Assembly: GCF_029643245.1 (NCBI RefSeq)
Contig: NZ_CP116398.1
Coordinates: forward strand, 2,294,001 to 2,358,000
Direction: 5' to 3'
Origin: Methylomonas sp. EFPC3
GTDB lineage: Bacteria; Pseudomonadota; Gammaproteobacteria; Methylococcales; Methylomonadaceae
Length of the DNA: 64,000 nt
In this document: positions 1 to 64,000 of the stretch, one piece after another
Position numbering within the stretch: position 1 is the first letter of the stretch
Layout: every line of letters starts with the position of its first letter
Notes under the pieces: model-generated
What the model was told of the DNA's origin: nothing
Databases searched by the model: none
What the model saw: only the letters and a program-made list of their open reading frames with translations
Translations under genes and position numbers: made by a program

Positions 1-2
1 TG

Positions 3-203
3 GGCATATCGCAAAGCGCCCTAGGACGCTGGGTACGAGCGGAACGCAAGCCTTCGGCGAACGAATCGGCGGTAAAAAAGTCTTGTCTGAATCTGGGGGA
101 CCGTGACGAATTGATCCGCTTACGGAAGGAAAATGAACAGTTGCGAATGGAGCGCGAAATCTTAAAAAAGGCCGCAGTCTTCTTTGCGAAAGAAACCGAA
201 TAA
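3..203 (+). CDS. IS3-family transposase OrfA, 3' part
   Basis: The open frame from position 3 to the TAA at 201-203 reads as the C-terminal part of an IS3 OrfA. It ends in a charged leucine-zipper-like segment (ELIRLRKENEQLRMEREIL, then KKAAVFFAKE) typical of this family. The N-terminal helix-turn-helix lies outside the window. The frame overlaps the upstream extension of orfB, as expected for a frameshifted OrfAB transposase. Confidence 0.85.
   Translation, partial: GISQSALGRWVRAERKPSANESAVKKSCLNLGDRDELIRLRKENEQLRMEREILKKAAVFFAKETE
164..170 (+). other. -1 ribosomal frameshift heptamer A-AAA-AAG of the IS
   Basis: Six A residues and a G, phased in the orfA frame as A AAA AAG (165-167 and 168-170 are codons). 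A -1 slip here enters the orfB frame, which is open from the heptamer to 1069 and encodes GRSLLCERNRIKYGF upstream of the first ATG. This is the standard IS3 way of making the OrfAB fusion. Confidence 0.8.
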
Positions 204-262
204 AGTACGGGTTTATTCGAGAGCAACAGAAGACCTATCCAGTCACCGTACTGTGTCGGGTC

Positions 263-1069
263 ATGGGCGTTGGCACTAGTGCTTACTACGAATGGTGCAC
301 CGCCTCACAAGGCAGTGATAAAAAGCGGCAGGATCAACAGCTTACCGATAAAGTGTGTCAAATCTTTACCGACAACAAGCAGTGCTTTGGTTCGCGTCGC
401 TTAGCGGATCGCTTGCAGAAACAGGGTTTTGCCGTCGGCCGCTTTAAAACGCGGCGGATCATGCGGGAGTTGAAGTTAAAAGTTCGCTACCCCAAACGAT
501 TTAAAGTGACCACGGACAGCAACCACAGCGAGGCCATCTCCCCAAATCGGCTGGATCGCCAATTCAAGGTCGCTCAGCCAAATCAAGTGTGGAGCACGGA
601 TATTACCTATGTCTGGACGTTACAGGGCTGGCTGTATGTCGCGGTCGTTATCGATCTATTCTCCCGCCAAGTGGTGGGCTGGGCCATTGACGACCACATG
701 CGGACCTCGCTCTGTGTCAAGGCATTACAAATGGCCTTCTGGCGTCGCAAACCGCCACCTGGTCTGCTGCATCACTCGGATCGTGGTAGTCAGTATGCGA
801 GTCGAGAATATCGCCAACATCTGGCCGTGATGCGCATGGAGCAAAGCATGAGCCGAAAAGGCAATTGCTGGGACAATTCGCCGACGGAACGCTTTTTCCG
901 TAGCTTGAAGCATGAACAGCTCAACTACGAAAAATTCAAAACCCAAGAGGCGGCAAAACTGAGCGTGATCGACTATTTGGCTTTTTACAACGGCCGTCGA
1001 TCGCATTCAACATTGGGCTATCAATCCCCGATCGAATTCGAGCGGGAATTTTCGAGAGACGCTGCCTAA
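263..1069 (+). CDS. IS3-family transposase OrfB (DDE integrase core)
   Basis: The 268-residue reading from the first ATG covers the HTH_21 segment (about residues 25-75) and the rve integrase core. The DDE residues are visible: D in WSTDITYV, D in LHHSDRGSQYAS, and E in DNSPTERFFRSLKHE. It ends in the usual family tail (YNGRRSHSTLGYQSPIEFE). The frame is open upstream to the slippery site at 164-170, so the active product is probably an OrfAB fusion rather than this ATG-initiated form. It looks intact. Confidence 0.93.
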   Translation: MGVGTSAYYEWCTASQGSDKKRQDQQLTDKVCQIFTDNKQCFGSRRLADRLQKQGFAVGRFKTRRIMRELKLKVRYPKRFKVTTDSNHSEAISPNRLDRQFKVAQPNQVWSTDITYVWTLQGWLYVAVVIDLFSRQVVGWAIDDHMRTSLCVKALQMAFWRRKPPPGLLHHSDRGSQYASREYRQHLAVMRMEQSMSRKGNCWDNSPTERFFRSLKHEQLNYEKFKTQEAAKLSVIDYLAFYNGRRSHSTLGYQSPIEFEREFSRDAA

Positions 1070-1113
1070 ACAAGTGTCCGGTTTTTGTTGACCATTACAG
1101 CACCCATGAAAAC

Positions 1114-1476
1114 GTGAAAGTAAATAGCACCAATGCGGTCTCTATTACCTTCAGGGTAGACCCGCTAACCAAAGCCAAGATGGACTGGATCAATGCCCAA
1201 TATCCAGAGTTCACCTGTTCTGGCTCCATGATGATCCGCCGAGCCCTATCGTACTATCAGAGCTACTTAGAGACTCTCCTCCCCGATCCCGAGCTGTTAC
1301 GCCTGGAGGGGTACCAACTGAAAGCCGCAGCAACCGGGGAGGGTATCCCCTGGAGAACTCAGCCCGATTTCACCAGGAAACCGGGCAAGCCTCTCAGTGA
1401 GTACCTGAAGGAGACAGGCCAACGGAGACTCAACAAGCTACTCACCACAGACCCCGACTGGAGGCTTAGGCAATGA
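1114..1476 (+). CDS. small protein of unknown function, possible ribbon-helix-helix N-terminus
   Basis: 120 residues starting at GTG 1114; the ATG at 1106 runs straight into a stop. The N-terminal SITFRVDPLTKAKMDWI followed by a helix (SGSMMIRRALSYYQSYL) resembles a ribbon-helix-helix fold, but I do not recognise the family. The stop overlaps the next gene's ATG, so the two are probably translated together. First gene of a rightward operon (1114-3558) in what looks like a phage-derived integrative segment. Confidence 0.55.
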   Translation: MKVNSTNAVSITFRVDPLTKAKMDWINAQYPEFTCSGSMMIRRALSYYQSYLETLLPDPELLRLEGYQLKAAATGEGIPWRTQPDFTRKPGKPLSEYLKETGQRRLNKLLTTDPDWRLRQ

Positions 1477-1664
1477 TTCGTACCCATCCAGGTACCAGAC
1501 CCAAGGTCTACCACAAAGACCTCACAAAGAACGACCTTAACCAACTGATTATCGAGATAAGGCACGGCGATGGAATTATCACCCCCAGGGCAATCGCCTC
1601 AAGGTGGGGTATTTCCCAGGCCTCAGCCGCTCGCTTAATCATGATCCACAATCACCCGGAGTAA
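1473..1664 (+). CDS. 63-aa putative HTH protein
   Basis: Starts in the ATGA overlap with the preceding gene. The C-terminal half (TPRAIASRWGISQASAARLI) reads as a helix-turn-helix of the kind that senses or packs DNA. No other domain is visible. The short length and coupling to the upstream gene suggest a small regulator, which is inference. Confidence 0.5.
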   Translation: MIRTHPGTRPKVYHKDLTKNDLNQLIIEIRHGDGIITPRAIASRWGISQASAARLIMIHNHPE

Positions 1665-2581
1665 ACAATTATGGCAACTTGACGAGCCCAGCCGTTCAAG
1701 TCACCGATACGGTTCACTCCGTCCAATTCGGTGGCGCTAATCCAGGGTTCTCCTCCCAAGGTTTGAGCCAGTTCGATACTTCGGACTTTGCACGGGATAC
1801 CGGCAGCCCCTTGAGTACCGCCCGCAATAACGGCTTTCCTGCCGGTGGCGACTTAAGGCTTGATTCTGTTATCAAGGCAGGCGGCACCGAATTGACCATC
1901 GAAAACGCCATGCACATGGGTTGGGTCCGCCAAGCCGCCAACGGTTTCGAGTGGATAGGCCCAGGCAGCCACCCAGAAGTTAAAAAAAATCCCGATAGCT
2001 CCCAGATAAGCCCAGCACAGAACACCCAGGAGCCGCCGACCGATCAGCGGGAGGAGTCTCAGCAGAAGTTGCCGGAAGGTGTCGAGCCGTTCACTCCTGA
2101 AGTAGAGGCCCAAGTGGCCCAGGCCATCAGCGGCATACCTCAGCCCATGATTAGTGAGGCTGTGGTTCATGTACTGGAGCACGGCCCCGAGAGTTTGAAC
2201 TATGACCAGCTCGCCAGCCTAACCGGCCTGTCTGCGGCTGAGGTACAACAACGGGCCGCCTCTGTGATTGGGGCCTTTACCGCTCAGGCGGACAGTATTG
2301 CCAAGTCGATGGGCATACAGGAACCCCAAGAGCTCTGGAACTGGCTGCACACTAACCGAGGGGATGCCATGAAGAGAGCCCAAAGAGACATGGCGTTTAA
2401 CCGGGATACCCGGATGCTCCGCCAGCTTATCCAGCATGCAAAGGACTCGCTCGGCCCCGATGAGGGCTCCCTCAAAGCCGCTGGCTATCAAACCCACGTT
2501 AACGACTATGGTGAACTATTGGTCAACATCAACGGTGCCTGGACGCTCGCCAGTGTCGCCCAGAAGATGCGCCTAATCTGA
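1604..2581 (+). CDS. phage-like protein of unknown function, start uncertain
   Basis: The open frame begins at ATG 1604 inside the preceding gene, so that start is doubtful. A TTG at 1679 just after a GGAG is a possible alternative, giving about 300 residues. The middle (residues 130-165) is rich in P, Q, E and S, and the C-terminal half is helical (VQQRAASVIGAFTAQADSIA and RDMAFNRDTRMLRQLIQHAK). The low-complexity acidic centre with a helical tail recalls phage scaffold or internal proteins, but I do not recognise a family. A strong terminator follows at 2608. Confidence 0.5.
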   Translation: MGYFPGLSRSLNHDPQSPGVNNYGNLTSPAVQVTDTVHSVQFGGANPGFSSQGLSQFDTSDFARDTGSPLSTARNNGFPAGGDLRLDSVIKAGGTELTIENAMHMGWVRQAANGFEWIGPGSHPEVKKNPDSSQISPAQNTQEPPTDQREESQQKLPEGVEPFTPEVEAQVAQAISGIPQPMISEAVVHVLEHGPESLNYDQLASLTGLSAAEVQQRAASVIGAFTAQADSIAKSMGIQEPQELWNWLHTNRGDAMKRAQRDMAFNRDTRMLRQLIQHAKDSLGPDEGSLKAAGYQTHVNDYGELLVNINGAWTLASVAQKMRLI

Positions 2582-2607
2582 GGATTTAACTCAGGCAACT
2601 AAAAACC

Positions 2608-2657
2608 AGGGTGAACCCGTAGGAGCCCCACCAAGGCTCAGGGTTCGCCCTTTTCTT
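2608..2657 (+). terminator. rho-independent terminator
   Basis: AGGGTGAACCC (2608-2618) pairs with GGGTTCGCCCT (2641-2651). A nested GAGCC/GGCTC stem lies at 2623-2627 and 2635-2639. The run TTTTCTTT follows. It would end the transcript of the 1114-2581 genes. Confidence 0.8.
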
Positions 2658-2692
2658 TCCAGCATTTAATCCACTCACAAGCATTTCAATCA

Positions 2693-2923
2693 ATGGCAAT
2701 CTCACCACGCCAAGCCATCGCCAACCATTGCAAGGGTTGTATTTATGACCCGAAAGCAGGCGGTACTTGGAGACAACAAACGGAAGGCTGCACGGTCACA
2801 ACCTGTGAACTCTATAGCTTCCGCCCCATCACCTCAAAAACCAAGCAAACCCTCAAGCAAACCCTCGCGACCCTAGGCAACCCCTTGGCGGTCCCCGTTT
2901 TGTCTGCGGATTTAGTCGCCTGA
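2693..2923 (+). CDS. 76-aa cysteine-containing phage-type protein
   Basis: Four cysteines arranged as C-x2-C (HCKGCIYD) and C-x5-C (GCTVTTCELYSFRP) suggest a small zinc-binding protein, a type common in phage early regions. Family unknown. It lies between the arms of the 15-bp inverted repeat. Confidence 0.55.
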   Translation: MAISPRQAIANHCKGCIYDPKAGGTWRQQTEGCTVTTCELYSFRPITSKTKQTLKQTLATLGNPLAVPVLSADLVA

Positions 2924-2932
2924 GTTAAATCC

Positions 2933-3187
2933 ATGACAAGGCCAGCGGATAGAATGATGTGGTTCTGGTCGGAACTCAGCAACCGACTACAGGACTTCAA
3001 GAATAACCCCAACGATGAAAAAACCAGATTACTCCTGGAGATAATGGCCCAGTATCGCGAGGCCGCCGATAGGGGCTTAGTCGGTATCCAGCCCACAGGC
3101 TCCACCGATGGTAGCGGGGTAGTTCTCCAGCATGCCGACAATTACCCGGTTATCAACGCCTATGACTGGTACCGGGGCCACTCATGA
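2933..3187 (+). CDS. 84-aa protein of unknown function
   Basis: No recognised domain. The N-terminal part is helical and charged (DRMMWFWSELSNRLQDF), and the C-terminal end is aromatic. The stop overlaps the next gene's ATG, so it is read in the same operon as the BRO-like gene. Confidence 0.5.
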   Translation: MTRPADRMMWFWSELSNRLQDFKNNPNDEKTRLLLEIMAQYREAADRGLVGIQPTGSTDGSGVVLQHADNYPVINAYDWYRGHS

Positions 3188-3558
3188 GTAAGCGCACTAC
3201 CGTGAAGCTTCTCACCTTCAACTTGGGCGGTACCCAGATCAGAGGGATACTTCAAGGCCAAGAGGCTTGGCTATTGGTCGGCGATATTGCCAAGGCTTTT
3301 GGCAGTACCCCTCCCAGCCATTACTCAATATTGGCAGGGATGGACAAGGCCTTAATATGGATAGATACCCCGAGAGGCCCGAGGGAGGCTCTGGTGGTTA
3401 ACCAAGAGTCCCTCATTGCGTGGGCCTATCGGAGCCGGAAGGCTGCAGCGGGCAACCTGAGGAAGTGGCTTGCCGATCAGATCAAACCGGGCTTACTCCA
3501 GAGCATCACCTTTAATTCAGTAGAGGGTGGGCTGATTGTCGGCAAGGTGGGGGCTTAG
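3184..3558 (+). CDS. BRO-N-like (antirepressor-type) protein
   Basis: 124 residues with a degenerate BRO-N pattern: an N-terminal beta strand (LLTFNLGGTQIRGI), LVGDIAKAFG in the place of the usual WFVAKDVxxALG, and ALVVNQESLIAWAYRSRK followed by LRKWLADQIKPGL. BRO-N domains occur in phage antirepressors and bind DNA. No C-terminal effector domain is present. Last gene of the rightward set; it faces a leftward set that starts at 3845. Confidence 0.55.
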   Translation: MSKRTTVKLLTFNLGGTQIRGILQGQEAWLLVGDIAKAFGSTPPSHYSILAGMDKALIWIDTPRGPREALVVNQESLIAWAYRSRKAAAGNLRKWLADQIKPGLLQSITFNSVEGGLIVGKVGA

Positions 3559-3845
3559 GCTAGCTCACCAACAACATCAGTCCGTCTGGCACGTTGGGCG
3601 GCCATGTCGGTGTAGTGAAAAGAAAACCGATGCCAATGGAAGCTAACCTCTCGGGGGCCATGCACTGTTCTTTGTAACTGTAGGTCTGTCCCCTTAGGGT
3701 GAACCTCAAGGTAAAACTCATGATTCCCCAGGAACAGCACCTTAGTGGTAGTGTCGAGCATAAGAGGCACCTCCCCAGAGTCGTTGATCGAAGGGATTGC
3801 GCCAAAGCCAAAAGCGATAGATTTACGTGTAATTTCGATATACAT
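3555..3845 (-). CDS. 96-aa protein of unknown function
   Basis: Open frame from ATG at 3845, convergent with the BRO-like gene (4-bp overlap of stops). Beta-rich sequence with no family I know. The spacing to the next leftward gene is short, so it may be co-transcribed with the integrase. Confidence 0.45.
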   Translation of the reverse strand: MYIEITRKSIAFGFGAIPSINDSGEVPLMLDTTTKVLFLGNHEFYLEVHPKGTDLQLQRTVHGPREVSFHWHRFSFHYTDMAAQRARRTDVVGELA

Positions 3846-3880
3846 AGTTAGGTTTCCTTTAGTGAGATATTGAAAGTTGA

Positions 3881-4084
3881 TTAATGCGTTGTATCAGTTG
3901 GGCCAAGGTCTTTGGTTAGTACCGTGGTGAAAGCCTCCAGCCCCTTACCATCCCGCCGCCATTCAACGGTATAAACTACTGCCGCATGGGGAGGGATGTC
4001 TTTAAGTTTGGCGTCGGCAGAGTCGCGGTAGTCAGTACCCAGATAATGCCAACCATCATCGAGAAAATGCCTAGATGTTGTCAT
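3881..4084 (-). CDS. 67-aa protein of unknown function
   Basis: Starts 10 bp after the integrase stop in the same direction. The sequence (RHFLDDGWHYLGTDYRDS) is compact and non-repetitive. No motif recognised. A small accessory gene of the integrative segment. Confidence 0.45.
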   Translation of the reverse strand: MTTSRHFLDDGWHYLGTDYRDSADAKLKDIPPHAAVVYTVEWRRDGKGLEAFTTVLTKDLGPTDTTH

Positions 4085-4093
4085 AATGCCTCC

Positions 4094-5080
4094 TCAGCCG
4101 AGCCTTAACGCCAAGTCGCTGGCCTTGAGGTGGGTGTATCGTTTGAGCATGGATAAGGTCTTATGCCCGGTAATGGCTGAGACCTCCATCGTGTTGAGCC
4201 CCTTCTCGAATAACCTGGAGGTGGCCTCATGGCGTAAGTCGTGAAACCGTAGGTCTTTGAGGTTGGCCCGCTTACAGGCACGGCTGAAGGCTTGGGACAC
4301 TGAGTCGGGCTTGGTGGTGAATACCGGCCCTTCAGTTTTAACGCCTACACTGTTGAGCACCTCCAAGGCTCTGGAGGATAACGGTACCTCCCGAGAATCA
4401 CCGTTCTTGGTATCCGGGAGGAGTACAACACGCTTGGCGGTGTCGACATTCTCCCAGGTCATACCCAGGAGCTCAGATCGACGCATGCCGGTTTCGACGG
4501 CAAGCTGGACTATCTGGTGAACTTCTTGGGTGTACTCCAGGGCTTGGATAAGTTTACGGAGTTCTTCCGGGGTGAGCCTTCTGGTTCTGCCGTTCGGTAA
4601 CTTAGGGAGCTTGATGAGCTTGATGGGATTAGCTAGCGACTCAAAACCCCACTCAGTCCGGGCGATGCTGTACACGTTGGAAATAACGGCCAAGTCTAGG
4701 CGTACAGTATTGGGGGAGAGCTCCTTACCTAACCGCTCATCGCGCCACTTGGCAAAGTCACTGCTTTTAATTTCTGCTAGAGGCTTATTCGCGATGGGCG
4801 AATTTATCCAGCTTTTTACCCGGTGGCCCTCATGGATAGCACCTTTCTTTTTTGGTGTGATTAATTCCAGATACCGGCAGAGTAAGTCTCTTAGGGTAGT
4901 CCCATCGGTTTCAATTGGAGCTGGTGCCGAGTAGTTCCCTCGATCGATCTCCGCTTCAATCTGCCGAGCCCAGGTCTGGGCCTCCGCTTTGGTACCGAAA
5001 GACTTGGTTAAGTCTGGGTGTCCTTTGCGCTGTATCCTGGCTTGCCAAGAGCCGGACCCGCGCTTTCGAAATGTAGCCAT
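4094..5080 (-). CDS. int: tyrosine recombinase (phage-type integrase)
   Basis: 328 residues from the ATG at 5080, which has AGGAGA upstream; the frame also has a start at 5113 without a good binding site. The N-terminal Arm-type domain (FRKRGSGSWQARIQRKGHPD) is followed by a SAM-like core-binding domain and the catalytic domain. Catalytic residues in 328-aa numbering: R200/201 (GMRRSELLG), H280 and R283 (HDLRHEATS), H306 (TGHKTLS), Y315 (KRYTHL). All are present, so it is probably active. Its 5' end lies about 110 bp from tRNA-His, a typical integration position. Confidence 0.92.
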   Translation of the reverse strand: MATFRKRGSGSWQARIQRKGHPDLTKSFGTKAEAQTWARQIEAEIDRGNYSAPAPIETDGTTLRDLLCRYLELITPKKKGAIHEGHRVKSWINSPIANKPLAEIKSSDFAKWRDERLGKELSPNTVRLDLAVISNVYSIARTEWGFESLANPIKLIKLPKLPNGRTRRLTPEELRKLIQALEYTQEVHQIVQLAVETGMRRSELLGMTWENVDTAKRVVLLPDTKNGDSREVPLSSRALEVLNSVGVKTEGPVFTTKPDSVSQAFSRACKRANLKDLRFHDLRHEATSRLFEKGLNTMEVSAITGHKTLSMLKRYTHLKASDLALRLG

Positions 5081-5187
5081 ATGTTCTCCTAAAAAAGGAC
5101 AGGAGAAGGACAAAAGGCCAACTTTAGGGGCGGTCTAAATGGATAGTTCGTTAGGTTTATATGTGTTATCAGTGGGTTAGATGTAAT

Positions 5188-5264
5188 GGTGAGCGTAGCT
5201 CAGTTGGTAGAGCCCCGGATTGTGATTCCGGTTGTCGTGGGTTCGAGCCCCATCGTTCACCCCA
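5188..5264 (+). tRNA. tRNA-His (GTG anticodon)
   Basis: A 77-nt cloverleaf with the extra 5' G of histidine tRNAs at 5188. The acceptor stem is GTGAGC (5189-5194) with GTTCAC. The D loop is AGCTCAGTTGGTAGAGC, the anticodon loop reads TTGTGAT, the T arm is GGGTTCGAGCCCC, and CCA is encoded at 5262-5264. The gene is complete. The integrase-bearing segment ends upstream of its 5' end, not at its 3' end. Confidence 0.95.
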
Positions 5265-5427
5265 CCATACTCTTGAAAGTCAAGCCTTCGTTCCAATCCA
5301 GTCACCGGCTAATATTTTGCCCGCGCCCTGACTGAACTGCTCAGAAAGCCCCCACCTGCCCCACCTAAAACAACCCGTATCCGCAAACGATTTGTTTTCG
5401 CCTGCAGTAGCTTCAAGACTCTAAATC
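5265..5427. other. intergenic stretch after tRNA-His
   Basis: I see no gene, clear terminator or repeat here. In particular there is no second copy of the tRNA 3' end that would mark an attachment site. Confidence 0.5.
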
Positions 5428-7020
5428 CTATCTACCCGGCTTAATGTCAAATGCAATACAAATTCGTTCCTGGTCGGAATTGAATGGAATTGTGCGGTGA
5501 AACAACGAGGACGGGAACAACACCAGGTCACCAACTTTTTGGTCGACGATTTGGGTCGGAAAGTCGTCGTGCAGACGCGGGTAGTCATCGCCGTCGGTAC
5601 CGTATTCGAAACTGCCTTCATGGTTGTTGCATTTGTCCGGTAGTTGCAGGTAGACGCAGCCGCTGATCCAGCCTTCTTCGTGGATGTGCGAGGTCAAATA
5701 GCCGCCCTGGTCCATGCGTAAATACCAGGAGCTGGCGAATTCCAGCGTTTTCGGAAACAAGCGAATCAAGGCATCGTCGCTGCCGGCAAAGTGTTGTTGG
5801 TAAGCTTTGACCTTGGCGCGGATCAGTGTCGCCAACTGCTGAAACGAGGCTTCCGGTCGCTGCAATAAATTTCCTGCTGACTGCATGCCGTAATACAAAC
5901 GCCCCTGCTTGCGCTCGGCGATGGCCAAGTGTTTGACGTCATCCAGCAATTGGTTCAGCAAGGCGCTGCCGGGTTCCGTCAGTTCGGCTATCCGGGTGTG
6001 CTGAACGAACGCCATCGGATCGCGACAGTAGCCGTACACGTCGGATTGCCGGAAATTGGTGGCGTAGTGCGTCGCCAAACTGCCCAGCAATACCGAGTTG
6101 TGGCGGTCTTGGGCGATCAATTCATCCAGGCGCTGTTTGAACGCGTCGAATTGACGCGTTTTATACAAACACAACAACACCCGCTCTTGAGCGTCGGCGA
6201 AATCCGACGCCGAGAAGTAAGGGATCGCCTGCTCGAACTGTCCTCCCAAACAATAACTCTCGCCCAGATTGTAATTGGCACGGCCGTGATCGGGATTGGC
6301 TTGCAGCGCGGCGCGGTAACAACGCACCGCTTCCTCCATGTTGCCTTGGTCGCGGTAAATTTCACCCAGGTCGTTCCAGGCGTCGGCGAATTGCGGATCC
6401 AGGCGCAACGCTGCTTTGAAAGCGTCGATGGCTTGGCCGTGCGCGCCCTGGTCGTAAAGATTGGTGCCGAGATTGAAATAGCCCAGCGCATCGGCATTGA
6501 TCTCCAGGGCTTTGCGGTAACACTGCTCGGCCGCTTTCAGGTCGCCAAGCGTTTGCAGCACCGCGCCCCAATTGGCCCAAGCCTGGTAATAACCGGGTTG
6601 TTGCTCGACGGCTGTTCGATAATGCTTGGCCGCATCCTGCCATTGGTTTTGCTGCTGCAACAGCGCGCCCAAATTGAAATGCGCAACGGTCAGATCCGGC
6701 TTGATTTGTAGCGCCTTGCGGTAAGCGGCGATGGCGCCTTTGGCGTCGTTGAGTTGGGTATAAATCGCGCCGAGGTTGAAATGGATTTCGGCGATATTGG
6801 GATCGATGGCGATCATCTTGCGGAAGCTGGCCGCCGCCTCGCGCAACTTGCCTTGTAGCTGTTGGCACATGCCCAGCAAATTCAGCAGCGGCAAGGATTT
6901 GGGGTAGGCGTTCAACAAGCCTTGCGCCCTGATTTCCGCCAACGGGATTTGGCCGGCCTGGTACAGTTGATGGATGGCCTGTAATTCCGCCGGTTGCGGT
7001 TGTTTGGGCTGGGCTTTCAT
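5428..7020 (-). CDS. TPR-repeat protein with C-terminal 2OG-Fe(II) oxygenase domain
   Basis: 530 residues. Residues about 10-290 are tandem tetratricopeptide repeats with the NxGxxYxxxG..A...Y..AL pattern (for example FNLGAIYTQLNDAKGAIAAY). The C-terminal 110 residues match the putative 2-oxoglutarate/iron oxygenase family seen behind TPRs: a metal-binding HIHEEGW segment, GSFEYG, and a distal histidine in VLFPSSLFHRTIPF. Such proteins are thought to hydroxylate protein or small-molecule substrates brought by the TPRs; the substrate is not known. It is cytosolic by sequence and lies 93 bp downstream of cysN in the same direction. Confidence 0.85.
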   Translation of the reverse strand: MKAQPKQPQPAELQAIHQLYQAGQIPLAEIRAQGLLNAYPKSLPLLNLLGMCQQLQGKLREAAASFRKMIAIDPNIAEIHFNLGAIYTQLNDAKGAIAAYRKALQIKPDLTVAHFNLGALLQQQNQWQDAAKHYRTAVEQQPGYYQAWANWGAVLQTLGDLKAAEQCYRKALEINADALGYFNLGTNLYDQGAHGQAIDAFKAALRLDPQFADAWNDLGEIYRDQGNMEEAVRCYRAALQANPDHGRANYNLGESYCLGGQFEQAIPYFSASDFADAQERVLLCLYKTRQFDAFKQRLDELIAQDRHNSVLLGSLATHYATNFRQSDVYGYCRDPMAFVQHTRIAELTEPGSALLNQLLDDVKHLAIAERKQGRLYYGMQSAGNLLQRPEASFQQLATLIRAKVKAYQQHFAGSDDALIRLFPKTLEFASSWYLRMDQGGYLTSHIHEEGWISGCVYLQLPDKCNNHEGSFEYGTDGDDYPRLHDDFPTQIVDQKVGDLVLFPSSLFHRTIPFNSDQERICIAFDIKPGR

Positions 7021-7080
7021 CGTCAGTCGATACCTGTGTGCTGGTTACAGGTGGTTGAGCGGCAAACTCGCCGCCGGCAA

Positions 7081-7104
7081 CCGCCAGGCCGCAAGACCTG
7101 GCGG
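7081..7104. repeat. hairpin between cysN and the TPR gene
   Basis: CCGCCAGG and CCTGGCGG form a perfect 8-bp stem with an 8-nt loop, just after the cysN stop. There is no T-run, so it may be an mRNA-stabilising or attenuating hairpin rather than a terminator. Confidence 0.6.
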
Positions 7105-7113
7105 CAAACGGAT

Positions 7114-8739
7114 TTAACGCACCACTTCGCGCTGTTTCAATGTGGCGTAAATGTCGTCGACGCTCATTTGATCGGCGTCGAAGGCCAAATCGGCGGCATC
7201 GGCTGCCAAACCTACCGCCAAGCAGATCAAACCAGCGTTTTTAATCGCGGCGGCCAATCCCGAATCGGCTTGCTCCAATACCGTCGCGGCGTGACCGGTG
7301 TCGAACAGGCGACGCTCCAGATGATAAGCCATGGTTTTGGCATCAGCGCCAGCGAGGGCGACGATGGTGGCGGTTTGGCCGAAGCGGCTGGCGCGTTCCT
7401 CAGCAGTGACCGGCGCCCATTCGTCCTTGCTGGCATCGCCGACGATCATGCCGGCGCCAACGGTGACGTTGGTCAAACGGTCGATGATGATGAACGAGCC
7501 GGTGGCTTTATTGCGCTTATAGGGTTCGAACACCACTGGCGCGTTGACCGCCACGGTGCATAAGCCGATTTCGTTCAGTTTCAATTCGTCGGCGTCGTGG
7601 TGTTCCAAGGTGTTGACGTCGATGCGATGGTGAATCGTCGCCACCGAACCGGACACGCTGCGGGTGGCCAGTTTGATCACGTACTGGCGACCGGGCAGCA
7701 TGGCTTGTTCGGTCATCCAGACAATGTTGGCCTTGAATTTATCGGCGACGCTGGGTGTGGTTTGTTGCTGGCCCAGGATGACGTCGCCTCGGCTGATGTC
7801 GATCTCGTCATTCAGCGTCAAGGTCACGGCCATGCCGGCGAAAGCTTGTTGCAGATCGCCGTCGAAAGTCACGATCGATTTAATCGTGCTGGTTTTGCCG
7901 GACGGCAGCGCGGTAATCGCATCTCCCTTATGAAAAATACCCGACGCCACGGTACCGCAGAAGCCGCGGAAATCAAGATTCGGCCGGTTGACGTACTGCA
8001 CCGGAAAGCGGGCGTCGTCGAAATTATGGTCGCTGGCGATTTCGATGCTATTCAGCAATTCCATCATCGGCAGGCCGCTGAACCAAGGCATATTGGCGCT
8101 GGGGTTGACGACGTTGTCGCCGTCCAAAGCCGACATCGGAATGAAATGGATATCATGCAAATCCAGATGTTTGACGAAAGTCATGTAGTCGTCGCGAATC
8201 TTTTCGAAGGTTTCCTGGCTGTAGCCGACCAAGTCCATTTTGTTGACCGCGACAATGATGTGCTTGATGCCCAGCAGCGAGGCGATGAAACTGTGGCGCT
8301 TGGTCTGGGTTTGCACACCGTAGCGGGCGTCGATCAGGATCACCGCCAAATCGCAGGTCGAGGCGCCGGTGGCCATGTTGCGCGTATATTGCTCGTGGCC
8401 GGGGGTGTCGGCGATGATGAATTTGCGGGTCGAGGTCGAGAAATAACGGTAAGCGACGTCGATGGTGATGCCCTGCTCGCGCTCGGCCTGCAGACCGTCG
8501 ACCAACAAAGCCAAATCGATCTTGCCGGCGCCGGTGGTGCCGGACTTGACGCTATCGGCCTGCACCGCGGCCAACTGGTCTTCGTAAATCATTTTCGAGT
8601 CGTGCAACAAGCGGCCGATCAAGGTACTCTTGCCGTCGTCGACGTTGCCGCAGGTCAAAAATCGCAGCAACTCCTTGCGTTCGTGTTGCGCCAAATAGGC
8701 GTTGATGTCGGTGGCGATGAGGTCGGATTGGTGGGACAT
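7114..8739 (-). CDS. cysN: sulfate adenylyltransferase subunit 1 (GTPase) with a relict APS-kinase-like tail
   Basis: CysN is the regulatory GTPase of ATP sulfurylase. With CysD it makes adenosine 5'-phosphosulfate from sulfate and ATP. The EF-Tu-like G domain is clear: GNVDDGKST (about residues 31-39), DTPGHEQY and NKMDLVG, followed by two beta-barrel domains. At 541 residues it is some 65 longer than single-domain CysN (about 475). The last 100 residues (after GDASKDEW) align by eye with an APS kinase that has lost its P-loop (ALAGADAKT for GLSGAGKST) and much of its middle, yet keeps [19 protein letters not shown] and [10 protein letters not shown]. So this is probably a decayed CysNC fusion. 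It is last in the operon cysD-antitoxin-doc-cysN. Confidence 0.95.
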
Positions 8740-8776
8740 GGGTTTCCTGAATGCCTAAATTTGTTCGAAAGTTGTA

Positions 8777-9154
8777 TTACGCGCAATGCTGTTTTAAAAA
8801 GTCAGCCAGTTCTTCGCGACTGACTTGCCGGGTTGCCGTACTAATAACCCAGTCGTAAAACTGAGTGTCGTCCATCGTTGGTTGTTTTTGGTTGGCGACC
8901 AGAAACACCAGCATGCAGGCGGCCGCTACCCGCTTGTTGCCGTCCAGAAACGGATGGTTGTTGGCTAGCGAATAGCAATATTGAGCGGCGGTCTGAAATA
9001 TATCGCCGCTGTAGTGCCAAGTCTGTCGTGCCGCACCAAGCGCCGATTCCAACAGCGCTTCGTCTCGAATACCCAAAGCACCGCCAAAGCGTTCTATCTG
9101 TTGACGATGTATCTGTAACGCCAATGCTTTCGAGATGAAAAACAACTCGGCCAT
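8777..9154 (-). CDS. doc: Doc-type Fic toxin (death-on-curing family)
   Basis: 125 residues with the compact Doc fold of Fic proteins. The active-site loop HPFLDGNKR is at residues 67-75, matching the family pattern HxFx(D/N)xNKR. Doc phosphorylates elongation factor Tu and arrests translation; that is family knowledge, not shown here. It starts one base after the antitoxin stop, so the pair is translationally coupled. The unit sits between cysD and cysN, all in one direction. Confidence 0.85.
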   Translation of the reverse strand: MAELFFISKALALQIHRQQIERFGGALGIRDEALLESALGAARQTWHYSGDIFQTAAQYCYSLANNHPFLDGNKRVAAACMLVFLVANQKQPTMDDTQFYDWVISTATRQVSREELADFLKQHCA

Positions 9155-9358
9155 CTATTGGGCCAGCTTGGCAAACGCATCGGCGTACTGGCTCATTAAC
9201 TGCTGATGAATTTGTAGGGCTTGTGCTTCAGTCACGCGCTGGTCAGACTGTTGCTTCTTTTGTTTTTCTTCAAGAAACAGCACGAAATCCAGTACCTCGG
9301 CTTGCAGGCCGGGTTCGAGATTCACGAGGTGCTGCTGGATTTCTTCGTGCAGTTGCAT
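9155..9358 (-). CDS. antitoxin of the Doc module (DUF2281-like)
   Basis: 67 residues from the ATG at 9358 (GGA upstream). A GTG at 9370 would add four residues. The N-terminal MQLHEEIQQHLVNLEPGLQA followed by EVLDFVLFLEEK is the short helical pattern of DUF2281 antitoxins, and the C-terminal helix would wrap the toxin. It lies directly before doc, in the usual antitoxin-first order. It probably represses its own transcription, but any promoter would be inside the cys operon. Confidence 0.7.
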   Translation of the reverse strand: MQLHEEIQQHLVNLEPGLQAEVLDFVLFLEEKQKKQQSDQRVTEAQALQIHQQLMSQYADAFAKLAQ

Positions 9359-9398
9359 GAAAGCTTCCACCGAGTTTTGCTGGTTGGCAAGGTTCCTG

Positions 9399-10310
9399 TT
9401 AAAAATACCCTTCGCGTTTTTTCTGTTCCATCGATCCGGCCTGATCGTGGTCGATCAAGCGGCCTTGACGCTCGGACGTGGTGGTCAGCAACATTTCTTG
9501 AATGATCTCCGGCAAGGTGGTTGCGGTCGATTCGACGGCGCCGGTCAGCGGGTAGCAGCCCAGGGTACGGAAGCGCACCATTTTCATTTCGACTTTGTCT
9601 TCGGGGCCGATCGGCATCCGGTCGTCGTCGACCATGATCAACATGCCATCCTTATTGACCACCGGGCGCTCTTTGGCGAAGTACAGCGGGACGATGGGGA
9701 TGTTTTCCAGATGGATGTATTGCCAGATGTCCAATTCAGTCCAGTTGGATAGCGGAAATACCCGAATCGATTCGCCCTTGTCGATCTTGCCGTTATAGAT
9801 GTTCCAAAGCTCCGGGCGCTGGTTTTTTGGGTCCCAGCGGTGGTTCTTGTCACGAAACGAGTAAACCCGCTCCTTGGCGCGGGATTTTTCCTCGTCGCGG
9901 CGGGCGCCGCCGAAAGCCGCATCAAACTGGTATTTGTTCAAGGCTTGTTTCAGCGCATCGGTTTTCATGACGTCGGTATGCTTCTTACTACCGTGGGTGA
10001 ACGGGCCAATGCCTTGGGCAACGCCTTCCTGATTGATATGGACGATCAGGTCCCAGCCCAGATCTTTGGCCATGTTGTTCCGAAACTCGATCATTTCCCG
10101 GAATTTCCAGGTGGTATCGACGTGCAACAACGGAAACGGCGGTTTGCCGGGAAAGAAGGCTTTGCGGGTCAGATGCAGCATGACCGCCGAGTCCTTGCCG
10201 ATGGAATAGAGCATGACGGGCTTTTCGAATTCCGCTGCCACTTCGCGGATGATGTGGATACTTTCGGCTTCGAGCTGTTTCAGGTGGGTCAGTTTATAAT
10301 CGGTCATCAA
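9399..10310 (-). CDS. cysD: sulfate adenylyltransferase subunit 2
   Basis: 303 residues, the normal CysD length. This is the catalytic subunit of assimilatory ATP sulfurylase. The PP-loop ATP pyrophosphatase motif [11 protein letters not shown] is near residues 35-45. [16 protein letters not shown] and the C-terminal [16 protein letters not shown] and [10 protein letters not shown] blocks are strongly conserved. First gene of the operon; its partner cysN is separated from it by the antitoxin and toxin genes, about 660 bp. The promoter should lie in 10311-10396, shared with a divergent gene. Confidence 0.97.
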
Positions 10311-10396
10311 TTATCCGGGGCGCGCGGCCTGTTTGCATGCAAAGGTTAGTGCGCTATTTTAATGGCAAACCCCTATCGACGCCATCGGCAAAGCTT

Positions 10397-10807
10397 ATGA
10401 GACAGTACCACGGCTTGGAAACTCTACGGGCGGCAATCTCCGGCCGGCCGACACTGGCAAAGTTGGCGGAATGCTTACTGGATGACCTGCGCGAATGCCG
10501 TTGCACGATATTCGGCAGCATTGGTGACGACGACCGCGTCGTGCTGGCCGAGCTGAGCTTGGAAGCCGATACGCTGCTTTACGAACACTTCGAACAACGC
10601 CTCGACTTGCAGGTGGCAGGGCCGATTTTGCGCGACGATTGCGTGCCGCTGACCTTTCGTTTGGCCGGCGAGCGATTTGCGGTGACAGGCCGCTGTTCGG
10701 CTTTACCGCACGTCTGCGGCCGGGATTTGTATCTGAGCCGTTACAGCGGCCAGATTGGCGACATTGCCCGGCAACGTTTTCAAATTCCGCTGAAACAATT
10801 GCCGTAA
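10397..10807 (+). CDS. conserved-looking protein of unknown function
   Basis: 136 residues from ATG 10397; the frame is open upstream to 10337 but without a good ribosome site. Acidic and leucine-rich (LAECLLDDLRECRCTIFGSI), with a basic end (SRYSGQIGDIARQRFQIPLK). No family recognised. It is divergent from cysD and convergent with trxC. Confidence 0.5.
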   Translation: MRQYHGLETLRAAISGRPTLAKLAECLLDDLRECRCTIFGSIGDDDRVVLAELSLEADTLLYEHFEQRLDLQVAGPILRDDCVPLTFRLAGERFAVTGRCSALPHVCGRDLYLSRYSGQIGDIARQRFQIPLKQLP

Positions 10808-10816
10808 CAAATCAGT

Positions 10817-11251
10817 TCAAGCGTGACTTTTTGCCCAGCGCACGATGTCTTGGGCTGACGTCGCCCCGGCCTGGCGGACGATTTCGCGGCCGCCCTTGAA
10901 CAGAATCAGCGTCGGGATGCTGCGGATCTGGTAATGCGCGCTCAACTCGACCTGCGCTTCGGTGTCGATTTTTCCCAGGCGCATCGTCGGTTCCAATAAG
11001 CCGGCCGCCTGGGCAAAGGCCGGCGCCATCATCCGGCAGGGCCCGCACCAAGCCGCCCAAAAATCCACTAGCAGCGGTATCTCGCTAGAACGCAGATGTT
11101 TGTCGAAATTGGCGGCGGTCAATTCCAGCGGATGGCCGGTAAACAGCGCTTGATGGCATTGGCCGCATTTTGGATGCTGAGCCAGCCGCGCGGCAGGCAG
11201 GCGGTTGATGGCCGCGCAATGCGGGCAGGCTAAGTGAATCGATTCGCTCAT
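10817..11251 (-). CDS. trxC: thioredoxin 2 (zinc-binding)
   Basis: 144 residues. The N-terminal zinc ribbon has C9, C12, C29 and C32 (CPHC and CGQC). The thioredoxin fold follows, with the redox centre WCGPC at 68-72 and the cis-proline in IRSIPTLILF. TrxC reduces protein disulfides in the cytosol under oxidative stress. The length and both domains are normal. Confidence 0.95.
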   Translation of the reverse strand: MSESIHLACPHCAAINRLPAARLAQHPKCGQCHQALFTGHPLELTAANFDKHLRSSEIPLLVDFWAAWCGPCRMMAPAFAQAAGLLEPTMRLGKIDTEAQVELSAHYQIRSIPTLILFKGGREIVRQAGATSAQDIVRWAKSHA

Positions 11252-11349
11252 TTTTGGCCTCGGAATAGGGACGGCTAACCTTCGCGGCGGCGAAGGGATT
11301 GCCGCTTAAACTTAGGGCGGTGCTGCTAAAAACAAGAGGCCGATCGAAA

Positions 11350-12300
11350 TTATCGCCACAAACCGCCGATTCGCCAGCGCGGCGCCCGCCGTGCCGGAAT
11401 TACGCGGTAACCCAGTAACGGTGCATAGTCCAGCCAGTGACTCGGCGCCGCCGGCACCAAGGCCTGTAGCCGACGAATCCGTTCTTCGGTTGGCGGATGG
11501 GTGCGCAGCCAGGACGGTTCCGGGTTACCCCAACCGGGAAACAACACGGCCAGCCAGCCCTTGCTGGCTTGTTCGATATGGGCCAGCGCTTGCGCCAAAC
11601 CCAGCGGGTCGCCGGTCAGCATGGCCGCATTCAAATCGGCGTCGTATTCGCGAGTGCGGGACAAGCCCAGTTGCGCCAGCAGAGCCAAGTGCGGCGAAAA
11701 CAACAATAGCAGTATCGCCGGCCAGTTGAACTCGAATACGACATCGGCAAGCAGCATGGCCGGAATACTTAGCAGTAGAAACAATTGCCCTAAACTCGCA
11801 AACACCGCAGTGATGCGGCTAACCGCATCAGCCAGACTCATCACCCGCAAATCGTTGTTGGCAATATGCGAGATTTCGTGGGCCAACACACCCGCCAGTT
11901 CTCGGGTCGATAGGCGCTGCAACAGGCTGTCGCTCAGCGCGATCGCCGATTGCTTGCGGCTGCCCACGGCAAAGGCGTTGATGACCGGACTGGGGAAGAA
12001 GTAAGGCGTCGGTGCGCGGGTCAGTTCGGCACGTTCGGCCAGCGTTTCCAGCATTTGCCAAAGTACCGGGGCCTCTTGCGGATAAATCGGCCGGGCCCGA
12101 TAGAAACTCAAGGTCAGACGCCAAGCGGTGCTGGGTGTAATCAACAAACCGAAGCCGGCCGCCGCCAGGGCCATCCAGATACCGTCGTCGCCGAATAACA
12201 GACTGCCGGCCAGCGCGCAAATACCCAACAACGCGGCAACCAATAAAACGGTTTGCAGCCGATTCAGCCAGCGATGGCTGCGGCGAATAGCGCGATTCAT
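11350..12300 (-). CDS. M48-family membrane metalloprotease (HtpX-like)
   Basis: 316 residues. Two N-terminal membrane helices (about 17-37 and 42-60) and a further hydrophobic pair after the active site anchor it in the inner membrane. The zinc motif HEISH lies in VLAHEISHIANNDLR, and the third ligand is in RTREYDADLNAA. HtpX-type proteases degrade misfolded membrane proteins. It starts 2 bp after cbpM ends, so it is probably in one transcript with cbpA-cbpM, a sensible proteostasis grouping. An HtpX paralogue is more likely than HtpX itself, given the C-terminal extension with HPPTEERIRRLQAL. Confidence 0.88.
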   Translation of the reverse strand: MNRAIRRSHRWLNRLQTVLLVAALLGICALAGSLLFGDDGIWMALAAAGFGLLITPSTAWRLTLSFYRARPIYPQEAPVLWQMLETLAERAELTRAPTPYFFPSPVINAFAVGSRKQSAIALSDSLLQRLSTRELAGVLAHEISHIANNDLRVMSLADAVSRITAVFASLGQLFLLLSIPAMLLADVVFEFNWPAILLLLFSPHLALLAQLGLSRTREYDADLNAAMLTGDPLGLAQALAHIEQASKGWLAVLFPGWGNPEPSWLRTHPPTEERIRRLQALVPAAPSHWLDYAPLLGYRVIPARRAPRWRIGGLWR

Positions 12301-12302
12301 GA

Positions 12303-12614
12303 CTACTCCAAGCCGGCGCGGCGGAGACGACGCCGCAGGTCGTCGATTTCTTCCTGCATGTCGGCGACCAGCGCGGCCAGTTCCGGTATCGCCTCGAATT
12401 GGCGCTCAATGGCGGCGATACGCTTTACCCGCAGCAGCGTGGCACTGGAGAAACGCCACTCTTCGCCGTGTCGGCTTGGCGTCAGCAAGCCCTCGGCAAC
12501 GTGGTGGCTGATCCATTCGTGGTCCACCGCGGCCAACGCGGCAAGCTGCCGTAACGTCAGGCCGTGCTCTTCAAGAATGGCGTCTATGGCGATGGCGGTC
12601 AACGATCCGGACAT
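12303..12614 (-). CDS. cbpM: chaperone-modulator CbpM
   Basis: 103 residues of MerR-like helix-turn-helix type (LTLRQLAALAAVDHEWISHH) and a C-terminal coiled coil (LAALVADMQEEIDDLRRRL). CbpM binds the J domain of CbpA and blocks its co-chaperone activity. It is separated from cbpA by 3 bp, the normal gene pair. Confidence 0.85.
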   Translation of the reverse strand: MSGSLTAIAIDAILEEHGLTLRQLAALAAVDHEWISHHVAEGLLTPSRHGEEWRFSSATLLRVKRIAAIERQFEAIPELAALVADMQEEIDDLRRRLRRAGLE

Positions 12615-12617
12615 GAC

Positions 12618-13562
12618 TCAGCTCCCGTGTGCGGCGCGCGGATCGAAAGCCAATTCGCGCGCCATGGCTTGGTAAAGTTCTCTGGCTTTGGCGGTGTTGG
12701 CCGGCGGCAGCACCACGTGTATATCCAGCAGCAAATCGCCGGGCGTCGCGCTGGGGATACCCTTGCCGCGCACGCGCAATTGCTGGCCGCTCTGGGTACC
12801 CTCCGGAATCCGCACTTTCAATCCGGTCTCGAACAAATTGACCGGCAACACCGCGCCGAGTGCCGCTTCCCATGGCGTCACCGCCAAAGTCATATGCAGA
12901 TTGTTACCGTCGACGCGCAATTGCGGATGCGGATTGAAATGGACTTCCAGCAACAGGTCGCCGGACTTGCCGTGGCCCACGCCCGGCGAGCCCTGACCGG
13001 CCAGGCGAATGATCTGGCCTTCGTAGACGCCCCTGGGGATTTTGACGTTCAAGGTGCGGGTGTTCAGTGTAACGTGGCCGCCGGCATCCATCGCCGGCAC
13101 CCGCAAACTGATCTGACGAGTGGCGCCGCGGAAAGCATCCTCAATGTCGAGCAACACTTTGGCATGATGATCCTCGCCCTGGGCCTGAAAACTACCGGCG
13201 TGGGCTTCGAACGGACCGCCGCGGCCGCGCGCGCCCATGCGGCCGAACAACTGGCTGAAAAAATCGCCGAAATCCGCCGTATCGCCGCTGGAAAACTCGA
13301 AGCCGGCGTCCCAGTTCGGCGGCGGATGAAACTCCTGGCCGGAACGGTAACCGCGGCCGAGCTGATCGTAGGCCGCGCGTTTCTCGGTGTCGGACAAGAC
13401 GGCATATGCCTCGTTGACTTCCTTCATCCGCGCTTCGGCATCCGGCTCTTTGGAAATGTCCGGATGGTATTTACGGGCCAATTTACGATAGGCCTTTTTG
13501 ATATCGGCCAAAGCCGCATCGCGGCCGACGCCCAAAATCTGGTAATAATCTTTGTATTGCAC
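12618..13562 (-). CDS. cbpA: DnaJ-class co-chaperone CbpA
   Basis: 314 residues. The J domain at residues 1-70 has the HPD motif at 33-35. A G/F-rich linker follows (about 75-125), then two C-terminal substrate-binding domains (from about 130) without a zinc-finger domain, which separates it from DnaJ. It stimulates DnaK ATP hydrolysis. First of the cbpA-cbpM-M48 cluster. Confidence 0.93.
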
Positions 13563-13792
13563 GCCACGCCTCCAGTGACTGAAGCCGCCAAACTCAGCTG
13601 AGCCGGGTTCTTATAAACGATAGCGAACGGGTGGACAATCGGCAAATGCGGACCACCCTCCTCCCGGCTCGATCATCGAGAAATGAAATGTCGGCCATTC
13701 AGGTAAAAATCAAGAGTCTGGCTTGAAGCGCAAACGGCTTGAACCAATCGGATCAGCACCCATCTTACGCAGCAATTCTTTTATCGATTTGA

Positions 13793-13798
13793 TAGAAT
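13793..13798 (+). promoter_or_regulatory. putative -10 element of ssrA
   Basis: TAGAAT ends 10 bp before the first base of the tmRNA, the right distance for a start at 13808. I see no good -35 at 16-18 bp; TTACGC at 13765-13770 is too far upstream. Confidence 0.4.
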
Positions 13799-13807
13799 GA
13801 AGGTTCC

Positions 13808-14188
13808 GGGGGTGACATGGCTTCGACGTGGGTAGCAAAACCTCAGGTGCATGCCGAGCACAGTACAGCTCGTAAAACCTACTGAAAACAAGTATTCGCA
13901 AACGACGAAAACTACTCAGTGGCCTTAGCAGCTTAAAACCTGCACCACTTCTCTGACCAGATGTACTTATGCGTCTGGAGTTCCTCTCGGGGAACGCTCA
14001 GGGATCATATTACATAAGATCGCGCCAGGGCTTAGTTCGGAGCCTGAAGCGCTAAATCCAATCGAAATCGCTGTTGATCCTCTTGGCCCGACGGGTAGTC
14101 AACAGTTAAATTAAAAGCGCGGGATAAGCATGTAGAGCTTGTGGCGGAGTGCTTGCGGACGGGGGTTCAATTCCCCCCACCTCCACCA
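13808..14188 (+). ncRNA. ssrA: transfer-messenger RNA
   Basis: tmRNA rescues stalled ribosomes and tags nascent peptides for proteolysis. The 5' end GGGGGTG (13808-13814) pairs with CACCTCC (14178-14184), followed by A and an encoded CCA at 14186-14188. GACATGGCTTCGACG and the T arm are canonical. The tag frame at 13898-13936 encodes ANDENYSVALAA then TAA. At 381 nt it is a normal one-piece tmRNA. The 3' end doubles as the prophage attachment site; since the 24-bp core is identical on both sides, the mature RNA sequence is preserved after integration. Confidence 0.97.
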
Positions 14189-14189
14189 A
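14166..14189. other. attL core of the prophage (3' end of ssrA)
   Basis: The 24 bp from TTCAATTCC to CTCCACCAA are identical to 50765-50788. The bases on both sides differ (G/T before, T/A after), so the repeat is sharply bounded. It covers the T arm and acceptor 3' strand of tmRNA. Confidence 0.93.
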
Positions 14190-14196
14190 TCAACCC

Positions 14197-14243
14197 ATTG
14201 AAAGATAAAGAAAATAATTTCTAGTCTTTCAATTTGTGGCGGT
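14197..14243. repeat. hairpin and arm-type motif at the left prophage end
   Basis: ATTGAAAGA (14197-14205) and TCTTTCAAT (14225-14233) form a perfect 9-bp AT-rich stem. TGGCGGT follows at 14237-14243; it is the inverse of the ACCGCCA repeats near attR, so it may be an integrase arm site. No gene is evident in 14190-14453. Confidence 0.55.
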
Positions 14244-14453
14244 AAATTGGCGTTTCCTAATTGCAGGGAACGCCATTTATCGGCACATTCCGAATTTCCC
14301 CCATTCGCGCGAAATCCTGATCTTTCTAGGCTTCCAGGTTTGCCAGCGGCAGAGCCATATTTCACAACGAAAAATCTGCGCAAAAACCGCGCAGGCGAGG
14401 AGGAGTGATTTTCGGCGGGCGGGCGGCGGTTTTTTCTTTGGTGGCCGGCTCCG

Positions 14454-15380
14454 CTATCGTTCCTTCAGTCTGGTGATGGCACCGGCATATTCATCCTCTC
14501 CCAGCTCGCAACCGAGGAACTTCCTCCCCAGATCCAGGCAAGCTATCGCCGTTGATCCGCTCCCGGCAAACGTATCCAGCACGACGTCGTTCGGCCTCGA
14601 GCTGGCCGAGACGATGTGGCGCATTAAATCCAAAGGCTTCTCGCACGGATGCTTGCCCGGATACCACTGCACAGGCTTGAAGTCCCACACGTTGGTGAAC
14701 GGCACGTCCTTGGTCACCGCAAAGTGGCGTTGCTGTAACTTGACGGCTTTGTACTCGGCAAACAGTTCGGCGTAAGGTTTCAGCGTGCCGCCAAACAACT
14801 GGTTCATCGTGTCGTAATGCTTGCGGCTGGGCATGCTCCACTGCGATCGATCAAACCAATGGCCAGACATTTGGCAACCGCAAGCCTGGTCGATTTGTTT
14901 GCGCGAGATGCCGACCGTCTGCCTGGCTTGTTCCAGATGCGATCTGATGGGCTCGAAGGCAAACGGCAAGCGCTTGCGGCTCTCGGCGAAGATGATGTGT
15001 TCGGTCTGCGGAAAATAACGGCGCAACGATTCCTTGCGGCAACCGTTATGGCGGCCGCTGGGTTTGCGCCAGACGATGTGGTTCAGGATACGGAAATGCT
15101 TGGCGACAGCCAGCTCCACTTGCGTCGCCAAATGCGGACCGGCAAATAAGTACAGCGAACCGGCCGGCTTCAACACGCGGTGATACTCGACCAGCACGCC
15201 ATCCAGCCAAGTAAAGAACTCGGACGGATTGCGCCATTGGTTGTCCCAGGCGTTGTCTTTGACTTTGTAATACGGCGGATCGGTCGCGATCAAATCGACG
15301 GTATCCGCCGCCAGGCTGGCCAACAGACTCAACGCATCGACGTTATGTAGCTCGATTGAATCCCTTTGATATTTCTCCAC
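14454..15380 (-). CDS. phage DNA methyltransferase (N4/N6 type)
   Basis: 308 residues from GTG at 15380. The catalytic DPPY is at residues 34-37 and the AdoMet-binding FAGSGST lies near residue 275. DPPY before FxGxG is the order of beta-class N6-adenine/N4-cytosine methylases. The region between, with GCRKESLRRYFPQTEHIIF and SGHWFDRSQWSMP, would hold target recognition; the target is unknown. It overlaps the com-like gene by 38 bp, and its start lies in a hairpin, so translation is probably controlled by Com. It likely protects phage DNA from restriction. Confidence 0.9.
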   Translation of the reverse strand: MEKYQRDSIELHNVDALSLLASLAADTVDLIATDPPYYKVKDNAWDNQWRNPSEFFTWLDGVLVEYHRVLKPAGSLYLFAGPHLATQVELAVAKHFRILNHIVWRKPSGRHNGCRKESLRRYFPQTEHIIFAESRKRLPFAFEPIRSHLEQARQTVGISRKQIDQACGCQMSGHWFDRSQWSMPSRKHYDTMNQLFGGTLKPYAELFAEYKAVKLQQRHFAVTKDVPFTNVWDFKPVQWYPGKHPCEKPLDLMRHIVSASSRPNDVVLDTFAGSGSTAIACLDLGRKFLGCELGEDEYAGAITRLKER

Positions 15381-15537
15381 GAGTGCCTCTTTGACAATGA
15401 CACTCGCGGTGTTCTGGACTGGGGCTCGAGGCCCTGATGACGTTTAAGGTTTTACAGCGCGGACACTTGATCGAGTTCTCCCGGTAATCCGCTTCGGCTA
15501 ACTTTCTTTCACATTTCCCGCATTTCAAAATTTCCAT
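15343..15537 (-). CDS. com: Mu Com-like zinc-finger translational regulator
   Basis: 64 residues. Cysteines C6, C9, C25 and C28 (CGKC and CPRC) form the zinc site, and the tail EHRECHCQRG resembles the EHPTEKHCGKRE stretch I recall from Mu Com. In Mu, Com binds the com-mom mRNA and opens a hairpin that blocks mom translation. Here the overlapping downstream gene is a DNA methyltransferase instead of mom, with a similar overlap. It lies at the end of the leftward late region, so it is likely expressed late. Confidence 0.85.
   Translation of the reverse strand: MEILKCGKCERKLAEADYRENSIKCPRCKTLNVIRASSPSPEHRECHCQRGTRGEISKGFNRAT
15380..15406 (-). promoter_or_regulatory. start-codon-occluding hairpin of the methyltransferase gene
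   Basis: On the minus strand CGAGTG pairs with CACTCG (arms at 15401-15406 and 15380-15385, 15-nt loop). The second arm ends on the first base of the GTG start codon, and the AGAGG ribosome site lies between the arms. This is the geometry expected for a Com-controlled translation switch. Confidence 0.65.
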
Positions 15538-15617
15538 AAATCGTGGCCATGTACTAGCCTTAAGCCCGCTGTGTGCACAGCACGGTGCCTAGGCTGGACG
15601 CAGCGCATTCTGCGAAA

Positions 15618-15670
15618 GGTGGTCGCAAGGAGTGCGCCAACATTCCTTGCGGTCGCACCGTCTATTTTTT
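15618..15670. other. GC-rich hairpin in the gap between com and the tail gene
   Basis: CGCAAGGA and TCCTTGCG pair, with outer GGTG/CACC, and TATTTTTT follows on the plus strand. It could be a terminator or part of an mRNA leader. The gap 15538-15739 also holds a 24-codon minus-strand frame (start about 15736) that I cannot judge. Confidence 0.4.
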
Positions 15671-15739
15671 CGTGCGCTTCAGCAGCTCAACTGCGAGTCT
15701 GATCAGCCAATGTCCGACTTGGTTGGTGAACAACATCGG

Positions 15740-16393
15740 TTAACTCCAGCCGGTGGTGAAATCGTAATTGCGGATCGATTCGATCTTTTGCGCATCGGTC
15801 AGCGCGGTATTGGTCGCGATCGCATCCAGCGCCGCTTTGTGGGCGAACGCGGATCGGTACAGTGCCGTGCGGCGGCTGCCGTAGGTGGACACAAAGCCGT
15901 GCAGCCACGCCAGGTAATTTTCAACCGTTGACCAGGTATGCGTGGTGTTGTCGATGTCGCGCCAAAATAAGTCGGCGATGGGCACCGATACACCGAGTGC
16001 CTGCTTGGAATTGATTTCCGCAATCTTGCCCGTGACGTTCTCCCGGCTCTTAGCATCAACCTGCCATAGCGACCCGGAAAAAGTCAGCGGCAATTCGTCC
16101 AGTTGTGCCAAGTGCTCGTTGACTCGCTGCGAGGTTTCGGCAATGTAATCGGCGATGGTTTTCACGACCGGTTGCCGGGCAATTGAATAGCGCCGTTGCG
16201 TTGCCGTCGGCCCTGGATAGGACGCTTCGAGACGCAACCGGTGATTGGCAAGTATCTCCGCGATCGAATAAGTATTGCCGTCGACATGCAGCACATCGCC
16301 GGCAGCGATGTAATTCAGCCAGCGCGTGCCCAGGCCTTCAACCAGGTCGCTGGCGTTAGTCAGGTTGATTTGTCCGGCTTGGTAAAGGTCCAT
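15740..16393 (-). CDS. tail protein, DUF4376-like
   Basis: 217 residues directly after the tip protein gene (1-base overlap). The C-terminal part (FWRDIDNTTHTWSTVENYLAWL) has the look of the DUF4376 domain found in tail-fibre and tail-tip accessory proteins. The N-terminal part is a short beta module (GDVLHVDGNTYSIAEIL). Probably attaches to or assembles with the tip protein; inference from position. Confidence 0.6.
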   Translation of the reverse strand: MDLYQAGQINLTNASDLVEGLGTRWLNYIAAGDVLHVDGNTYSIAEILANHRLRLEASYPGPTATQRRYSIARQPVVKTIADYIAETSQRVNEHLAQLDELPLTFSGSLWQVDAKSRENVTGKIAEINSKQALGVSVPIADLFWRDIDNTTHTWSTVENYLAWLHGFVSTYGSRRTALYRSAFAHKAALDAIATNTALTDAQKIESIRNYDFTTGWS

Positions 16394-19300
16394 TAATCCC
16401 CCAACGCCATCCAGTTCAGCGCTCCCACCGCGATTGCGGTCGATCCGGAGATGTTCCAGGCGTAGTTTTGGAAGGTGAAATTGTTAGCAGGTGTAGCCGA
16501 ATTCGCTTGTAGTTGTTTCAAATAAACGACGGCAGTCATATTCCTTAAGACAAAGCTGGTGTTTGATTCTTGCGCGATAATCCTGGCTTTCCAGAACGTG
16601 GACTGGTATGTGTCGGTTACGATTTCTCCCGATGAAAATGAGCCGAACCCTCCAGACTGCGGAAACGTCGGAGCAGCGGGTAATACAGGATTCAATGAAT
16701 TCGACAGCAGGATAGTATTACCGCCGTAGGCGTAGGCATTAGACAAACCACCTGTGCCGTTTGAAGAATTATCGATCGCCGTTTGCAAGTACTCTACCGA
16801 GTACACGATTTTATAAATTTGGCTGCCTGAAGGAGGCGAATATTCCGTTCCGTTTAGAGGCAATTGGCCGGTATCGACGGTGACAGGCCAATAGGCGTCA
16901 GCAGATGCCGTCACTGATGCCCCGTTACTCGGCACACTCGCTGTCGAATAATCATATTCATCGGCATGCGGCGCGATGGTGTAAATGCTGCCGTTGGTAT
17001 CCGACGCCACAAACACCAGCCGGATCATGCTGATACCCGAATCGATATTGACCGACTGGGTGTCGGTGATCTGCTGGCCATGTTCCGACGCCAGGATATT
17101 GCGCGATTTCGTCGCCAAATCCAGCCAGATCGTGCCGTTCCAGCCCTGCACCGTCCAGGTCACGGTGCGGTAAAAATAGCCGTAGGTGCTGATACCGTTG
17201 CCGCGCACGCTGCTGAACTTGGCCTCGACGTTGATCGAGGCGGTGTTGTTAGGCAGGATCGAATTGCCGCTGGTCCAACCGTTGACCGATAACGGCCCCG
17301 AGTTGCTGGCCACGGTATTGACGCCGGCGCTGCTGGCGTAATTCAGCTCGGCAATCGCATCAAAGGCCCAGACGCCCGATCCGGCCGTGACTTCATGCAG
17401 ATTTTGGCCGCGCACGGTCCAGGTCTGGGTGGAACTGACATTGGCCGCGTCGTAACTGCGCAACGAGGCCGGCGAGACCATTAAACGAGGCTGCGCGTCC
17501 CAGTAACCCGGCAAGGTGACGGTTTCGCCGCTGTTGGCTTGGCCGTACTCCACCCGCCGCACCGATTTGTACTCGTGATAAGCACCGCCACGGTAGCGCT
17601 GGAAGGTCAGCGTGCCGCCGCTGAGCATGGCAAAGTCGCGGTTGCTGACGGTATCGGCGCCGTTGTAGACGATGATCGAGCCGTTGCCGTTGATGCGGGC
17701 GTTGCCGTTGCCGACGATGATGTCCTCGGTTGCGGCGATGCGGCCGCCGATCAATTGATCCGCCGACAAAGCGCCGGTGACCACCACGTCGGCATCCATC
17801 AATATCGCGGGCTGGCCTTGGTGTACGCCGACAATGAACGGGGTTTTCTCCACTCCGGCCAGGCGCAGCGCAAACACGTCGGCTTCGAATACCAACGGAT
17901 CGACCGCGGTATCCAGCGCCGTCTGCAGGCCGTTTTTAATGGCTTCCGGATCCGGCAGCGCGATGGATGAAATGGTCTTGGTGTACTCGGTACCGCTCAG
18001 CACGTAGTCGTCGACGCCGCCGAAGGCGTCGAAACTGGCAATCCGGATAAAGTAGGGCGTGCCCTCGAGCAGGTTGGGAATCGTGATGGTGGCGTCGCTG
18101 CCAACATACACCCGGTTGCCGGCGCTCGGGGTAAATCCGGTCGCTGTGCCGACAAACACAATCGCCCCGGCCCAATCGTTATCGGTTGGCCGGGTGTAGG
18201 TCAAAATCAGCGACTTGAAGCCGGCGTTGACGCTAACCGCCGATATCGCCGCCGGCGCCGGATTACTGACCGTGATCTCGGCCTGCTGGCTGTAACGGCC
18301 ATGCATGTCGCGCGCCCGCACTTTGGCGGTAATGCTGCGGCGCGGGCCGCCGTCCTCCAGGTTTTGCTCGTAGGTGTATTGGTAACGCGATTCGGTCGGG
18401 AACTCGGAACGCAACAGCGTGGCGCCGGCGTAGATATCAACCTGGTAATCCCGAAACCACGGCGACTGGCCGCCCTGCCCGGCGCCGTAACTGGCTGAAA
18501 ACCCCAGCACCGACTGGGCGTCGTTATCCCAATCCAGTTCGATGACTCGCCCCGCAAACGTGGCACCGCCGCCGAGGATTTCCAGATCGGTGATGCTGAT
18601 GGCTTCGATCGGGTACAGCTCTTCCAGCGTGTAATTGACGCTGATCGAACTCGAATACTTGCCGAAAATATTGATTGCCGACAATGTGATTTGATATTCG
18701 CCGACGGCAGGATTCAAAATCCGCTTCGATTGTGAGTCGATGATGTCTTCGAATATGACCGCGCCATCCTGGCGTACCAACAGCGCATAGCCGCGCAGGA
18801 ATGGATCGGTCGAGCGCGACCAACTGATGTCGATGTAACGGCGCATGCCTTCCAGCGCCAGATAGACGCCGGGCACCACCTGCAGCCCGGACGGCGCCAC
18901 CACGCCGTTGCGGGCGGGTTGGTAGATCGGCGGCAAAGTCGGTTCCAGCGTGCCCAGCGCGTCGATGAAATCGTACTTGGCCGGGTCGTATTGGATCGCG
19001 CTGATAGTGTAAGCACCGTCCGTGATGTCGTCGTTCTCGCTGATTTCCAGAATCCGGTACAGCTCGGCCACCGAGTTGGGGTCGTAAACGATCCACTCCA
19101 TTTCCGCTTGCGGCGCTTCGGCCAAGGCGCTGGCAAGATTCAACACGCTATGCACGCCGGCTGCGTTGCTGACCGCGGCATCCATCACCTCGCCGTCGCT
19201 GGAAATCACCGAAAGCCGGTAACCGATGCCGGCCGCCAACGTGACCGGCGCATCCAACACTACCGACGACGCGGTCGAGCCGGCCAGCACGCGGCCGCCC

Positions 19301-20844
19301 ATACGCTTGCGGCCCTGCCGGCGCGGGTTGGCGATGCGGATCACGTCGCCCGGCAAGTCGCGGAACGCCGCCATGCTGGGGCTGAATACCACGGCATCGG
19401 TTTCCAGCAGACCGGTATAGACCAGGCGGCGGTTGGCCCTGGCCGCCTGGCCGCGGGAATAGCAGCCGAGCATGGTTTGTTCTTTGTACAGATAGCCGTA
19501 GCGTTTGCGGGCTTCACGGTTGTCGTAATATTCCGGTACCAGTCTGCTCTGGTCGTCTCTGTCGTGGTATTTGTGGCAGACCGAGCTATAACGCACCTGG
19601 CGGGCGCTGCTGGAATAAGCAAAGCGGCCTTTGGCGACGTTGGCCGGCACGTACAAATTGCGCACCGGCTTGGGCGCGTCCTGGGTCAGATAGACCTGGT
19701 TGCCGCTCCACAGTGCCTGGGCGTCGAAAGTGCCGGCGATTTGGTTGATCATCTCGTAAGCCGACACGCTTTCCGAGATCCAGGCGTCGATCGAATAGCG
19801 AAACTCCTGGCCGCCCCTGCCGTCGTTGACTAACTGGTCGCAGCGCTGGGCGATTTTGTAGATCAGCCACTTGTCTTGATAGGCCGGGTCGATGTAATCG
19901 CCCAGGCCTTGGCCTTCGGTGAGCAGCAGCGTATACAAAAACCAGGCCGGGTTACGGTTAACGGCGCGGACCAAGGTGCCGTCCCAATCCGCGCCGGTAT
20001 ATGCTCGGGTTTCCGGGTTGTAGACCAAGGCATGCGGCACTAAACAGAGCCAGCCGCGCAGATGGCAGGAGATTTTCGGCACTTGCGAAAAATAGCGGGT
20101 GTCCAGCGTCAACCGAAAGTGGGCGATGTTGGGCCGGCGCAGCTTGGCGTAGGTCAATTTAACCAATGAATCCCACTTGAAGGCGTTTTGAGTGTTGCTG
20201 TCCGGGTCCGGAGTGACGCGGGTCACTCGGATATCGAATTCGCTGGCGCTGGCGCTGAACTGGCGCAGATCGACCACATACATCCTCTGATAAGCCCCAT
20301 CCTGCTTATCCGATACCGTGCCGCGGCCGGCCAAATCCACCGGCAGCCAGGCGCCGGCGCCGTTGACGCGGACATCGATTTGCACATTAACCGTGGTACC
20401 GGTGCGGTCGCCTGTGTTTGGGTTTTGATAGTACAGGCCGGCAAAGGTCAAAATCACCCGTACCGCATCGCAGCCGGTGACGGTGCGGGTAATCGGCGTG
20501 GCGTGCAATACGTTGACATTGACCGATTCCGGCGAGGCCGCGGCATTGCCCAGCGTGCCGGGAATGTAGGATTGGTTTTGGGTGCCGAGGCGGTAATCGA
20601 ACGACACGCCTTCGATCATCACATTGCCGTCGGCATCTTTCACCGGGGTGCCGTCCAGTTTGACGCCCTTCAAGGGGTCGTCGTAGGGAAAACCGGCGAT
20701 CTCGCCCCAGCACCATTCGCCGACGATTTCGATCACGCCGCGCGAGCGAACGGTATCGGCCTGATAAATGGGCGTGCGTGCACCACCATCGCCGCCGCCA
20801 CCGCCGCCCATCGCGCCGCCGATTACCGCAAGTTGCTGACTCAT
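16393..20844 (-). CDS. J: tail tip/host-specificity protein, lambda J type
   Basis: 1483 residues from the ATG at 20844 (MSQQLAVIGGAMGGGGGGDG); the frame is open further upstream, but that part overlaps gene I and is not coding. The N-terminal 600 residues carry the conserved J core (YQADTVRSRGVIEIVGEWCWGEI split by a GG-rich start; FSPSMAAFRDLPGDVIRI later). Fibronectin-III-like repeats follow at about 800-1100, then a variable C-terminal region that would contact the receptor. In lambda J the C-terminus binds LamB; the receptor here is unknown. The 4-bp overlap with gene I is normal. Confidence 0.93.
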   Translation of the reverse strand: MSQQLAVIGGAMGGGGGGDGGARTPIYQADTVRSRGVIEIVGEWCWGEIAGFPYDDPLKGVKLDGTPVKDADGNVMIEGVSFDYRLGTQNQSYIPGTLGNAAASPESVNVNVLHATPITRTVTGCDAVRVILTFAGLYYQNPNTGDRTGTTVNVQIDVRVNGAGAWLPVDLAGRGTVSDKQDGAYQRMYVVDLRQFSASASEFDIRVTRVTPDPDSNTQNAFKWDSLVKLTYAKLRRPNIAHFRLTLDTRYFSQVPKISCHLRGWLCLVPHALVYNPETRAYTGADWDGTLVRAVNRNPAWFLYTLLLTEGQGLGDYIDPAYQDKWLIYKIAQRCDQLVNDGRGGQEFRYSIDAWISESVSAYEMINQIAGTFDAQALWSGNQVYLTQDAPKPVRNLYVPANVAKGRFAYSSSARQVRYSSVCHKYHDRDDQSRLVPEYYDNREARKRYGYLYKEQTMLGCYSRGQAARANRRLVYTGLLETDAVVFSPSMAAFRDLPGDVIRIANPRRQGRKRMGGRVLAGSTASSVVLDAPVTLAAGIGYRLSVISSDGEVMDAAVSNAAGVHSVLNLASALAEAPQAEMEWIVYDPNSVAELYRILEISENDDITDGAYTISAIQYDPAKYDFIDALGTLEPTLPPIYQPARNGVVAPSGLQVVPGVYLALEGMRRYIDISWSRSTDPFLRGYALLVRQDGAVIFEDIIDSQSKRILNPAVGEYQITLSAINIFGKYSSSISVNYTLEELYPIEAISITDLEILGGGATFAGRVIELDWDNDAQSVLGFSASYGAGQGGQSPWFRDYQVDIYAGATLLRSEFPTESRYQYTYEQNLEDGGPRRSITAKVRARDMHGRYSQQAEITVSNPAPAAISAVSVNAGFKSLILTYTRPTDNDWAGAIVFVGTATGFTPSAGNRVYVGSDATITIPNLLEGTPYFIRIASFDAFGGVDDYVLSGTEYTKTISSIALPDPEAIKNGLQTALDTAVDPLVFEADVFALRLAGVEKTPFIVGVHQGQPAILMDADVVVTGALSADQLIGGRIAATEDIIVGNGNARINGNGSIIVYNGADTVSNRDFAMLSGGTLTFQRYRGGAYHEYKSVRRVEYGQANSGETVTLPGYWDAQPRLMVSPASLRSYDAANVSSTQTWTVRGQNLHEVTAGSGVWAFDAIAELNYASSAGVNTVASNSGPLSVNGWTSGNSILPNNTASINVEAKFSSVRGNGISTYGYFYRTVTWTVQGWNGTIWLDLATKSRNILASEHGQQITDTQSVNIDSGISMIRLVFVASDTNGSIYTIAPHADEYDYSTASVPSNGASVTASADAYWPVTVDTGQLPLNGTEYSPPSGSQIYKIVYSVEYLQTAIDNSSNGTGGLSNAYAYGGNTILLSNSLNPVLPAAPTFPQSGGFGSFSSGEIVTDTYQSTFWKARIIAQESNTSFVLRNMTAVVYLKQLQANSATPANNFTFQNYAWNISGSTAIAVGALNWMALGD

Positions 20845-21437
20845 AACGGCAGATCCTCCACCCAATAATCCGACGACAGCACGATACAGCCCACATCCGG
20901 CACGTCGCCGACCAGGATCGGGTGCGGATGGCCGGCCGCCGTGAGGTTGACGACGCCGTCGGCGATGAACGACGGCTTGTTGTCGGGGCGTTCTTGCATG
21001 GGTGCGGAGGTGTTGCGCTTTTTGCTGGTCATTAAAGTAGCGACGGCTGAAAACGCCATCGAGATACCGATGTTGACAATAGCCACCGCCATTTCGCCCA
21101 AAAACACGGCCAGGCCGGCGCCGGCTCCCAAGCTGGTTGCCGCCGATACCACGGCAGCCCATATCACCGGCGCAAATACCTCGCCCTGGATTACCGGCAG
21201 AATCCACAGTTCTTCGTTGGCCCAAGGCCCGTTTGCAGTATCTGTTGAAATGGGTCGGCAATTTTCCTGGCTGATAGGATCGACCAAAATAGCCACGTAG
21301 TTGCCGGCATCGCACTCGGCCAAAAAGCCGTCGCGTTGCACGTCGATCGCGCGCAAGGCTTCGGCCGGGGTTTTCACGTCCAGCCGCCATTCCGCTTTGT
21401 ATCTTTCCAGGTCCCCGAACAGTCTGACGGTTTTCAT
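20841..21437 (-). CDS. I: tail assembly protein, lambda I type
   Basis: 198 residues. The N-terminal ubiquitin-like part (VRLFGDLERYKAEWRLDV) and the glycine/alanine-rich hydrophobic centre (about 90-135) match phage tail assembly protein I. The C-terminal NKPSFIADGVVNLTAAGHPH leads to a tail that meets J. Needed for tail-tip assembly in lambda. Located K-I-J as in lambda. Confidence 0.88.
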   Translation of the reverse strand: MKTVRLFGDLERYKAEWRLDVKTPAEALRAIDVQRDGFLAECDAGNYVAILVDPISQENCRPISTDTANGPWANEELWILPVIQGEVFAPVIWAAVVSAATSLGAGAGLAVFLGEMAVAIVNIGISMAFSAVATLMTSKKRNTSAPMQERPDNKPSFIADGVVNLTAAGHPHPILVGDVPDVGCIVLSSDYWVEDLPL

Positions 21438-22147
21438 AGGTCCTTATGCCTCATAAAACACACGGTCCGGCTGCGCCAGTATTGGCCGAAGGTTTCCTCG
21501 CGCGACGGCGCCGACGGGCCGGCGTGGTGCAAAATCACTTGGTCGCCGCGGTAGATCGCGGCATGGCTGGGGCAGACGCCGCGCAATTGCATGATCACCA
21601 CATCATGCAGGCGCGGGCTTTCCACGCGCTCGAAGCCGGCGGCTTTAAAGCCGTTGATGAAGGCGTGGTAATTATTCACATCCTCCCACCAGCCCCAGGT
21701 CTTGCGCGGCGGGTCGCCCAAATCGATAGCCAGCTCGTGGCGGTAGTAATCGGTGACCAATGACAAGCAATCCATCACGCCGTAAACGAAGTCGCGGCCG
21801 GCATACGCCGCCGGCACCACGCCGCGCGGGGTGTAACTGCGGATCTCGAATTCCGGCACGCTGACCACCAAAAACGGCAGATTGCAGCGCTCGGCGCTGG
21901 CGATATCGGCGGCACTGAGTTCGGCGCTGCGGTTGGGGTGGCTGTGGTACACCGCGGCGATTTGCCGGATATGGCGGGCCTGGACGATTGGATCAATCAG
22001 AAAGGATTGCTCGGGCTGTGCGCTGGTGTTTTCGCACTCCAGCACCCGCACGCCGGCGGCGTCGCGCAGAATCAGCCCGCAGGCCTCCAGCGGGAAGGCG
22101 CGTTCGGCGTGGGCTTTGATCTGTTCCAGAATGGCGTCGGTCATCAT
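21434..22147 (-). CDS. K: tail assembly protein, lambda K type (JAMM + NlpC/P60)
   Basis: 237 residues with two enzyme-like domains. The N-terminal Mov34/JAMM metal site has E21 and H68-S-H70-P followed by S/D near 78-81. The C-terminal NlpC/P60 peptidase has C127 (VMDCLSLVTDYYRHEL) and a histidine in LHDVVIMQL. Predicted tail-tip hydrolase that acts on the cell wall during entry. Overlaps L and I by 4 bp each. Confidence 0.9.
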   Translation of the reverse strand: MMTDAILEQIKAHAERAFPLEACGLILRDAAGVRVLECENTSAQPEQSFLIDPIVQARHIRQIAAVYHSHPNRSAELSAADIASAERCNLPFLVVSVPEFEIRSYTPRGVVPAAYAGRDFVYGVMDCLSLVTDYYRHELAIDLGDPPRKTWGWWEDVNNYHAFINGFKAAGFERVESPRLHDVVIMQLRGVCPSHAAIYRGDQVILHHAGPSAPSREETFGQYWRSRTVCFMRHKDL

Positions 22148-22833
22148 ACGTTCGACCTGCCCAGGCCGGGATTGGCGCCGTAGTCCAACGGATTATCCGC
22201 ACCGAACCGGGCTTTGCAGCCGGCCAGGGTGTGGCTGCAGACGTCGAGTTCAGCGTTGAATACCTGGTTATCGTTGGCATCGAACCACTTCGCCGGATCG
22301 GTACCGGGCCAACTGCAACCGGAACCGCCGACGGTGGATTTGTAGACGTGCGGACAACCCACCGAGACGCAGATCAGCCCCGGCAACTCTTTATCGAGAA
22401 AATCCAGCGGCGAGGACAGCTCGAATTCGACCGTAGCGTCCAGATCCTCGACCGGCCGCTCGATAAAATAAACATCGTCGTGGTATTCGGCGGTATCGCT
22501 CAGCACGTACTGGGCGATGGTGCGGCGGCGGGTGACTTTGGCGCCGACCAGGCCTTGGTATTGCAGACACAGCTCGGTGACGAAACCCTGGTAATTGCCG
22601 ACGATGGCCCGCGGCCGCGGGCTGGGGCCGCTGCCGGATTTCTTGACGTTGCGGATTTCGACGTAATACGGCAGATACGTATCGCCCAGGTATTCCAGCG
22701 GCGTGCCGTCGGTATCCTGTCCGGGATAAAACCGGTGCACTTCCGCTACGCCAATGCTGTTCAGATCCAGGATAAACAAACTGACCCGAGCGCCGGGCGA
22801 CAGCTTGTGCATTTGGCCTTTCAGATTCGCCAT
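22144..22833 (-). CDS. L: minor tail protein, lambda L type (iron-sulfur tip protein)
   Basis: 229 residues from the ATG at 22833, which overlaps the stop of the M-type gene by one base. The C-terminal domain keeps cysteines C155, C160, C173, C199 and C206. In lambda L, four cysteines of this region hold a 4Fe-4S cluster. Connects tape-measure end and tip. Named after the lambda gene; not the P2 L of the head genes. Confidence 0.88.
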   Translation of the reverse strand: MANLKGQMHKLSPGARVSLFILDLNSIGVAEVHRFYPGQDTDGTPLEYLGDTYLPYYVEIRNVKKSGSGPSPRPRAIVGNYQGFVTELCLQYQGLVGAKVTRRRTIAQYVLSDTAEYHDDVYFIERPVEDLDATVEFELSSPLDFLDKELPGLICVSVGCPHVYKSTVGGSGCSWPGTDPAKWFDANDNQVFNAELDVCSHTLAGCKARFGADNPLDYGANPGLGRSNV

Positions 22834-23177
22834 TAGGGCACCTCGCGCAGTTTCAAACCGAACTCCCACAAGTCGGCGCCGAGCGGCATCGGCCGGCGGG
22901 AGTCTTTGACGATCATGTATTTCTTCTGCACCTGGTACAGCGGAGACGTCCAGGTAACCGGCGTCACGGTGCGCACGGTATCCAGCACACCCAACAGCGT
23001 GTTCAGATCGGCGCGGTTCAATGCCGAATACACCACGTCCCAGACCTCGTGTTGCGGATTCAAGCCGGTTTCCAGCGCTTGCACGTAGTTATCGCCCAGC
23101 TCGATCACGTCCGAGGCATCGGCAATGGCCGGCTGGCTGCGCAGGTGGATTTTTTCGGGGAACGGTAGCGCGGTCAT
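22833..23177 (-). CDS. M: minor tail protein, lambda M type
   Basis: 114 residues from the ATG at 23177 (4-bp overlap with the tape measure gene). ALNRADLNTLLGVLDTV and VQKKYMIVKDSRRPMPLGADLWEFGL are characteristic of the phage minor tail protein M family, which forms a ring at the tip. Distinct from the P2-type M terminase at 31042. Confidence 0.85.
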   Translation of the reverse strand: MTALPFPEKIHLRSQPAIADASDVIELGDNYVQALETGLNPQHEVWDVVYSALNRADLNTLLGVLDTVRTVTPVTWTSPLYQVQKKYMIVKDSRRPMPLGADLWEFGLKLREVP

Positions 23178-25294
23178 ACCAGAATGCCGCCTTGGCGCTT
23201 GGCATCGGCCGCCCATTTGTTGATGCGTTTGTCGATCAACACTTCCAGGATTTTGCCGCTGGGCGTTTCGCGTTCGGTGGTCTGTACCTCGGCGCCGCTG
23301 TTGTTGATGATGTTGACGGTGACACCGCCGCTACCGCCGCCGGCCATCGTGACCGGGATCGAGCGGCCGTCCGGCAGTGGCACGTAGGCTTCCGGCATGC
23401 TGCCTTCGCCGAACAATGCCAGTTGCGGACTGCGGGCAACGCCGCCGCCGGCATAGGTGCGTAGCGGCAGCGGGCCGGCTGCGGTCATGATGCCGCCGTC
23501 GGCAAAACCGAAAAAACTACTAACGGCGGAAAAGCCGGCCTGAAGCAAGCCGTTGCCGGCCGCGTTGGCGGTGCCGAAGCCCTTGCCTAACAGCGTATCC
23601 ATCAATTGCGCCGAAGCGGCATCGGCCGCCATGCGGGCCAGGGTTTTGGCGAAATTGGCGCCCAACTCGTCGAAACCTTCGCCGGCACTCATGATGAAAT
23701 CGGCAAACGAGGTCTGGATGTTGCGCGCGGCCTGGATGGCGAATTGCGACATCTCGTCGCTGCCGTCATTCACTTTATTGACGAGATCGTTGTAGTCCTT
23801 GCCCAACTTGTCGAATTCGGCCTTGGCCCGGTCGGCGTCGATCAGGCCCAGGGCCTTGGCTTGGTCCACATCGGCAATGCCTTGGCTCAGCGTGGAATAG
23901 CCGGGGTTGAAGCGGTCGAACAGGCGTTGGTAATTTTCAGATTGCGCGGCGCGCTGCTTGCCGGCAAGTGCCAGACCTTGTTCGACGATATCGTCGTATT
24001 CCTTGTACGCCTGGACATTGGCCAGCACCGCGTCTTTCTCGGCGGCCAGGTTCAGCAACACCAGTTTGCGCGATTCGTCCAACTTGGCCAGCGAGCCGAA
24101 CTGCACCTCGAATTCCATCTGCGCGGCCGCGCTGTTCTCGCCGCGCAGCGCGATTTCCTTGCGCAGGCTGCGTTCGGTGGATTCGTAGGCGGATTGCAGG
24201 GATTTGGCGGCGGATTCGGCCGCCTTGGCCGCTTCGTCGGCGGCGGAGTTGCCTTTTTGGATGAATGATTCGACGGCTTTCAGATTGGCTTCACCCATCT
24301 TCATTTCGTCGTCCAACGTCGATTTTTTCCGCCGCGATTCGCTGAGTTTTTGTTCGATATCGGCACGCTGTTGAATCAGCTGGTTCAGCTCGCGCTGCTC
24401 AGCGATCTCGCGCGCCGCGCCGCCTGAGCGTTCGCCGCGTCTGACCTCGGACAATAGTTGCTTCTGCTCGGCAATCTTGCGGTTGATTTGGTCGAGTTCG
24501 TCGCTCAAGCCGCCGCCGGCTCCAGGAATGGCAAAGTTCTGGTAGCCATCGAGAAACCCACGCCAGGCACCTTCCAGCAAGCCGAATTTCTGGATGTCCT
24601 TGTCCAGCGACTCGGCCAGGGTTGCCAGGGGTTCCAGCACGAACATCGCGAATTTACTGCGAAAACCAATCGATTGATTGGATAGTTCGGTCAACTTATC
24701 ATTGAAATCGCCGGCCAGTTTGGCCTGCTCCGCCGTGACCGGGTTATGTTGCCGGCCCTTGTCGATCAGCTCTTGGATGCCGCTCGCGCCCATGGCCAAT
24801 AACGGTGCCATTTCGGCGTAGGATTTGCCCAGCGCCGCGGCGCCGAATGCGGCCCGTTTTTGCGGATCGTCGATACCGGAAAACACGTCGGCCAGTTGCT
24901 TGAAGGCCTCGACCGGGTCTTTCGCGGTGATGCCGAGTTTGGCAAAGTCGTCGGCATTTTTGGCGATATTGATCGACAGTTTGTTGGCTGACGCGACAAA
25001 CGCCTCGATACTGGTGTCACCGATCTTGACGGCGTATTCCAGCCCGGCCAACTTCTCGATCGCGATGCCGGACCGGTCGGCCAAATCGTTCAGCGCGTCG
25101 GCGGCGTTGATGCCTTCCTTGACGAATGCCGCCAGACCGGCCACGGAAATGCCCACGCCCAGCCCGGTCAGCACGTTGTTGATGCTGGAGCCGGTACTTT
25201 CCAAACCGCGCAAGGCTTTATCCACCCGGCCGACGCTTTGTTCGGCCTGGCTGCTATCGCCGGCGATTTTGATTTTCAGGTTAAGGTCCGACAT
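23174..25294 (-). CDS. H: tail tape measure protein, lambda H type
   Basis: 706 residues, mostly helical, with long coiled coils (about 270-340 and 390-520), a hydrophobic stretch near 50 (LTGLGVGISVAGLAAFV) and a C-terminal domain (FGEGSMPEAYVPLPDGRSIPV) found in lambda-type tape measures. It sets tail length, and 706 residues would predict a fairly short siphovirus tail, on the order of 100 nm by the usual 1.5 Å per residue. Follows the G/GT chaperones directly. Confidence 0.9.
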   Translation of the reverse strand: MSDLNLKIKIAGDSSQAEQSVGRVDKALRGLESTGSSINNVLTGLGVGISVAGLAAFVKEGINAADALNDLADRSGIAIEKLAGLEYAVKIGDTSIEAFVASANKLSINIAKNADDFAKLGITAKDPVEAFKQLADVFSGIDDPQKRAAFGAAALGKSYAEMAPLLAMGASGIQELIDKGRQHNPVTAEQAKLAGDFNDKLTELSNQSIGFRSKFAMFVLEPLATLAESLDKDIQKFGLLEGAWRGFLDGYQNFAIPGAGGGLSDELDQINRKIAEQKQLLSEVRRGERSGGAAREIAEQRELNQLIQQRADIEQKLSESRRKKSTLDDEMKMGEANLKAVESFIQKGNSAADEAAKAAESAAKSLQSAYESTERSLRKEIALRGENSAAAQMEFEVQFGSLAKLDESRKLVLLNLAAEKDAVLANVQAYKEYDDIVEQGLALAGKQRAAQSENYQRLFDRFNPGYSTLSQGIADVDQAKALGLIDADRAKAEFDKLGKDYNDLVNKVNDGSDEMSQFAIQAARNIQTSFADFIMSAGEGFDELGANFAKTLARMAADAASAQLMDTLLGKGFGTANAAGNGLLQAGFSAVSSFFGFADGGIMTAAGPLPLRTYAGGGVARSPQLALFGEGSMPEAYVPLPDGRSIPVTMAGGGSGGVTVNIINNSGAEVQTTERETPSGKILEVLIDKRINKWAADAKRQGGILV

Positions 25295-25493
25295 GGTTCT
25301 GGTCGCGGATCAGTTTCAGGTGGTAAATCAACGATTCGATGTCTTGCACGCCCAATAGCTCGGCCACGACCGGCAGTCCGGCCCAATCCAGGCCGCCCAT
25401 GATGTTCCAGGCATCGACGGCCAGTTTCAGTTGGTCCGGTTGCGGCTGGTTGGTGCCGCCCGGCAATTGGCTAGTCTCTAGCCAGGTTCTGGC
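25281..25493 (-). CDS. T: T extension of tail assembly chaperone GT (expressed by -1 frameshift)
   Basis: 70 codons readable only after the slip at 25493-25499, beginning KARTWLETSQLPGG and ending LIYHLKLIRDQNHVGP. The full GT product would be 185 residues: 115 from G and 70 from T. In lambda, GT recruits tail tube subunits to the tape measure. There is no good independent ribosome site. Its end overlaps the tape measure start. Confidence 0.85.
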   Translation of the reverse strand, partial: ARTWLETSQLPGGTNQPQPDQLKLAVDAWNIMGGLDWAGLPVVAELLGVQDIESLIYHLKLIRDQNHVGP

Positions 25494-25499
25494 TTTTTT
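25469..25499 (-). other. -1 frameshift site of G/GT with stem-loop
   Basis: On the minus strand the heptamer A AAA AAG (25499-25493) is in the G frame (cta aaa aag). Nine bases later a perfect hairpin GGCTAG-AGA-CTAGCC (25483-25469) holds the G stop codon. Slippery site, spacer and hairpin are all in the positions known from frameshifting phages. Confidence 0.88.
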
Positions 25500-25837
25500 A
25501 GCAGCCGGCCCAACTCCTCTTGCCGCGTTTTGTAGCTGTCGATGATGGCCTCCAGCAGTTTTTCGTAAATGTCCGGTTGGTCGGATACCCACACCACGAA
25601 CAAGTCCGGATCGAACGCCACTTCTTTCGGCGTGCCGCCCGGGATCAAGTCGGCTTCCGTGACCTGCTTCCAGCCGGTGACGAAGCTGCGCAGAATCTGC
25701 GAATCCAGCATCGAGCTGGTGTCGCGCAGATCCTTGATTTCAAGATTGGTCGGCCGACGCAGGGTAAACAGGAGGCCGCCGGCCTCGACGTCCACGGTGC
25801 GCAATACTTTGATTTTTTCGATTAACGGTTGGCTCAT
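25478..25837 (-). CDS. G: tail assembly chaperone G
   Basis: 119 residues, located between the tail tube and tape measure genes. Acidic-basic helical sequence without enzyme motifs (LRRPTNLEIKDLRDTSSML). It ends just after the slippery site. Family assignment rests on position, length and the frameshift signal more than on sequence. Confidence 0.85.
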   Translation of the reverse strand: MSQPLIEKIKVLRTVDVEAGGLLFTLRRPTNLEIKDLRDTSSMLDSQILRSFVTGWKQVTEADLIPGGTPKEVAFDPDLFVVWVSDQPDIYEKLLEAIIDSYKTRQEELGRLLKKPEPG

Positions 25838-26112
25838 GGCGTCATTGATAGATTGAATCGTTTAATAATGTGCTCGATGCTCAGCCGGCGTTCGCTGCCG
25901 ATTTTCACCAATGCCAAAAACCGCCGATGGCTAATCCCGGAATTCATGATCCGCAGCCAATCGACTGGTGGTATCGGTTCCACCATCACGTACTCGACGT
26001 GGACGGTAATCAGCGGCGTGTGATCGATGTTAATCGTCGCTTTCGCCGCATTGGTCGTATCGATGCCCAACTGCTGTAGCAAGGCCTCGCCTAAATGTTT
26101 GCGTTGGCTCAT
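25834..26112 (-). CDS. 92-aa tail-region protein of unknown function
   Basis: Fits exactly between the tail tube stop (26116) and the G start (4-bp overlap). MSQRKHLGEALLQQLGIDTT and a C-terminal HTH-like SIEHIIKRFNLSMTP. Lambda has no gene here. Probably an assembly accessory protein. Confidence 0.6.
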   Translation of the reverse strand: MSQRKHLGEALLQQLGIDTTNAAKATINIDHTPLITVHVEYVMVEPIPPVDWLRIMNSGISHRRFLALVKIGSERRLSIEHIIKRFNLSMTP

Positions 26113-26115
26113 GGT

Positions 26116-26757
26116 TTAACTACCGTAAGACGTCAGCGCACCTTGGGCGGTGATATTGACCGGGGTCTTGACCACGTCGCCGGTGCTTCCGGTCGGTTGC
26201 AGGTTGGCCGAGATGTAGCCGTAGAACGCTACACGGGCACCGTCGGCAAACACGATCATGAACGCCCGTTGCGCCTTAGTATTGCTAGCCGCTTTGGCCG
26301 CCTTCAGTCCGGCGTCGTTCGGATCCCACAACGAATCGAATTTGTATTCGCTCGCGGACGATAGTCCGGGGATAGACGATTTTTGCTTGGCGCTGATGGG
26401 AGTGGTGTCTTTCATTTCCGGCTCGCCGCCGCTGGCGTTGACCGTGGTCAAGGTCGCCAACGTGGTACCGAAGGTGATTTTTTGCGCGCTGCCGGAACTG
26501 AAATCGGCATACAGTGTGGTGTCCTCGCCTTCCAGTTTGAACTGTCCGGCATCAACGGACACAACGCGGAAAATCCGTCCGTCCAGCTCGCTCATGCCCT
26601 GCGCGTTAATCAGCACATAATCGCCGGTTGAATAGCCGTGCGCGGCGGCGCTTACCACGCCTTCGGCAGCCTTGGTAATCGCGGTAATGGGTTTCGCTGC
26701 GGCGATCGCGGATTGCATGAACACATCCACGTCGGTCCAGAGTCTGGCTTGTGCCAT
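26116..26757 (-). CDS. V: major tail tube protein, lambda V type
   Basis: 213 residues with the beta-rich sequence of phage tail tube proteins (YSTGDYVLINAQGMSELDGR and RAFMIVFADGARVAFYGYIS near the C-terminus). Builds the non-contractile tube. No sheath gene is present nearby, which fits a siphovirus tail. Confidence 0.82.
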   Translation of the reverse strand: MAQARLWTDVDVFMQSAIAAAKPITAITKAAEGVVSAAAHGYSTGDYVLINAQGMSELDGRIFRVVSVDAGQFKLEGEDTTLYADFSSGSAQKITFGTTLATLTTVNASGGEPEMKDTTPISAKQKSSIPGLSSASEYKFDSLWDPNDAGLKAAKAASNTKAQRAFMIVFADGARVAFYGYISANLQPTGSTGDVVKTPVNITAQGALTSYGS

Positions 26758-26766
26758 GTCGGCCTC

Positions 26767-27204
26767 CTAATTGGTTAAATGATCGGTGGTATTGAAGGTA
26801 TCCGCCCATAGCAGATACCGGTCTTTTTCGGTGAGCGAGCCGGTGCTGTGCTCCAGCGGCGTTTTGGCGCCGGGAATCTTCCAGCCCAGCAACGCGGTCA
26901 AAATTTCCTGCCGGCATTGCCGTATCGATTCGGCGTCGGAGCCGTTCAAGCGGTCGCTGCGGGTTGCGGATTTGCGCACCGACAGCCGCACGGCGATGCC
27001 GTTGCCGTGGGCTTGCAGCACGCCGGACAGCAACTGATTGCTTTCCGATTGGTCGCCGGCCAGGTAAACGAACGCCGCCGGGTCGCCGAACATTTCCAGC
27101 GCCGCTTCGTTGGTTTCCACTGTCTGATAGACGCGGTTTTCCAGCAGCGGGCATTGCGCTTTTAAGCGGTTGACGACGTGGTTTAAATCCAGCAGCGCGA
27201 TCAT
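26767..27204 (-). CDS. tail terminator-like protein
   Basis: 145 residues from the ATG at 27204; the frame extends upstream without a credible start. N-terminal helix MIALLDLNHVVNRLKAQCPL and beta strands fit the tail-terminator/U position directly before the tail tube gene. Function inferred from order and size. Confidence 0.65.
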   Translation of the reverse strand: MIALLDLNHVVNRLKAQCPLLENRVYQTVETNEAALEMFGDPAAFVYLAGDQSESNQLLSGVLQAHGNGIAVRLSVRKSATRSDRLNGSDAESIRQCRQEILTALLGWKIPGAKTPLEHSTGSLTEKDRYLLWADTFNTTDHLTN

Positions 27205-27905
27205 GCGGCGGCTCCGGCAAAGGCTTTTTGCAGCTCGGCGCCGACGGCGTCGGCCAGCAATTGCAGATCGGCATCCGTCACGCCGAGAAACGCCCGCGGC
27301 GGCAGATTGGTTTCCCACTGGTCTTTGCTGCCGCGCAGCACGCGCAGGATCAAACCGGCGCGGGCAATGGTCAGGTTTTGAGTGATCCACTTGATCGTCG
27401 GCGTTTTCCAGCCGCCTTTGTCGCCTTGGCGGCGGACCTTGTAACCGGCTTCGATCAGCGCCTTGGCCTGGCGCCGGGTCGCCGGTAACTGGTAGTAGTC
27501 TTTTTCCTTGCGGCTGCCGTCCAACTCCACCCGCTGCCAGGCTTTCTTGAACACCTGCCTGAAACCGAATTGCTGCTTGGCGGCGATGTTGCCTTCCGTG
27601 CTATTGCGCCAGCCGACCGTGGCGCCGAAGTCGCTAAACTCCATCACGGCCAGCCGCTTGACGATGCGAGCCAGCATGCGCCGGCTGCGTTTGCGCGGAC
27701 GGGTGTGATTGGTGTTGGTCGAATAGTCGCCGAACGGTTTGCCGTCCAGATCGGTTTGTGCGGCAACGCGATCCTTGGCGGCGCGGATCAATTGTTTGCC
27801 GGCGCGGTCGAGGATGCGTTTGCGCAGAGTCGGCGATTTGATTTGCGCCAGGTTGCCGATCACGGCATCCAGGCCGTCAACTTTGAAGCTAAGCATTGAC
27901 ATCAT
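27201..27905 (-). CDS. S: tail completion/virion morphogenesis protein, P2 S type
   Basis: 234 residues from ATG 27905 (GGGGAG 5 bp upstream). Basic protein with FKVDGLDAVIGNLAQIKSP at the start and NLPPRAFLGVTDADLQLLAD near the end, the pattern of the phage virion morphogenesis family (P2 gpS, Mu gpG). It follows the R-type gene as in P2, and probably joins tail and head. Confidence 0.8.
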   Translation of the reverse strand: MMSMLSFKVDGLDAVIGNLAQIKSPTLRKRILDRAGKQLIRAAKDRVAAQTDLDGKPFGDYSTNTNHTRPRKRSRRMLARIVKRLAVMEFSDFGATVGWRNSTEGNIAAKQQFGFRQVFKKAWQRVELDGSRKEKDYYQLPATRRQAKALIEAGYKVRRQGDKGGWKTPTIKWITQNLTIARAGLILRVLRGSKDQWETNLPPRAFLGVTDADLQLLADAVGAELQKAFAGAAA

Positions 27906-28305
27906 AATGCTCCCCGGCCAAGGCCAATTCGCCGCCGGCATCGGCCGATGCGGTTACGGCTTCTCGAAACGGAATCCGGATTTCCAGATCGGCTTTGCTA
28001 TCGTCTCTGGGGTTGGTCTCGACATTGACCGAAAAGTCGAACGGCGTGGTGCGGTCGGTGTCGTGGTCCAGCAGCCAGGCGCTGATCTGCGCCAGCAGGC
28101 GTTGCACCGGGTACTGCACGTGCGGGTAATCCGCGATGCCGTAAACGCCGGTATATTCCATTTCGCAGACGACGATTTGGCCCGCTGCGTCCGTGCCGCG
28201 TCCTGCGGGGATCACGGTCAAATCGTCGACGAACGAGTCCATGTTCCCCGCGTCGAAATAATCCAGGTGCATCAGGAACGAGACCAATGCGGCGTGCTTG
28301 ATCAT
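27889..28305 (-). CDS. R: tail completion protein, P2 R type
   Basis: 138 residues. LLAQISAWLLDHD and the beta-rich C-terminus (FDFSVNVETNPRDDSKADLEI) match P2 gpR, which completes the tail for head joining. Overlaps both neighbours. Confidence 0.78.
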   Translation of the reverse strand: MIKHAALVSFLMHLDYFDAGNMDSFVDDLTVIPAGRGTDAAGQIVVCEMEYTGVYGIADYPHVQYPVQRLLAQISAWLLDHDTDRTTPFDFSVNVETNPRDDSKADLEIRIPFREAVTASADAGGELALAGEHYDVNA

Positions 28306-28631
28306 GGCCGATCGTTGCCTTCGCTACCGACCAGGCGTTGTTCCGCCCAGCGCTCAAAGCGGAAAATGGCCCGGCTGCCCATGTGGCCGGAAATCCCGAC
28401 CAAGGCCGCCCCGACCAATTGCGGCACGCCGGCCGCTTCGCACAGGTAAAAGGTCAGCACGCCGACAAACGCGCTGGTCAGAATCTCGCCCAACAGCTCC
28501 ATGATATTGAACGGCCGCGCGGCGCCGGTGCGCAGCTTGGTATTGAAGCTGACCACGCCGCCCAGCGTCGACAGCAACATCACCCAGGCGTAGGTCACCC
28601 ATGTGTAACTAGTGGGGTCTTTGTCGATCAT
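28302..28631 (-). CDS. phage holin (LydA/holin-3 type)
   Basis: 109 residues with three hydrophobic segments (about 12-29, 45-68 and 70-86) and a charged C-terminal tail (RFERWAEQRL). This is the topology of the P1 LydA-like holin family, which permeabilises the inner membrane at lysis. The endolysin is in the opposite late operon (36062). Confidence 0.78.
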   Translation of the reverse strand: MIDKDPTSYTWVTYAWVMLLSTLGGVVSFNTKLRTGAARPFNIMELLGEILTSAFVGVLTFYLCEAAGVPQLVGAALVGISGHMGSRAIFRFERWAEQRLVGSEGNDRP

Positions 28632-28633
28632 AA

Positions 28634-30013
28634 TCAGGCGAAGTATCGTTTGCCGACTTCGGTGAATTTTTCGATCTTGATCGAGGGATGATTCACCGCA
28701 TACTCGATAAACGCTTCAAATGCCAATGAAGTCATGCCCTGATTGCCGGATCCACCGTCCAGACCGTGGATTAAAATCGTCATAAGCTCTTTGGTATCAG
28801 CACACCGATCGACCAGGCCCCGCATCACCTCCTCCGTGCTGGTCTGAGATGTCGAGTGAGCGTATTTGATGATTTCCAGCGGCGCGATGCGTCCGTAACC
28901 GACCGGTATTTTTCGGTTCACGACAGTTTCCGACCCGCGCATAAAATTGACGCCGCCGGCGATCAGTCCGTCTCGGATTAACAGTTGTCGCGTTAAGGTA
29001 GCGGTGTGAGGGAAAATATCGTTGAACGCCCTCACGCAGTCTCCAATACCGTTGATACAGCCAATAAGCCGCATCCACTCCCAATGGTTTAGATAATCGT
29101 CAGCAATGGATTTTGAGGTCGGCCAGTCGGTGGCATTGATCAATCCGGCTGTTTTGTTGCTGGCGAATACATGGGCAATGATGTCGTGCCCCGCTCTATC
29201 CAACGCAATAACTTCCTCCTCGGTTAACCCAGCCGGATCACCAACCAATTGCTTACGAATGGCGAAACAGGCTTCGACATCGTATTTTTCCAAAATGGCC
29301 GCAATCTTTTTGTGCGATGCATAGGGGCCGTCAGCGGTAATGCAGATAATCCCTTTGTTGTCCTCTGATTTGCAGTTCAGCTTGGGCGGGCCGATCCAGA
29401 TCGGGTAGTTGGCCGAGTTTGCGCCGGTGGTGAAGGTCAAATCGAAAGTCGCGATCGCTTCGCTGTCCAGTGTGTCGACTGTCGCGCCATTGGCATAATT
29501 GAAAAAATTGGAGTTGGTCTTATCCTGATTTCGGTGCCACTCGAACGCATAAAATAAGCTCGGTGCGGTCTCCAGAGTATGCACCCTTAGCCGGACGGTT
29601 TTGCCGGTCGTGGTCGTTAATACGATATCAATCGCGCTGGTACCGATGCCGGACGCCGCCTCGTTGCTAGTGATCCGTAACGGAATCACAATATTTTCGA
29701 ATTTGGCAAACGATACCGGGTTGTTGAACGTGAACCGACCGGTAAACGGAGACGTTGCGGTCGGTGTTGCCTTTACCGACGGCAGGCCCTGAATTGGCAC
29801 GGTAGGATCCAACGCGAACGTGCCATTGGTGGCTGATAGCGTGCCGAAATCCGGTGTGAAATCAAACGGTTTGATAGCCGTTTGTAGCGGCATCAATATA
29901 TCGTTCAGCTTCACCCGGCCAGCTTTGCCAAGTCCTTCGGTCTCGCCTTTCACCACAACATAGTCGGTGCGGCGAGCACTACTGAGGCGTTTATAGTCTT
30001 CGATGTTGGCCAT
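28634..30013 (-). CDS. virion-associated protein with a degenerate NodB (polysaccharide deacetylase) domain
   Basis: 459 residues from ATG 30013. The N-terminal 50 residues (MANIEDYKRLSSARRTDYVV) look like a fibre or spike attachment segment. Residues about 60-210 are beta-rich. From about 220 a NodB-like fold follows: ICITADGPYASHKKIAAILE and HDIIAHVFASNKTAGL. In active NodB enzymes the first motif is TFDDG; here the first aspartate is replaced (TADG), and the second metal histidine is also missing. So it may bind glycans rather than cut acetyl groups. It lies between head-completion L and the holin. Confidence 0.65.
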   Translation of the reverse strand: MANIEDYKRLSSARRTDYVVVKGETEGLGKAGRVKLNDILMPLQTAIKPFDFTPDFGTLSATNGTFALDPTVPIQGLPSVKATPTATSPFTGRFTFNNPVSFAKFENIVIPLRITSNEAASGIGTSAIDIVLTTTTGKTVRLRVHTLETAPSLFYAFEWHRNQDKTNSNFFNYANGATVDTLDSEAIATFDLTFTTGANSANYPIWIGPPKLNCKSEDNKGIICITADGPYASHKKIAAILEKYDVEACFAIRKQLVGDPAGLTEEEVIALDRAGHDIIAHVFASNKTAGLINATDWPTSKSIADDYLNHWEWMRLIGCINGIGDCVRAFNDIFPHTATLTRQLLIRDGLIAGGVNFMRGSETVVNRKIPVGYGRIAPLEIIKYAHSTSQTSTEEVMRGLVDRCADTKELMTILIHGLDGGSGNQGMTSLAFEAFIEYAVNHPSIKIEKFTEVGKRYFA

Positions 30014-30027
30014 AATAAATCTCCGTC

Positions 30028-30525
30028 TTAAATCAACGCCGCATGCACGCCGGCCGTTGGCAGTTTGGTTGGGTCTGGGGCGAAGGCGGCGAATAGCCAG
30101 GCAATCGCTTTGGCCGATTCGTTCAGCCAATATTGTTCGGTTTGGGCGTCGGCTTCCGGATTGGCATCGGCGCCGGCGCGCTTGGGCAGGTTGAACTGCG
30201 GCAGCAGCTTGGCTTTGGCACGGGCGTAGACCGCGTGCTCGTATTCGGTTTTTTCGATGTCGGCACCGTTGAGCGGGTTCGGGTGGGCGGTGTTGTAGGC
30301 CGCCAGGCTGGCGTATCCCAGCGCCTGAATCGCCGCTTTCACCGGTTCCAGCTCGATATTGACGTTGACCAAGGCCAGCGTCAGCCCCCAAATAATCGTG
30401 TCGTCCGGATATTCCGTTGGCACCCGGTAGCGGTCGGCCAGATGGCCGGAATGCAGATCGGGCCAGAAACCGTCGTTGGTCACGGGGGCGCGAGTGGTCA
30501 AGTCGGGTTTTCCGGTCAGGCTCAT
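30028..30525 (-). CDS. head completion/stabilisation protein, P2 L type
   Basis: 165 residues with NDGFWPDLHSGHLADRYRVP at the N-terminus and a helical core (AAIQALGYASLAAYNTAH and EYEHAVYARAKAKLL). This is the head-completion family of P2 gpL, which plugs the packaged capsid. Follows the M-type terminase and a small lipoprotein gene. Confidence 0.8.
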   Translation of the reverse strand: MSLTGKPDLTTRAPVTNDGFWPDLHSGHLADRYRVPTEYPDDTIIWGLTLALVNVNIELEPVKAAIQALGYASLAAYNTAHPNPLNGADIEKTEYEHAVYARAKAKLLPQFNLPKRAGADANPEADAQTEQYWLNESAKAIAWLFAAFAPDPTKLPTAGVHAALI

Positions 30526-30589
30526 GATCGTGGCGGATGCGGGTTAAAAAGGCCGGCCTTGCGACCGGCAGTAAAAACGGGGGAACGGG

Positions 30590-30943
30590 TTATTGGCCTG
30601 GAGAGGCTCGGGCATTGGCATCGATCGGCGCCACCGGCGCGCCGGTTTTCCGAAGCAATACATCGGTCAATAGCGTGGATAGCTCGGTACAGATCCCGTC
30701 GGCCGGAAACTCGGGCACGTAAACCCGAATCAGTTGGATCGCCGCGGCGCGCAGTTGCAGGTTTTGGGTGTTGTCGCAGTAGGCGGTGCGGGCTTGTTCC
30801 AGTTGCGCCAAGTCGTTCGCCGCCAGCGCGGCCAGTTCCACCGCGGTTTTGCCGCCAGGCGGGCCGGACGGCGCCAGCAGAGAGCAGCCGGCGGCAAAGG
30901 CCAGCAATGCCACGGAGAGAGAGGTCGTTATGTGTTTGCGCAT
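30590..30943 (-). CDS. small phage lipoprotein
   Basis: 117 residues. Signal peptide (MRKHITTSLSVALLAFAAGC) with a lipobox and cysteine at residue 20. The rest is helical (NDLAQLEQARTAYC). It may be an outer-membrane lysis or superinfection protein, but no family is clear. It interrupts the M-L pair of P2-like head genes. Confidence 0.6.
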   Translation of the reverse strand: MRKHITTSLSVALLAFAAGCSLLAPSGPPGGKTAVELAALAANDLAQLEQARTAYCDNTQNLQLRAAAIQLIRVYVPEFPADGICTELSTLLTDVLLRKTGAPVAPIDANARASPGQ

Positions 30944-31041
30944 AAATCACCTTGAGTTAGTGCCTGGACTAACCACCTGCCAAGAACATCGTCTAACAGC
31001 GAGTCTCGGGCGATGACAGCCAGCCAGGGCTTGAGGAGTCG

Positions 31042-31890
31042 TTATTCGGCCGGCGGCGTTGCCGCTTTCGCCAGTTTGGCCTTGGCCTTGTCTTTCAATT
31101 TCTTGACGCCGGCACCTTCCGGATTGACCTCTTCGGCCCGTTCGCAGAGGGATACCACCGTCTCCCATTCCTCCAGCCGCGCTTTGTGCTTGGCCAGCAT
31201 GGCGAACAGCTTGCTATGCACCGGCGGCGCCAGCGACCACTGCTCGTTGTCGATGGTCGCCAGCAAGGTGTCCAGATACGGGCTGGCCGATTGCGGCGGA
31301 TCGGCCTTCAGCAGCGCCGCGGCCCAGTCGTAGACGGAGTCGCAGACGACGGTCGGGATATCGCGGTCGAATTTGGCCGGCGTGACGTGGATACCCTGTT
31401 TTATCAGGTGAAACGCCAGATCCAGGCCGCGCTCGATATCGAATGTATCGAGCAACCAGATCATCACCCGCACGGCGACGTCGTTCGGGTAGTTGTCGCC
31501 GTTGTCGACGTACGCTTTCACGAACGGCCAGTACGTAGGCAACATTTGCAGCTTGGCCTTGCCCTTTTCGACGATGTCTTTAATCCCCGACAGCGTGGCT
31601 AAGTCCGCCGCCATGGCGGCCTGGTAGTGAGCCAGGTCGCCTGGGGCGTCTGCGGGTGCCGAGTCCGCGCCGGTTTCATCCGCCTCCGCCAGTTGTTTTG
31701 CCTTGACCTGCGCCAACAGCGAAGGCTCGAAGGGTTCCGGCGGGTTTTCCGGGTCTTTGTCGATCAGTTCCGGCGGGTTTTCCGGGGCTTTGGCGATCAG
31801 TTCCGCCAGCTTCTCCGGCTGATGAACCAGCACGTATGGGTTGGCCTCATCCGCCTGTTGCTTGGCTTTGATCTGGTCGAGGATGCTCAT
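31042..31890 (-). CDS. M: terminase small subunit, P2 M type
   Basis: 282 residues, somewhat longer than the P2 protein. LAHYQAAMAADLATLSGIKDI, then LPTYWPFVKAYVDNGDNYPN, and VMIWLLDTFDIERGLDLAFH are characteristic. It has a proline-rich repeat insert at residues 30-60 (AKAPENPPELIDKDPENPPE). The small subunit recognises cos for packaging. Confidence 0.9.
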   Translation of the reverse strand: MSILDQIKAKQQADEANPYVLVHQPEKLAELIAKAPENPPELIDKDPENPPEPFEPSLLAQVKAKQLAEADETGADSAPADAPGDLAHYQAAMAADLATLSGIKDIVEKGKAKLQMLPTYWPFVKAYVDNGDNYPNDVAVRVMIWLLDTFDIERGLDLAFHLIKQGIHVTPAKFDRDIPTVVCDSVYDWAAALLKADPPQSASPYLDTLLATIDNEQWSLAPPVHSKLFAMLAKHKARLEEWETVVSLCERAEEVNPEGAGVKKLKDKAKAKLAKAATPPAE

Positions 31891-31892
31891 GA

Positions 31893-33017
31893 CTAAGACA
31901 CCAGCGTGATGTTTTCGACCAACGACGTGGCGTTTTCGTCTTGCACCACGTAGCCCAGGTTCATACTGTTGAAATCCTGGATCTCATTCTTTGTCGGCCA
32001 ATCGCGTTGTAGACGGCGGACACTGCTGTCCTGGTAATAGATCGCCAGATTGGACAACGGCGTGATCAGGATCGTGCCGTCCGGGAAGAACGGCGGCACA
32101 ATGGTCGGCAGACCGCCGTAGCCTTTGCGGATTGCGCCGTCCAGTACCATTTTTTCGGTGGCGACATTACCGTTGGTTTTGTAGTAAACGCCTTCCTGGT
32201 TGTTGACCAAGTTATCGGAGACCAATGCCACCAAATCAGTGCGGCCGCGATACCATTTTCTTACCGTCAGTTTGGCGTCCTGTACCGCTTGGTCCAGGTT
32301 TTTGTAGACGCCGCTGGAAGCGCCGATGCTGATCGGGGTTCCGACGGTGCCAATGTGGTATTGGCTACCGCTGTTGTATTCGCGGATTTTTTGCAGCCAG
32401 CCTTTGTTCAGATCCTGCAGCAGCGGGTTAGCGCCGATGTTGGTGGCGGTAGCGGCGCTGGTGCCAGTCCAACCGGTTTGCAGCAAGTCGTTGCTGATCG
32501 CATCGCGCACCGCTTGCATGTACAGTTGTTCGAACACGCCCTGGCCTAAACCGGTCCAAGCGTCGATCGTGGCGTAGGCCAAGGCGACGTCGAATTCGGT
32601 AGCTTTCAGGTCGTAATCCTGGGTTCCGGTGCTTTGCAGCCGTTTTGCAGTACGCTCGCCGCCGCCGCTGGTGTCGGTACGGCTGGCCACGCGCCCTGAT
32701 AGCCCGATCAGCACCTTCTGTCCGATCAGATCGCGCACGCCGATCATCGGCAGCATGGCCAGGAACCAGTTCGCCAGCTCCACCACTTGTTGTTGTCCAG
32801 TTTGCGCCCGCGATGGCGTAGCGGCATACATCAGCGCCTCGGCAACCGGGTTATGCTTCAATCGGTTGAAGTAGTTACGGGATTGGGCGCGGCTGTAAAC
32901 CAATTCCTGGCCGACGCTGGGTTCCACCGTCCGGCGGCGGAAATGGCGGCCGGTGGCAGAAAACAGTTCATCCAGTTGCTGGCGGCCTTCGGGGCTCATG
33001 ATGTAAGACTGGGACAT
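31893..33017 (-). CDS. N: major capsid protein, P2 N type
   Basis: 374 residues with the N-terminal scaffold-cleaved segment and a HK97-fold body (GVRDLIGQKVLIGLSGRVAS, KWYRGRTDLVALVSDNLVN, GGLPTIVPPFFPDGTILIT). Normal length for P2 gpN. Cleaved by the O protease during head maturation. Confidence 0.93.
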   Translation of the reverse strand: MSQSYIMSPEGRQQLDELFSATGRHFRRRTVEPSVGQELVYSRAQSRNYFNRLKHNPVAEALMYAATPSRAQTGQQQVVELANWFLAMLPMIGVRDLIGQKVLIGLSGRVASRTDTSGGGERTAKRLQSTGTQDYDLKATEFDVALAYATIDAWTGLGQGVFEQLYMQAVRDAISNDLLQTGWTGTSAATATNIGANPLLQDLNKGWLQKIREYNSGSQYHIGTVGTPISIGASSGVYKNLDQAVQDAKLTVRKWYRGRTDLVALVSDNLVNNQEGVYYKTNGNVATEKMVLDGAIRKGYGGLPTIVPPFFPDGTILITPLSNLAIYYQDSSVRRLQRDWPTKNEIQDFNSMNLGYVVQDENATSLVENITLVS

Positions 33018-33050
33018 GGCGGTTCCTTATGTGTGTGTTCCGTGATGGGG

Positions 33051-34034
33051 TTACTCAAGGTGCGATGCGTCGCCCTGATTGCCGAAATGCTCGCCGCCGT
33101 CGGTGCCGGGTTGTTCCTGCAATGCGTCGTCGAGTTGCTTTTTCAGTGCGGCGAATTGCGCTTGCAGGTCTTTCAACGCTTTTGGGTCCGCGGCTTCGGC
33201 GCCGTTGTTGTCTTCCGGCTTTTTGCCGAAATTGGCATGAATCGCGTCGACGATCTGCTTGGTGAATGCGGCGAAGTCGTTGCCTGGCTTGGGATCGTCG
33301 GTCGGCTTTTCTTCTTCCGGCTGTTTGCGGAACTGGCTCACCACCGCCGCGACGATGCGTTGCTCCGATGCGGTCAGTTCGGTGCCGGGGGCTTTGTCGT
33401 CCGTGGGTTTGCCGCCGGTCAATTTGCTGAACATGGCTTTCAGGTCTTCCAGACCTTGATTCATTTGTGCGATCTCGGCTTTCGTTGCCATGTCGTCGTC
33501 CTCGTGGGTTTGGTTTTTGTTGAACAGTGCTTTGATTTGATCCAGCAGCGATTCAGGCCTCTGGTCGGTGAAGGTTTTGGTTTCGGCTTCGATAAACGCG
33601 GACAGCTCGACACCGGCTTGTTTTGCCAATTTGCTGAAGCGGATCTCGGTGGTGCCGACGCTGGCTGGGTCGTCGGTAGCGCCCAGGCCGGTCAGATAGG
33701 CTTTGCCGGATTTGCGGAAATCGAAGGTAATTTCCATGCTGGTAAACAGGCGTTGGCCGTAGCGGTTGTCCGACAGGTAGGATTGATTCGGCGACAGCAC
33801 CGCCCACAGATCGCGGCCGCCTTCTTCGTTGTCGGTCGCGCGCAGTTCTTCCACCACGCCGTAATTCATCCAGCGCGAGTGGTCCGGCCAGATCAACGCG
33901 GTGAACAGTTCCTTGTTGTAGGTTTCCGCCATCTGATCGATCCACGCCGGATCGATCACGCGGCCGTCTACCGTCTGGCCGCTGCGGCCGATGCGTTTGT
34001 AATCTGTGCGGAGGACTCTGTCTGCCATGTTCAC
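33051..34034 (-). CDS. O: capsid scaffold and maturation protease, P2 O type
   Basis: 327 residues. The N-terminal half is a herpesvirus-like serine protease (DPAWIDQMAETYNKELFTAL, WPDHSRWMNYGVVEELRA). The C-terminal half is a charged coiled-coil scaffold (residues about 190-320). Longer than P2 gpO (284), mainly through the linker. First gene of the leftward late operon; P starts divergently 170 bp away. Confidence 0.92.
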   Translation of the reverse strand: MNMADRVLRTDYKRIGRSGQTVDGRVIDPAWIDQMAETYNKELFTALIWPDHSRWMNYGVVEELRATDNEEGGRDLWAVLSPNQSYLSDNRYGQRLFTSMEITFDFRKSGKAYLTGLGATDDPASVGTTEIRFSKLAKQAGVELSAFIEAETKTFTDQRPESLLDQIKALFNKNQTHEDDDMATKAEIAQMNQGLEDLKAMFSKLTGGKPTDDKAPGTELTASEQRIVAAVVSQFRKQPEEEKPTDDPKPGNDFAAFTKQIVDAIHANFGKKPEDNNGAEAADPKALKDLQAQFAALKKQLDDALQEQPGTDGGEHFGNQGDASHLE

Positions 34035-34204
34035 TCAAAAACGGGTGTTGGTTTGGCGACAGATTAGCGGTTTCGTGCGGTGCGGCAACCGGCGCCGTTC
34101 CTTGTTGTACCTATTTCGCGGATATAGGAATTTTCAGGACTGGCGGCGGGCGTTCGGCGGTTTTAAACACCTGATAATGAGGGAAACACCATTATCGGAC
34201 CGCC
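34035..34204. promoter_or_regulatory. divergent late promoter region between O and P
   Basis: Contains AAACACCTGA at 34165-34174, a 10-mer also found upstream of the Ogr-like gene. A second ACACC lies 14 bp on. The pair GATAATG/CATTATC (34173-34179 and 34189-34195) forms an inverted repeat, and GATAAT could be a -10 box for P. No matching -35 box, so activator dependence is likely. Confidence 0.5.
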
Positions 34205-36049
34205 ATGAAACGCTACGCCCCGGAACTCCAACAAACCGCCAAAGCGCTATATGTGCGCGGCTATGCGGTGCCCGAGATCGAGCGGGAAACCGGCGTGCCG
34301 ACGCGGACTTTGTACAAGTGGCGCGATGCGCAGGACTGGGACAGCTATTGCCCGCCGGATACGGTGGAGATTGCTTTGGCCAGGCGCATCAATGTGCTGG
34401 CGGAACGGGAGAACAAGACCGAAGCGGAGCTGGCCGAATTTACGGCGCTGACCAAAAATTTCGGAAATCTCAAAATAGAGCTGGCTAAGGCCTCGCTGAT
34501 AGAAGCCCAAGCAAATGCATTGGCTAGTGGCAGATCGTTGAATGTCGGCGTTCCTGGTGAGGCGAATTTTTCACAGCCGGCGGAAAAATCCGAGAAACCC
34601 GAGAAGCGCAAGAAGAAAACCCCGAAAAACGACGTCTCGGGCATCACACCGGAGATGTTGGACGACGCCAGGCGCAATCATCTGTTCAAAGACACCGACG
34701 AAAACAACAAAGAAGTTTGGCGCGGAGTATTTGATTATCAGGAGCTTTGGTACGCCCACCGGAACGACCGCATTCGACTAATTCTGAAAAGCCGGCAGAT
34801 CGGGGCAACCGCATATTTCGCATTCGAGGCGCTCGATAGATCAATAAGAACCGCCGAAAACTGCATTTTCCTGTCCGCCAGCCGCGACCAAGCCGAGGTA
34901 TTCAAAGCCTACATCATCGCCTATGCCAAAAATTGTTTCGACGTGGAGCTGAAAGGCCAGGGCGTGATCATCCTGTCCAACGGCGCCGAGCTGCGGTTTT
35001 TGTCCACCAACAGCACCACGGCGCAGAGTTACCACGGCCATCTGTACATCGACGAGGTGTTCTGGATACCCAATTACAAAAAGCTCAACAAGGTGGCCAG
35101 CGGGATGGCCGCGCACAAAAAGTGGCGGATCACCAAGTTCTCCACGCCGTCGGCGATCAGCCACGAGGCGTACGCGGAATGGTCCGGCGAGATTTATAAC
35201 CAGCGCCGCGCCGACAAGGACAAGGTGGAGTTCGACATCAGCCATGCCGCACTGACGAACGGCGCCTACGGCCCGGACAAAAAGTGGCGGCACATGGTGA
35301 CGGTGAAGGATGCCGAAGACCAAGGCTGCGACCTGTTCGACATCGACGAACTGATGGACGAATACAGCGAGGACGATTTCGCCAACTTGTTCATGTGCAA
35401 GTTTATCGACGACAGCCAATCGGTATTCTCGCTGTCCAAACTGCTGGCATGCACCGTGGAAGTGGATGAATGGCCGGACTACAAACCGGAACACGCCCGG
35501 CCGTTCGGCAATAAGCCGGTGGCGTTGGGCTACGACCCGAGCCGCACCCGCGACAATGCCAGCCTGGCGGCGCTGGCTATCCCGTTGGTGCCCGGCGAGG
35601 CCTGGCGGGTACTGCGCACCGACAGCTACCACGGCCAGAACTTTCAGTACCAAAGCAACCGGATCAAGGACGTGCGCGACACCCACAACGTGCAGCACAT
35701 CGGCATCGACACCACCGGCATCGGCCACGGTGTCTATGAGTTGGTGCAAGTGTGGTACCCGTCCGTCACGCCGATCCACTACAGCATGGACATGAAAACC
35801 AAGCTGGTCGTAAAAGCGCTGGACGTGATCGAGAACGCCCGCCTGAAGTACCGCGCCGGCGACCACGAGATCACCCGCGCCTTTCTGATGATTACCAAAA
35901 CCACCACCGGCAGCGGCCAGATCACCTACGCCAGCAACCGCAGCACCGAGGCCGGCCACGCCGATATCGCCTGGAGCATCATGCACGCCCTGCATTACGA
36001 ACCGATCGACAACAACGCGCGGAAAGCTACCGCAACCTTTAGCGACTAA
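34205..36049 (+). CDS. P: terminase large subunit, P2 P type
   Basis: 614 residues. N-terminal helix-turn-helix (19-40), a charged linker (about 120-145), the packaging ATPase with a Walker-A-like KSRQIGAT (195-202) and Walker B LYIDEVFW (280-287), then the nuclease domain (GYDPSRTRDNASLAAL and IGIDTTGIGHGVYELV). It cuts cos ends and pumps DNA into the head. Rightward operon P-lysozyme-Q. Confidence 0.94.
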   Translation: MKRYAPELQQTAKALYVRGYAVPEIERETGVPTRTLYKWRDAQDWDSYCPPDTVEIALARRINVLAERENKTEAELAEFTALTKNFGNLKIELAKASLIEAQANALASGRSLNVGVPGEANFSQPAEKSEKPEKRKKKTPKNDVSGITPEMLDDARRNHLFKDTDENNKEVWRGVFDYQELWYAHRNDRIRLILKSRQIGATAYFAFEALDRSIRTAENCIFLSASRDQAEVFKAYIIAYAKNCFDVELKGQGVIILSNGAELRFLSTNSTTAQSYHGHLYIDEVFWIPNYKKLNKVASGMAAHKKWRITKFSTPSAISHEAYAEWSGEIYNQRRADKDKVEFDISHAALTNGAYGPDKKWRHMVTVKDAEDQGCDLFDIDELMDEYSEDDFANLFMCKFIDDSQSVFSLSKLLACTVEVDEWPDYKPEHARPFGNKPVALGYDPSRTRDNASLAALAIPLVPGEAWRVLRTDSYHGQNFQYQSNRIKDVRDTHNVQHIGIDTTGIGHGVYELVQVWYPSVTPIHYSMDMKTKLVVKALDVIENARLKYRAGDHEITRAFLMITKTTTGSGQITYASNRSTEAGHADIAWSIMHALHYEPIDNNARKATATFSD

Positions 36050-36061
36050 CCGGAGACCGAC

Positions 36062-36568
36062 ATGATCAACGACCACCTCACCCTCAGCGATGCCGGCCGC
36101 CAATTGCTGTGCGGCATCGAAATCCTGCGCTTGAAACCCTACGACGACCAGACCGGCAAAGAGATTCGGGAATGGTGCCAGGGCGCGACCATCGGCTATG
36201 GCCATTTGATCCGGATCGACGAATGGGAGCGTTACCGCCACGGCATCGACACCGACAGCGCCGTCGCCCTGTTCGAAGCAGACCTGGCGCCGTTCGTCGC
36301 CAGCGTCCGCCGCAATATCCGCGTACCGCTGCAACCACAGCAGTTCGATGCGCTGGTGATGCTGGCGTACAACATCGGCAGGACCAACTTCGCCGACTCC
36401 AGCGTGGTGAAAATGGTCAACGATCCGCGCGCCGTGACCAAATTCCCGACCCTGGAAAAAGCCTGGAAGGCCTGGAACAAATCCCAGGGCCGCATCAGTA
36501 ACGGCCTGATCAACCGCCGCCGCTGCGAGCTGGACGTGTACCAACGCGGCATTTATAAACGCTGGTAA
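36062..36568 (+). CDS. phage lysozyme (GH24 endolysin)
   Basis: 168 residues with the T4-type catalytic block: E20, D28/D29 and T43 in GATIGYGH. LVMLAYNIGRTNF and SNGLINRRRCELDVYQRG are family signatures. It cuts peptidoglycan at lysis. No signal peptide is seen, so it depends on the holin. Placing it between P and Q is unlike P2. Confidence 0.92.
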   Translation: MINDHLTLSDAGRQLLCGIEILRLKPYDDQTGKEIREWCQGATIGYGHLIRIDEWERYRHGIDTDSAVALFEADLAPFVASVRRNIRVPLQPQQFDALVMLAYNIGRTNFADSSVVKMVNDPRAVTKFPTLEKAWKAWNKSQGRISNGLINRRRCELDVYQRGIYKRW

Positions 36569-36577
36569 GGGGCGGCC

Positions 36578-37603
36578 ATGTCGGAAACACTCGAAACCAA
36601 AAGCGGCAGGTCGCTGGCATTTTCATTCGGCGACCCGGAGCCGGTATTGTCCAACCGGCTGACCGATTACCTGGGCGTGTTCCTGGACATCGGCGGCGCT
36701 TATTACCGGCCGCCGGTGGATTTGACCGGACTGGCGGATTTGATGAACGCCAACGCCTACCACGGCCCGATCCTGCACTTTAAGGCCAATATGGTGGCCA
36801 AGTGGTTTGTGCGCAGGCCGCTGCTGGATACCGTGAGCTTGCGCCGGCTGGCGCTGGATTACGCGGTATTCGGCAACGCCTACCCGCAACTGTTCTTCAA
36901 TCGACTCGGCAAATTGGTGCGCATCGGCTGGCAGCCGGCGATCAGCATGCGCGCGACCAAAGACCCGGCCGTGTTTGTGAAATTGCGCAGTACCGCCGAC
37001 CCAGGCTACGCCACGCAAAATTACCTCGAGTTTAGGCCCGGCGAAGTTCTGCAACTGAAGGAATACGACGTCAAACAAGGCATCTACGGCGTGCCGCAAT
37101 ACCTGGGCGGGATCCAGTCGGTGCTGCTGTCCGAGGATTCCACGCTATTCCGCCGCAAGTTCTTTTTAAACGGCGCCCACATGGGCTACATCCTGGTGAC
37201 GACCGACGCCGGCCTGGACCCGGAAACCGCCGAGCAGATCGAGAAAAAGGTGCGGGAATCCAAAGGCCCCGGCAACTTCCGCAGCTTGTATTTGAATATC
37301 CCGCGATCAAGCAACAAAGAGCCGGTGCAAGTCATTCCGGTCGGCCAGTTCGGCAGCAAGGACGAATACCAGGCCATCAAGGACGTGACCCAAGAGGAAA
37401 TGCTGATCATGCACCGCTGCTACCCCGGGTTGGTCCCGGCGCTGCCGGCCAACGTCGGCGGCTTCGGCGACCTGGAGAAGTCGATGCGGGTGTACTACGA
37501 GATGGAAGTGACGGCGATGCAGCAGGTGTTTTTAGCATTGAACGAAATGCTGGGCGTGCCGGCCGTGCAGTTCCGCGAGCCGGACTGGAAACAGGCCGCC
37601 TGA
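36578..37603 (+). CDS. Q: portal protein, P2 Q type
   Basis: 341 residues, normal for P2 gpQ. FSFGDPEPVLSNRLTDYLGV, HGPILHFKANMVAKWFV, YAVFGNAYPQLFFNRLGK and HRCYPGLVPALP are family blocks. Forms the dodecameric DNA gate of the head. Confidence 0.94.
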   Translation: MSETLETKSGRSLAFSFGDPEPVLSNRLTDYLGVFLDIGGAYYRPPVDLTGLADLMNANAYHGPILHFKANMVAKWFVRRPLLDTVSLRRLALDYAVFGNAYPQLFFNRLGKLVRIGWQPAISMRATKDPAVFVKLRSTADPGYATQNYLEFRPGEVLQLKEYDVKQGIYGVPQYLGGIQSVLLSEDSTLFRRKFFLNGAHMGYILVTTDAGLDPETAEQIEKKVRESKGPGNFRSLYLNIPRSSNKEPVQVIPVGQFGSKDEYQAIKDVTQEEMLIMHRCYPGLVPALPANVGGFGDLEKSMRVYYEMEVTAMQQVFLALNEMLGVPAVQFREPDWKQAA

Positions 37604-37604
37604 C

Positions 37605-37925
37605 ATGGGCGAGGTGCATATCGAAGTGAAGCAAGCGGTGGTGCGGCGCTATGCCGACAAGCTGCACTACGCCGACGCCGATCCATTTAACCTGGTCTGC
37701 ACGCTCGATTTCATCGGTCGCAGCGAAGCGCAAATCAGCGCCGATCTAGCGTGTCCGGATAACCCCATCACCCGCGCCGATCTGCGCGAACTACGCCGGC
37801 AGTTGGTAGCCGATTACGCCGTTCGTCGACTCTATTGCTGGCGCATCAAGGACGCCGCGCCGCCGTATCCCGGCCGCATTCTGCGCGAGGATGGGCCGCT
37901 GGTGTATTGGGAGATGGTGTTATGA
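37605..37925 (+). CDS. 106-aa protein of unknown function after Q
   Basis: Starts 1 bp after the Q stop. Helical, charged (ADLRELRRQLVADYAVRRLY) and ends in LREDGPLVYWEMVL. The stop overlaps the next ATG. No family recognised. Confidence 0.6.
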   Translation: MGEVHIEVKQAVVRRYADKLHYADADPFNLVCTLDFIGRSEAQISADLACPDNPITRADLRELRRQLVADYAVRRLYCWRIKDAAPPYPGRILREDGPLVYWEMVL

Positions 37926-38095
37926 AACAGTTGCTATTCAGCGGCAGCGCCGCGATCGTGGCCGTCTGCATTTGCCTGGCGATGGAAGCGATCCACCTGA
38001 GCGGCATCGTTATCGGCCACGTCGGCGGCCGCTGTATCTCGGCCCGGCGGCAGTTGGCCGGCGTGTTCGAGTGGCGGTTGGGTTGCTGGCGGTGA
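37922..38095 (+). CDS. 57-aa membrane protein, possible lysis accessory
   Basis: ATG overlaps the stop of the previous gene. One N-terminal membrane helix (SGSAAIVAVCICLAMEAI), then a basic tail. With the next gene, a lipoprotein starting in a GTGA overlap, it resembles a spanin pair in layout, but it lacks the long coiled coil of normal inner-membrane spanins. Confidence 0.5.
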   Translation: MKQLLFSGSAAIVAVCICLAMEAIHLSGIVIGHVGGRCISARRQLAGVFEWRLGCWR

Positions 38096-38313
38096 CGGCG
38101 GCACGGCGGCTGGCGGCCGGATTGGTGCTAATGGCGGCCGCCAGCGGCTGTCCGCAAGCGCCGGTAAAAACCGGCTGCCAAGGGCCGCGGCCGATGCCGC
38201 AATTTACCCGCGTCGACTGCCGCATGCTGCCGGTACCGCATCAATGGTATTTGCCGGCGGAGCGGTGGGCGGACGCGGCAACCGCGCCCGCCCGCTCGAT
38301 TAGCCGGCTTTAG
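38092..38313 (+). CDS. 73-aa lipoprotein, candidate outer-membrane spanin
   Basis: Starts at GTG 38092, overlapping the stop of the membrane protein. Signal sequence MTAARRLAAGLVLMAAASGC with the lipobox cysteine at residue 20, then a proline-containing tail (CPQAPVKTGCQGPRPMP). Size and tail fit an Rz1-like spanin. It converges with a leftward gene, overlapping its end. Confidence 0.5.
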   Translation: MTAARRLAAGLVLMAAASGCPQAPVKTGCQGPRPMPQFTRVDCRMLPVPHQWYLPAERWADAATAPARSISRL

Positions 38314-38539
38314 TAAAGCCAACCTCCTTAAACATCTCCCGCACCTCGTCCAATATCGCCTTTTCCCGCTCGATGATCGGGTCAATGATGTAGGACAGTT
38401 CCGAAAGCTCTATCGCATTGGCGCCCGGCGTTTGGCCGTTGAGCAGGCCGGTGACGCAGCGCAGGGCAATGATTTCGCTTTCCATCGCTTCCATGCGGTC
38501 CATGATTTGGCTTTTCAGGCCGGCGAGTGTGGCGCTCAT
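38300..38539 (-). CDS. 79-aa coiled-coil protein
   Basis: From ATG 38539 in an ATGA overlap with the upstream antirepressor. Helical throughout (LAGLKSQIMDRMEAMESEI and IIEREKAILDEVREMFKE). No family known; probably works with the antirepressor gene. Confidence 0.55.
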   Translation of the reverse strand: MSATLAGLKSQIMDRMEAMESEIIALRCVTGLLNGQTPGANAIELSELSYIIDPIIEREKAILDEVREMFKEVGFTKAG

Positions 38540-39114
38540 GACTCGGCTCCTACAGTTAACGCGGCTTGGCCGGCGTTGCTGAACAGGTCGAGCTGTTTGT
38601 AATCCTTGCCCAGCAGTTGCAGATCCGGCATTTTGCGGCCGACCAGGTTGCACAGGTCGCGCAGCTCGGCGGCCAGCAGTTTGAACAGCATCGCGTCCTT
38701 GGTTTCGGTCAGGCGGGTGGTAACGTCGACGATTTGCTTGGAATACGCCAGGCGTTCCCTGGCGTCGATGCTGCCGAAGAAGCCGTTTTTGCGCAGTTGC
38801 GGCAACACCTCTTCGCAGACCCAGTTGGCGAAGGCTTCGGCTTTGGGTTTGTTGGAGCGGAAGATGAGTTTGTAGACGCCGGCTTCGTTGATGAATATGG
38901 CTTCTCGGTCGCCTTTTATGGTCGGTTGATAGCCGACCATAACCCATGTTTGAGGCATGTTGCCCAGCGTTTTTGAGCCGCCGCACCACGAAATTTCGAG
39001 AGCTAAGCAGACATCTTTTGCGCTAAACCAGACGTCGCCGTTCTCGTCGACGGCGGTTCCTACGAATTGATCGGCAAACGCGAAACCGTTTGCCAGAGTT
39101 TTGAATTCAGACAT
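38536..39114 (-). CDS. BRO-family antirepressor
   Basis: 192 residues from ATG 39114 with GGAGA upstream. BRO-N domain: VWFSAKDVCLALEIS, then IFINEAGVYKLIFRSNKPKA, then FANWVCEEVLPQLRKNGFFG. The C-terminal half (LLAAELRDLCNLVGRKMPD) is helical. Such proteins bind or displace phage repressors. It is transcribed alone, away from the 39.1-39.5 kb control region. Confidence 0.82.
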   Translation of the reverse strand: MSEFKTLANGFAFADQFVGTAVDENGDVWFSAKDVCLALEISWCGGSKTLGNMPQTWVMVGYQPTIKGDREAIFINEAGVYKLIFRSNKPKAEAFANWVCEEVLPQLRKNGFFGSIDARERLAYSKQIVDVTTRLTETKDAMLFKLLAAELRDLCNLVGRKMPDLQLLGKDYKQLDLFSNAGQAALTVGAES

Positions 39115-39260
39115 GATTGTCTCCGTGACTATTGGTTTAAAACCGACAACCATGAGACCAAGCATGGGTGCCGGGCTGAACAGGTTGGTCTACCGGAGTC
39201 ACGACCCGGCCAGCCTTGCGGCTGCCTGCCCAGCCCGACATAACGAAGGGCCGAACGCTG

Positions 39261-39295
39261 CGCACAAAAAAACCGCTGGTAAGGCGGTTGTGCGC
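39261..39295 (-). terminator. probable rho-independent terminator, leftward
   Basis: On the minus strand CCGC-CTTACCA-GCGG is followed by seven T. An outer GCGCACA/TGTGCGC pair encloses stem and T-run. It could stop leftward readthrough before the antirepressor gene. Confidence 0.55.
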
Positions 39296-39396
39296 CATGA
39301 CTTTCCGGGAGACCAATCCCAGGCACTGGATTTTGCCAGTGCTATTTCAGATTAGGCCCGGAAAAACCGTTTGTCAACAAGCATTTGACGGAGGGA

Positions 39397-39422
39397 TTTT
39401 ACACCTAAAAACAGGTGTAAAA
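39397..39422. promoter_or_regulatory. operator-like palindrome TTTTACACCT-N6-AGGTGTAAAA
   Basis: Perfect 10-bp arms separated by AAAAAC, about 95 bp upstream of the 39516 gene. The core ACACCT-N6-AGGTGT recurs with the same spacing at 40365-40382, so both are probably sites for one dimeric regulator. Confidence 0.7.
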
Positions 39423-39515
39423 ACTGGGCTTTTTCACCCTTTTTGTGTGGTGAAATTGTTGCGCCGCCTTGCTACAGTGTTAGGCTGTTTTTACTGCCGA
39501 TTTGAGGAGGTTGGC

Positions 39516-40052
39516 ATGAACGAACGAGCGCCTTATCAAAAGGCTATCGGTGCCGGGCATTTGATGAAAATCAATTACGATCATAAAGGCGGCAAAATCA
39601 TTGCCGGCGTTATTCGCCCTTTGCGCTTCAACGATAAAGGCAAGCTGATTGCCTACAATTACACCAGCGATAGCGAACGCATCTTAGAACTGAAACATAT
39701 CACTGACATTCTCCCCTTTCAGCCGCAGTTCGTTAGCGGTGAAGAACCGGAATCAGTTAAAAATTTTCGCTGGCTGGTCAGTAAAAGCGTGATTCCACTG
39801 TGGGAAAACGGCTGGCTTATCAATACCAACGATGAATATTTAGGTATTTACCCAAGATCGAAAGACGATACCACGGAAACCAGCAAAGGCTACGCAGACC
39901 AAGCCGCCTATATGCAGTACATCAAAAGCAACCACCATCAGTTTCATGTTTGGTTCAAGGATGGCCGTTATTTTAGATTTAGCGCCTTTTCCGATGGATT
40001 GAATCAAATCATGAAGTTTGCCGACGATCATCCGCAAATAATAAAGCCATGA
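39516..40052 (+). CDS. 178-aa protein of unknown function
   Basis: ATG 39516 follows TTGAGGAGG. Beta-rich N-terminal half (MKINYDHKGGKIIAGVIRPL, ILELKHITDILPF) recalls WYL-like ligand-sensing modules, but only weakly. The stop overlaps the next gene. Controlled by the palindrome at 39397. Confidence 0.55.
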   Translation: MNERAPYQKAIGAGHLMKINYDHKGGKIIAGVIRPLRFNDKGKLIAYNYTSDSERILELKHITDILPFQPQFVSGEEPESVKNFRWLVSKSVIPLWENGWLINTNDEYLGIYPRSKDDTTETSKGYADQAAYMQYIKSNHHQFHVWFKDGRYFRFSAFSDGLNQIMKFADDHPQIIKP

Positions 40053-40372
40053 CAATTAGGCGTGAGGCACGGTCTTTGAAAGATTTATGCGCGCATTACG
40101 ATCTGTCGCTCAATCCGTCCAGCATTGGAAAGGCATTGGTAAATACCGGTGTCATGCGTGAAATCAGTTACCTGTCTACTACCGGATCGGGCGAAGAAAA
40201 GCAGTTCAAGGAAATAGTCCCGGATTATCTTGAATTTGGTGTTAATAGAAAAACCATGCATGAGTTCAAGACTGAACCGAGATTCTATATCGATAAATTT
40301 CCACAACTGCTGGAAATTGCCGTTAAACAAATTCAGTTGGAACTGGATCAGGTAAAAGGCCTAAACACCTGA
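40049..40372 (+). CDS. 107-aa protein of unknown function
   Basis: 4-bp overlap with the preceding gene. N-terminus SLKDLCAHYDLSLNPSSIGK looks like a helix-turn-helix, with a helical end (LLEIAVKQIQLELDQVKG). Possibly a regulator acting with its operon partner. Confidence 0.5.
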   Translation: MTIRREARSLKDLCAHYDLSLNPSSIGKALVNTGVMREISYLSTTGSGEEKQFKEIVPDYLEFGVNRKTMHEFKTEPRFYIDKFPQLLEIAVKQIQLELDQVKGLNT

Positions 40373-40394
40373 ATCTAGGTGTAAATGCTATAAT
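40365..40394 (+). promoter_or_regulatory. operator plus extended -10 promoter of the Ogr-like gene
   Basis: ACACCT-GAATCT-AGGTGT (40365-40382) directly precedes TGC-TATAAT (-10 at 40389-40394 with the extended TGn). A bound regulator would cover the -35 position. Transcription would start about 20 bp before the 40422 gene. Confidence 0.7.
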
Positions 40395-40421
40395 ATCGCC
40401 AAAACTTGAGGAGGTTTTGGC

Positions 40422-40676
40422 GTGAAAGTTCAGTGTCCGCATTGCTTGTCTAAGGCCAGAATCACCTCGCGCAACGAGATCACCACCACAGTGGCCGATC
40501 TGTATTGCCAGTGCATGAATACCCAAGCTTGCGGGGCGTCGTTTGTGATGACGCTGGGCTTTTCCCGCTACCTTAACCCACCCCTCACCAGCACCCAGCG
40601 CCTGGCGGCGCACATCATCGGATCGTTGACCAAGGCTCAGCGGCAGGAATTGCTGCAGGGCGATTTGTTTCATTGA
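40422..40676 (+). CDS. ogr: Ogr/Delta-like late gene activator
   Basis: 84 residues, GTG start after GAGGAGG. Zinc-finger pattern C5-x2-C8 (CPHC) and C-x4-C (CMNTQACGASF) is that of P2 Ogr and P4 Delta, which bind upstream of P2 late promoters and contact RNA polymerase alpha. It fits the P2-type head operons, which start divergently at 34.1 kb. Confidence 0.82.
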   Translation: MKVQCPHCLSKARITSRNEITTTVADLYCQCMNTQACGASFVMTLGFSRYLNPPLTSTQRLAAHIIGSLTKAQRQELLQGDLFH

Positions 40677-40807
40677 TACGGCGACCAATCCGGATCGCTT
40701 TCTTTCATCGCCAAGGTGTACCAATGTAACTGCGCAAAAAACTGCCGCCGGGCCTGGGCTTGCAGCCACAGCAGCCGGTAAAACAGTTCGACGTGGGCGT
40801 TCATCAT
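40670..40807 (-). CDS. 45-aa small protein
   Basis: Frame from ATG 40807 (or 40804) to the TGA at 40670-40672. Product MMNAHVELFYRLLWLQAQAR, then RQFFAQLHWYTLAMKESDPD, then WSPYQ. The start overlaps the stop of the next upstream gene, and its end overlaps the Ogr-like gene tail to tail. Too short for a confident call, but the coupled layout supports it. Confidence 0.45.
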   Translation of the reverse strand: MMNAHVELFYRLLWLQAQARRQFFAQLHWYTLAMKESDPDWSPYQ

Positions 40808-41094
40808 CAAAATACCCGCCCGGCATTCCTGATATTTTCAAACACTTCGAATGCTGCCGTGCGCTGATCGCCGACAGGCAGTAAAGTGCAGTAGTCGTGC
40901 CAGGCCTTTTCCGCTTCTTTCAGTTTGCGGTTGGCGATGTCTTGATAGACCGGGATCAATTCTTCTTCCGGTACTAGCCGTTTATCGCGGCACAGGTCTG
41001 GATGAAAGCGGACAAAGCCGGAGCAAGGCCTGGCGTTTTTTCTGATGATATCCGGATCGTCGCCGCAAAGGCTGGTACAGTCGCAGTTTTTCAT
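40807..41094 (-). CDS. 95-aa cysteine-rich early protein
   Basis: Six cysteines, five in the first 35 residues (NCDCTSLC, ARPCSGFV, PDLCRDK) and one in HDYCTLL. A helical end follows. Unknown function. Near the end of the leftward early operon. Confidence 0.55.
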   Translation of the reverse strand: MKNCDCTSLCGDDPDIIRKNARPCSGFVRFHPDLCRDKRLVPEEELIPVYQDIANRKLKEAEKAWHDYCTLLPVGDQRTAAFEVFENIRNAGRVF

Positions 41095-41096
41095 GG

Positions 41097-41324
41097 CTAT
41101 TTATCCAACGAGTTATACACGCGGCGATCCACTACGAACGAGGTCGGCAGGTAGTGGTTTTCGTCTTTGTCCTTGATGGCGGCCGGATCGAACAGCCTGG
41201 CGTTGCCGATATCCTGCGCCATGCCCAGGTTGGCCGCGGATTGCTCCAGGTCTTTCAGGCGGGCGCCGTAGCGGTTGAAGTAGTGGATGATGTAGTCGCC
41301 GGTTTTTAGGGGTTTGTTGCTCAT
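41097..41324 (-). CDS. 75-aa early protein of unknown function
   Basis: Begins MSNKPLKTGDYIIHYFNRYG and contains DENHYLPTSFVVDRRVYNSL. Two bp from the next gene. No motif recognised. Confidence 0.5.
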   Translation of the reverse strand: MSNKPLKTGDYIIHYFNRYGARLKDLEQSAANLGMAQDIGNARLFDPAAIKDKDENHYLPTSFVVDRRVYNSLDK

Positions 41325-41331
41325 GGTTACC

Positions 41332-41556
41332 TCAAAAAATCGATGTTTGAATGCCGTCCGTTTTCGGCTTGGTAGCGTTTAACGGACGGCCTAATTGACG
41401 CTTGATTTCATCGCGCCAGACTTTGTATGGGTGATATTTCCGTTCGCCGAAGGGATATGCATCTGCCAAGGCTTTACGCAGTTTCGTAGGATCATCTGTG
41501 CCGACGGCACGAATGACGTCGGCAATGATCGGTGCAACGGTTTGGCGCCAGGTCAC
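41332..41556 (-). CDS. 74-aa early protein
   Basis: Helical N-terminus (TVAPIIADVIRAVGTDDPTK), then LRKALADAYPFGERKYHPYKVWRD split over the centre, ending KTDGIQTSIF. Such short proteins recur in beta/gammaproteobacterial prophages, function unknown. Confidence 0.55.
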   Translation of the reverse strand: MTWRQTVAPIIADVIRAVGTDDPTKLRKALADAYPFGERKYHPYKVWRDEIKRQLGRPLNATKPKTDGIQTSIF

Positions 41557-41559
41557 GGC

Positions 41560-42126
41560 TTACTCCGTCGTTTCCAAGGCCAGGCCTTTGGCGGCTTTGG
41601 CGTTTTGTCGGGCTTGCCAGTGTTCCTTCGGCAATGAGGTGATGCGCTCTAACTCGTTGCGCTCTTCGGCGTCGGCGTTGACTTGCAGGTGTTCTGCCAG
41701 GGCCAGCAATGCCACGCCGACTTGGCCGATTTCCTGGGCGACGTCGCCGGCAGGCTTGGTGTAGACGTGATCCACCAACTCTTTGATGTCTTCTGGAAAC
41801 ATGTGCGTCGCCTGGGCCAGTTCGATCGCTTCTTCCATAAAGCGGGCGATGCGTTCTGCCGTGACGGAAGCGGTTCGTTTTCCGAAGGTGGCGTTGGCCC
41901 ATTGCAGGATGGCGGCTTGGCGGTCGGCTCTGTTGGAAAACGCTTTTGTAGGTTTTCGGACGCTTCTCAATCTATCCAGCAATATTTCAGTATGTCTAAT
42001 CGATTGTTTTAAGGCGCGTTCGGCTTCATCAATTTTGGCGAGGTGTATTTCATCCAGCGTTAAATCAATCGCATCTCTAACGCAGTCGGCTATGTCGGCA
42101 ATGCCACAAAAATCTGTTGCTTTCAT
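41560..42126 (-). CDS. MazG-like/DUF550 nucleotide pyrophosphohydrolase-type protein
   Basis: 188 residues from ATG 42126 with GAGGAG upstream. The C-terminal part shows the MazG-like pattern ERIARFMEEAIELAQ with later DVAQEIGQVGVALLALAEHL, providing acidic metal ligands (EExxE and E..). DUF550 proteins in phages hydrolyse dNTPs. The N-terminal 80 residues form a coiled coil. No purZ or other modified-base gene is present, so a nucleotide-pool role is only a guess. Confidence 0.6.
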   Translation of the reverse strand: MKATDFCGIADIADCVRDAIDLTLDEIHLAKIDEAERALKQSIRHTEILLDRLRSVRKPTKAFSNRADRQAAILQWANATFGKRTASVTAERIARFMEEAIELAQATHMFPEDIKELVDHVYTKPAGDVAQEIGQVGVALLALAEHLQVNADAEERNELERITSLPKEHWQARQNAKAAKGLALETTE

Positions 42127-42181
42127 TTTGTTTCTCCTCAAGTTTTGGTTTTTGTGTGGTACGCGGTGCGTACCCTACGAT

Positions 42182-42382
42182 TTAAAACGGCAGGTCATCA
42201 GTTTCGTGATCGATCCAGGTCACATCTGTTCGTTTCACAGTCGCTATCGATTTAAGTACGTGAAATTCTCCGCCGTGTTTTCTGGTTAATCGCTCGGCTT
42301 CTTGCTTGGCTGATTCAATAGTTGAGTGTTTGAACGTAGGTGAACATCCGTTTTCGCACCAAACCATAAAAAATTCGTACAT
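42182..42382 (-). CDS. 66-aa early protein of unknown function
   Basis: MYEFFMVWCENGCSPTFKHS, then ESAKQEAERLTRKHGGEFHV. Small alpha/beta protein without known motif, between the primase gene and the MazG-like gene. Confidence 0.5.
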   Translation of the reverse strand: MYEFFMVWCENGCSPTFKHSTIESAKQEAERLTRKHGGEFHVLKSIATVKRTDVTWIDHETDDLPF

Positions 42383-42401
42383 TTATCCTCCTAATTAAAA
42401 A

Positions 42402-45062
42402 TCAATGCTTAAACCGCCAGCACCAAACGTTCCGGCTCTCGATCCGGCTCTTGACGCTGCCGGTGCCGAGGAATTCGCGTTTGCGGCTGGTGGGTAGCCA
42501 GCGGCGCAGGTCTTTGCTGTCGATGGTTTCTTGTTTCATGTCTACGCAGGCGCGGCGGAAGTGTTCCAGGTTGACGCTGATTTCCCGGTCCGGCTGGTGG
42601 CTGTGGTTGAGCAGGTCGCGGCCGGATGCCACGTCCGGTATGTCGTCCGGCAGATCGGACGGACGCGGGCGGCTGTTCAGGTAGTCGAAGATGGCCCAGA
42701 ACTGCTGGACGATGGGGTGATCTTCGTTCAACGATTCCTGGCGGGTTTGCGCCATGTCGATCAGGGTTTTGTGGACGCTGCCGATGGCGGCGTCGCTGAT
42801 CGGTACGGCCAGGCGCAGGCAGTCGGCAAAAGCCATGATCTTGGCGTGGTTCTCGACGATGCGTTGCAGTTTGATCTTGGGATCTTGCTGCAGGGCGACA
42901 CGGTGGGCTTTGAACGATTCGTTGAATTGCTTCATCACCGCTTCCGCTTTGCTGACGCTGTGCAGCAGAAAGCCGGATACGTCTTCCACATTCAGCAGGT
43001 TCAGCCGGTCCGAGGCGTATTTACCTTCCAGCGAGTGATGCGAGCGGTCGAAGGTTAAGTGGCAAATCCGGGTCATGATCGCTTCGGACGCTACCACCGG
43101 CACGTTTTGCACGATCATCAAGCCGCTTTTAAAGGTGGGCTTGCGGGTGCTGTTGTCTTGGGTTTTTTGGCCGGTGACGCGGCCAAACTCGCCGTCGAAC
43201 AGGTCTTTTTGTTCGTCCCAGTTGAAACGCTTTTGATGTCGGTCCTCGGCCAGTTGTTCGTTATCGGTTTCGTTGAATACCACCGGCAGGTTGGAGACTT
43301 CCGCCATTTTGCGGGTGCGGCCGGCCAGGGTAGAGCTGTTGGGGTTGAAGGACTCGCCTTCGCGGCCCAGCAGTTTCCACAAAAAATCGACCATGTCGGA
43401 TTTACCGGAACCGGCCTCGCCGACCACTTCCAGGAAGGGATAAGAGCGGTGCTGGTCGCGGACTTGTTCCACAAATAGGCAGCCGAACCACCAGGCCAGC
43501 ACGACCAAGCCGCGGATACCGAAGGCGGTTTGGTAATCCTTCAACCAATCGACCGGCTGTTTTTCGGTGAGTTTTTGTTTGATGTCGACGGTGGTTTTGA
43601 TGCCGCCTTGTTTGAGCTGGAAGAAGCTCTCTTTGTTGACCTTCAGTATTTTCCCGCCCTGAACGGCATAATCGGGAAACACGTAGGCCTTAGTGGCGCG
43701 GTCGTAGCCAACGTAATCCAACGTGGTAACAATTTTCGGGATTTTCCCCATCCAGTTCTTGTAGAGGTAATCCAGATCAGGACCCGTGCCGGTAAATTGA
43801 GCACCCGGCGCTTTTTGCATCGCCGCTTTTTTAAAGTCGCCTGCCGCGCCGAAAGTTTTACCCGGGAACGGGAGTTGTATTTCAGGTGCCTGGTTCTGGA
43901 AGTTGAAGCGGAAAAAGTATTGGCCATCTTCGCCATTCTCCGGTTGTTGAAAGTACAAAAAATCCATGCGGAAGGTGGCGATGGGTTTGATCGCGGCGGC
44001 ATGGGTAAAGGCGCGGTCTTCGGCGGTCAACGGATCGTGGTCGTGTTCCTTGGCGACGGCTTTTTCGTATTCGTTGGGGTCGATCTTGAACGAATATGTG
44101 GTGTTGCCGAAGGTGTACACGAAATAGGTTTTGCGCGGGTCGTGTTCCCACATGACCTGGGCGCGCTTGATGTAGTTGGGCGCCAGTTCCACTTTGCCCA
44201 GGTAGGCATAGTGGGCAATGTCGTCCTCGGTGAGTTTTTTCAGCCGGTGCAGATCGTTCCAGTCGGCTTTTTCGTCGGTTTCGCTGCTCAGCGCGGCGGA
44301 GACTTTCTCGCCTTGGTCGCGCAGGCGTTTGGCATGTTTGTGCAGGGCTTTGCGGCCGGCTTTGTCGTTGTCCAGGGCAAAGGTCCATTTCACGCCCTTG
44401 CCCAGGTGCGGTTCGATGGCTTTGTCCGGATAGGTGCCGCTGGACATGATGGCACAGGCTTTGTACCCGTTCAGATATAGGGCAATGGCATCCAGGATGC
44501 CTTCGCACAGATAGACGCGGTCGTCCGCTTCGATGGTCATGCCGGGCGGCTGCCACCACAGGCCTTTGAACTGGCCTTTGAAGTTTTTATTGCGGGTTTC
44601 CTTGTCGCCGTTTTCGTGGCTGATCGTCACGTCGTCGATCAGGCGCTCCCACATGACTGTCTTTTCCGCATCCAACCAAAAGCGGACGGTGGCCGTGCCT
44701 TTGTCGGCGTGCGGGTGCCAGTATTTGCCCTGTTCATACCAGCCTTTGAGTTTGCCAACGTCGAAGCCGCGGACCAGGCCCAGGTAGGCGTCGGCGGTGG
44801 CAGTCGGGTTTTCCGGCGTGGGTTGGTATTTTTTGTTGAGGTTGGCGAACAGGTCCGGGAACAGGTCTTTGCTGGCCATACTAAAACCGCATTTGTCTGA
44901 ACGGCTGCACAAAACAACTGCAGGCGATGCGACCCAGGTCCACAACTCTTTTTTGCCGCATGATGGGCAGACGCCTTCACGCAGGTGATCGCCACGCAAC
45001 TTGGCGTTGAACGGCGGGCGTTGCAGGCGCTGGACGATTTGGTGGTTTATTTCATTCCACAT
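42402..45062 (-). CDS. phage replication primase-helicase
   Basis: 886 residues. N-terminal zinc finger (C32, C35, C52, C58), TOPRIM primase domain with E187 (YLCEGILDA) and D231-x-D233 (FALDNDKAG), a middle domain, and a P-loop helicase/ATPase with Walker A GEAGSGKS at 548-555 and a Walker-B-like VVFNETD. The layout resembles the P4 alpha-type replicators. It would start replication of the prophage. The only large replication gene in the early operon. It overlaps a 59-aa gene upstream. Confidence 0.88.
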   Translation of the reverse strand: MWNEINHQIVQRLQRPPFNAKLRGDHLREGVCPSCGKKELWTWVASPAVVLCSRSDKCGFSMASKDLFPDLFANLNKKYQPTPENPTATADAYLGLVRGFDVGKLKGWYEQGKYWHPHADKGTATVRFWLDAEKTVMWERLIDDVTISHENGDKETRNKNFKGQFKGLWWQPPGMTIEADDRVYLCEGILDAIALYLNGYKACAIMSSGTYPDKAIEPHLGKGVKWTFALDNDKAGRKALHKHAKRLRDQGEKVSAALSSETDEKADWNDLHRLKKLTEDDIAHYAYLGKVELAPNYIKRAQVMWEHDPRKTYFVYTFGNTTYSFKIDPNEYEKAVAKEHDHDPLTAEDRAFTHAAAIKPIATFRMDFLYFQQPENGEDGQYFFRFNFQNQAPEIQLPFPGKTFGAAGDFKKAAMQKAPGAQFTGTGPDLDYLYKNWMGKIPKIVTTLDYVGYDRATKAYVFPDYAVQGGKILKVNKESFFQLKQGGIKTTVDIKQKLTEKQPVDWLKDYQTAFGIRGLVVLAWWFGCLFVEQVRDQHRSYPFLEVVGEAGSGKSDMVDFLWKLLGREGESFNPNSSTLAGRTRKMAEVSNLPVVFNETDNEQLAEDRHQKRFNWDEQKDLFDGEFGRVTGQKTQDNSTRKPTFKSGLMIVQNVPVVASEAIMTRICHLTFDRSHHSLEGKYASDRLNLLNVEDVSGFLLHSVSKAEAVMKQFNESFKAHRVALQQDPKIKLQRIVENHAKIMAFADCLRLAVPISDAAIGSVHKTLIDMAQTRQESLNEDHPIVQQFWAIFDYLNSRPRPSDLPDDIPDVASGRDLLNHSHQPDREISVNLEHFRRACVDMKQETIDSKDLRRWLPTSRKREFLGTGSVKSRIESRNVWCWRFKH

Positions 45063-45231
45063 CGCAAAAGCCCATTTCCTTAAACGCCGTAAAGCGCGCT
45101 TGGGTTAAGCATTCCGGACGGCCGGATTGGTGATGATGGACCAAGGTTTCGAAGCGGCGGATTGCTTTCGGCCTGACGTTAGGGCGCAGTTGCCGGAGCC
45201 AGCCTTTGTTGCTGAGCGGTAGGTGGCACAT
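45052..45231 (-). CDS. 59-aa small basic protein
   Basis: ATG 45231 to TGA 45052-45054, overlapping the primase start by 11 bp. Product begins MCHLPLSNKGWLRQLRPNVR and ends FTAFKEMGFCDVE. Translationally coupled to the primase by layout. No family known. Confidence 0.5.
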   Translation of the reverse strand: MCHLPLSNKGWLRQLRPNVRPKAIRRFETLVHHHQSGRPECLTQARFTAFKEMGFCDVE

Positions 45232-45238
45232 GGTGGGG

Positions 45239-45754
45239 TTACTCCTCGGTCAATGCGATAAATTCGCTTTTTTTGATTTCGCGAAAATCGGGAGGAATAG
45301 TTACCGGGTCGTCGCCGAACGGGATTTTGAATACCAGGGTGCTTTTATAAAAACCGGCGACAGAAAAATACAATCGACCAGCGTCAAATTTATGAACATT
45401 CACTGAAAACTCAGTAACTGCGTAATTCGAGAAATTGAATGTGGCTAATTTCTTCAAGCGTGCAGATATCTGTTTGCCAATCGTAGTTTGGCGATTTGGC
45501 TGGTAAACCCAATATTTATGACTTTCGTGTTCAACTTGAAATGGCTTTTTAAAGCCTTTTTTTTCCGAGCCATCGGCACCGGCGAATGCCAAACCGGTAG
45601 GCGCTGACCTTTCACGTTCATAAAATGCATCGGCGCCCATTTCCGTTAGATATTCCTGACGGTCTTTTCGTTTCTGGTTGGCAAACTCGAGTCCCTGATT
45701 AGCAACCCGATCGGCCTTTTCGCCTTCGGCAATAAAATATTTAATTTCTGGCAT
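45239..45754 (-). CDS. 171-aa early protein, possibly DUF5420-like
   Basis: IKYFIAEGEKADRVANQGLE, FANQKRKDRQEYLTEMGADA and a beta-rich C-terminus. The opening reminds me of a family found in HP1-like phages, but I am not certain. Unknown function. Confidence 0.55.
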   Translation of the reverse strand: MPEIKYFIAEGEKADRVANQGLEFANQKRKDRQEYLTEMGADAFYERERSAPTGLAFAGADGSEKKGFKKPFQVEHESHKYWVYQPNRQTTIGKQISARLKKLATFNFSNYAVTEFSVNVHKFDAGRLYFSVAGFYKSTLVFKIPFGDDPVTIPPDFREIKKSEFIALTEE

Positions 45755-45759
45755 CGGTA

Positions 45760-46199
45760 TTACTCCGGCTTAACAGGTTTGGCGGCTGCAGCCGCTTCGA
45801 ATTCGCTCGCGAGGATTTCGATCATGTGGTCAGAGACAGGTAGATCGGTCGCGCAATAGAAAAACTCGCCTTCCGCTAGAATTTTCAAATTACCCCTGAA
45901 AAAGAAATCAGACCAACACAAGCCGATGGTTTTTAAGACCGGATCTAAGTCCGGCGAAAGCGTTGGAAGTCGCGAAGTGTACTCATCGAGTAACGCGGTA
46001 AGCTCCGCACGGATATCCTTCTTCGCCGTTGATATTCCGCGCGGTCTTTGGATGCCGTACTTATCCGGCTTAGTCCACAGCCTAGTATCTGTGACCTGCA
46101 TTGCTCAATGAATGCAGCATCTTCGGCTTCGGAAGCTCTCCAGGCTTCCCGCGTTGCCGGGTTATTGGTCTTGTAATACTTGATCGTTTTGTCTGACAC
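45760..46199 (-). pseudogene. early gene split by an apparent frameshift
   Basis: A GTG at 46199 with a strong TTGAGGAGAG ribosome site opens a frame encoding VSDKTIKYYKTNNPATREAW, then RASEAEDAAFIEQ. After about 33 codons that frame turns into an arginine/serine-rich tail ending at 45945. The frame from ATG 46101 to 45760 (113 residues, MQVTDTRLWTKPDKYGIQRP onward) continues in normal-looking protein but has no good ribosome site. The simplest reading is one gene of about 145 residues with a one-base lesion near 46100. A real programmed shift cannot be excluded, but no slippery run is present. Confidence 0.5.
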
Positions 46200-46440
46200 G
46201 GGCTCTCTCCTCAAGAATCCGCCGCCCTTCGCGCACGTACTCTCTCGCCCGGTCGCGCGGAAACACGATGGTGGCGGAAAAGGCGCGTTTGTCGGCGTTG
46301 AATGGGTTGTTTTCGTCTTTAATCAAGGCCGCCACGCCGGGATCGAGCGATTGCAGGCCGTACCACAACTGGCGTTGGGTATCTTCGTCGAGCGAAGTCG
46401 GGCTGATCATCGGCTGGTAGCGTTCGACCTTGGTCGGCAT
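46162..46440 (-). CDS. 92-aa early protein of unknown function
   Basis: TSLDEDTQRQLWYGLQSLDP and FPRDRAREYVREGRRILEER. Charged alpha-helical protein. Its end overlaps the start of the frameshifted gene, so the operon is tightly packed. Confidence 0.5.
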   Translation of the reverse strand: MPTKVERYQPMISPTSLDEDTQRQLWYGLQSLDPGVAALIKDENNPFNADKRAFSATIVFPRDRAREYVREGRRILEERARVRQNDQVLQDQ

Positions 46441-46443
46441 GGC

Positions 46444-46719
46444 TTAACCCGGCGCTTGGCCGTTGCAGACCACCAGCCACTGGTACAGCACTATGGCCAG
46501 GGTGGCGAACAGGCAGCCGGCGGCGCATTGCCAGGCGCGGCGATCGTCTTTCAGGTTTTCCACTTCGGTTTCCAGTTGGCCGATGCGGCGTTCGCGGTTG
46601 CAGACGCGCTGTTCGACAAATTCGACGTAGTTTTGACTTTTGACGGTCAGTTTCAGCGGTTTTGGGTGGCGGGCTTGCACGCTTCTGGTCCTGATGGGGA
46701 TATGGGCGACGGCGGTCAT
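46444..46719 (-). CDS. 91-aa coiled-coil membrane protein
   Basis: A coiled coil (VCNRERRIGQLETEVENLKD) leads into one C-terminal membrane helix (AAGCLFATLAIVLYQWLVV). The topology of a tail-anchored inner-membrane protein. Might act in exclusion or membrane-bound replication; inference. Confidence 0.6.
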   Translation of the reverse strand: MTAVAHIPIRTRSVQARHPKPLKLTVKSQNYVEFVEQRVCNRERRIGQLETEVENLKDDRRAWQCAAGCLFATLAIVLYQWLVVCNGQAPG

Positions 46720-46728
46720 GGCGTTCTC

Positions 46729-47112
46729 CTATCTGGTGTGGATCAAGGCGGCCAGGAGCAGTTGGCCGATTTCGAATTGCAGTTGTTGTTTGCCGTTTTC
46801 GTGGCGGACGGTCAGCACGCGGTCGGTGCTGCGGTCGATGTCGATGAACCAGGGCAGGCTGCCGGTTTCGTAGACGCCCAGGCGCTCGATCAGGATCAAG
46901 CGCAGGTGGGTCCAGTTGAAGAGTTCGTCTTCGTATTCCATCAGCGCGACCATGCCTAGATCGATCAGTTTTTGGCGGTCGTGCTTCAGGTAGCGCGGGG
47001 CGTTGGCGGTTAAATATTCGTCGGCGCGCAGGCACACTTCTGCCAGTTTGGCGACGGTGCTGGTGACGGCGAGCGCGGCGGCGCTTTGGTCGGCATGGGT
47101 GGCAAGTTGCAT
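46729..47112 (-). CDS. 127-aa early protein of unknown function
   Basis: N-terminal helix (ALAVTSTVAKLAEVCLRADE) and a strand-rich end (GSLPWFIDIDRSTDRVLTVR). GAGGAG precedes its ATG at 47112. No family recognised. Confidence 0.5.
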   Translation of the reverse strand: MQLATHADQSAAALAVTSTVAKLAEVCLRADEYLTANAPRYLKHDRQKLIDLGMVALMEYEDELFNWTHLRLILIERLGVYETGSLPWFIDIDRSTDRVLTVRHENGKQQLQFEIGQLLLAALIHTR

Positions 47113-47122
47113 GGCGGTCTCC

Positions 47123-47500
47123 TCAAGTGTCGCGTTGAAAGCGCGGGGTTTGGTTGCGGGTATGGCAGCGGCTGAGCGGCGGCCGCGGGCAGTGCGGCGG
47201 TCGGCGCAGGTCGGTGTTAAGTTGGTCGCCCAGGCAGCAGGTGCAGAAGCAGAGCAAAAGCCAGGTTTTGATAGTGATTTGCACTAACTGATTGGCTACG
47301 GCTTTGGCGACGATTTCCGCGGCGCTGTGGGCGCCGAGTTTTTCGGCGATGGCTTCCACTTGTTTGCTGACGCAGCCGTATGAGCGGCAGGTTTCGTCGG
47401 CGATCTGCTGGCGGGTCATGCCGGTGCAAAGCCGGCAGAGTACGGCGGCCTGCCGTGGGGTCATGGGGCCGCGTTGCAGCAGTTGGACGTGGAGTTTCAT
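47123..47500 (-). CDS. LuxR-type HTH protein with a hydrophobic tail
   Basis: 125 residues. Residues 13-70 are a LuxR/FixJ-type HTH: MTPRQAAVLCRLCTGMTRQQ and VSKQVEAIAEKLGAHSAAEI. A cysteine-rich hydrophobic segment follows (TWLLLCFCTCCLG), then a basic arginine-rich end that looks weakly constrained. No receiver or ligand domain. Possibly a prophage regulator. Confidence 0.6.
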   Translation of the reverse strand: MKLHVQLLQRGPMTPRQAAVLCRLCTGMTRQQIADETCRSYGCVSKQVEAIAEKLGAHSAAEIVAKAVANQLVQITIKTWLLLCFCTCCLGDQLNTDLRRPPHCPRPPLSRCHTRNQTPRFQRDT

Positions 47501-47509
47501 GTCGGCGGA

Positions 47510-47905
47510 TTAATGCGAGTTGTTTATTTGATCAATGGCTTGCCTGGCCCATTGCTTAAACAGTTTGCTACCGGTATCTGGATGCGGATGGTCTATGTAT
47601 AGGTGGATTTCTTTTTGGGTGGCTCTGGCATCCAGCGCTAGTACGTCGATGCAGTCGTCGAATAGCTCTTTATCGATCGACCGCAGAGAAACCAGGTTAA
47701 ATGGGAAGTTGTAGCCGTTGTATAGACCGAGCAGGAAGGCACGAACGGTTTCCGCTTGTCCAGTATCGCCTTTTGCGACTTTTACCAGTCGGTGCAATGC
47801 CGGAACGCCGGCATCTATACGAAGGGTGCGTTCTAATTCGTATTCAGCGATTTGTTGAATAAATTTCGCAGTGGCAGCGTTATGTTCTTTGTCTTGTGTT
47901 TGCAT
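47510..47905 (-). CDS. 131-aa protein of unknown function (DUF7673-like pattern)
   Basis: ALHRLVKVAKGDTGQAETVR, AFLLGLYNGYNFPFNLVSLR, then VLALDARATQKEIHLYID. I recognise this pattern from phage and plasmid proteins of unknown role. First gene after the Cro-like regulator in the early operon. Confidence 0.6.
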   Translation of the reverse strand: MQTQDKEHNAATAKFIQQIAEYELERTLRIDAGVPALHRLVKVAKGDTGQAETVRAFLLGLYNGYNFPFNLVSLRSIDKELFDDCIDVLALDARATQKEIHLYIDHPHPDTGSKLFKQWARQAIDQINNSH

Positions 47906-47922
47906 GGCGGTCTCCTCACTTC

Positions 47923-47959
47923 GGGCTGATTAGCCCATTTCGTGCGAACGATTGTTCGC
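47923..47959. repeat. two adjacent hairpins between the Cro-like gene and the early operon
   Basis: GGGCT-GATT-AGCCC (47923-47936) and GCGAAC-GATT-GTTCGC (47944-47959). Both have the loop GATT. They could be attenuator or antiterminator elements between the first and second early genes. Confidence 0.5.
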
Positions 47960-47961
47960 GT

Positions 47962-48228
47962 CTAATTAGCGCCGGGTAACGAAGTTGTTACTTCCGGATC
48001 GGGTTGTTTTATGCCTAGCGCAACGGCTATGGCGTGACTGTCTCCGTAGTTGCCTTGCAACTCTCCTGACAGCACACGACGGACGGCCTTTTCCTTGAAT
48101 CCGTGGAGTTTTGCGAACGCTGGGACGGATAAACCATTACGCCGTAGGTAGGCTTTGGCTTGCTTCCGTGTACGCAATTTCTTACGGGCAGAAAGTGAAC
48201 TTTTGTCTATACTTGCGTGTTGGGTCAT
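47962..48228 (-). CDS. Cro-like DNA-binding regulator (BcepMu gp16-like)
   Basis: 88 residues. The basic N-terminus (LSARKKLRTRKQAKAYLRRN) is followed by an HTH (GLSVPAFAKLHGFKEKAVRR) and SHAIAVALGIK, the pattern of the phage-associated gp16 family. Divergent from the repressor at 48283 and starting inside the operator array, so it probably acts as Cro in the lysis-lysogeny switch. Confidence 0.7.
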   Translation of the reverse strand: MTQHASIDKSSLSARKKLRTRKQAKAYLRRNGLSVPAFAKLHGFKEKAVRRVLSGELQGNYGDSHAIAVALGIKQPDPEVTTSLPGAN

Positions 48229-48258
48229 GTTCGGGTTTGTTTCGGGTAGATGTTGGGT
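48222..48258. promoter_or_regulatory. operator array of four 11-bp direct repeats
   Basis: GGGT occurs at 48222, 48233, 48244 and 48255, exactly one helical turn apart, within units TGTTGGGTCAT, GTTCGGGTTTG, TTTCGGGTAGA and TGTTGGGTAAA. The array fills the 54-bp divergent space of the Cro-like and repressor genes. Confidence 0.7.
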
Positions 48259-48282
48259 AAATTATGAGAACAAAACTTCTCT

Positions 48283-48672
48283 ATGTCAAGTGAAGAAGAT
48301 AATAAAAGTTCGCTTTTTGGGGCGCGGCTGCGCGCGGAGGCAAAACGACTGGGTTTGAATCAGGCCACGGCCGGCAAGCTGTGCGGGGTGAGCCGGGAAA
48401 TGTGGGGAAAATACGAACGCGGCGATGCGATACCGGGAGGAGAAGTTTTGTTCGCATTCGCCAGTGCTGGCGCGAACTTGCATTTCATCGCTACCGGTCA
48501 ATCGTTTGTGGCTGAGCAGGCGGCCGGTTATGCACTTACTCCGGAAAAGGAAAAGCTTCTCGAGAATTACGAGCATTGCTCGGAGGAGGACAAGCGCGCT
48601 ATCAGGCGATTGGCGCTACTGGCCTCAAAGGAGGCCGAGACTGAAACGGAATCGCCGGCGCGATCGGCGTAA
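48283..48672 (+). CDS. XRE-family prophage repressor (CI-like)
   Basis: 129 residues. HTH_3 domain at 12-65 (FGARLRAEAKRLGLNQATAG, CGVSREMWGKYERGDAIPGG) and a helical dimerisation tail (LTPEKEKLLENYEHCSEEDK). No S24 peptidase domain, so induction would not be by RecA-driven self-cleavage. Probably the lysogeny repressor acting on 48222-48258. Confidence 0.75.
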   Translation: MSSEEDNKSSLFGARLRAEAKRLGLNQATAGKLCGVSREMWGKYERGDAIPGGEVLFAFASAGANLHFIATGQSFVAEQAAGYALTPEKEKLLENYEHCSEEDKRAIRRLALLASKEAETETESPARSA

Positions 48673-48686
48673 TAGAGGTATGTCTG

Positions 48687-49157
48687 ATGAGTAGGAATCG
48701 TAAATCTCCGGAAATCGTGCGCTTGCAGTCCTTGCTGGCTGAGTTGGGCGAGACGCCGGCTTCGCTGGAAACCAAAACCGGGATCGCGGCGCGGACGATC
48801 AACAATTGCATCTGGGGCGATCAGCCGTTGGGCGGTCGGTTGTTGCGGGCGTTGGCTGAACAGTTCGGCGTCAGTATCGATTGGTTGGTGATGGGGCGCG
48901 GGGCGATGTTTGCCGGCGGCGAGTCGGCACCGGCGCCGGGGGCGCTGTTGCCGTTTTTCGAGACGGTGGATCTATCAACGGTGCAGGATTTTTGGTGGCT
49001 GGCGGCGCGCTGCGCGGAAGAATCGTTGCGGCAGTCCGGCGCTACGCCGGGGGTGGACTATTCCTATCTGGATTTGTACCGGCTGGCGCAGCCGTTGGTG
49101 GCGGAAAAATTCGGCGCCGGCGAGCTGTCCCTGGTGGCCCATGAGGCGGCCGGCTGA
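48687..49157 (+). CDS. second HTH regulator
   Basis: 156 residues, 14 bp after the repressor. The N-terminal HTH (LLAELGETPASLETKTGIAA, then RTINNCIWGDQPLGGRLLRA) with FGVSIDWLVMGRGAM is XRE-like. The C-terminal half (TVQDFWWLAARCAEESLRQS) is helical and unknown. Probably co-transcribed with the repressor. Confidence 0.65.
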   Translation: MSRNRKSPEIVRLQSLLAELGETPASLETKTGIAARTINNCIWGDQPLGGRLLRALAEQFGVSIDWLVMGRGAMFAGGESAPAPGALLPFFETVDLSTVQDFWWLAARCAEESLRQSGATPGVDYSYLDLYRLAQPLVAEKFGAGELSLVAHEAAG

Positions 49158-49597
49158 AAGATTTTTCAGGAAAGGCCTTCGGAAATCCATTACCGGCATG
49201 ACCGAGCGCGCTTGTGTGGTTTTTATTTCTTTTTATATCAATACGTTGCGCTAGTTTTTTGCGCGTTTTCACGGCATTACCAAGCCATTACTCGGCATTA
49301 CCGGCTTTTTTGCGCGATTGGCCGCAGGCCGCGCCGTGTCTGGCTTTCAGAGGTTTTTGTATAGCGGTTGAATGCCATTACCAAAGCATGACCGAATTTC
49401 ATTACCGGTAATGGCTTGGTAATGCGAAAGTAATGAAATTACATGACCTGTTTTTTGTGTCTATCCATTTGTTTTGGTTAGTTTATTTTAATTTGCAACT
49501 CAGTTGGTCATGTTGGTAATGGATTTCCGAAGGCCTTTCCAAATTTTGAAAGCTGCCGGCGCCTATGTGTGCGTGCGCATGCGCGTGAGTGTGTTAA
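49158..49597. repeat. repeat-rich non-coding region with CATTACC/CATGACC units and a 26-bp inverted repeat
   Basis: About 440 bp without a gene. A perfect 26-bp inverted repeat, GGAAAGGCCTTCGG... at 49169-49194 and its complement at 49515-49540, encloses it. Inside are CATTACC units at 49275, 49296, 49376, 49400 and inverse copies at 49407 and 49418, a 14-bp palindrome CATTACCGGTAATG (49400-49413), and CATGACC at 49197, 49387, 49442 and inverse at 49506. Lies directly upstream of int. Confidence 0.8.
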
Positions 49598-50602
49598 GTG
49601 ACTGTTAAACAATATAAAAACGGTAAATGGGGCGTCGAGATCGATCGAAAGGGGATTCCGAGGGTCAGGAAGTCGAGTTTTGCTTCGAAAGCGGAGGCGG
49701 AAGCGTTTGAGCGGGAGTATCTGGCCCGGTATGCGACCAAGATCAATGCCAATGCCGACAGCCGCTCTTTAAAGGAGCTGGTGGAGTTGTGGTTCGAGTA
49801 TCACGGGCTGAATCTGGCGGACGGCGAGAAGCGGCGGCGTTGTTTGCTGGATCTGGCGACGGCGCTGAAAAATCCGGTGGCGAGCCGGCTGACGGCGGAG
49901 GAGTTTGTCAAATATCGGGCGGCTAGGTTGCGGGCTGGGTTGTCTCAGAAGACAGCGAACAATCATCACGGCTATTTGTCGTCGCTTTATAACAAGTTGC
50001 GCAAGTTGCGGGTGATCGATTACGAGAATCCGATCGGTGAGGTGGATTTCATCAAGATACAGGAGCGGCAGTTGTCGTATTTGTCGACGGATCAGATTGT
50101 GACGTTGCTCGAGGCGATTCAATCGGGCTGCGATAACGCTTCGACGTGGTATGTGGCGCAGTTGTGTCTGCGCACGGGCGCCAGGTGGGGCGAGGCAGAG
50201 CAGTTGCGGTTTAAGCAGTTGCATTCCGGCCGGGTGACGTATGAGTTTACCAAGGGTAAGCGGACGCGGACGATTCCGCTGGATCCCTGGTTTTACGCGG
50301 AGTTGATGAAGTTTGCCGGCTATAAGAATCCGGACGATAGGCTGTTTACCAACTGTATCGGTTCGTTTCGGCGGGCTGTGGCCAGGACTGATCTGGATCT
50401 GCCGCGCGGGCAGTGTAGCCATATTCTGCGGCATTCGTTCGCCAGCCATTTTGTGATGAAGGGCGGCAGTATTGTGTCGCTGCAGAAGATTCTCGGCCAT
50501 GCCAATATCGAGATGACGATGCGTTACGCGCATTTGTGTCCGGATCATTTGCAGGATGCTGTGCGGCTGAACCCGATGGCGGACGTGGGTTCGATTCCGT
50601 GA
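49598..50602 (+). CDS. int: prophage tyrosine integrase (P2-like)
   Basis: 334 residues from GTG 49598. N-terminal arm-binding segment (KQYKNGKWGVEIDRKGIPRV), core-binding domain (about 55-155) and catalytic domain with R196 (GARWGEAEQLR), H275 and R278 (HILRHSFAS), H301 (LGHANIEM) and Y310 (MRYAHL). All active-site residues are present. It integrates at the ssrA 3' end; attR lies 160 bp downstream. Confidence 0.95.
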   Translation: MTVKQYKNGKWGVEIDRKGIPRVRKSSFASKAEAEAFEREYLARYATKINANADSRSLKELVELWFEYHGLNLADGEKRRRCLLDLATALKNPVASRLTAEEFVKYRAARLRAGLSQKTANNHHGYLSSLYNKLRKLRVIDYENPIGEVDFIKIQERQLSYLSTDQIVTLLEAIQSGCDNASTWYVAQLCLRTGARWGEAEQLRFKQLHSGRVTYEFTKGKRTRTIPLDPWFYAELMKFAGYKNPDDRLFTNCIGSFRRAVARTDLDLPRGQCSHILRHSFASHFVMKGGSIVSLQKILGHANIEMTMRYAHLCPDHLQDAVRLNPMADVGSIP

Positions 50603-50652
50603 TTGGGGTACAATGTGTTGTTAGTCATGGCGGGTAATGTCTGGCGGGCAAG

Positions 50653-50690
50653 TGGCGGTCGCAACCGCCAAAAACCGCCAGCTACCGCCA
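50653..50690. promoter_or_regulatory. candidate integrase arm-type sites near attR
   Basis: ACCGCCA is repeated at 50664-50670, 50674-50680 and 50684-50690, with a strict 10-bp period. The inverse TGGCGGT lies at 50653-50659 and forms a hairpin with the first copy. One more TGGCGGT lies 48 bp inside attL. The layout recalls the P' arm sites of lambda. Confidence 0.65.
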
Positions 50691-50764
50691 ATTTTGAGCC
50701 GGCGTGTTTTTGTAAGTATATGAAAAATAAAGCCTTGTTTTTTTGTGGAAAGTCAGGCGGCGTT

Positions 50765-50788
50765 TTCAATTCCCCCCACCTCCACCAA
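50765..50788. other. attR core of the prophage
   Basis: Second copy of the 24-bp ssrA 3' sequence, from TTCAATTCC to CTCCACCAA. It marks the right end of the 36.6-kb element. Confidence 0.93.
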
Positions 50789-50795
50789 ATACAAG

Positions 50796-50824
50796 GGCTC
50801 GGATAATCTCCGGGCCTTTTTTTT
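50796..50824 (+). terminator. displaced ssrA terminator
   Basis: GGCTCGG (50796-50802) pairs with CCGGGCC (50810-50816) with one G-T pair, followed by eight T. It lies 8 bp after attR, the position where an ssrA terminator belongs before integration. In the lysogen it sits 36.6 kb from ssrA. Confidence 0.75.
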
Positions 50825-51067
50825 GCCTGAAATCCCCGCACCACTCGGGTTCCGGGCATCTGTGTTCAGGGGAATCGGCACTGATGCAACTAACTGGTAG
50901 ATTTTCAACGCTCGTTGCCGGCTCTGCTTATACCTGCTGAGCGCGGACGCAAATACCTGCCCGCGCATCGTGTCTGGCGGCTGCGGAAATTTCGGCGGTC
51001 CGCAGTCGATGAATGGGCAAGCCAGTGGCGAGCGTGAACACAAAGATCAAGGACAAGGGGCGTGACT

Positions 51068-53488
51068 GTGGCATTCAACGAAGAAGAAACCCGATTCCAT
51101 CTTATTGATCCAATATTGCGCAAGAAGGGTTATGACGACCCTCAGCGCATCCGTCTGGAAACCCCGGCGCCGGTGGAGCCGACCGGACCGAAGGGACGAC
51201 GCAGCAAACGCGGCGGTAGAACAGATTATTTACTGTGCGTGCAGGTGGGCGATATGCCCAAGCCGCTACCGGTCGCGGTGCTGGAAGCCAAACGCGAAAG
51301 CGAAGACCCGCTCAAAGGTATGGAGCAAGCCAAAGGCTACGCGGACTGCTCCCGCTTTGACGTGCAGTATGTGTTCGCCAGCAACGGCCATCTGTATGGC
51401 GACTACGACAAACCCAGCGGCATCCAGACTGGCCCACATCCGCTCATCGACTTCCCGCCACACCCGGACCTGTGCACGCGCTACGCCAAGGACAAGGGCA
51501 TCGATCTGAATTCGCCTGAAGCTGCCCTGCTGTTTCAGGCCGACAGCCCGGCCTGGTCGGCCAGTCGCTATTACCAAGATGCAGCCATCCGCACGGCCTT
51601 TGAAAAAATCATTTTGGAGCGACAAGCGGGCAACCCAGCGCGCGTACTACTCACGCTGGCGACCGGCGCGGGCAAAACCATCATTGCCACCAACCTGCTG
51701 TGGCGTATGGCGCAAGCAGGGTTGTTGCCCAAACCCGCGTTGTTTCTGTGCGACCGCGACGAACTACGCGAACAGGCTTACACCAAGCTCAAAGCCGCTT
51801 TTGGCGGCAACGCGCGCATTGTGGAAACCGTGCGCGGCCAGAACGCCGCCGCCAATGCGCGCATCCACATCGCTACCTATCATACGCTCGGCATCGACGA
51901 GGACGGCAATGGCAGCTTTCTCACCGACCACTACGGCCATGACGCCTTCAGCGTCATCATCATCGACGAATGTCACCGCTCGGCTTGGGGTAAGTGGTCG
52001 CAGGTGCTCACCCGCAACCCCAACGCCATCCATATCGGCCTCACCGCCACGCCGCGCAAGCTGAAACCACCCAAACACGACAAGAAATCCAAGGACGTGG
52101 AAACCGCCATCGCCGCAGACGATGCCATCACCGCGCACAACATCCAATACTTTGGCGAACCGGTGTACGAATACACGCTGGCGCAAGCGCAGGAGGACGG
52201 CTATCTTGCCGCCTGCGAAATCATCAAGCGCAAGGCCGACATCGATGCTCGCGTGTTCACCCGCGAGGAAATCATCAGCTCCGGCGCGCGCGACATCAAA
52301 ACCGGCAAACCGCTCACCGAAGCAGACCTGACCAAAGCCGAATACACCGGCAAGGACTTCGACGACGAACTCTTCATCGACCTGCGCACGCCCAAGATGT
52401 GTGAAGACCTGTTCCAGCTCTTGTGCGACAACGGCGGGCCGGAGCAAAAGGTCATTATCTTCTGCACCCGCGACCTGCACGCCGACCGCGTAGCCATGCA
52501 GATGAACAACCTCTACGCCCGCTGGTGCAAAGAGCAAAACAAACCCCGCAAGGACGACTACGCCTTCAAATGCACGGCGGCGGGCGGCGCGGACAAGATC
52601 GAGATCATGCGCGGTAGCGGCGAGCGCGCCTTCATTGCCTGCACCGTCGATCTGCTGGAAGCCGGGGTGGACATCGAACGCCTCAACGCCGTGGTGTTCT
52701 TCCGCTATTTGCAATCGGCGATCAAGTTTTATCAGATGGTGGGGCGCGGCACCCGCATCCACGAAGAAACCCAGAAATATAAATTCTGGCTCTACGACTA
52801 CACCGGCGTCACCGACCTGTTTGGCGTGGACTTCATCACCAACCCGCCTCGGCCAGGCGGTGGCGACAGTAGCGGCGGAACCGGCGGCGGCGATGACGAC
52901 GGTGGCGATGACGACAGCCCGGTCGTCCCGGTGATGGGTGGACAAAGAGTCATCATCAACGCACAAGGTCGTTTCATCCTCGGCAACCGGGGCGGCGTCG
53001 CCACGCCGATTCCGGTGGATGAATACCGGCATGAGATGATGGCCCGCGTGCTCTCGGAAGCCCACAACCTCGACGACTTCCGCGCCTTGTGGGTGGAAGC
53101 CAAAAAGCGCCGTCAGCTGATCGCCCACCTGCTGGGCGACCACCTCAGCCCCGAGCTGATCCGCGATGCCGAGCAGATGAACGACTTCGACCTCTACGAC
53201 TTCTTCGGCAAGCATGGCTACCACGCTAGAGCGCTGACCCGGCCGCAGCGTGGCGCGGAATACCTGAGCGTCAATGCCGCGTGGTTTGCCGACATGGACA
53301 CCCAACCGGCCACCGTGCTCAAGGGCCTGGGGCATCAGTTCGCGCTGGACGGCACCGAGGCGCTGGAAAGCAGCGCGCTGTGGGAGGTGCCGGAGATCAA
53401 GCTGGCGGGCGGGATTAACGCGCTGCGTGCCTTGGGTGCGCCGACGCAGGTGATGCAGGACGCGAAGATGAGGTTGTTTGGGGCATGA
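51068..53488 (+). CDS. hsdR: type I restriction enzyme, R (motor/endonuclease) subunit
   Basis: About 806 residues. GTG 51068 has AGGGG 7 bp upstream; GTG 51062 is too close to it. PD-(D/E)xK nuclease near the start: D55 and E75-x-K77 (VAVLEAKRE), counted from 51062. The SF2 translocase has Walker A ATGAGKT (200-206), DECH (302-305) and LTATPRKLK, then helicase C motifs (KVIIFCTRDLHADRVAM, FYQMVGRGTRIH). A glycine/aspartate-rich linker lies near residue 600. It cleaves unmodified DNA after translocation. First gene of hsdR-hsdS-yhcG-hsdM. Confidence 0.92.
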   Translation: MAFNEEETRFHLIDPILRKKGYDDPQRIRLETPAPVEPTGPKGRRSKRGGRTDYLLCVQVGDMPKPLPVAVLEAKRESEDPLKGMEQAKGYADCSRFDVQYVFASNGHLYGDYDKPSGIQTGPHPLIDFPPHPDLCTRYAKDKGIDLNSPEAALLFQADSPAWSASRYYQDAAIRTAFEKIILERQAGNPARVLLTLATGAGKTIIATNLLWRMAQAGLLPKPALFLCDRDELREQAYTKLKAAFGGNARIVETVRGQNAAANARIHIATYHTLGIDEDGNGSFLTDHYGHDAFSVIIIDECHRSAWGKWSQVLTRNPNAIHIGLTATPRKLKPPKHDKKSKDVETAIAADDAITAHNIQYFGEPVYEYTLAQAQEDGYLAACEIIKRKADIDARVFTREEIISSGARDIKTGKPLTEADLTKAEYTGKDFDDELFIDLRTPKMCEDLFQLLCDNGGPEQKVIIFCTRDLHADRVAMQMNNLYARWCKEQNKPRKDDYAFKCTAAGGADKIEIMRGSGERAFIACTVDLLEAGVDIERLNAVVFFRYLQSAIKFYQMVGRGTRIHEETQKYKFWLYDYTGVTDLFGVDFITNPPRPGGGDSSGGTGGGDDDGGDDDSPVVPVMGGQRVIINAQGRFILGNRGGVATPIPVDEYRHEMMARVLSEAHNLDDFRALWVEAKKRRQLIAHLLGDHLSPELIRDAEQMNDFDLYDFFGKHGYHARALTRPQRGAEYLSVNAAWFADMDTQPATVLKGLGHQFALDGTEALESSALWEVPEIKLAGGINALRALGAPTQVMQDAKMRLFGA

Positions 53489-54687
53489 GATTTGTTCCTC
53501 TGGCCAGAGTCGCCGATGTGCAGCTCGGGAAAATGCTTTCACCCAAAGCGAAAACTGGCAGCAGTTACTTCCGCTACCTGCGCAATACGAACGTCCAATG
53601 GGGGCGCCTTGATCTTTCAGATTTGGCGCAGATGGATTTCTCCGAAGCCGAACGAAAGAAATTTGAACTGCGCTTTGGTGATTTGCTGGTTTGCGAAGGT
53701 GGCGAGCCAGGGCGTTGTGCGGTGTGGAGAAACGAAGTCTCAGACTGCTACTACCAGAAGGCATTACACCGCGTCAGGCCGCACGAAGACAAGGCAGATT
53801 CGGAGTTCATCAGCTTATGGATTCGGCATCAAGCCAGTACCGGTGTTTTTGAGGATCAGAACGCAAAGACAACGATTGCGCATCTGCCTCAGGTTCGGCT
53901 AGAGCAGCTATTGATTCCCGACGTCAGCATTACCCAACAACGACAAATCGCCACCCGCCTGAAAGCCCAATTGGCCGAAGTGGACACCGCGCGGCAGGCG
54001 GTGCAGGTGCAGTTGCGGGATGCGGGCTTGCTGCGCCAACGTCTGCTGAAGCAGACTTTCGATGCCTTGGCCGATGGGCCGCACAAGGTGCTGGGTAAGT
54101 GGGTTATGTCCTATCGCAATGGCTTTGGGAAACGCCCAGGTGAAGGAGAGACAGGGCCGATAGTGTTGCGCATTGCAGATGTATCTAGTGGAATCATCGA
54201 TCTCTGTAATCCGAGATGTGGCGCGGTTTCCCTAAAGGAGGCTCATACTTATCGCCTGCAAACAAACGATTTGCTTTTCATTCGTGTCAACGGTGCTCGC
54301 CATATCGTAGGCCGCTGCTGCGTGGTTGGCTCTAACCTGCCAGCCGACACGATCTTCAACGATCATTTAATCCGGGTTTGCCTCAAGCCGGGCATTGATC
54401 CTGAGTATGTGCGTTTTTGTGTAGAAGCCCCTTCAGCTAGGACTCGAATCGAAGAAGCAGCTTCGACATCTGCGGGCCAGCTGACCATCAATCAAGATGT
54501 TATTGGTGGCATAGAGGTCCCCGATATTTCAATTAACGATCAACGCCGCATCGTCACCGCTCTGAAACAACAACTGGCGGAAGCCGATGCCCTGCGCGCC
54601 GCGCTGGAGCAACAACTACGCGATTTGGACGCTTTGCCGCAGCGCATCCTCGCCCAAGCTTTTCAAAGTGGAGCACCCATCGCATGA
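53485..54687 (+). CDS. hsdS: type I restriction-modification specificity subunit
   Basis: 400 residues with two target-recognition domains. Each ends in a conserved coiled coil: RQIATRLKAQLAEVDTARQA near 155 and RRIVTALKQQLAEADALRAA near 355. The two TRDs set the bipartite target, which is not predictable here. Overlaps hsdR by 4 bp. Confidence 0.9.
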   Translation: MRFVPLARVADVQLGKMLSPKAKTGSSYFRYLRNTNVQWGRLDLSDLAQMDFSEAERKKFELRFGDLLVCEGGEPGRCAVWRNEVSDCYYQKALHRVRPHEDKADSEFISLWIRHQASTGVFEDQNAKTTIAHLPQVRLEQLLIPDVSITQQRQIATRLKAQLAEVDTARQAVQVQLRDAGLLRQRLLKQTFDALADGPHKVLGKWVMSYRNGFGKRPGEGETGPIVLRIADVSSGIIDLCNPRCGAVSLKEAHTYRLQTNDLLFIRVNGARHIVGRCCVVGSNLPADTIFNDHLIRVCLKPGIDPEYVRFCVEAPSARTRIEEAASTSAGQLTINQDVIGGIEVPDISINDQRRIVTALKQQLAEADALRAALEQQLRDLDALPQRILAQAFQSGAPIA

Positions 54688-55682
54688 GCCTCACTCCGCA
54701 ATCTGCCGATTTCGCCGACATCGCCCACCTGATAGCCCAGGCCAAACAGCGTGCGGTGCAGGCCGTCAACACCACGCTGATCGAGCTGTATTGGTCGGTG
54801 GGCGAACGCATCAGCCGCAAGATTGCTGCGTCGGATTGGGGTGATGGCGTGGTGGAGCAGCTGGCGCGGTATCTGGCCCAAACCCAGCCGGGGCTGCGTG
54901 GATTTACCCGCCGAAACCTGTTTCGTATGAAGCAGTTTTATGAGGCTTACGCCGACCATGAATTAGTGTCACCACTGGTGACACAATTGCCGTGGACGCA
55001 CCACCTCATCATCCTCAGTCAGAGCCAACGCCCCGAGGAACGCGAGTTTTACCTGCGGCTGGCGGTGCAGGAAAACTGGAGCGTCAGTTCAAAGCGGCGC
55101 TGTTCGAGCGCAGGGTGTTAAGCCCGGCAAAAGTCTCACCACTGGTGAGACAAACACACCCCGAGGCAACCAGCCTGTTTAAAGACAACTATTTGCTGGA
55201 TTTTCTTGACCTTGCCCCAGGATCATGCCGAAATCGACCTGCACCGTGGTTTGCTGCAGCGGCTGAAGGATTTTTTGATTGAGCTGGGACGTGATTTTTG
55301 CTTTGTGGACAGTGAATATCCCGTGCGGGTCGGCGGGCGTGACTTTGCACTGGACTTGTTGTTCTTTCACCGTGGGCTGAACAGCCTGGTGGCTATTGAA
55401 CTGAAGGTGGGTCGCTTCGAGCCGGAATACCTGGGTAAGCTGATTTTTTATTTGGAAGCGCTGGATCGGGATGTCAAAAAATCACATGAAAACCCGGCTA
55501 TCGGTGTGCTGCTGTGTGCCAGCAAAGACGACGAGGTGGTGGAGTATGCGCTGAGCCGCAGTTCATCGCCAGCGCTGATCGCCGAATACCAAACCCAATT
55601 GACGGACAAAGCCTTGCTGCGCGCCAAGCTGCATGAGTTTTATCTGCAAAACATCCAAGCCTTGAACGAGAGTGAAGACTGA
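54684..55682 (+). pseudogene. YhcG-family (DUF1016) PDDEXK nuclease, broken by two frameshifts
   Basis: Frame 1 (54684-) gives the DUF1016 N-terminal domain up to VQENWSV near 55085. Frame 2 continues LERQFKAALFERRVLSPAKV to YLLDFLDL near 55215. Frame 3 (55206-55682) gives the nuclease domain (EIDLHRGLLQRLKDFLIELG, DFALDLLFFHRGLNSLVAIE, LKVGRFEPEYLGKL). The first break looks like loss of one copy of a CTGGAGCGTC direct repeat, the second like an added T at gaccTtgcc. The nuclease part is well kept, so decay is recent. Starts in the 4-bp overlap with hsdS. Confidence 0.85.
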
Positions 55683-55684
55683 AT

Positions 55685-57610
55685 ATGGCCCGCCCCAAAA
55701 GAAACGATAAAGCCCCCAAGGCCATTGCCTCCACTCAGTCGCTTTCGGCCTTTGTAAAAAGCATCTGTGATGTGATGCGCCGCTCCAACTGCGCCAGTGC
55801 GCTGCAATACGTGCCAGAGCTGACCTGGATTTTGTTTCTGCGGATTCTCGATGCGCAGGAAGCGCGCGAAGCGGAACAGGCTGAGGTATCGGGCAACGAT
55901 TTTTCGCCCGCGCTGCGCAGCCCCTACCGCTGGCAGGACTGGGCCGCGCCCTGGTCTGACAAGGCCGGTCACCCCAAGATATCCGATGGCAAAGTCCAAG
56001 GCTGGAAGCGGCAGGAGCTGTTCGCTGCCGGGGACGGCAGGCTGTTCGACTTCATCAACAAAGAACTGTTACCGCATCTGCACGCACTGGATGTGGACCC
56101 GCGCACCAATCTGCCCAACCCGGCAGCCAGCCCGAAGCAGCGCATCATTGGCCGCATCATGACGGCGGTGGAGCGGGTGCGCGTGGATGACGAAGCCAAC
56201 CTGCGCGACATCCTCGACCGGGTGCATGAAATCAGTATCGATCACATCGACGACCAGCACTTCTTCACGCTGTCGCAGGTGTACGAAGATTTGCTGCTGA
56301 AGATGGGCGAGAAAAATTCCGACGGCGGCCAGTTCTTTACCCCGCGCGAGGTGATTCGTGCCATGGTGCACACCGTGAATCCATCGCTGGGTAAAACGGT
56401 GTACGACCCCTGCTGCGGCACAGGTGGCTTTCTCGCCGTGGCGTATGAGCATGTCGAGCGCAAACTGGGCAAAATTCCCGCGTCTACCGACATAGAGAAG
56501 CTCAAGCACGATACGTTTTTCGGGCGGGAAAAGGAAAATCTGGTCTTCCCCATTGCGCTGGCCAATCTGGTGCTGCATGGCATTGACCAGCCCAATCTGT
56601 GGCATGGCAATTCGCTGACGCGCCGCGCCACTTACGCCGAATTGTTCCGCCATGCGCCCGCGCAGTTCGATGTGATCCTGACCAATCCGCCGTTCGGCGG
56701 TAAAGAGGGGCGCGACGCGCAGAAGAATTTTGCATTTGAAACGGGCGCCACCCAAGTGCTGTTCGTGCAGGACATCCTGTCCGAACTGGCGCCGGGTGGC
56801 ACCTGCGCCATCGTGCTGGATGAAGGCTTGCTGTTCCGCACCAACGAAAGCGCCTTCGTGGAAACCAAGCGCAAGCTCACCGATGAGTGCGATCTGTGGG
56901 CCATCGTCAGTCTGCCGGGCGGTGTTTTTTCCACCGCAGGTGCGGGCGTGAAGACTAACCTGCTGTTTTTCACCAAGGGCAAGAAGACCGAACGCATCTG
57001 GTATTACGATCTGTCGTGGGTCAAGGTGGGCAAGAAAACCCCGCTGACGCTGGCGCACTTCGGCTTTGGCAAGGATGGCGAAATACTGGCGGATGATGCC
57101 TTGCCCGCTATCCTCACTACCGACTGGCTGGCCGATGAAGAAAACGCAGGCAAGCCTTTCCCCAGCTACGCCCGCATGCTGCAACACCACGGCCAAGCCG
57201 AGGGTGCCAGCCGCTATTCCTGGACGGTGGATTTCACCGCCCGCCGCGCCAAGGCGCGCGAGGAAATGCAGCCGTTGCAGGACAAGGCTGCTGGCATCAA
57301 GGCAACTGTGGTGGATCTGAAAGAACGCCTCAAGCAACTGAAGAAAGCCAAAGCCGACGCGAAACAGATCGAGACATTGGAAACGGATATTCGCGAGCAG
57401 GAAAAAGCGGCTCGCGATCTTGAGGCCGAGGCTGCAGCCATCGACGCGGCGGTGTTCGACCTGAAAGCCGTCAACCCCAACGCGGTGGCAGTGATTGATG
57501 ACCGTACGCCGGGTGAAATCATTGAAAGCATCGCGGCGCAAGGAAGGATCGTGGCGGATGCTCTGGCTCGGTTAAATCAGCTGATGGCCGCACCGGAAGC
57601 GCAAGCGTGA
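55685..57610 (+). CDS. hsdM: type I restriction-modification, M (methyltransferase) subunit
   Basis: 641 residues. N-terminal HsdM domain, AdoMet motif DPCCGTGGFL (241-250), catalytic NPPF (334-337) in NPPFGGKEG, and a C-terminal coiled coil (about 540-600; VVDLKERLKQLKKAKADAKQ) that packs with HsdS. Methylates adenine in the HsdS target to protect host DNA. Placed last instead of before hsdS, 2 bp after the broken nuclease gene. Confidence 0.95.
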   Translation: MARPKRNDKAPKAIASTQSLSAFVKSICDVMRRSNCASALQYVPELTWILFLRILDAQEAREAEQAEVSGNDFSPALRSPYRWQDWAAPWSDKAGHPKISDGKVQGWKRQELFAAGDGRLFDFINKELLPHLHALDVDPRTNLPNPAASPKQRIIGRIMTAVERVRVDDEANLRDILDRVHEISIDHIDDQHFFTLSQVYEDLLLKMGEKNSDGGQFFTPREVIRAMVHTVNPSLGKTVYDPCCGTGGFLAVAYEHVERKLGKIPASTDIEKLKHDTFFGREKENLVFPIALANLVLHGIDQPNLWHGNSLTRRATYAELFRHAPAQFDVILTNPPFGGKEGRDAQKNFAFETGATQVLFVQDILSELAPGGTCAIVLDEGLLFRTNESAFVETKRKLTDECDLWAIVSLPGGVFSTAGAGVKTNLLFFTKGKKTERIWYYDLSWVKVGKKTPLTLAHFGFGKDGEILADDALPAILTTDWLADEENAGKPFPSYARMLQHHGQAEGASRYSWTVDFTARRAKAREEMQPLQDKAAGIKATVVDLKERLKQLKKAKADAKQIETLETDIREQEKAARDLEAEAAAIDAAVFDLKAVNPNAVAVIDDRTPGEIIESIAAQGRIVADALARLNQLMAAPEAQA

Positions 57611-57678
57611 AAAAAATCAAAGCGGGCTTACAGTTCCGCAAGTGGGCCGCGGGCATCATCGAGCAGTCCTCGGTGTAG
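57607..57678 (+). pseudogene. 23-codon remnant after hsdM
   Basis: GTG in the hsdM stop overlap, encoding VKKIKAGLQFRKWAAGIIEQ then SSV and a TAG. The FRKWA stretch recalls RhuM-type proteins often found beside type I systems, but the match is short. A truncated accessory gene is likely. Confidence 0.35.
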
Positions 57679-57709
57679 TACCGGAAATACCCAATATGTA
57701 TCAAATCCG

Positions 57710-57736
57710 GCGAAGGGTCTAGCTTCGCGGGTTTTT
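57710..57736 (+). terminator. terminator of the hsd operon
   Basis: GCGAAG-GGTCTAG-CTTCGC followed by GGGTTTTT. It ends the rightward restriction operon before the leftward PEP-CTERM genes. Confidence 0.65.
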
Positions 57737-57892
57737 ATGTCTCACAGTATCTCAGGAAAACCGACACTGCCCGGATGCTGCAGCCCGACGGCCAACCGAC
57801 GGCACGACATGGCGGCGATGGCTACGCTCAGGCCGTAACAACGTCGATGAACGACTCGGAATAACCCAGCCGTTCGTTTATCGACATCCGCA

Positions 57893-58678
57893 TCAAGCGG
57901 CTTTTTTCCGATAGCCGGCCGCGCCCAATCCGAGTGCGCCGCTCAGGAACATCCAGACCGCGGCAGGCAGCGGGACTACCGTGGTTTGAAAACTGAAGGT
58001 GCCGATACGGGCGTTGGCGGCTCTAGCGACTTCGGCACCCAGATGGTCGAAGCCCCAACCATACCCCAAACTGCCGTTCAAGGTGAGAACATTGCCGGTT
58101 AACTGCGTTGTCACGTCGAACAATTCGAAAGCGACGGCGGAAAAACCGACTTGGTTATAGATCACCCACGCCGAACTTTCCGGCGTTTTTTGCTGCTCCG
58201 CCGGGTTGTATGCCAGGATCATATCGGCCATTAAGACTCTGTTGGTCGGTGGATCGACATCGACTCGATAACGCATCCCGCCGGCCAAGCCGATGTTTCC
58301 GGTCGCGGTGGCGGCGATGTTATTGGGATCGAAGCTAAAAGTCGTCGGGCTGTTGTGCCGATTGGTCGGATTGGGTGCGACGCTTGCGCCGTTCACGGTG
58401 AACTCAAGACCGATTGCGGAGATTTCGTTCGCCGCATAGTTCGTGAGATCGACCGGCGTGTTGGAGTCGCGCAACTGGGCAAATGTTTTCGAAGCCGCCG
58501 AAGCGTCGAAATACTCTTCTACATAAATCGACGGCGCCGGCGTGTTATCCAAGTCGATTCCGGCAGCGAACGCGTTCCGGTCCAGGTTGAGAATCAACGA
58601 ACCGCCGGCCACGGTGGCGGCGTGCGCGGATGTCGCGAGCAGCGATGCGGCGATCGCGACAACGTTTAAAGATTTCAT
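57893..58678 (-). CDS. secreted PEP-CTERM (VPLPAAVW-type) protein
   Basis: 261 residues from ATG 58678. Signal peptide MKSLNVVAIAASLLATSAHA. The C-terminus has the sorting signal: VPLPAAVWMFLSGALGLGAA followed by GYRKKAA, i.e. motif, membrane helix and basic end. The mature part is beta-rich and acidic with an N-rich segment. PEP-CTERM proteins are exported and processed by an exosortase, often with exopolysaccharide. Downstream paralogue of the next gene, sharing its layout. Confidence 0.85.
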   Translation of the reverse strand: MKSLNVVAIAASLLATSAHAATVAGGSLILNLDRNAFAAGIDLDNTPAPSIYVEEYFDASAASKTFAQLRDSNTPVDLTNYAANEISAIGLEFTVNGASVAPNPTNRHNSPTTFSFDPNNIAATATGNIGLAGGMRYRVDVDPPTNRVLMADMILAYNPAEQQKTPESSAWVIYNQVGFSAVAFELFDVTTQLTGNVLTLNGSLGYGWGFDHLGAEVARAANARIGTFSFQTTVVPLPAAVWMFLSGALGLGAAGYRKKAA

Positions 58679-59639
58679 TTTGTTTCCTTGTTTTAGAGGT
58701 GATTCCAATACCGGCCCTAACTGAAAATCCCAGGCGGCCGCGCCATTGCTGGCGGAAGCGTTCAACGCTCGGCGCTAGATCCGACGCCGGGTTTGAACCG
58801 GTGTAACTGGCGGCTGGGATAAATTGGCTCGGCACCGCCGATATTGCCGGGCAGATCGACGACGGTGCCGGCTGGCGGCTTAGGCGGACAATCTGATTTT
58901 TTCCGCGCGCTGAACCCAATAGCCCCAATAATCCGCTGCCGAATAGCCAAACGGCCGCCGGTACCGGTACTGCCGATGGCGTCAGGCTGAAAGTGCCCAG
59001 CTTGACCGACTGGCTACCATTCAACAGCAAGTTCCAGGAAAAGGATTGAGCCGTGAAATACACGTCGCCGCTCAGCGATAACTCGCCGTTGGCGTTAACC
59101 GATTCCGAGGCATTGACCAAACGGAACAGTGCCGGTTGGCCAAAGCCGTTGCTGTAGGTGAAGATGTCCCATTGACCGGCGGTTTTTTTCAAAAAGAAAT
59201 CGGCGGGATTCAGATAGGTGCCACCAGCCGCCGGCTCCATCCGGAAAGCGCCGCTCAAGCCGATTTGCCCGGCCGCGGTGTTGCCGGCGTCCATCGTCGT
59301 GGCTTGTTGCTTGCGAGCGGCCCCGTAGTTGATGGTCGAGGTATTGCTATTGACCGCCAACGACACGCTAAAGGTTCCGGTCTGGCTCAGCGCGACGCCT
59401 CCGGTTGTATCCAGAGTGATCGGCGTGGCGTTATGGTTTTTATCCCAAAAATTAGCGATATACCAACCTTCGGCACCCGGTATAGCCGAAGTAAAGGCGG
59501 AATTGTCGATTGTTAAATTCGCCACGCCGCTAACAAGAGCCGCGTTGGCATCGGTTGTTGTCAACAGTCCGCCGAATAGACCGATTGCCAGAACGCCGGC
59601 CGAGGCCAATTTGTGGCTATGTTTTTTAAATAGATACAT
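58545..59639 (-). CDS. secreted PEP-CTERM protein with abnormal C-terminal readthrough
   Basis: Signal peptide (HKLASAGVLAIGLFGGLLTT, then TDANA) and beta-rich body. The sorting signal VPVPAAVWLFGSGLLGLLGS lies at about residues 227-246 of 364, not at the end. After SARGK the frame runs on 115 residues and overlaps the next gene. In a neighbouring frame the same bases read AEKIRLSA then TAA at 58880-58882, an ordinary PEP-CTERM ending. So a single-base change near the A6 run at about 58900 has probably removed the stop. Likely original length about 253 residues. Confidence 0.8.
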   Translation of the reverse strand: MYLFKKHSHKLASAGVLAIGLFGGLLTTTDANAALVSGVANLTIDNSAFTSAIPGAEGWYIANFWDKNHNATPITLDTTGGVALSQTGTFSVSLAVNSNTSTINYGAARKQQATTMDAGNTAAGQIGLSGAFRMEPAAGGTYLNPADFFLKKTAGQWDIFTYSNGFGQPALFRLVNASESVNANGELSLSGDVYFTAQSFSWNLLLNGSQSVKLGTFSLTPSAVPVPAAVWLFGSGLLGLLGSARGKNQIVRLSRQPAPSSICPAISAVPSQFIPAASYTGSNPASDLAPSVERFRQQWRGRLGFSVRAGIGITSKTRKQNEIFKRCRDRRIAARDIRARRHRGRRFVDSQPGPERVRCRNRLG

Positions 59640-59734
59640 GGTTTTTCCTTGTAGATTTATCGATGGTTAAGTTATGCGGCGGGTTCCAAGTTTGTAAATC
59701 GACGCGGCCGACGCCGTGTCTATCGGCAAACCTT

Positions 59735-59815
59735 GCCCGCCGGTAACCCGGCCGTCTTGTTCCAAGACCCGTGGCTTTCCGGCTCCGCCTCGCGGCGGGT
59801 GTGGCGTTGCGCCGC
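59735..59815 (-). promoter_or_regulatory. probable cyclic-di-GMP-I (GEMM) riboswitch
   Basis: On the minus strand: CGCCACACC, a stem CCGCC-GCGA-GGCGG with a GNRA loop, GGAGCCGGAAAGCCACGGG, a hairpin GTCTTG-GAA-CAAGAC, and GGCCGGGTTACCGG. Order and key bases (GNRA-capped P1b, AAAGCC, closing GGGTTACCG) follow the GEMM-I consensus. It lies about 95 bp upstream of the first PEP-CTERM gene; a GACACGGC/GCCGCGTC hairpin between may be the expression platform. Confidence 0.65.
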
Positions 59816-60142
59816 AATCCTTGCGGCATCGCTGCTTCCGCGAACGATTACTGCCTGAGCTTCCAGCAATTCCTTCCAATAACTCGAGCTCCCGACGGTC
59901 TCCTCACAAAACGCAGGCGGAGTTGCGGCGTAGCGACGCTGCAACGGAAAGGCCGCGAAGGCAGATTAAAGTCGGGTTTTCGAGTCAATTAGCGACGAGC
60001 AAACACTAGGCCAAATCTGATTCGCCTTGAATAACAAGGCTTGGCACGGCGAATCCGGCGCCGGCCCTCGAAAACTAAGTTATCTCACGCAATCGCCGCG
60101 TGAAATCCCGCGTCGCCGCCGGAACTGACGCGAATCCGGGTG
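59816..60142. other. intergenic region upstream of the riboswitch
   Basis: About 330 bp with no gene I can support. It should hold the promoter of the PEP-CTERM operon and the 3' end of the ABC permease transcript. I see no clear terminator or repeat. Confidence 0.4.
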
Positions 60143-61150
60143 CTACTCTTCCACCCATCTGAAGCGCAGCGCAGCGCTGGTCAGAAACAGCAGTGTCATT
60201 GCCGACAGCGTCAATAACGCCGGCGCAATATCGCTTAATCCGGCACCGTCTATCATCACGGCGCGCGCGGCTTGCAGCATGTGGGTCAGCGGAAAAATCA
60301 GCGTCAGGTTCTGCAACAGCGTCGGCGCGCCTTCCAATGAAAACCAGACCCCGGACAGCAAAATCATCGGCAAGGTCAGCAGGTTCAGGATACCCAAGGC
60401 CAATTCTTCGCTGCTGGTCCTGCTCGCCATCAACAAGCCGAGGCTGATCAGGGTTACCGAACCGAGTACCGCAATCAGCGCCAACAGCGCAAAAGCACCC
60501 TGGACTAAAAAATCGAACAAGGCGTGCATCGCCACAAATTGCAGCACAATCGCCAGCATCAACATCGCCAACCGGCTGGCGACTTGCGCCGACAGGAATT
60601 CGAAGGCGTTGACCGGCGAGGCTTTCAAGCGTTTAAGCACGCCGTTTTTACGGTATCTGACGATGGTGAAACCGACGCCGAACAGACTGCTGTGCATGAT
60701 GTTGATGGCTAGAATGCCGGGCAAAACCCAGTCGAGGTAGCGCACCTGCCGCCCGGAAACCACTTGCTTTTTCCAGGTCGTAGTTTGATCGCCGGCCAAT
60801 AGGATTTTTTCCAACAGGTAGCCTTGCGCGGCACTGTCGTTGATCCAGTAACCGTCTTCCGAGCCACCCCGGACCACCATATCCAACTGATGGTGCTGCA
60901 GTTTGGCTAGCGCCTTATCCAGCTCGGGGTAGTCGATGAACTGCAAATATTGGGTGGTCTTGAATGCGCTGATTTGCGGACTTGCCTCGCCGACCACGCC
61001 CACTTTAAACAGCGCGGTATCCTTGTCGTTGAATATCGCCGCGATGCCGACGATCAACACCACCGGAAACACGAAATTCCAGACCCAGGTGGCTTTGTCG
61101 CGGATCAATTCGATATTGCGGGCTGTTAGCAATGCCAAAAAATACTTCAT
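60143..61150 (-). CDS. ABC-2 type transporter permease
   Basis: 335 residues. One N-terminal membrane helix (FVFPVVLIVGIAAIF), an extracytoplasmic domain (about 45-130), then five membrane helices (from about 145) with MHSSLFGVGFTIVRYRKNGV, LKRLKASPV and LTLPMILLSGVWFSLEGAPT. This is the ABC-2 fold of efflux permeases. It starts 2 bp after the stop of the NRPS-ABC ATPase gene, so it almost surely pairs with that ATPase domain to export the peptide product. Confidence 0.92.
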   Translation of the reverse strand: MKYFLALLTARNIELIRDKATWVWNFVFPVVLIVGIAAIFNDKDTALFKVGVVGEASPQISAFKTTQYLQFIDYPELDKALAKLQHHQLDMVVRGGSEDGYWINDSAAQGYLLEKILLAGDQTTTWKKQVVSGRQVRYLDWVLPGILAINIMHSSLFGVGFTIVRYRKNGVLKRLKASPVNAFEFLSAQVASRLAMLMLAIVLQFVAMHALFDFLVQGAFALLALIAVLGSVTLISLGLLMASRTSSEELALGILNLLTLPMILLSGVWFSLEGAPTLLQNLTLIFPLTHMLQAARAVMIDGAGLSDIAPALLTLSAMTLLFLTSAALRFRWVEE

Positions 61151-61151
61151 C

Positions 61152-64000
61152 TCAACTTCTCAATGAGTGGCCGGTTAATTTAAGAAACAGGTTTTCCAGA
61201 TTCGGCGTGGCGACCGTCAAACCTTCCAACGAAATATTCAGCCGAGTCAGTTGGGCGATCGCCGCTTCCACATTGGCGGTGACGAACTCCACCGTTTCGG
61301 CGCCGGCACTCACCGCGAACGGCAAGCCTGGAAGCTCCGCCAGCCCGCTGGCCCGCGGCAGACGGATCATTACGCCGTCGAAATGCTCCTGCAACAGGTT
61401 CTCCGGCGTGTCCTGGACGATAATCCGGCCTTGATCCATGATGGCGATTTCGTCGCAAAGCTGCTCGGCTTCCTCCATGTAATGCGTGGTCAGGACGATG
61501 GTCTTGCCGCGCTGTTTGATGTCCCGAATCAAGCTCCAGAAGTTGTGGCGCGATTGCGGGTCCAGACCGGTGGTGGGTTCGTCCAGAAACAAAATGTCCG
61601 GATCGTTGATCAAGGCGATGCCCAGCAACAAGCGTTGCCGCTGGCCGCCGGACAGCTTGCGGGAATCGCGGTTGATATAGTCCCCTAGCGCGCAGGCCTC
61701 GATAATGTCGTCGAGCGGCAGACTACGCGGGTAAAGCTTCTGAAACAGTTGCAAGCATTCCTTCACCGTCAAGGTTTCCGGCAAGGCGGTATGTTGAAAC
61801 TGAATCCCGATGTGCTGGCTGTAGCGTCTATCGATCGGTTTGCCGCGAAACAGGACGTCGCCTTTGCTCGGCTTGAGTATGCCTTCCAGCATTTCCAGCG
61901 TAGAGGTTTTGCCGGCGCCGTTCGGTCCCAGCAAGCCGAAGCAGGTCCCGGCTTGCAGCTCGAAACTAACGCCGGCAACCGCCGTCGTTTCTCCATAGTG
62001 TTTCTCCAAACCACTGACGCTCAGCAGACTACTAGTCTGGTCCGGCTCGACCAGCGGCGGCACGGCGAGCGTTGACGGCTGAGCGGCCGGCTCGGGATTC
62101 AGTTCGCGCAACCAAGCCGCGCAATACGGCTGCTTGACTACCGTGAAATGCTCACCCTTGGCCTTGATCACATTGACGGCTTGAAAATAATCGTCCCACT
62201 CGTTGGCCGCCAACCAGCCTTTACTGCCTTCGGCGATCACCAGCGTCACCCGATACGGCAACTTGGCGGTGTAACGGTAACGGGCGGTAATCGACGCCTC
62301 GGTCACTTGCCAGATTTTCCGAAAATGCCCGGCGTCCAGATTCGGAACGATGTCAGCCAATAACGACGCAAAGCAGTCTTTCCACTCCGCGTAGGGCTTG
62401 GTTTTTAAAATTTCGGCAATCGCGCCGCGATAGGGCTCGGGCGAAATTCCGGCGTTCGTCAGCATGAAGTTGCAGAATGCCTTGACCGAGGCCTTGTCCA
62501 CGCTGCTTTGCCGCAGCAACAAACCGCTATCGATCAACACCACTTCGCCGATTTCGTAAGCCGAATCTTGCAACTGGCGCAGCATTTCGTAGACCACGGT
62601 GCCGCCGTAACTGTGCGCGTACAAATTGATCCGCCCTTGCGGCCAAACGCTTTTGATCTGGGCGATATTGTGCGCGGCCATGTCCTCGACCGTGGTCGCC
62701 GGCGGCTCGTCGCTATAGCCTTTCATTTGCAAGCCGTAAACCGGCCCTTCCCGCTTCAGGCACTCCGCCAGTTCGAAATAGCCGTCGCTCAAGCCGGGCA
62801 TGCCCGGCACGATAAACGTCGGAATCCCCGAGCGCAGATTGAGCAAATACGCTGAATTGGTCAGTTTTTCCAGCGGGCGCTCTAGGTAATCGCTCAAGGC
62901 TTTTATCGTCGGATATTTGAAAATATCGGCAAGATTCAGCGAGCTGTCGGGGAGAATGGCGTTAATCCGGCTGATCAGTTGCACGGTCAGCAAGGAGTGG
63001 CCGCCCAACTCAAAAAAATTGTCGTTCACGCCGACCCGCTCGACGTTCAACAGCGCCCGCCAAATTTCGGCCAGTTGTTGCTCCAGCTGGCCGCGCGGCG
63101 GGCTGAAATCCCCGCGCCCGGCCAGCCAGCTCTCGGCTTGCTGTGCCAGTGCCTTACGGTCGATTTTGCCGCCCGGCGTCATCGGCAGGGTATCGAGTGC
63201 CAGCACCGCCAGCGGCACCATGTAATCGGGCAAGGTGCGGCGCAGAAAAGCCTTCATGACTTCTGGCTCGGGCGGATTGCCGTCGTGGGTATAAAACGCC
63301 AACAGTTGCTTGTTATTCTGGCGTTCGCTGACGACCAGCACCGGCAGTTTGACAGCTGGATGCCTAGCCAGCGCAGTCTCGATTTCGCCTAACTCCACCC
63401 GAAACCCGCGAATCTTGACCTGATGGTCGCGGCGACCGATAAAGGCCAGATTGCCGTCGTCCAACCAGCGCACCAGATCGCCGGTTTTATACAGTTTGCC
63501 GGCACCGAACGGATTGGCGATGAATTTCTCGGCGGTCAATTCGGGCTGATTCAGATAGCCGCGAGCGACACCGGCGCCGGCGATGTGCAGTTCGCCCGGC
63601 ACGCCAATCGGCACCGGTTTGAGTGCGCTGTCCAGCACGTAGACTTGGGTGTTGGCCAGCGGCTTGCCGAGCGGTATCGCTTGGTCGGGATCGTGGGCCG
63701 GGTCTATCGGGTGCAGCAACGAAATGACGGTGGTTTCGGTCGGGCCGTAGGTGTTGATCACCGCGATGTTCGGGTTGCGTTGCCGCCAAGCCCGATAGTT
63801 TTGCGCTTCGGCTTTTTCGCCGCCGATCACCACCCGGCTCAGCGCGGTGTCGCTGAAGTCTTGGTCCACCAGCGTATGCCAGTAGGCGGTGGGCAGGTTG
63901 ATCAGACTGACTCGGTGGCGTTGCAGCAGGCTTTTTAAGTAAGCCACATCGGTGAAACGCTCGCCGTCCATCATCACCACCGCCCCGCCGCTGAGCAGGG
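61152..64000 (-). CDS. non-ribosomal peptide synthetase (A-PCP-TE) fused to an ABC transporter ATPase, 5' end outside window
   Basis: The frame is open past position 64000. Numbering from the GTG at 63980: adenylation domain with A5 NTYGPTE (76-82), A7 YKTGDL (164-169), A8 (182-200), A10 TPGGKIDRKA (268-277); carrier protein with LGGHSL (325-330, S329); type I thioesterase with S457 in AHSYGG, D484 and H611; a proline-rich linker (628-648); then an ABC ATPase with Walker A GPNGAGKT (685-692), signature LSGGQ (776-780), Walker B ILFLDEP (796-802) and H-loop TTHYMEE. All catalytic residues are present. The last module loads, releases and, with the permease, exports a peptide whose identity cannot be read here. 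Confidence 0.93.
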   Translation of the reverse strand, partial: LLSGGAVVMMDGERFTDVAYLKSLLQRHRVSLINLPTAYWHTLVDQDFSDTALSRVVIGGEKAEAQNYRAWRQRNPNIAVINTYGPTETTVISLLHPIDPAHDPDQAIPLGKPLANTQVYVLDSALKPVPIGVPGELHIAGAGVARGYLNQPELTAEKFIANPFGAGKLYKTGDLVRWLDDGNLAFIGRRDHQVKIRGFRVELGEIETALARHPAVKLPVLVVSERQNNKQLLAFYTHDGNPPEPEVMKAFLRRTLPDYMVPLAVLALDTLPMTPGGKIDRKALAQQAESWLAGRGDFSPPRGQLEQQLAEIWRALLNVERVGVNDNFFELGGHSLLTVQLISRINAILPDSSLNLADIFKYPTIKALSDYLERPLEKLTNSAYLLNLRSGIPTFIVPGMPGLSDGYFELAECLKREGPVYGLQMKGYSDEPPATTVEDMAAHNIAQIKSVWPQGRINLYAHSYGGTVVYEMLRQLQDSAYEIGEVVLIDSGLLLRQSSVDKASVKAFCNFMLTNAGISPEPYRGAIAEILKTKPYAEWKDCFASLLADIVPNLDAGHFRKIWQVTEASITARYRYTAKLPYRVTLVIAEGSKGWLAANEWDDYFQAVNVIKAKGEHFTVVKQPYCAAWLRELNPEPAAQPSTLAVPPLVEPDQTSSLLSVSGLEKHYGETTAVAGVSFELQAGTCFGLLGPNGAGKTSTLEMLEGILKPSKGDVLFRGKPIDRRYSQHIGIQFQHTALPETLTVKECLQLFQKLYPRSLPLDDIIEACALGDYINRDSRKLSGGQRQRLLLGIALINDPDILFLDEPTTGLDPQSRHNFWSLIRDIKQRGKTIVLTTHYMEEAEQLCDEIAIMDQGRIIVQDTPENLLQEHFDGVMIRLPRASGLAELPGLPFAVSAGAETVEFVTANVEAAIAQLTRLNISLEGLTVATPNLENLFLKLTGHSLRS

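Follow-up and report, generated by a model that had tools for sequence, protein, structure and literature searches.

The window analysed here is a stretch of 64,000 nucleotides (bases 2294001-2358000) of the 4.44-Mb single-contig genome of Methylomonas sp. EFPC3, G000 among the genomes compared. At its far end lies a minus-strand nonribosomal peptide synthetase (NRPS) gene, an ATG-initiated ORF of 1670 codons (genome C1 2355152-2360164) which encodes condensation (C), adenylation (A), carrier (T), thioesterase (TE) and ABC ATPase domains in a single frame. Its stop side is at window position 61152 and the frame is open to the window edge; about 57% of the protein, the C-terminal share, falls inside the window and the remainder lies beyond the window end. 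Pfam placed Condensation at residues 57-500 (beyond the window), AMP-binding at 521-871, PP-binding at 1029-1094, Thioesterase at 1117-1213 and ABC_tran at 1398-1532, all five above the curated cut-offs. The carrier GGHS, TE HSYGG, Walker A GPNGAGKT, LSGGQ, ILFLDEP and H-loop TTH motifs are unbroken. With HHIVTDG, GGHS and HSYGG preserved, the first four domains make up an NRPS termination module (C-A-T-TE), and the fifth, with Walker A and B, signature, H-loop and a linked ABC-2 permease, has the features of an ABC-2 exporter ATPase. The TE Ser, Asp and His occupy the same positions in the aligned fused and unfused relatives. At A-domain pocket position 239 (GrsA numbering), a glutamate may hint at a basic residue as substrate. 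The ORF listing, Pfam and the motif check bear out the frame, strand, coordinates and domain order with unbroken motifs given in a first-pass annotation of this DNA; its 2-bp distance to the permease needs correction, as the gap from stop codon to ATG is 1 bp (TGA G ATG). The features are collected in Table 1.

Table 1. Features at the NRPS-exporter locus, in window coordinates.
Feature	Position	Strand	Evidence
C-terminal portion of C-A-T-TE-ABC gene	61152..64000	-	ORFs, Pfam; in frame in five further genomes; gene extends to C1 2360164
Second adenylation domain, C-terminal portion	63129..64000	-	AMP-binding and AMP-binding_C, pocket motifs
Carrier domain with GGHS serine	62871..63089	-	PP-binding 1029-1094
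Thioesterase domain with HSYGG nucleophile	62100..62837	-	Thioesterase 44.8 bits, cut-off 26.4; alignment
Pro/Ala-rich TE-ATPase linker	62028..62099	-	Sequence and length vary over the six fused genomes
ABC ATPase domain with DrrA-like C-terminal extension	61155..62027	-	ABC_tran 96.7 bits, cut-off 25; TIGR01188 full-length but below cut-off
ABC-2 permease, 335 aa	60143..61150	-	PF12698 and PF01061 above cut-off; adjoins the fusion in 6/6 fused genomes
Hairpin and T-rich tail past the permease, possible operon end	60082..60106	-	Weak: the scan gave fewer sites than its shuffles

Two other places in the window carry RNA features. A c-di-GMP-I riboswitch aptamer (59739-59815, minus strand) lies upstream of a 364-aa ORF (58545-59639), which ends the next transcript on the same strand and by eye resembles PEP-CTERM-type proteins. 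Adjoining matches to C4 antisense RNA and isrK (39164-39342, minus strand) suggest a P4-like or other prophage remnant.

The TE-ABC gene and the permease gene are the final pair of an operon on one strand. Upstream of them are genes for a 1736-aa protein with ketosynthase (KS), C, A and three carrier-domain matches (C1 2360240-2365450), an FcoT protein (C1 2365477-2366022), two TauD-family oxygenases (C1 2366019-2366915 and 2366983-2367879) and an AMP-forming acyl ligase (C1 2368000-2369619). The KS has Cys and His motifs, and the 1736-aa KS-C-A-T synthetase gave no match to an acyltransferase domain. The closest solved relatives of the oxygenases (best E 5.8e-66 and 2.5e-64) include ScoE and also chains named (3R)-3-[(carboxymethyl)amino]fatty acid oxygenase/decarboxylase. 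For the FcoT protein, two uncharacterised chains score better than Rv0098 (E 9.6e-19), which it also matches. The two oxygenases are 73% identical; such a tandem pair is present in the window's genome, G005, G006 and G007, and one copy in the remaining clusters examined.

The gene set of an isonitrile lipopeptide cluster (acyl ligase, ScoE-like, FcoT-like, carrier and NRPS) is thus complete, and in mycobacteria such lipopeptides serve as copper-binding chalkophores, according to the available text of PMC9600254. The scores stay below the NCBIfam equivalog cut-offs (281.3 and 261.7 of 400 bits for ScoE, 136.5 of 250 for ScoD). We compared the ScoE residues in 17 copies from 13 of the 15 genomes with an FcoT cluster, leaving out G071 and the incomplete copy of G201. 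The iron triad (H132, D134, H295), Y96 and Y101 are present in all 17, R157 is retained and Y97 is F in the copies aligned. R195 is Q in 17/17, and H299 is replaced by S, G, A or K in every copy. Both residues are required for ScoE activity, and R195Q and H299Q gave no product in vitro, as stated in the accessible portion of PMC7949033. Because of these two replacements and the missed cut-offs, the plain label of an isonitrile lipopeptide cluster was held back; we call the pathway ScoE/FcoT-like, with its nitrogen chemistry and cargo uncertain. Judged from the genes, the cargo is likely a ScoE/FcoT-type modified acyl-peptide and possibly a metal chelator.

The A cores of the two modules are alike in Methylomonas DNA (96.4% identity over 1244 bp in G006, L101; 83.1% over 1257 bp in G000), against 14-30% protein identity over most of the C domains. 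The A core looks homogenised by recent gene conversion in Methylomonas. The repeat may explain the contig break in G005, where the contig ends within the first A domain and no TE was found elsewhere in the genome.

We searched 311 Methylococcales genomes with the 576-aa TE-ABC stretch (E <= 1e-90) and found it in one stop-free frame in six. Relative to G000, identity is 97% in G007 (same species), 90% in G006 (same genus), 71% in G201 and 63% in G165 (other genera) and 56% in G261 (another family). FcoT was found in 15 of the 311 genomes and in 0 of 14 control genomes. Six of these clusters carry the TE-ABC fusion, and eight have a KS-C-A-T-TE protein ending shortly past the TE, the frame of one of them (G071, on two short contigs) being cut by its contig. 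The fifteenth is the truncated cluster of G005.

The exporter genes of the two kinds of cluster are mutually exclusive. Homology searches of the neighbourhoods found ABC and permease in 6/6 fused clusters, with no EmrA, EmrB or OEP over about 17-34 kb per genome (overlaps counted once). The eight unfused clusters yielded no ABC and permease in the same searches; EmrA with EmrB is present in seven (exception G071) and OEP in seven (exception G029). By their Pfam names, EmrA is an HlyD-type fusion protein, EmrB an MFS permease and OEP an outer-membrane efflux protein. The fused ABC with its permease therefore occupies the place of the relatives' efflux machine, and this natural exchange supports an exporter function, as does a distant fusion in Tsukamurella with a permease of its own (see below). 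The permease matches ABC-2 families in Pfam. The curated DrrA and DrrB models were not reached, with 229.1 of 312.45 bits for TIGR01188 and 71.9 of 223.05 bits for TIGR01247, and the closest solved relatives of the fused ATPase are ABCA lipid transporters. An MMPL-family transporter gene lies 3' of the permease in G165 (L103:14189-16294, by Pfam) and G261 (L137:12617-15343, by 53% homology). Beside the EmrAB genes of G063 (L132:5133-10800) are an ECF sigma factor, FecR, a TonB-dependent receptor and a DJ-1/PfpI protein, and a partial TonB receptor is found near the unfused cluster of G037. These receptor genes would fit metallophore uptake; the homology search found no match to the G063 receptor near the other clusters.

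We propose that the fused ATPase drives export coupled to release, with the synthetase held at the membrane and a ScoE/FcoT-type product as cargo, and we put the probability of this reading at roughly 0.6. The C-A-T-TE module would append the last amino acid, after which the TE would cut the chain from the carrier, releasing the acyl-peptide within reach of the transporter. The ATPase domain would pair with the ABC-2 permease encoded by the next gene, presumably as two ATPases on two permeases, giving two synthetase chains per exporter. The synthetase would thereby be kept at the inner membrane, release would take place at the exporter and ATP turnover would expel the product. The first-pass annotation had also proposed that the covalent link places release next to export and fixes the synthetase to the membrane. 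Of this, the TE-ATPase fusion with its adjoining permease is strongly supported and a working exporter of the two is a supported inference; coupling of release and export, and tethering of the synthetase through the ATPase, are what we infer beyond it. The distribution counts against coupled export, as the fusion is confined to 6 of 15 FcoT clusters and their sisters manage without it. So does cereulide synthesis, in which CesC contacted the C domains and not the TE, as the available text of PMC7527721 describes; closeness to the TE is thus no known requirement.

The same system provides the main alternative, in which the fused ATPase and permease mainly anchor or organise the synthetase at the membrane and the product exits elsewhere. 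In Bacillus cereus, CesCD tethers CesAB to the membrane through the C domain of CesA and is critical for cereulide synthesis itself (PMC7527721, text available in part). In Methylomonas, however, the Walker A, signature, Walker B and H-loop motifs of the fused ATPase are unbroken, and the unfused sister clusters have a complete efflux set in place of the ABC and permease. We regard such a mainly organising role as unlikely.

It is also conceivable that only the gene is fused and its product is cleaved, or that an internal start yields additional free ATPase, either of which would leave an ordinary separate exporter at work. In an AlphaFold model of the TE-ABC stretch (12 rows, mean pLDDT 72.7), residues 242-283, which comprise the TE end and linker, are below 50, and such a low-confidence linker would suit cleavage. 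In G000, G007, G006 and G165, the stretch from the TE histidine region to Walker A gave no ATG, GTG or TTG accompanied by a Shine-Dalgarno-like motif. Near the TE end, a single GTG preceded by GGAG occurs in G201 and likewise in G261, which makes separate synthesis of the ATPase possible in those two. Against this stands the frame itself, which is held across six genomes although the linker differs among them in sequence and in whole-codon length. Separate ATPase production is accordingly an idea to which we give rather little weight, and separate translation in particular is unsupported in the four genomes without such a start.

The ATPase probably came from outside the synthetase. In the class sample of 369 genomes (E <= 1e-75), 72 of 368 other genomes have an ATPase of this kind without the TE. 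These standalone homologues are mostly open frames of about 293-445 aa and align from about residue 284 of the 576, which places the join where an ATPase gene would start. At 29 of 32 standalone loci searched, a permease 41-52% identical to that of the fusion adjoins. A common gammaproteobacterial ATPase-permease pair is the likely source, as far as these comparisons go. In the ATPase tree, which included 34 of 35 standalone loci (L023 had no usable frame), the fused domains fall outside the clade of the 31 nearest standalone ATPases (93/98); five of the fused domains form a clade (99/95), and the placement of G261 lacks support. In the TE (14 rows) and KS (15 rows) trees, both rooted at their midpoints, the fused G261 joins the eight unfused clusters (100/100) and is separated from the remaining fused genomes. 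Counting fusion origins on the ATPase tree gave two changes, with one change in 16% of 200 bootstrap trees. The simplest reading of these trees would be a single early fusion, later lost along with the change of exporter; two separate fusions within Methylococcales are possible.

Beyond this order, we searched the 369 genomes of the class and 299 of the phylum at E <= 1e-75, scoring at most 3-4 candidates per genome. Among the Pseudomonadota genomes sampled, the TE-ABC fusion occurs only in Methylococcales, in searches insensitive to a fusion as remote as the following one. In a plasmid collection, 1 of 653 matched records had at least 80% query coverage, that of Tsukamurella tyrosinosolvens (NZ_LR134469.1), with a TE-ABC region 28% identical. 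Its NRPS (WP_074850851.1) has 3757 aa, in which C, A and carrier domains were each matched three times, alongside a TE and ABC_tran. Downstream of the NRPS gene lie an ABC-2 permease gene, which overlaps it, and an MbtH gene. With the Tsukamurella TE-ABC region as query, 6 of 146 records were covered to at least 80%, namely itself and five from Streptomyces, in which NRPS and ATPase are annotated as separate genes. In the one Streptomyces record examined, 34 bp separate the end of the NRPS from the ATPase gene, with a permease after it. The Tsukamurella fusion thus most likely arose independently, from neighbouring genes in another phylum, if these gene orders are a guide. Restriction to one lineage, which the first-pass annotation had suggested examining, holds within the sampled Pseudomonadota and fails with this unrelated case from Actinomycetota.

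These data also bear on whether the fusion is real yet neutral, a read-through of adjacent genes without functional coupling. The separate adjacent genes in Streptomyces and the unfused Methylococcales clusters are compatible with such an accident. That the fusion persists in two families of Methylococcales, at identities as low as 56%, and recurs in another phylum with the same order of partners argues otherwise, and we consider neutrality very unlikely. Chance or an assembly or sequencing error at the junction can be dismissed, since nothing at the junction points to one and the same in-frame junction occurs in six genomes, two of them (G000 and G261) single-contig assemblies; the stop or frameshift between TE and ATPase that would have spoken against the fusion is absent from all five further genomes. 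Upstream of the carrier domain, G165 alone of the six has broken frames (L103:7860-11021), in which the C and A domains of the second module are split across several frames and the TE-ABC frame is whole; this may be either decay or sequencing errors.

How NRPS products are handed over from the last enzyme to an exporter is mostly unknown. Here the release and export steps lie in one chain, and relatives have the same kind of TE unlinked and with a different exporter. As both variants exist, the coupling of release and export that we favour is testable through one gene in a methanotroph. The arrangement consists of known domains in an order that is apparently unreported, conserved and recurrent. 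Among the matches listed for open-licence PubMed Central, titles and abstract beginnings describe no NRPS-ABC or NRPS-transporter fusion and no isonitriles or such clusters in methanotrophs, and an open-licence PubMed Central search found no published study of the Tsukamurella protein. Methanotrophs depend on copper for methane oxidation. The cargo operon is of interest in its own right, as a ScoE/FcoT-type lipopeptide pathway; pathways of this kind have been linked to mycobacterial copper uptake (PMC9600254, in the text available). A genome-mining paper on methanotroph metabolites nowhere mentions isonitrile, chalkophore or ABC transporter in its main text (PMC11964084). A broader and rather doubtful proposition is that covalent synthetase-exporter machines, in which the TE passes its product directly to an ABC-2 exporter, have at least two origins. 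One of them, in methanotrophs, would serve an undescribed ScoE/FcoT-type lipopeptide metallophore, possibly a copper carrier besides methanobactin, and the oxygenase involved, with its changed active site, would generate a nitrogen function different from that of ScoE.

Among known systems, DrrAB-type ABC-2 exporters share the ATPase and permease families and the gene order; here, the ATPase bears an NRPS module at its N-terminus and the DrrA and DrrB model cut-offs are unmet. The Tsukamurella protein is alike in being a single NRPS-TE-ABC chain followed by an ABC-2 permease gene, and differs in its three modules, the low identity of its TE-ABC region and a neighbourhood in which no ScoE or FcoT gene is annotated. 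Known isonitrile lipopeptide clusters terminate, we assume, in a reductase domain. The operon has in common with them (scoA-E, Rv0096-0101; PMC9600254 and PMC7949033, each as far as available) the acyl ligase, ScoE-like oxygenase, FcoT/ScoD-like protein, carrier and NRPS genes, whereas the KS, the terminal TE-ABC, the two oxygenase copies of the window's genome, the replaced ScoE residues and the missed equivalog cut-offs set it apart. A functional parallel is CesAB-CesCD, an NRPS ending in a TE with an ATPase-permease pair from the same locus, whose ATPase keeps the synthetase membrane-bound. In the available text of PMC7527721, that link is non-covalent and runs through the C domains without TE contact, whereas in Methylomonas a single chain carries both synthetase and ATPase, the latter attached at the TE.
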